Below are positions 1 through 10,167 of a stretch of DNA of 10,167 nt, piece after piece (within the stretch, counting starts at the first letter, position 1; every line of letters starts with the position of its first letter). The position numbers were made by a program, and so were the translations under genes. The stretch covers positions 1 to 10,167 of the forward strand of contig JALZWJ010000323.1 in the NCBI GenBank assembly GCA_023300065.1. The letters run 5' to 3'. Source of the stretch: Akkermansiaceae bacterium. Lineage in GTDB: Bacteria; Verrucomicrobiota; Verrucomicrobiia; Verrucomicrobiales; Akkermansiaceae. Below the pieces are notes generated by a model. It saw only the letters and a list, made by a program, of their open reading frames with translations, did not search any database and was not told the origin of the DNA.

Positions 1-1614
1 GGATACAACCTCCGTGACTTCGGTGATGGGCGGGTGGGCATCGCGCTCGATGAAACGACAACGGAAGAAGATGTCGCGATCATTGCCGGATTATTCGGGG
101 TGACTCTTTCTGAAAAAGGAGGCGACCTCGCGCTTCCACGTGTGAGCGATTTTTTGACCCAAGAAGCCTTCCACCTTTATCGCAGTGAGACTGAGATGAT
201 GCGCTACTTGAGCCGTCTCGAAAAACGAGACCTCGCGCTTAATGAATCCATGATCCCACTCGGGTCCTGCACCATGAAGCTGAATGCGGCCGCCGAAATG
301 ATGCCCGTCAGCTGGCCAGAGGTTGCGAATATTCACCCCTTCGTTCCAGACGATCAGAGCATCGGCTATCGCGATATGCTCGATGAATTATCCGATTGGC
401 TGGCCAAGATCACTGGCTTTGCCGCAGTCTCGCTTCAGCCAAATGCGGGCTCGCAAGGCGAGTATGCCGGACTCCTAGCGATCCGGTCTTACCACCTCGC
501 GAACGATGATGCGGATCGTAAGATCTGCCTCATCCCGACTTCCGCGCACGGCACGAATCCTGCCTCCGCCGTCATGACCGGCTTCAAGGTCGTTCCCGTG
601 ACGTGTGATGATGAAGGGAACATCGACCGCGCTGATCTCTCGGCAAAGATCGAAGCTCACCGCGAGACGCTCGGAGCTCTCATGGTGACTTACCCCTCCA
701 CTCACGGAGTGTTTGAGGAAGGCATTAATGAAATTTGTGAAGAGATCCACCAAGCGGGCGGCCAAGTCTACATGGACGGGGCCAACATGAACGCTCAGGT
801 CGGCCTCACCAACCCCGGCATGATCGGGGCAGATGTCTGCCATCTTAATCTTCATAAAACCTTCTGCATCCCACACGGGGGCGGGGGACCAGGCGTGGGC
901 CCCATCGGAGTGGCTCCACATCTCGTCGAGTTTCTCCCCGGGCATGAGGCTTTGGAAAAGGTTGAGAACGTGGTCTGCTCCGCGCCTTATGGCAGTGCCT
1001 CCATTAATGTCATCTCATGGATGTATATCGCGATGATGGGTGCGGATGGGCTGAAGGAAGCGACTGGTGTGGCCATTCTCAATGCCAACTATATCGCGCA
1101 TCGTTTACGCGCTTCTTACCCCATCCTCTACACGGGGCGGGAGGGCTTAGTGGCTCACGAATGCATCATCGATACCCGCCCGCTCACCGAGCGCAGCGGC
1201 ATCACGGTGGAGGACATTGCAAAACGTCTCATCGATTACGGATTCCACGCGCCCACCATGAGTTGGCCGGTCGCGGGGACCCTCATGATCGAGCCGACCG
1301 AATCGGAATCGAAGGAAGAACTGGATCGCTTTTGTGAGGCCATGCTTTCGATTTACGAAGAGATAGAGGAGGTGGCAAGCGGCCAGCTGGATGCGACTGA
1401 TAACCCCCTCAAGAATGCTCCCCATACGGCGGAAATGGTGCTGGCTGATGAATGGAGCCACCTCTATGGACGCGAGCGGGCGGCCTTCCCGGTCCCTCGT
1501 TTACGTCGTCACAAGTTCTGGCCCGTGGTGGGCAGGGTTGACAATGTCCACGGAGACCGCAACTTGGTCTGCACCTGTGACACGGTCGAAGCCTATGCTC
1601 GAGAATCATCATAA
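1..1614 (+). CDS. gcvP: Glycine dehydrogenase (decarboxylating), P-protein of the glycine cleavage system, 5'-truncated by the window
   Basis: The P-protein is the PLP-dependent subunit that decarboxylates glycine and passes the aminomethyl group to the lipoyl arm of H-protein in the cytoplasm. The reading frame is open from base 1 and yields 537 residues before TAA. The first residues ([19 protein letters not shown]) match the middle of a full-length, roughly 950-residue P-protein, so this is probably the fused one-chain type rather than the split GcvPA/GcvPB type. Visible family blocks are [13 protein letters not shown] (positions 250-288), [21 protein letters not shown], and the PLP-lysine block [18 protein letters not shown], with the Schiff-base lysine codon at 856-858. 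The C-terminal [18 protein letters not shown] segment is also typical. gcvT and gcvH are not in view and may lie upstream. The last 20 nt overlap the next gene, which implies co-transcription. No defects are seen. Confidence 0.97.
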
Positions 1615-2128
1615 AGACGCGCCAGATTGGCCGAATTGGGAACCAGAACTTCACGCAACCTTGATGTTTGTTCATCAAGGGAGCCGCGTTCTTTTGATCG
1701 AGAAACTGACCGGAATCGGGAAAGGTAAGATCAACGGACCCGGTGGGAAAATCGACCCCGGTGAAACGCCGGAGCAATGCGTGATTCGCGAGTGCCAAGA
1801 AGAGCTGCACATCACCTGCCTCGACCCGGTAAAACGGGGCGAGCTGTGGTTCGCGATGTCTGATCTCCCCGACATCCACTGTCACGTCTACACCGCTACG
1901 AAATTTGAGGGAACGCCGACCGCCACGGTGGAGGCGAACCCGTTGTGGTGCGAGATCGCCGAGATTCCTTTCGATCAAATGTGGGAGGATGATTCCTACT
2001 GGCTCAATGAGGCCCTCAAGGGGGAGAGCTTCGACGCAAAGTTCCTCTTCAGTGAAGAAAAAATCCAGTGGCACGACGTGGCCTTTGGGGCGAGTTCCAT
2101 CGCGAGATGGCGGGGTTGGAAAGTTTGA
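1595..2128 (+). CDS. Nudix hydrolase, MTH1-like oxidised purine nucleotide pyrophosphatase
   Basis: This 177-residue protein probably hydrolyses damaged purine nucleoside triphosphates (8-oxo-dGTP, 2-oxo-dATP type) to monophosphates, cleaning the nucleotide pool. The Nudix box lies at residues 51-73: G51, E57, R65-E66 and E69-E70 are all present, but the usual Gly near its end is His72. Beyond the box the sequence resembles animal MTH1/NUDT1: INGPGGK (Asn47 aligns with MTH1 Asn33) and MWEDDSYW (Asp132/Asp133 align with MTH1 Asp119/Asp120, the base-recognition pair). The similarity continues to the C-terminus (FDAKFLF...W). The ATG at 1595 sits inside the end of gcvP in another frame. The next ATG (1664) would cut into the first beta strand, so 1595 is preferred, although no strong Shine-Dalgarno sequence is seen. 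The Nudix assignment is near certain. The MTH1-type substrate is inference from pocket residues recalled from the human enzyme. Confidence 0.9.
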
Positions 2129-2129
2129 A

Positions 2130-2167
2130 CCCAGAATGAGCGGGAGCTTGGTCTGTGGAGTTTTTTT
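2130..2167 (+). terminator. Rho-independent terminator of the gcvP-Nudix operon
   Basis: Starting one base after the Nudix stop codon, 2130-2141 pairs with 2146-2158 around a GGGA tetraloop (2142-2145, a GNRA-type loop). I count 11 pairs, two of them G-U, with one A-G mismatch (2136/2151) and one bulged U (2156). The stem is followed by AG and a run of seven T (2161-2167). This is a standard intrinsic terminator geometry. It lies in the 88-bp gap between convergent genes and serves the plus-strand transcript. For the converging minus-strand operon I see no equally good structure. Confidence 0.75.
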
Positions 2168-2216
2168 AACCGCTCAGAAGTGCAGAGAAGATAGCCCTGT
2201 ATGGGGAATCTCGCTT

Positions 2217-5180
2217 CTATTTCGAAATCGACGGGGGATAGAGGCGGTGGACTTCGCGGGGTGGGAGTGGGTTGGTGAACCACGTTCCTTTGAGCGGTGG
2301 GGCGAGGTGGTAGAGCTGCGTGGGATGTGCGGAGCGCAGGGTGGTCCAGTCCGCTAGGATCCTTTCGGGTGGGATTGGTCCGCGATAGATCGCGAGGGCT
2401 TGATTATTCTCATCGAGAAGGATGGCAAGCGGCACGGTGCTGGCGGGGGTGCGGTCAAAGAGTTGTGCCTGGAAGTCAGCGAGCTGAGTGAGGGCTGCTG
2501 GGTGGAGCGATCCGGATGGGTCGAGGAACGCGGAGGACTTGATGAGGGCGCGGGCCTTTTCTTGATCGGAATCGACGGAGAGGGCTAAGATGCTGAGTTG
2601 GGCGGCTCTGAAAGCCGAGGCTTGAGAGGCTAGGAGTGGGAGTGTTTTTCGACAATGGCTGCAATGAGCGGACCAAAGGTAGAGGAGGCGCGGGGCGCGT
2701 GGGAGAGTGGTTTTTTGCTCAATTCCTGCTCCATTTTGATAGCGGAGGTCTGGGAAAGGGACACGGGCGGGGAGGATGATGTGAGCTTTGCCATCATCAC
2801 GGAGTGCGATGGGTGAGGTTTTTAGGGGGAGGGTGATGGCGGAGCGCGCGGGGAGGGGGATGGCTTTAGCGCTTCCTTCTTTGAGGAGAATGCGGCCTTT
2901 GCTCGGGAGGTTTTTGAATTCCTCGATCACTCCGCCGGGCCAGATGACGTGGGCCGATCTGGGGTGCTCATTTTTACCGGTCCCAAAGTGTAACCATTTG
3001 CTCGATTGAGAGAGGAATAGATCGCCCGCGCGCACGGAGCGGATGAGGCGTTCTTCTTTAGCTCCTTCTTTTTTGGTCGGCAGGAGTTCGACGACTGCGC
3101 CGATTCCATCGCGGTTTGAGCGGGTTCCTTCGAGTTTGATGAAAAGGGCCGATCCGGTATCGCGTTCGTTCCTCATGAAGCGGAGGCGGGGAGCATTCCG
3201 GTTTCGATACCAGAGGTCGAGCCGCCCGTCCTGATCCCAATCGACGATGGCGAGGGCGCGGCCGTCTTCGGCTTGGTCGAGTCCCGCGAGGTGGGACATT
3301 TCGTGGAAATATCCATCGGCGCTATTTCGAAAAAAGCGATTCCGTTCGTTCCCGCTCCACGAGTGACCATTGCGAACTAGTTTCATGAGATCGGCCCAGC
3401 CGCGCGCGTATTGGGATTTTTCTTCGGAGGGCGACACGACCTGTCGCCAGAAGAAACTTCACAAGTCATTGTCGCGCGTGTTGGTGAGGTAGCCGTTTGC
3501 CACGATGATGTCCTGCCAACCATCGTTATCGAGATCCGCGAGGGCACTGCTCCAAGCCCAGCCCCCATTCGTGAGGCCGGCGCTGATGCTCTGATCTTGG
3601 AAGGTTTTTCCGGTGGCGGTGAAGAGGCTATTTCCCCGCGCCATGCGCGTGAGGTTTTTATCGAACCCTTGCTGGCTCGCGACGCGGCGTCCGGCAGATG
3701 AGAACATGTTTCCGACGAGGAGGTCGGCGGAGCCATCGCGATTGGGATCTCCCCACGAGACTGACATCCCGGCTCCGATGTCTTCGACGCCCGCTTCTTT
3801 TGCAATGTTAGTGAAGCGGCCTTTGTCGTTTCGATAGAGGCAATTACGGCCGAAGTCGTTTGCGACGTAAAGGTCTGGATCGCCATCGCGGTCGATGTCT
3901 TCCCACGCTGCTGCGAAGCTCCAGCGAGTGTTGTCTTGATCCAGCCCGACTTGGCGAGTGACATCGGTAAAGCGGAATTGGCCAAGGTTCGCGAGGAGGA
4001 TATTTCGCCCGCCATTCTTGGCGTCATCGAAGGGGGCGGGGGAGTTGGCCTCGAAGCCTCGCCTGCCCGCTCCGACCGCATCTCCGGCGCTGTAAAGGCA
4101 GGTGTAAATATCAAGGTCACCATCGCTATCAAAGTCCGCTGCGCTGAGTGAAAATGGATAAGGAGCGCCGGGGAAGCCGCCCCGGAGTTCGAATTTTCCA
4201 GCCCCATTATTTTCGGCGAAAGCGATCATCGCGATGGTTGCCACGACGAGGTCTTGATCACCGTCGTTGTCGAGGTCGATGAGTAAGGCTCCTCGGGAAT
4301 CTTCTAGCCAAGCAACGCCCCAATCTGCCGCGACCTCGTTTGCGGTGCCATCGGGTTGTTGGAGGTAGAGTTGATTCGGGAGACTCCCGCCATCGCAGAC
4401 GTAAAGGTCCTCCAGCCCATCGCCATTCACATCGCCGACCGCGATGCCGTGGTGACCTGTCATCGCGAGGTCCCCGATGCGGGTGATGCGCTGCGTCCAG
4501 AACTCCATCCCGCGCAGGACTTGGGGCGCGAAGCGTGGGTTATGTCCGATGACTGAAGTCGTCTGGTCAGCCATCCACGGCTTCGTTTCGGTTGAGCTGA
4601 TGGTTTTAAAATGCTCCACCGCGACCTTTGTGAGGCGGGGTGGGGTTTCAGCATTCCAGGTGCACTGCCATGTTGCGGAATACTCGGCCCGTTGCGGCAC
4701 GGTGCGGTCGGCCTCGACATGGAGCTGCGTCGTGAACTTACGATTGTCGATGATCTTGATCTTAAGTTTCCCTAGCTCCCTGAGTTGCTCGGCGAACTCT
4801 TGAACGGTCCTTTGCTTGAGTATACCACCGGTTCCCTGCTGCACGGCCCCTTTTTTCGGAGAGATGGGAGCTTCCAGATCTGAAGACTGGAATCCCTTGG
4901 CCAAAACCTCTCGGACATCACCGGCGGCGAGCTTCGTGAGCTGGGCTTGCGCGAGGAGGGCGAAGGTCTCGCCCGGCCAGCGCTGGTTGGGGAGGTTCGC
5001 AGGGAGCTGAGTTTGAACGGGAGCTTTGGAAAGGGAAGTGGAGTCTTGGACCTCCTCTGGAATGCGGTCGGGCCGCGCCATCTCTTTCAACCGGAGCGGG
5101 ATCAGGGACTGGGCCCCGACAGGCCAACTACCGCCGATAAGGAGGAGCGCAGCGATTGTCAGAAAGGTTCTGGATTTCAT
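2217..5180 (-). CDS. Exported FG-GAP repeat / ASPIC-UnbV protein with C-terminal thioredoxin-like domain; in-frame UGA, candidate selenoprotein
   Basis: One continuous frame of 987 positions is broken only by a TGA at codon 574 (3459-3461). Residues 1-23 form a Sec signal peptide (likely cut after VGA). Residues about 60-200 are an unrecognised N-terminal domain. Ca2+-type DxDxDG loops start at residues 250, 302, 349, 428, 478, 549 and 647, as in FG-GAP/VCBS beta-propellers. An ASPIC-UnbV block (NRDGIGA...WPGG) spans about 685-756. A thioredoxin/TlpA-like domain follows, with CSHC at 840-843 and a cis-Pro candidate at 917. The UGA falls inside the family block NDL-X-SFFWRQVV, linking the sixth loop to the rest, so two separate genes are unlikely. 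Upstream cysteines are 173, 262, 361 and 447. Translation probably couples to coaB through the ATGA overlap. The likely site is the periplasm or outside the cell. Domain assignments are firm; function is unknown. Selenocysteine at 574 is inference from the SECIS-like hairpin; the alternatives are a pseudogene or a base-call error. Confidence 0.85.
3419..3461 (-). promoter_or_regulatory. In-frame UGA followed by a candidate bacterial SECIS element
   Basis: Reading the minus strand: UGA (3461-3459), AG, lower stem UUUCUUC (3456-3450) pairing with GAAGAAA (3425-3419), unpaired U3449, upper stem GGCGACA (3448-3442) pairing with UGUCGCC (3436-3430), and apical loop GGUCG (3441-3437). Four bases (3429-3426) are unpaired on the 3' side of the internal loop. 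All 14 pairs are Watson-Crick. The apical loop begins 17 nt after the UGA, is 5 nt long and opens with GG. These values fit the published bacterial SECIS pattern as I recall it (loop 3-14 nt, 16-37 nt from the UGA, a G in the first two loop bases). The GGUC in the loop matches the E. coli fdhF element bound by SelB. No selA, selB, selD or tRNA-Sec lies in this window, so host competence is untested. Confidence 0.65.
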
Positions 5181-5812
5181 GATTCGGCGAGATCTTCGAC
5201 CACTTCCATTAAGTGGAAAGCGAGGTGTTCCTTGCTATCTTGCGGGAGCACTTCTTCGCGGTCGGGGTAGACGAGGGTGACTTGGTTCTCGGATGAGTCG
5301 AAGCCGATGTCGCGGCGTGAGACATCATTCGCGATGACGAGGTCGCACCCTTTGCGGAGGCATTTCCCGCGTGCATTATCGATGACGTTTTCTGTCTCGG
5401 CAGCGAAGCCGATGAGGGCTCCTTTGAAACCCATGACCTCACGCGCAGAGCCGAGGACATCTTTGGTGCGAGTGAGCGTGATCGTCATTTCTTCCCCAGA
5501 TTTCTTAATTTTTTGCTCTGCGACCTTTGCCGGAGTGTAGTCCGCGACCGCTGCCGCAAAGATCGCGAGCTCCATCTTCCCAATTTGGGCCGCCACCGCT
5601 TGATACATTTCCTCGGCGGTCTCGATGGGGAGGTAATCGACGCCTTCCGGGATCTCCAGTGAGGTTGGACCAGAGATGAGGAGGACTGAGTGTCCGCGTT
5701 TTGCTGCGGCTGCGGCGAGGGCGTAGCCCATTTTTCCAGAGGAACGGTTCGTGAGATACCGGACTGGATCGATGGGTTCAACCGTGGGGCCGGCAGTGAT
5801 AAGGAGCTTCAT
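5177..5812 (-). CDS. coaB: Phosphopantothenate-cysteine ligase (stand-alone CoaB)
   Basis: CoaB activates 4'-phosphopantothenate with a nucleotide and joins it to cysteine, the second committed step of coenzyme A synthesis, in the cytoplasm. The 211-residue protein corresponds only to the C-terminal half of the usual bifunctional CoaBC (Dfp). It begins directly at MKLLITAGPT and has no flavoprotein CoaC domain. Family signatures in order are AGPT (7-10), NRSSGKMG (22-29), AAAVADY (86-92), KIKK (101-104), GFAAETE (135-141) and ANDVS (161-165), followed by IGFDSSENQVTLV. The ATG at 5812 is chosen because family homology starts there. An in-frame ATG at 5872 would add 20 residues with no family character. 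No clear Shine-Dalgarno is visible. The stop codon overlaps the start of the FG-GAP gene by 4 nt (ATGA), so the two are co-transcribed and probably translationally coupled. A separate coaC must lie elsewhere. Confidence 0.93.
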   Translation of the reverse strand: MKLLITAGPTVEPIDPVRYLTNRSSGKMGYALAAAAAKRGHSVLLISGPTSLEIPEGVDYLPIETAEEMYQAVAAQIGKMELAIFAAAVADYTPAKVAEQKIKKSGEEMTITLTRTKDVLGSAREVMGFKGALIGFAAETENVIDNARGKCLRKGCDLVIANDVSRRDIGFDSSENQVTLVYPDREEVLPQDSKEHLAFHLMEVVEDLAES

Positions 5813-5966
5813 GCAGGGAGATGAAATACCAACTGAGGGAGAATTCCAAATCATTCGCATCCTGATTGTCATTTCCTTCTTGGGAGAGTTTGTTCGGGTT
5901 CAGGCTTGGGCTTGGGCTTCGAACGGTAACTTTCGAACCTCAAACTCCGGCGAAGGCGAAATATGG

Positions 5967-5995
5967 TTGCCATTCTTGGGGGAGAGTGATTTCTT
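5967..5995 (+). promoter_or_regulatory. Possible sigma-70-type promoter for tRNA-Leu
   Basis: TTGCCA (5967-5972), a 17-bp spacer and TTTCTT (5990-5995) lie just upstream of the tRNA. This would start transcription a few bases before the mature 5' end. The -10 match is poor (3 of 6), so this is a weak call. The rest of the 192-bp gap between the divergent coaB and tRNA genes holds a short GGGCTT tandem repeat (near 5903-5919), two TTCGAA copies within 22 bp (around 5917-5938), and nothing else I can name. Confidence 0.22.
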
Positions 5996-6004
5996 ACCGC
6001 CGCT

Positions 6005-6091
6005 GCGCGCGTGGCGGAATTGGTAGACGCGCATGATTCAGGTTCATGTGGGGGCAACCCCGTGGAGGTTCGATTCCTCTCGCGCGCACCA
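6005..6091 (+). tRNA. tRNA-Leu (anticodon CAG)
   Basis: An 87-nt class II tRNA. The acceptor stem GCGCGCG (6005-6011) pairs with CGCGCGC (6081-6087), with A6088 as discriminator and an encoded CCA at 6089-6091. The D-arm contains the usual AATTGGTAGAC block. The anticodon stem CATGA (6032-6036) pairs with TCATG, enclosing loop TTCAGGT, so the anticodon is CAG (6039-6041) and reads CUG. A long variable arm (GGGG-CAA-CCCC type) marks it as Leu/Ser class, and the T-arm has the TTCGATT loop. A run of seven T (6092-6098) directly after CCA probably ends the transcript, making this a monocistronic tRNA. The long variable arm is a leucine feature; the 7-bp acceptor stem and CAG anticodon exclude tRNA-Sec. 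Confidence 0.97.
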
Positions 6092-6107
6092 TTTTTTTGA
6101 AGTTTGT

Positions 6108-6139
6108 CAGGTTGGCAGGGTTTCAGTCTGTCAGGGAGA
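6108..6139 (+). repeat. Degenerate 8-bp periodic CAG repeat downstream of the tRNA
   Basis: CAG recurs at 6108, 6116, 6124 and 6132, exactly 8 bp apart (units CAGGTTGG, CAGGGTTT, CAGTCTGT, CAGGGAGA). TGTCAGG is repeated at 6105-6111 and 6129-6135. The array is short and imperfect, and no function is evident. It lies in the 243-bp non-coding gap between tRNA-Leu and maf, which otherwise holds the two palindromes described separately. Confidence 0.35.
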
Positions 6140-6197
6140 GGGAAGGCACTGTTGGATCGTTGGGAGTCTTGCCTTTTAGCGTTTGATTGGAGTTTTT

Positions 6198-6215
6198 TGA
6201 TCCCGATCGGGAGCA
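6198..6215. promoter_or_regulatory. 18-bp palindrome, operator-like (site A)
   Basis: TGATCCCGATCGGGAGCA is symmetric apart from one half-site mismatch. Its half-sites, read outward to centre, are TGATCCCG and TGCTCCCG. A second site of the same design lies 50 bp downstream. Such 18-bp dyads with two-base centres are typical binding sites for small dimeric HTH regulators, for instance XRE-type antitoxins that autoregulate; which protein binds here is unknown. No HTH gene is found in the window. Confidence 0.5.
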
Positions 6216-6247
6216 AGTGCTGGGATAGTTTTCTTTTTGATGCAGTA

Positions 6248-6265
6248 TGATCCCGAACGGTATCA
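6248..6265. promoter_or_regulatory. 18-bp palindrome, operator-like (site B)
   Basis: TGATCCCGAACGGTATCA has half-sites TGATCCCG and TGATACCG, so it shares the TGATCCCG consensus with site A at exactly 50 bp centre-to-centre, close to five helical turns. TATGAT (6246-6251) overlaps its left edge and could be a -10 box, but no good -35 box is seen. If active, the pair would control maf and the genes after it, whose start is 70 bp downstream. It may instead be a relic of a lost regulator gene. Confidence 0.5.
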
Positions 6266-6334
6266 AATACCTGGCACCTAGGTTGAGATATTCCGCTCGC
6301 TCGCTCTCTGTTTTTCGACTAGATCGCTCGTATT

Positions 6335-6943
6335 GTGATTGGTTTATCTGAGGGGACAATCGACTGGGAGCTCATTTTGGCGTCTGGGTCTCCTCGTCGG
6401 CGTGATCTGCTTCGGGAGGCTGGGTTGTCGTTTCAGATTCTTTCGCCGGATGTGGAGGAACTGGGACCCGGTGATCTGCCACCACGTGAGCTGGCTTTGG
6501 CGAATGCTCGTTTGAAGTGTCTTGCGATTTCGATGTCCCAGCCTGAGGCGATGGTGATCGGGGCTGATACGGTGGTGGCGCTGGGGGGGCAGGTTTTTGG
6601 GAAGCCGAAGGATCTGGAGGAAGCGGCGGCGAATTTGCGGCTATTCCGTGGCAGGGTGCAGGAGGTGATGACGGGGGTGGTGCTGTCTCACGGAGATCAT
6701 GTTTCGGAGTTTGTGGAGACCTCGTATGTGAAGTTTTACGATTATTCTGACGCGGTGATTGAGGAGTATTTATCAAAAGTCCCCGTCTTGGATAAGGCGG
6801 GGGGCTATGCGATTCAGGACCATGGGGAGATGATTGTGGAGCGATTTGAGGGAGATTTTGATAACATCGTAGGCTTACCCGTTGCCTTGGTTCTGGACCA
6901 ATTGCAGCGGATGGGGTTCCCTATCCCTACAGAGGAATCATGA
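6335..6943 (+). CDS. maf: Maf/YhdE-family nucleoside triphosphate pyrophosphatase
   Basis: Maf proteins hydrolyse dTTP, UTP or modified pyrimidine nucleotides to monophosphates plus pyrophosphate. They are considered house-cleaning enzymes and have been linked to septum control. The 202-residue product is of normal family length. Motifs are LASGSPRR (15-22), GADTVV with the catalytic-type Asp78 (76-81), GKPKD (89-93), TGV, a DKAGGYAIQDHG block and FDNIVGLPV near the C-terminus. The GTG at 6335 is the first start after an in-frame TAG (6320-6322). A TTG at 6377, preceded by GGGAG, would remove the first strand and is less likely. The stop overlaps the next start by 4 nt (ATGA, 6940-6943), and AGAGGA just upstream can serve as the Shine-Dalgarno for that gene. 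The sequence does not settle dTTP/UTP versus 7-methyl-GTP specificity; the DKAG(G/A)Y pattern favours the YhdE type. Confidence 0.93.
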   Translation: MIGLSEGTIDWELILASGSPRRRDLLREAGLSFQILSPDVEELGPGDLPPRELALANARLKCLAISMSQPEAMVIGADTVVALGGQVFGKPKDLEEAAANLRLFRGRVQEVMTGVVLSHGDHVSEFVETSYVKFYDYSDAVIEEYLSKVPVLDKAGGYAIQDHGEMIVERFEGDFDNIVGLPVALVLDQLQRMGFPIPTEES

Positions 6944-7884
6944 GCGACTTACCCCCACGATACCCTCTCATTTTGAACCCTAAGGCTAAGGGTGAGAAAG
7001 CGAAGCGGGCGCTGACGTTTATCATGGAGAATGCCACGCGCTTCACGATTTACGCGACGCGTAGCCGGGAAGAGGCGATCGAGCTGGCCCAGAGGTTTGT
7101 GGCCGAAGGGGAGGAGCTGGTGATCGCGGCGGGAGGAGACGGCACGCTCAATGCGGTGATCGAGGGGTTGGCGGGGTCGAAGACGGCTTTGGGCGTTTTC
7201 CCAACTGGCACCATGAACGTCTTCGCACGGGAGATGGGGATTCCTCACGACAAACTCAAAAATGCGATGGAAGTGATCGATGGCGGTCACAGCAAGGAGG
7301 TCGATCTTTTTCAGATGAATGGCGCACCCTTCGTCCAGATGGCGGGAATTGGCTTCGATGCGCAGGTGATCGAGGAAACGAGCTGGGAGAGTAAGAAGCG
7401 CTTTGGCCCCATGGCCTACATGTTGGCGGCGACGAAGGTGATCCGCGAAGCTCCACCGACTTTAAAGGTGACGTGTTGTGATGGTCGGGAAGTGGAGGGC
7501 GTGGCCCTTTTTGTGGGAAATGGCTCCCTCTACGGTGGGCAATTCCCACTCTTTAAGAATGCCAGCAACCAAGATAATCTCCTCGATGTGGTGGTCTTTA
7601 AAGAGCCCGGATATCAGTTCGTGAAGGACTCATTGAAGGGGCTGGTGAAAGGGGGGATCGATCCCAATACGCACGGGGATACGGTTGAGTATCTTCAGGC
7701 GGAAAGTCTCCGCGTGACCTGTGAGGAAGACGTGCCGGTAGAGATCGATGGCGAACTCTGGGGGCGGTCTTCTGAGATTGAGTTCCTCCCGACCGGTAAG
7801 ACCCTCCGGGTTTTCGCTCCGGTAGAGCGGAAGGTGAAACGCCGATACGCTTTGTTGAAAATGCTCTCTCCCTGGCGAGACTAA
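6940..7884 (+). CDS. Diacylglycerol kinase-family lipid kinase (YegS/BmrU-like)
   Basis: This 314-residue protein belongs to the DAGK catalytic-domain family, which phosphorylates lipids such as diacylglycerol, phosphatidylglycerol or sphingoid bases at the inner face of the membrane. It has the N-terminal NPKAKG loop (13-18), the signature nucleotide-binding GGDGT (65-69), the PTGTMNVFAREMGIP segment (88-102, normally PxGTxND/NxAR), GIGFDA (136-141), and GNGSLYGGQFPLF...NLLDVVVF (193-220). DGE (270-272) lies in the second domain, where the family's catalytic acidic residue lies. The C-terminal tail is basic (RKVKRRYALLK), which could aid membrane contact. It overlaps maf by 4 nt and is therefore translationally coupled. 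The lipid substrate cannot be read from sequence. Confidence 0.93.
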   Translation: MSDLPPRYPLILNPKAKGEKAKRALTFIMENATRFTIYATRSREEAIELAQRFVAEGEELVIAAGGDGTLNAVIEGLAGSKTALGVFPTGTMNVFAREMGIPHDKLKNAMEVIDGGHSKEVDLFQMNGAPFVQMAGIGFDAQVIEETSWESKKRFGPMAYMLAATKVIREAPPTLKVTCCDGREVEGVALFVGNGSLYGGQFPLFKNASNQDNLLDVVVFKEPGYQFVKDSLKGLVKGGIDPNTHGDTVEYLQAESLRVTCEEDVPVEIDGELWGRSSEIEFLPTGKTLRVFAPVERKVKRRYALLKMLSPWRD

Positions 7885-7920
7885 GTAAGTGGAGCGATGA
7901 TCCGTTTCAGTTGATACGAG

Positions 7921-8562
7921 ATGTCTCAATGCCCTGTCATCATTACTCCGAAGTTGATTCGGCGCCATAACCTCCGTTGTGGTGGGCGGATTGTGTTGTG
8001 GGCGCTGGGGGCGGGGGCGGTGTTTCTCATCGTGTTTCTTTTCCTCTGGGTTCTGGCGAGTTTGGTGACGGGGAGTCGCGCGCTCACTTTGCCGGTAGCG
8101 GTAGGGGCCTCTGCCTTTGGGATCGCCGTTTTTTGGGCGGGGCATTTTCATCTCAAAAAGAATGGCCCGCAGAATTGGGAGCGCATTGCCCAGAAGCCGG
8201 AGCGCGGGCCGGGGATGCGTCTCTCGCGGCTGAGTGGTCAGGAATATGGACAAGCAGGGCTGGGGCTCCTGGGCCTGATTCTCGCCGGTCCAAGCTGGCT
8301 AGGGCGAATCGGAGATGACTACCGCAGCATCCTCCCCGCCACTCAAGAAAATGCCGATGAGTTAGAGCAACTCCGCCACCACCTCGCGGCCCGTGATAGC
8401 TGGGTCCCCATGAAGGATTTCGCGGCTCACGAGGACGGGATCTACCGGCTTGCGAAGCTCAATATCCTCGCGATCCGTGAGCTTCTGGGGGAATGGCATT
8501 TTCATGTCACGGTGGAAGGCTCGGTGAGTCGGACTGAATCCGCTGCAGAAATCGAAGCGTGA
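7921..8562 (+). CDS. Hypothetical membrane protein, no family recognised
   Basis: A 213-residue protein that I do not recognise. A short basic N-terminus (KLIRRHNLR) precedes two likely transmembrane helices at about 24-49 and 56-76. A glycine/leucine-rich hydrophobic segment at 111-127 could be a third helix or a re-entrant or amphipathic stretch. The rest (about 130-213) is soluble and charged, with a helical acidic stretch (ENADELEQLRHHL) and a final part rich in Glu and Ser. The ATG at 7921 is the first start after an in-frame TGA (7912-7914); no clear Shine-Dalgarno is seen. It follows the lipid kinase by 36 nt on the same strand without a terminator, so it is probably in the same transcript, suggesting a membrane or lipid-related role. 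That role is inference only. Codon use and base composition look like those of its neighbours, supporting a real gene. Confidence 0.75.
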   Translation: MSQCPVIITPKLIRRHNLRCGGRIVLWALGAGAVFLIVFLFLWVLASLVTGSRALTLPVAVGASAFGIAVFWAGHFHLKKNGPQNWERIAQKPERGPGMRLSRLSGQEYGQAGLGLLGLILAGPSWLGRIGDDYRSILPATQENADELEQLRHHLAARDSWVPMKDFAAHEDGIYRLAKLNILAIRELLGEWHFHVTVEGSVSRTESAAEIEA

Positions 8563-8636
8563 GTGGGGAAATCCTAATTCCTAAATCTTGAAACTCGAAA
8601 TCCGAAACTGAGAGCGCGCTGCCTAAGAAAGGAGCC

Positions 8637-8651
8637 GTGGCGCCTCGCCAC
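8637..8651. repeat. Perfect 6-bp hairpin
   Basis: GTGGCG (8637-8642) and CGCCAC (8646-8651) are separated by CCT. No T-run follows, so it is not a typical intrinsic terminator on either strand. It may be part of a small repeated intergenic element. Confidence 0.45.
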
Positions 8652-8702
8652 TTCGCTTCGCGTGTCCGGAGAGCAGAGCTAGCGTGGCCTAGGTTCCTTG
8701 TT

Positions 8703-8730
8703 GGGAATGGAAGTGCGCCACCTCATTCCC
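8703..8730. repeat. Hairpin with 7-bp outer stem upstream of uvrB
   Basis: GGGAATG (8703-8709) pairs perfectly with CATTCCC (8724-8730). A G-U pair (8710/8723) and an inner GTG/CAC stem around CGC extend the structure. It lies 113 bp before the uvrB start. No T-run follows. It could be a weak terminator, a regulatory hairpin, or part of a repeat element shared with the neighbouring GTGGCG hairpin. Confidence 0.45.
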
Positions 8731-8842
8731 TGATTTACCCCCCTCAACCCTTTGCTCCATCTTTCCTTAGCGGTGAATAAATCCCGCAACCAACCCGCCC
8801 AGTCTGATTGGACAAGTGTGAATCTTCCTCTACTCTTCCGCC

Positions 8843-10167
8843 GTGGACTTCCGACTCGTCAGTGACTTTGGCCCTAAGGGCGATCAAGAGCAGGCCATTG
8901 CTAAGTTGGTGAAATCAATCAAGGCGGGGAATCGGCACCAGACACTGCGTGGCGTGACGGGATCCGGTAAGACCTTCACGATGGCCAATGTCATCGAGAA
9001 TATCCAGAAGCCGACTCTGATCATGAGTCACAATAAGACGCTCGCGGCTCAGCTTTACTCGGAGTTTAAGGCCTTTTTCCCAGATAATGCGGTGGAGTAT
9101 TTTGTCTCTTACTTCGACTACTACCAACCCGAGGCCTACATCCCACGGTCCGATACTTACATCGAGAAGGACTCCTCCATTAATGAGGAGATCGAGCGCC
9201 TCCGCCTCAGCACGATGGGTTCCCTCATCACGCGCCCGGACACGATCGTGGTGGCGAGTGTGAGTTGCATCTACGGTTTGGGAAATCCGGAGGACTACAA
9301 GGATATGATGTTTGGCATCTCGACAGGTCAGGAAATGGGACGGGATGAATTCCTCACGGAACTGGTGAACCTGCTTTTTGAGCGGAACGATATCGCCTTC
9401 CAACGCGGTAACTTTCGGGTCCGGGGAGATGTGGTGGAGGTCCGCCCTGCTTACCTCGATGAGGTGGCGATCCGGGTCGAGTTCTTCGGCGACGAGATCG
9501 ACCGGATCACCTCGATCGATACCATGAGCGGGCATGTCATCGAGCAAATGGATCAGTTTGTCTTCTATCCCGCCAAGCAGTTCGTGAGCTCTAAGGAGAA
9601 GCTTAAGACCGCGATGGTGGCGATCCGGCAGGAGCTGGATGACCGCATCGCGTGGTTTGAGAAAAACAATAAATTGGTCGAGGCCCAACGACTCCGCATG
9701 CGGACTGAGTATGATTTAGAGATGATGCAGGAGATGGGGTTTTGCCAGGGGATCGAGAATTACTCGCGCCATATCACGGGGCGGAAGCCGGGCGACCGCC
9801 CGTATACTTTACTCGATTTCTTTCCGGATGATTACCTCCTCCTCGCGGATGAAAGCCACGCGACTCTCCCGCAGGTTCGTGGCATGTTCGAGGGGGATAA
9901 GAGCCGGAAATCGGTGCTGGTGGATCATGGCTTCCGACTGCCTAGCGCGATGGATAACCGCCCGCTCCGCTTCGACGAATACATGAAGATGACAAAGCGC
10001 CGCCTTTATGTGAGTGCGACGCCGGGTCCGTTTGAGATCGTGAACTCGCGGGCTGACAATAAGACCTTCATTCCGATTAAATCGCGGAAGGAAGATGACT
10101 TTGACCCGACTTTTTTTAAGCGACTCGTCGTGAAGCCGAGTGGCTCGGCGGAGTCCTTGGATGATTT
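8843..10167 (+). CDS. uvrB: Excinuclease ABC subunit B, 3'-truncated by the window
   Basis: UvrB is the damage-verifying helicase-like subunit of UvrABC nucleotide excision repair in the cytoplasm. 441 full codons are present. Motifs are Walker A GVTGSGKT (37-44), [11 protein letters not shown], the beta-hairpin block [18 protein letters not shown] used to probe the DNA strand, [12 protein letters not shown], the Walker B-like ADESH followed by [25 protein letters not shown], and [10 protein letters not shown]. The GTG at 8843 is the first start after an in-frame TGA (8819-8821) and sits right before the conserved FRLVSDF, so it is well supported despite no visible Shine-Dalgarno. After the SATPGPFE block, canonical UvrB soon continues with a VEQIIRPTGLLDP-type segment. 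Here about 33 lysine- and aspartate-rich residues follow instead, up to the window edge, suggesting an insertion. Confidence 0.97.

Follow-up and report, generated by a model that had tools for sequence, protein, structure and literature searches.

The bacterial selenoproteins in Table 1 of a 2026 catalogue (PMC13188914) share an in-frame UGA with a bacterial SECIS element (bSECIS) directly 3' of it and a genome that carries selA, selB and selC, and some of them have Cys homologues. According to the available text of the catalogue, most of those that have been characterised have a thioredoxin-like fold. The bSECIS model given there specifies a loop of 3–9 nt with a G in the first two loop positions, a stem of 4–16 bp, a spacing of 16–37 nt from the UGA and an MFE of −7.5 or lower. 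Other described systems that resemble the protein examined here are murine CRTAC1 (PDB 9etn), the TlpA/ResA oxidoreductases and FG-GAP-ASPIC proteins with a sense codon in place of the UGA (such as P0009, P0046 and P0070). The sense-codon proteins mostly have TPR domains and are acidobacterial where named. A search of the open-licence literature for the function of bacterial UnbV/ASPIC proteins returned nothing on point.

The whole stretch of DNA analysed here (10,167 bp; the window) includes a gene on the minus strand (2217..5180) that encodes 987 residues when read through one TGA, and that stops at TAG. An earlier note had reported a lone in-frame TGA at codon 574 and 413 intact codons beyond it, and re-reading the frame from 5180 to 2217 confirmed that codon 574 (3459..3461, minus strand) is the sole internal stop, followed by 413 codons and the TAG. 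The product consists of a putative signal peptide, an N-terminal domain, an FG-GAP/UnbV-ASPIC beta-propeller and a TlpA-like domain, in that order. The signal-peptide-like N-terminus, MKSRTFLTIAALLLIGGSWPVGA (5112..5180, minus strand), was called by eye from the sequence. The CRTAC1-like beta-propeller with FG-GAP repeats (2871..4580, minus strand; residues about 201–770) includes a helix at residues 574–582, and the UnbV_ASPIC domain spans residues 692–761 (2898..3107, minus strand). With 141.4 bits for the FG-GAP repeats and 47.1 bits for UnbV_ASPIC (Pfam gathering cut-offs 26.9 and 23.4, respectively), together with the CRTAC1 propeller fold, the protein belongs with the CRTAC1/ASPIC-UnbV FG-GAP proteins. 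In the predicted structure (pLDDT 87.9, pTM 0.90), residue 574 is the first of helix 574–582, which is inserted in the propeller and has the local sequence DDL-U-SFFWRQVV. This block is missing from the profile alignment to murine CRTAC1, which also stops short of the thioredoxin-like domain.

The C-terminal domain (2376..2759, minus strand; residues about 808–935) matches TlpA and ResA by profile and fold, and carries a CxxC motif, CSHC (2652..2663, minus strand; residues 840–843), which is the proposed partner of Sec574. It differs from TlpA/ResA oxidoreductases in being fused to a propeller, with the Sec outside the domain, and its scores fall well short of the NCBIfam cut-offs for TlpA and ResA. 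As the score for the TlpA equivalog NF047696 was 29.2 bits against a curated cut-off of 230, the window protein contains a TlpA-like domain yet is not a TlpA. The NCBIfam WAxxUGC model gave the thioredoxin-like part 12.5 bits against a cut-off of 300, and scanning NCBIfam 20 with the window protein found no selenoprotein model for such a domain arrangement. Relative to the catalogued selenoproteins, most of which are thioredoxin-like where characterised (PMC13188914, available text), the Sec is in a beta-propeller, the site lacks UxxC and CxxU motifs, and the Sec is often replaced by Asn, Ser or Ala. The sense-codon FG-GAP-ASPIC proteins have the same SFFWRQVV block and propeller, and the thioredoxin-like domain aligns, but Asn, Ser, Ala or Gly replaces the Sec and the CxxC is usually lost.

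No FG-GAP, UnbV, ASPIC or CRTAC family is among the 119 families and subfamilies in Table 1 of the catalogue, and a search of its main text for these terms found none (PMC13188914). A term search of the available text of PMC9312934 gave no matches, and the family was not found in passages of PMC12013277 and PMC4807772 or in listings of the wider open-licence literature, preprints excluded; such absence is no proof. Within these bounds, the suggestion that this was a type of selenoprotein not known to be described agrees with the catalogue, and we file the proteins as a new family of bacterial selenoproteins, absent from the 119 families and subfamilies tabulated in 2026 (PMC13188914). They would add a structurally distinct family, in which a beta-propeller and not a thioredoxin fold carries the Sec.

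To assemble relatives, 606 aligned sites were reduced to 140 rows (134 unique) with TGA at the column corresponding to codon 574 and a Trp no more than ten residues after it. From a second set, 63 of 87 sites with a Trp 3–5 residues on were used; one-codon-off rows ('L'), gap-start rows, rows with E > 1e-10, L249 and duplicates were dropped. The final set comprised 156 TGA rows and 16 sense rows. Certain Trp residues co-occur with Sec in the aligned rows. The 156 distinct TGA sequences, which include the window, come from 68 genomes and six records and represent Verrucomicrobiota and Acidobacteriota, plus one locus each from Planctomycetota, Latescibacterota and Gemmatimonadaceae. The window comes from a fragmented metagenome-assembled genome (MAG) of 414 contigs, which might make a sequencing or assembly error conceivable. 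As the same TGA recurs in the other genomes, and also occurs deep inside contigs, beyond the first 1 Mb, as in L265 and L266, a base error has a vanishingly small probability and was rejected.

Among the best 80 of 491 relatives from a genome scan, TGA stood at the column in Verrucomicrobiota loci and in single records from Latescibacterota, Gemmatimonadaceae, Chloracidobacterium and Planctomycetota. The Chloracidobacterium record, L019, was placed in Acidobacteriota. When 260 genomes of the window's own family were scanned with at most three candidates scored per genome, 92 had a match and at least 46 had an internal TGA among the matches listed; TGA at the column was confirmed in the fetched locus for all 46. 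Among 387 genomes drawn from the phylum, 87 had a match, and outside the family long TGA matches were found only in G572. Matches were present in 273 of 396 genomes of the phylum of L019, with a single TGA at E ≤ 1e-80 in at least 43 by hand count among the matches listed, and the TGA column was verified in 21 TGA loci fetched from that phylum. Some rows have an extra TAG or TAA elsewhere, e.g. G176:C62, G242:C125 and G209:C266, for which the fetched loci (L208, L221 and L224) have TGA, TGA and TGC at the column, respectively.

If the TGA were a true stop, the gene would encode a 573-residue propeller fragment, and the remainder would be a pseudogene or a separately translated gene. When the N-terminal 573 residues were used as query and 4465 database relatives were scored, the top 120, the window's own entry included, were all recorded as ending in -DL right before the codon, and a downstream GTG could start a 406-residue ORF. 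Verrucomicrobiaceae bacterium 227, on a 6.3-Mb contig, likewise has a relative of the N-terminal half (P0125; 575 residues, 71% identity) that ends at the column. However, the stop would fall within the propeller, between the FG-GAP blades and the UnbV/ASPIC part, and the GTG sits within the conserved WRQVVSP block, so that such a start would lose conserved residues. Past the TGA, comparison with L096 over 394 codons found 133, 109 and 209 differences at codon positions 1, 2 and 3, respectively. This third-position excess reflects codon-level selection, which acts on both sides of the TGA; as in a selenoprotein gene, the in-frame UGA has conserved coding sequence before and after it. Every one of the 162 stops that align to this column is a TGA, and TGA goes along with selA (see below). 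Selection past the TGA, the TGA-only column and the selA co-occurrence led us to reject the stop or pseudogene reading, which is very improbable. As the 120 top entries end at the Sec codon, the annotation of many entries is probably wrong and separates them from their UnbV/ASPIC and TlpA-like half, and the family would have gone unseen because its database entries stop at the UGA. General reassignment of UGA was ruled out, as had been argued from the gene ends: TGA closes four other genes in the window, presumably NUDIX, coaBC-like and maf genes and the ORF at 7921-8562, and is therefore not a general sense codon.

A 38 nt stem-loop (3419..3456, minus strand) begins 2 nt after the TGA and consists of two 7 bp Watson-Crick stems capped by the loop GGUCG, with 17 nt between the UGA and the loop. 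The position, stems, loop and spacing are as given in the earlier note, which had recorded only a single unpaired U and omitted four unpaired bases, CUCC, that face it on the 3' side; the stems therefore flank a 1 × 4 internal loop. For a 43 nt stretch the MFE was −16.7 kcal/mol, where shuffled sequences averaged −9.1 (z −3.1), and for a longer, 63 nt stretch it was −18.4, with a z of only −1.1. In relatives, the upper hairpin and loop are kept, forming a conserved core (3430..3448, minus strand; stem GGCGACA/UGUCGCC), and the lower 7 bp stem is variable. Measured against the published model (PMC13188914, available text), the window has a loop of 5, a stem of 7, a spacing of 17 and a hairpin of −11.2 kcal/mol, all within its limits. 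The published rules were also coded directly and applied to all 156 TGA rows with a hairpin energy of −5 kcal/mol or lower, and in a second pass −7.5 or lower. At −5, a qualifying hairpin followed 136 of the 156 TGA codons and 3 of the 16 sense codons, and among 1463 codons picked at random from these genes it followed 242; at −7.5, the corresponding numbers were 102, 2 and 99. Thus, 20 TGA sequences miss the rule at −5 and 54 at the stricter limit. A fold of −13.3 also arises by chance in the sense homologue L015.

Two registers of the apical stem were distinguished. Class I is GGCGACA-GGUCG-UGUCGCC, with GUCA/UGAC and GCCA/UGGC changes, and class II is GCGCAC-GGUC-GUGCGC, also found as AGCAC-GGUC-GUGCU with changed amino acids. 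Among distinct 36 nt strings, cells in which both sides of a pair had changed numbered 20 in class I (103 strings) and six in class II (17 strings), against maxima of 13 and four, respectively, in 1000 shuffles, which leave relatedness in place. Two further covariation measures were weaker: the number of extra pair types was reached by three (class I) and five (class II) of 1000 shuffles, and 33 and 10 shuffles, respectively, reached the number of pairs that had changed on both sides. On the first of these measures, the covariance test that had been proposed favoured the stem in both classes. It had also been argued that coding constraint explains part but not all of the pairing, and this held when synonymous codons were drawn from each gene's own usage. 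In the 134 TGA sequences, the uninterrupted apical stem had a mean of 5.43 bp against 1.93 bp after resampling (replicate sd 0.10), and the 42 nt MFE was −11.9 against −9.0, ruling out coding constraint alone as the source of the hairpin. Of 133 TGA genes that encode Val-Val at the loop, 128 use GTC GTG, as do none of 11 sense genes with Val-Val, and codons −1, +1, +7 and +8 are within the six most biased of 87 conserved columns. Fewer than 4 bp form in either register in 19 of the 134 TGA sequences, some of which pair in a shifted register, and G184 has the TGA with neither selA nor a matching hairpin. Conservation and covariation across the aligned sequences identify the hairpin as a predicted SECIS element, and close relatives keep both TGA and hairpin, where a sense codon and no hairpin would have told against it.

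The search for sel genes proposed in the earlier note recovered most of them from the window's genome: a tRNA-Sec with anticodon TCA (54.4 bits), selA (483 bits, cut-off 267.9) and, at a contig end, a SelB-like N-terminal fragment (141 bits against a cut-off of 242) that was assigned from its sequence. SelD was the exception, with only two weak matches in this 65%-complete MAG. One was inspected and discarded as what we take to be ThiL-like, and the other scored 26 bits. The genome's top selB match, at 182 bits, was discarded as EF-Tu. Across the family, selA was present in 44 of the 46 TGA genomes (the exceptions being G201 and G184) and in 26 of 214 others (Fisher p 6e-29, uncorrected for relatedness), though some of the 214 may hold TGA genes outside the candidates that were scored or listed. 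It was also found in G572 and in 9/9 TGA genomes that had been reached through their loci, of which four belong to other phyla. As L009, L010, L012 and L013 share selA coordinates with G236, G229, G237 and G231, respectively, they are the same genomes, and the independent additions are L011, L016, L017, L019, L021 and G572. The selA of G616 has an internal TAG, and that of G572 comes in two pieces. Where the homologue has Cys or Ala, one of four genomes had selA (the Ala-type L075). A tRNA-Sec scoring at least 50 bits was found in 31 of the 46 TGA genomes; in the other 15, including G237 (97% complete), none reached this score, including on a second look at 14 of them in which up to 135 candidates per genome were scored.

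Readthrough of the UGA with another residue, by a suppressor tRNA or near-cognate decoding and with the hairpin as a generic signal, might be entertained, as homologues with Asn, Ser, Ala, Gly, Asp or Glu show that the position is tolerant. Set against this are the tRNA-Sec, selA and SelB fragment in the window's genome, the fit of the hairpin to the bSECIS model (PMC13188914, available text), the strong co-occurrence of selA and TGA, the existence of Cys homologues and the use of TGA to terminate other genes, and we regard such readthrough as highly improbable. The conserved TGA, SECIS fit, covariation and selA co-occurrence lend strong support to the selenoprotein proposed earlier; TGA 574 is very probably decoded as Sec via SelB and tRNA-Sec, making the product an exported selenoprotein. 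By analogy with the known system, SelB and Sec-tRNA would bind the GGUC-containing hairpin and insert Sec at the UGA.

The residue at the column in 120 protein-database homologues is Asn in 52, Ser in 34, Ala in 26, Gly in four, Asp in two, and Cys and Glu in one each. Cys at the Sec position, as seen for other selenoproteins, is rare (L022, L224, L237, L246 and P0017), and the far commoner replacement by Asn, Ser or Ala in the protein search is unusual for Sec. The earlier note had proposed asking whether homologues carry Cys or TGA here: TGA is present in the 156 sequences, which include the window, and Cys in a few, with other residues elsewhere. A quick tree of 150 rows, which included 60 of 86 picked TGA rows, requires six changes for Sec and puts the Cys rows beside or inside Sec lineages, with 76 Asn, Ser, Ala, Gly or Glu rows forming one clade; its deep parts are unsure because of long branches. 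These homologues provide a natural series from Sec to Cys, Ser, Asn, Ala or Asp for asking why Sec is kept or lost.

The CxxC was compared in rows where 330 or more residues follow the codon, which holds for 125 of the 156 TGA rows, and one sense row was excluded for a gap at the motif. An intact TlpA-like CxxC is present in 116 of the 125 Sec rows and in 3 of 124 non-Cys sense rows. This co-occurrence suggests a relay between Sec and the CxxC, but it is not significant after phylogeny is taken into account, as the tree test had two to five independent pairs, too few for significance. In such a relay, Sec, presented by the exported propeller at the start of a helix, would be the reactive centre for redox chemistry in the periplasm or outside the cell, and each turnover would leave an oxidised Sec for the fused CxxC domain to reduce. 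FG-GAP blades bind Ca2+, and the main rival on function is that Sec574 is decoded as Sec but serves mainly as a metal or substrate ligand. This would suit the Asp, Asn, Ser or Cys found at the position in homologues, and in the available text of the catalogue approximately 20% of known selenoprotein families are predicted to bind atoms or groups, with metals involved in approximately 70% of these (PMC13188914). However, Sec is at a helix N-terminus and co-occurs with preservation of the CxxC in the thioredoxin-like domain fused to the propeller, which a pure ligand would not need, and the ligand role appears unlikely, at perhaps one chance in four. We give roughly even chances to the fuller proposal of a widespread, much expanded family of exported two-site selenoenzymes, in which the propeller Sec is recycled by the fused TlpA-like CxxC. 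It would connect the FG-GAP/UnbV-ASPIC proteins, which are poorly understood, with redox chemistry and with the supply of selenium in Verrucomicrobiota and Acidobacteriota, and it provides testable residues in U574, C840 and C843.

Paralogues with TGA verified at the column number at least 17 in G237, at least 17 in G194, at least 11 in G236 and at least three in the window's genome; these counts are minima, from genomes picked for having many candidates. If the proposal is true, at least 17 paralogues in one genome may rank some Verrucomicrobiota among the most selenoprotein-rich bacteria. For one bacterium, deep-Sep found at least 46 selenoprotein genes of all families (PMC12013277, available text).

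The window gene adjoins coaBC, unlike the loci with DUF1501 genes, and gene context therefore gave no clear function. PSCyt2/PSD1 and DUF1501 genes lie upstream in L009 and L010, and a DUF1501 relative is present in seven more TGA loci (L013, L097, L099, L103, L104, L106 and L144), some of which are from the same genomes.

The codons either side of the in-frame TGA are strongly biased. Among the 156 distinct genes with TGA at this alignment position, the preceding codon was TTG at a frequency of 0.69, compared with a background of 0.13, and the following codon was AGT at 0.78, compared with 0.14. Both biased codons fall outside the conserved hairpin.

In L225 (G184:C390), the same alignment position is occupied by TGA, though a matching hairpin was not found downstream of it, and no selA match was returned from the 83%-complete genome G184. 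L225 may be a broken gene, may carry a divergent SECIS, or may lack the machinery. L075 is an Ala-type homologue from G620, and as selA is present in that genome, the absence of selenocysteine at L075 is not accounted for by a lack of machinery.

No tRNA-Sec match of at least 50 bits was found in 13 TGA genomes that contain selA (G236, G237, G194 and 10 others), possibly due to incomplete assembly or the limits of the search. In the window's own genome, the SelB N-terminus in G000:C300 (L088) passes, close to the contig end, into sequence that we take to be transporter-like, which suggests that the assembly is chimeric or broken there.

G237, G194 and G236, all from the window's family, each contain at least 11–17 TGA paralogues (loci including L097, L126, L130 and L170). 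First-look candidates numbered 62 in G572, from a different family of the same phylum, and 134 in G939, from the Acidobacteriota search, with at most two of them scored.

The arrangement of DUF1501 and PSCyt2/PSD1 neighbours was not seen around the TGA gene in the window. The TGA gene has a DUF1501 gene nearby in L009, L010, L097, L099, L103, L104 and L106, and L009 and L010 also include a PSCyt2/PSD1 gene farther upstream.
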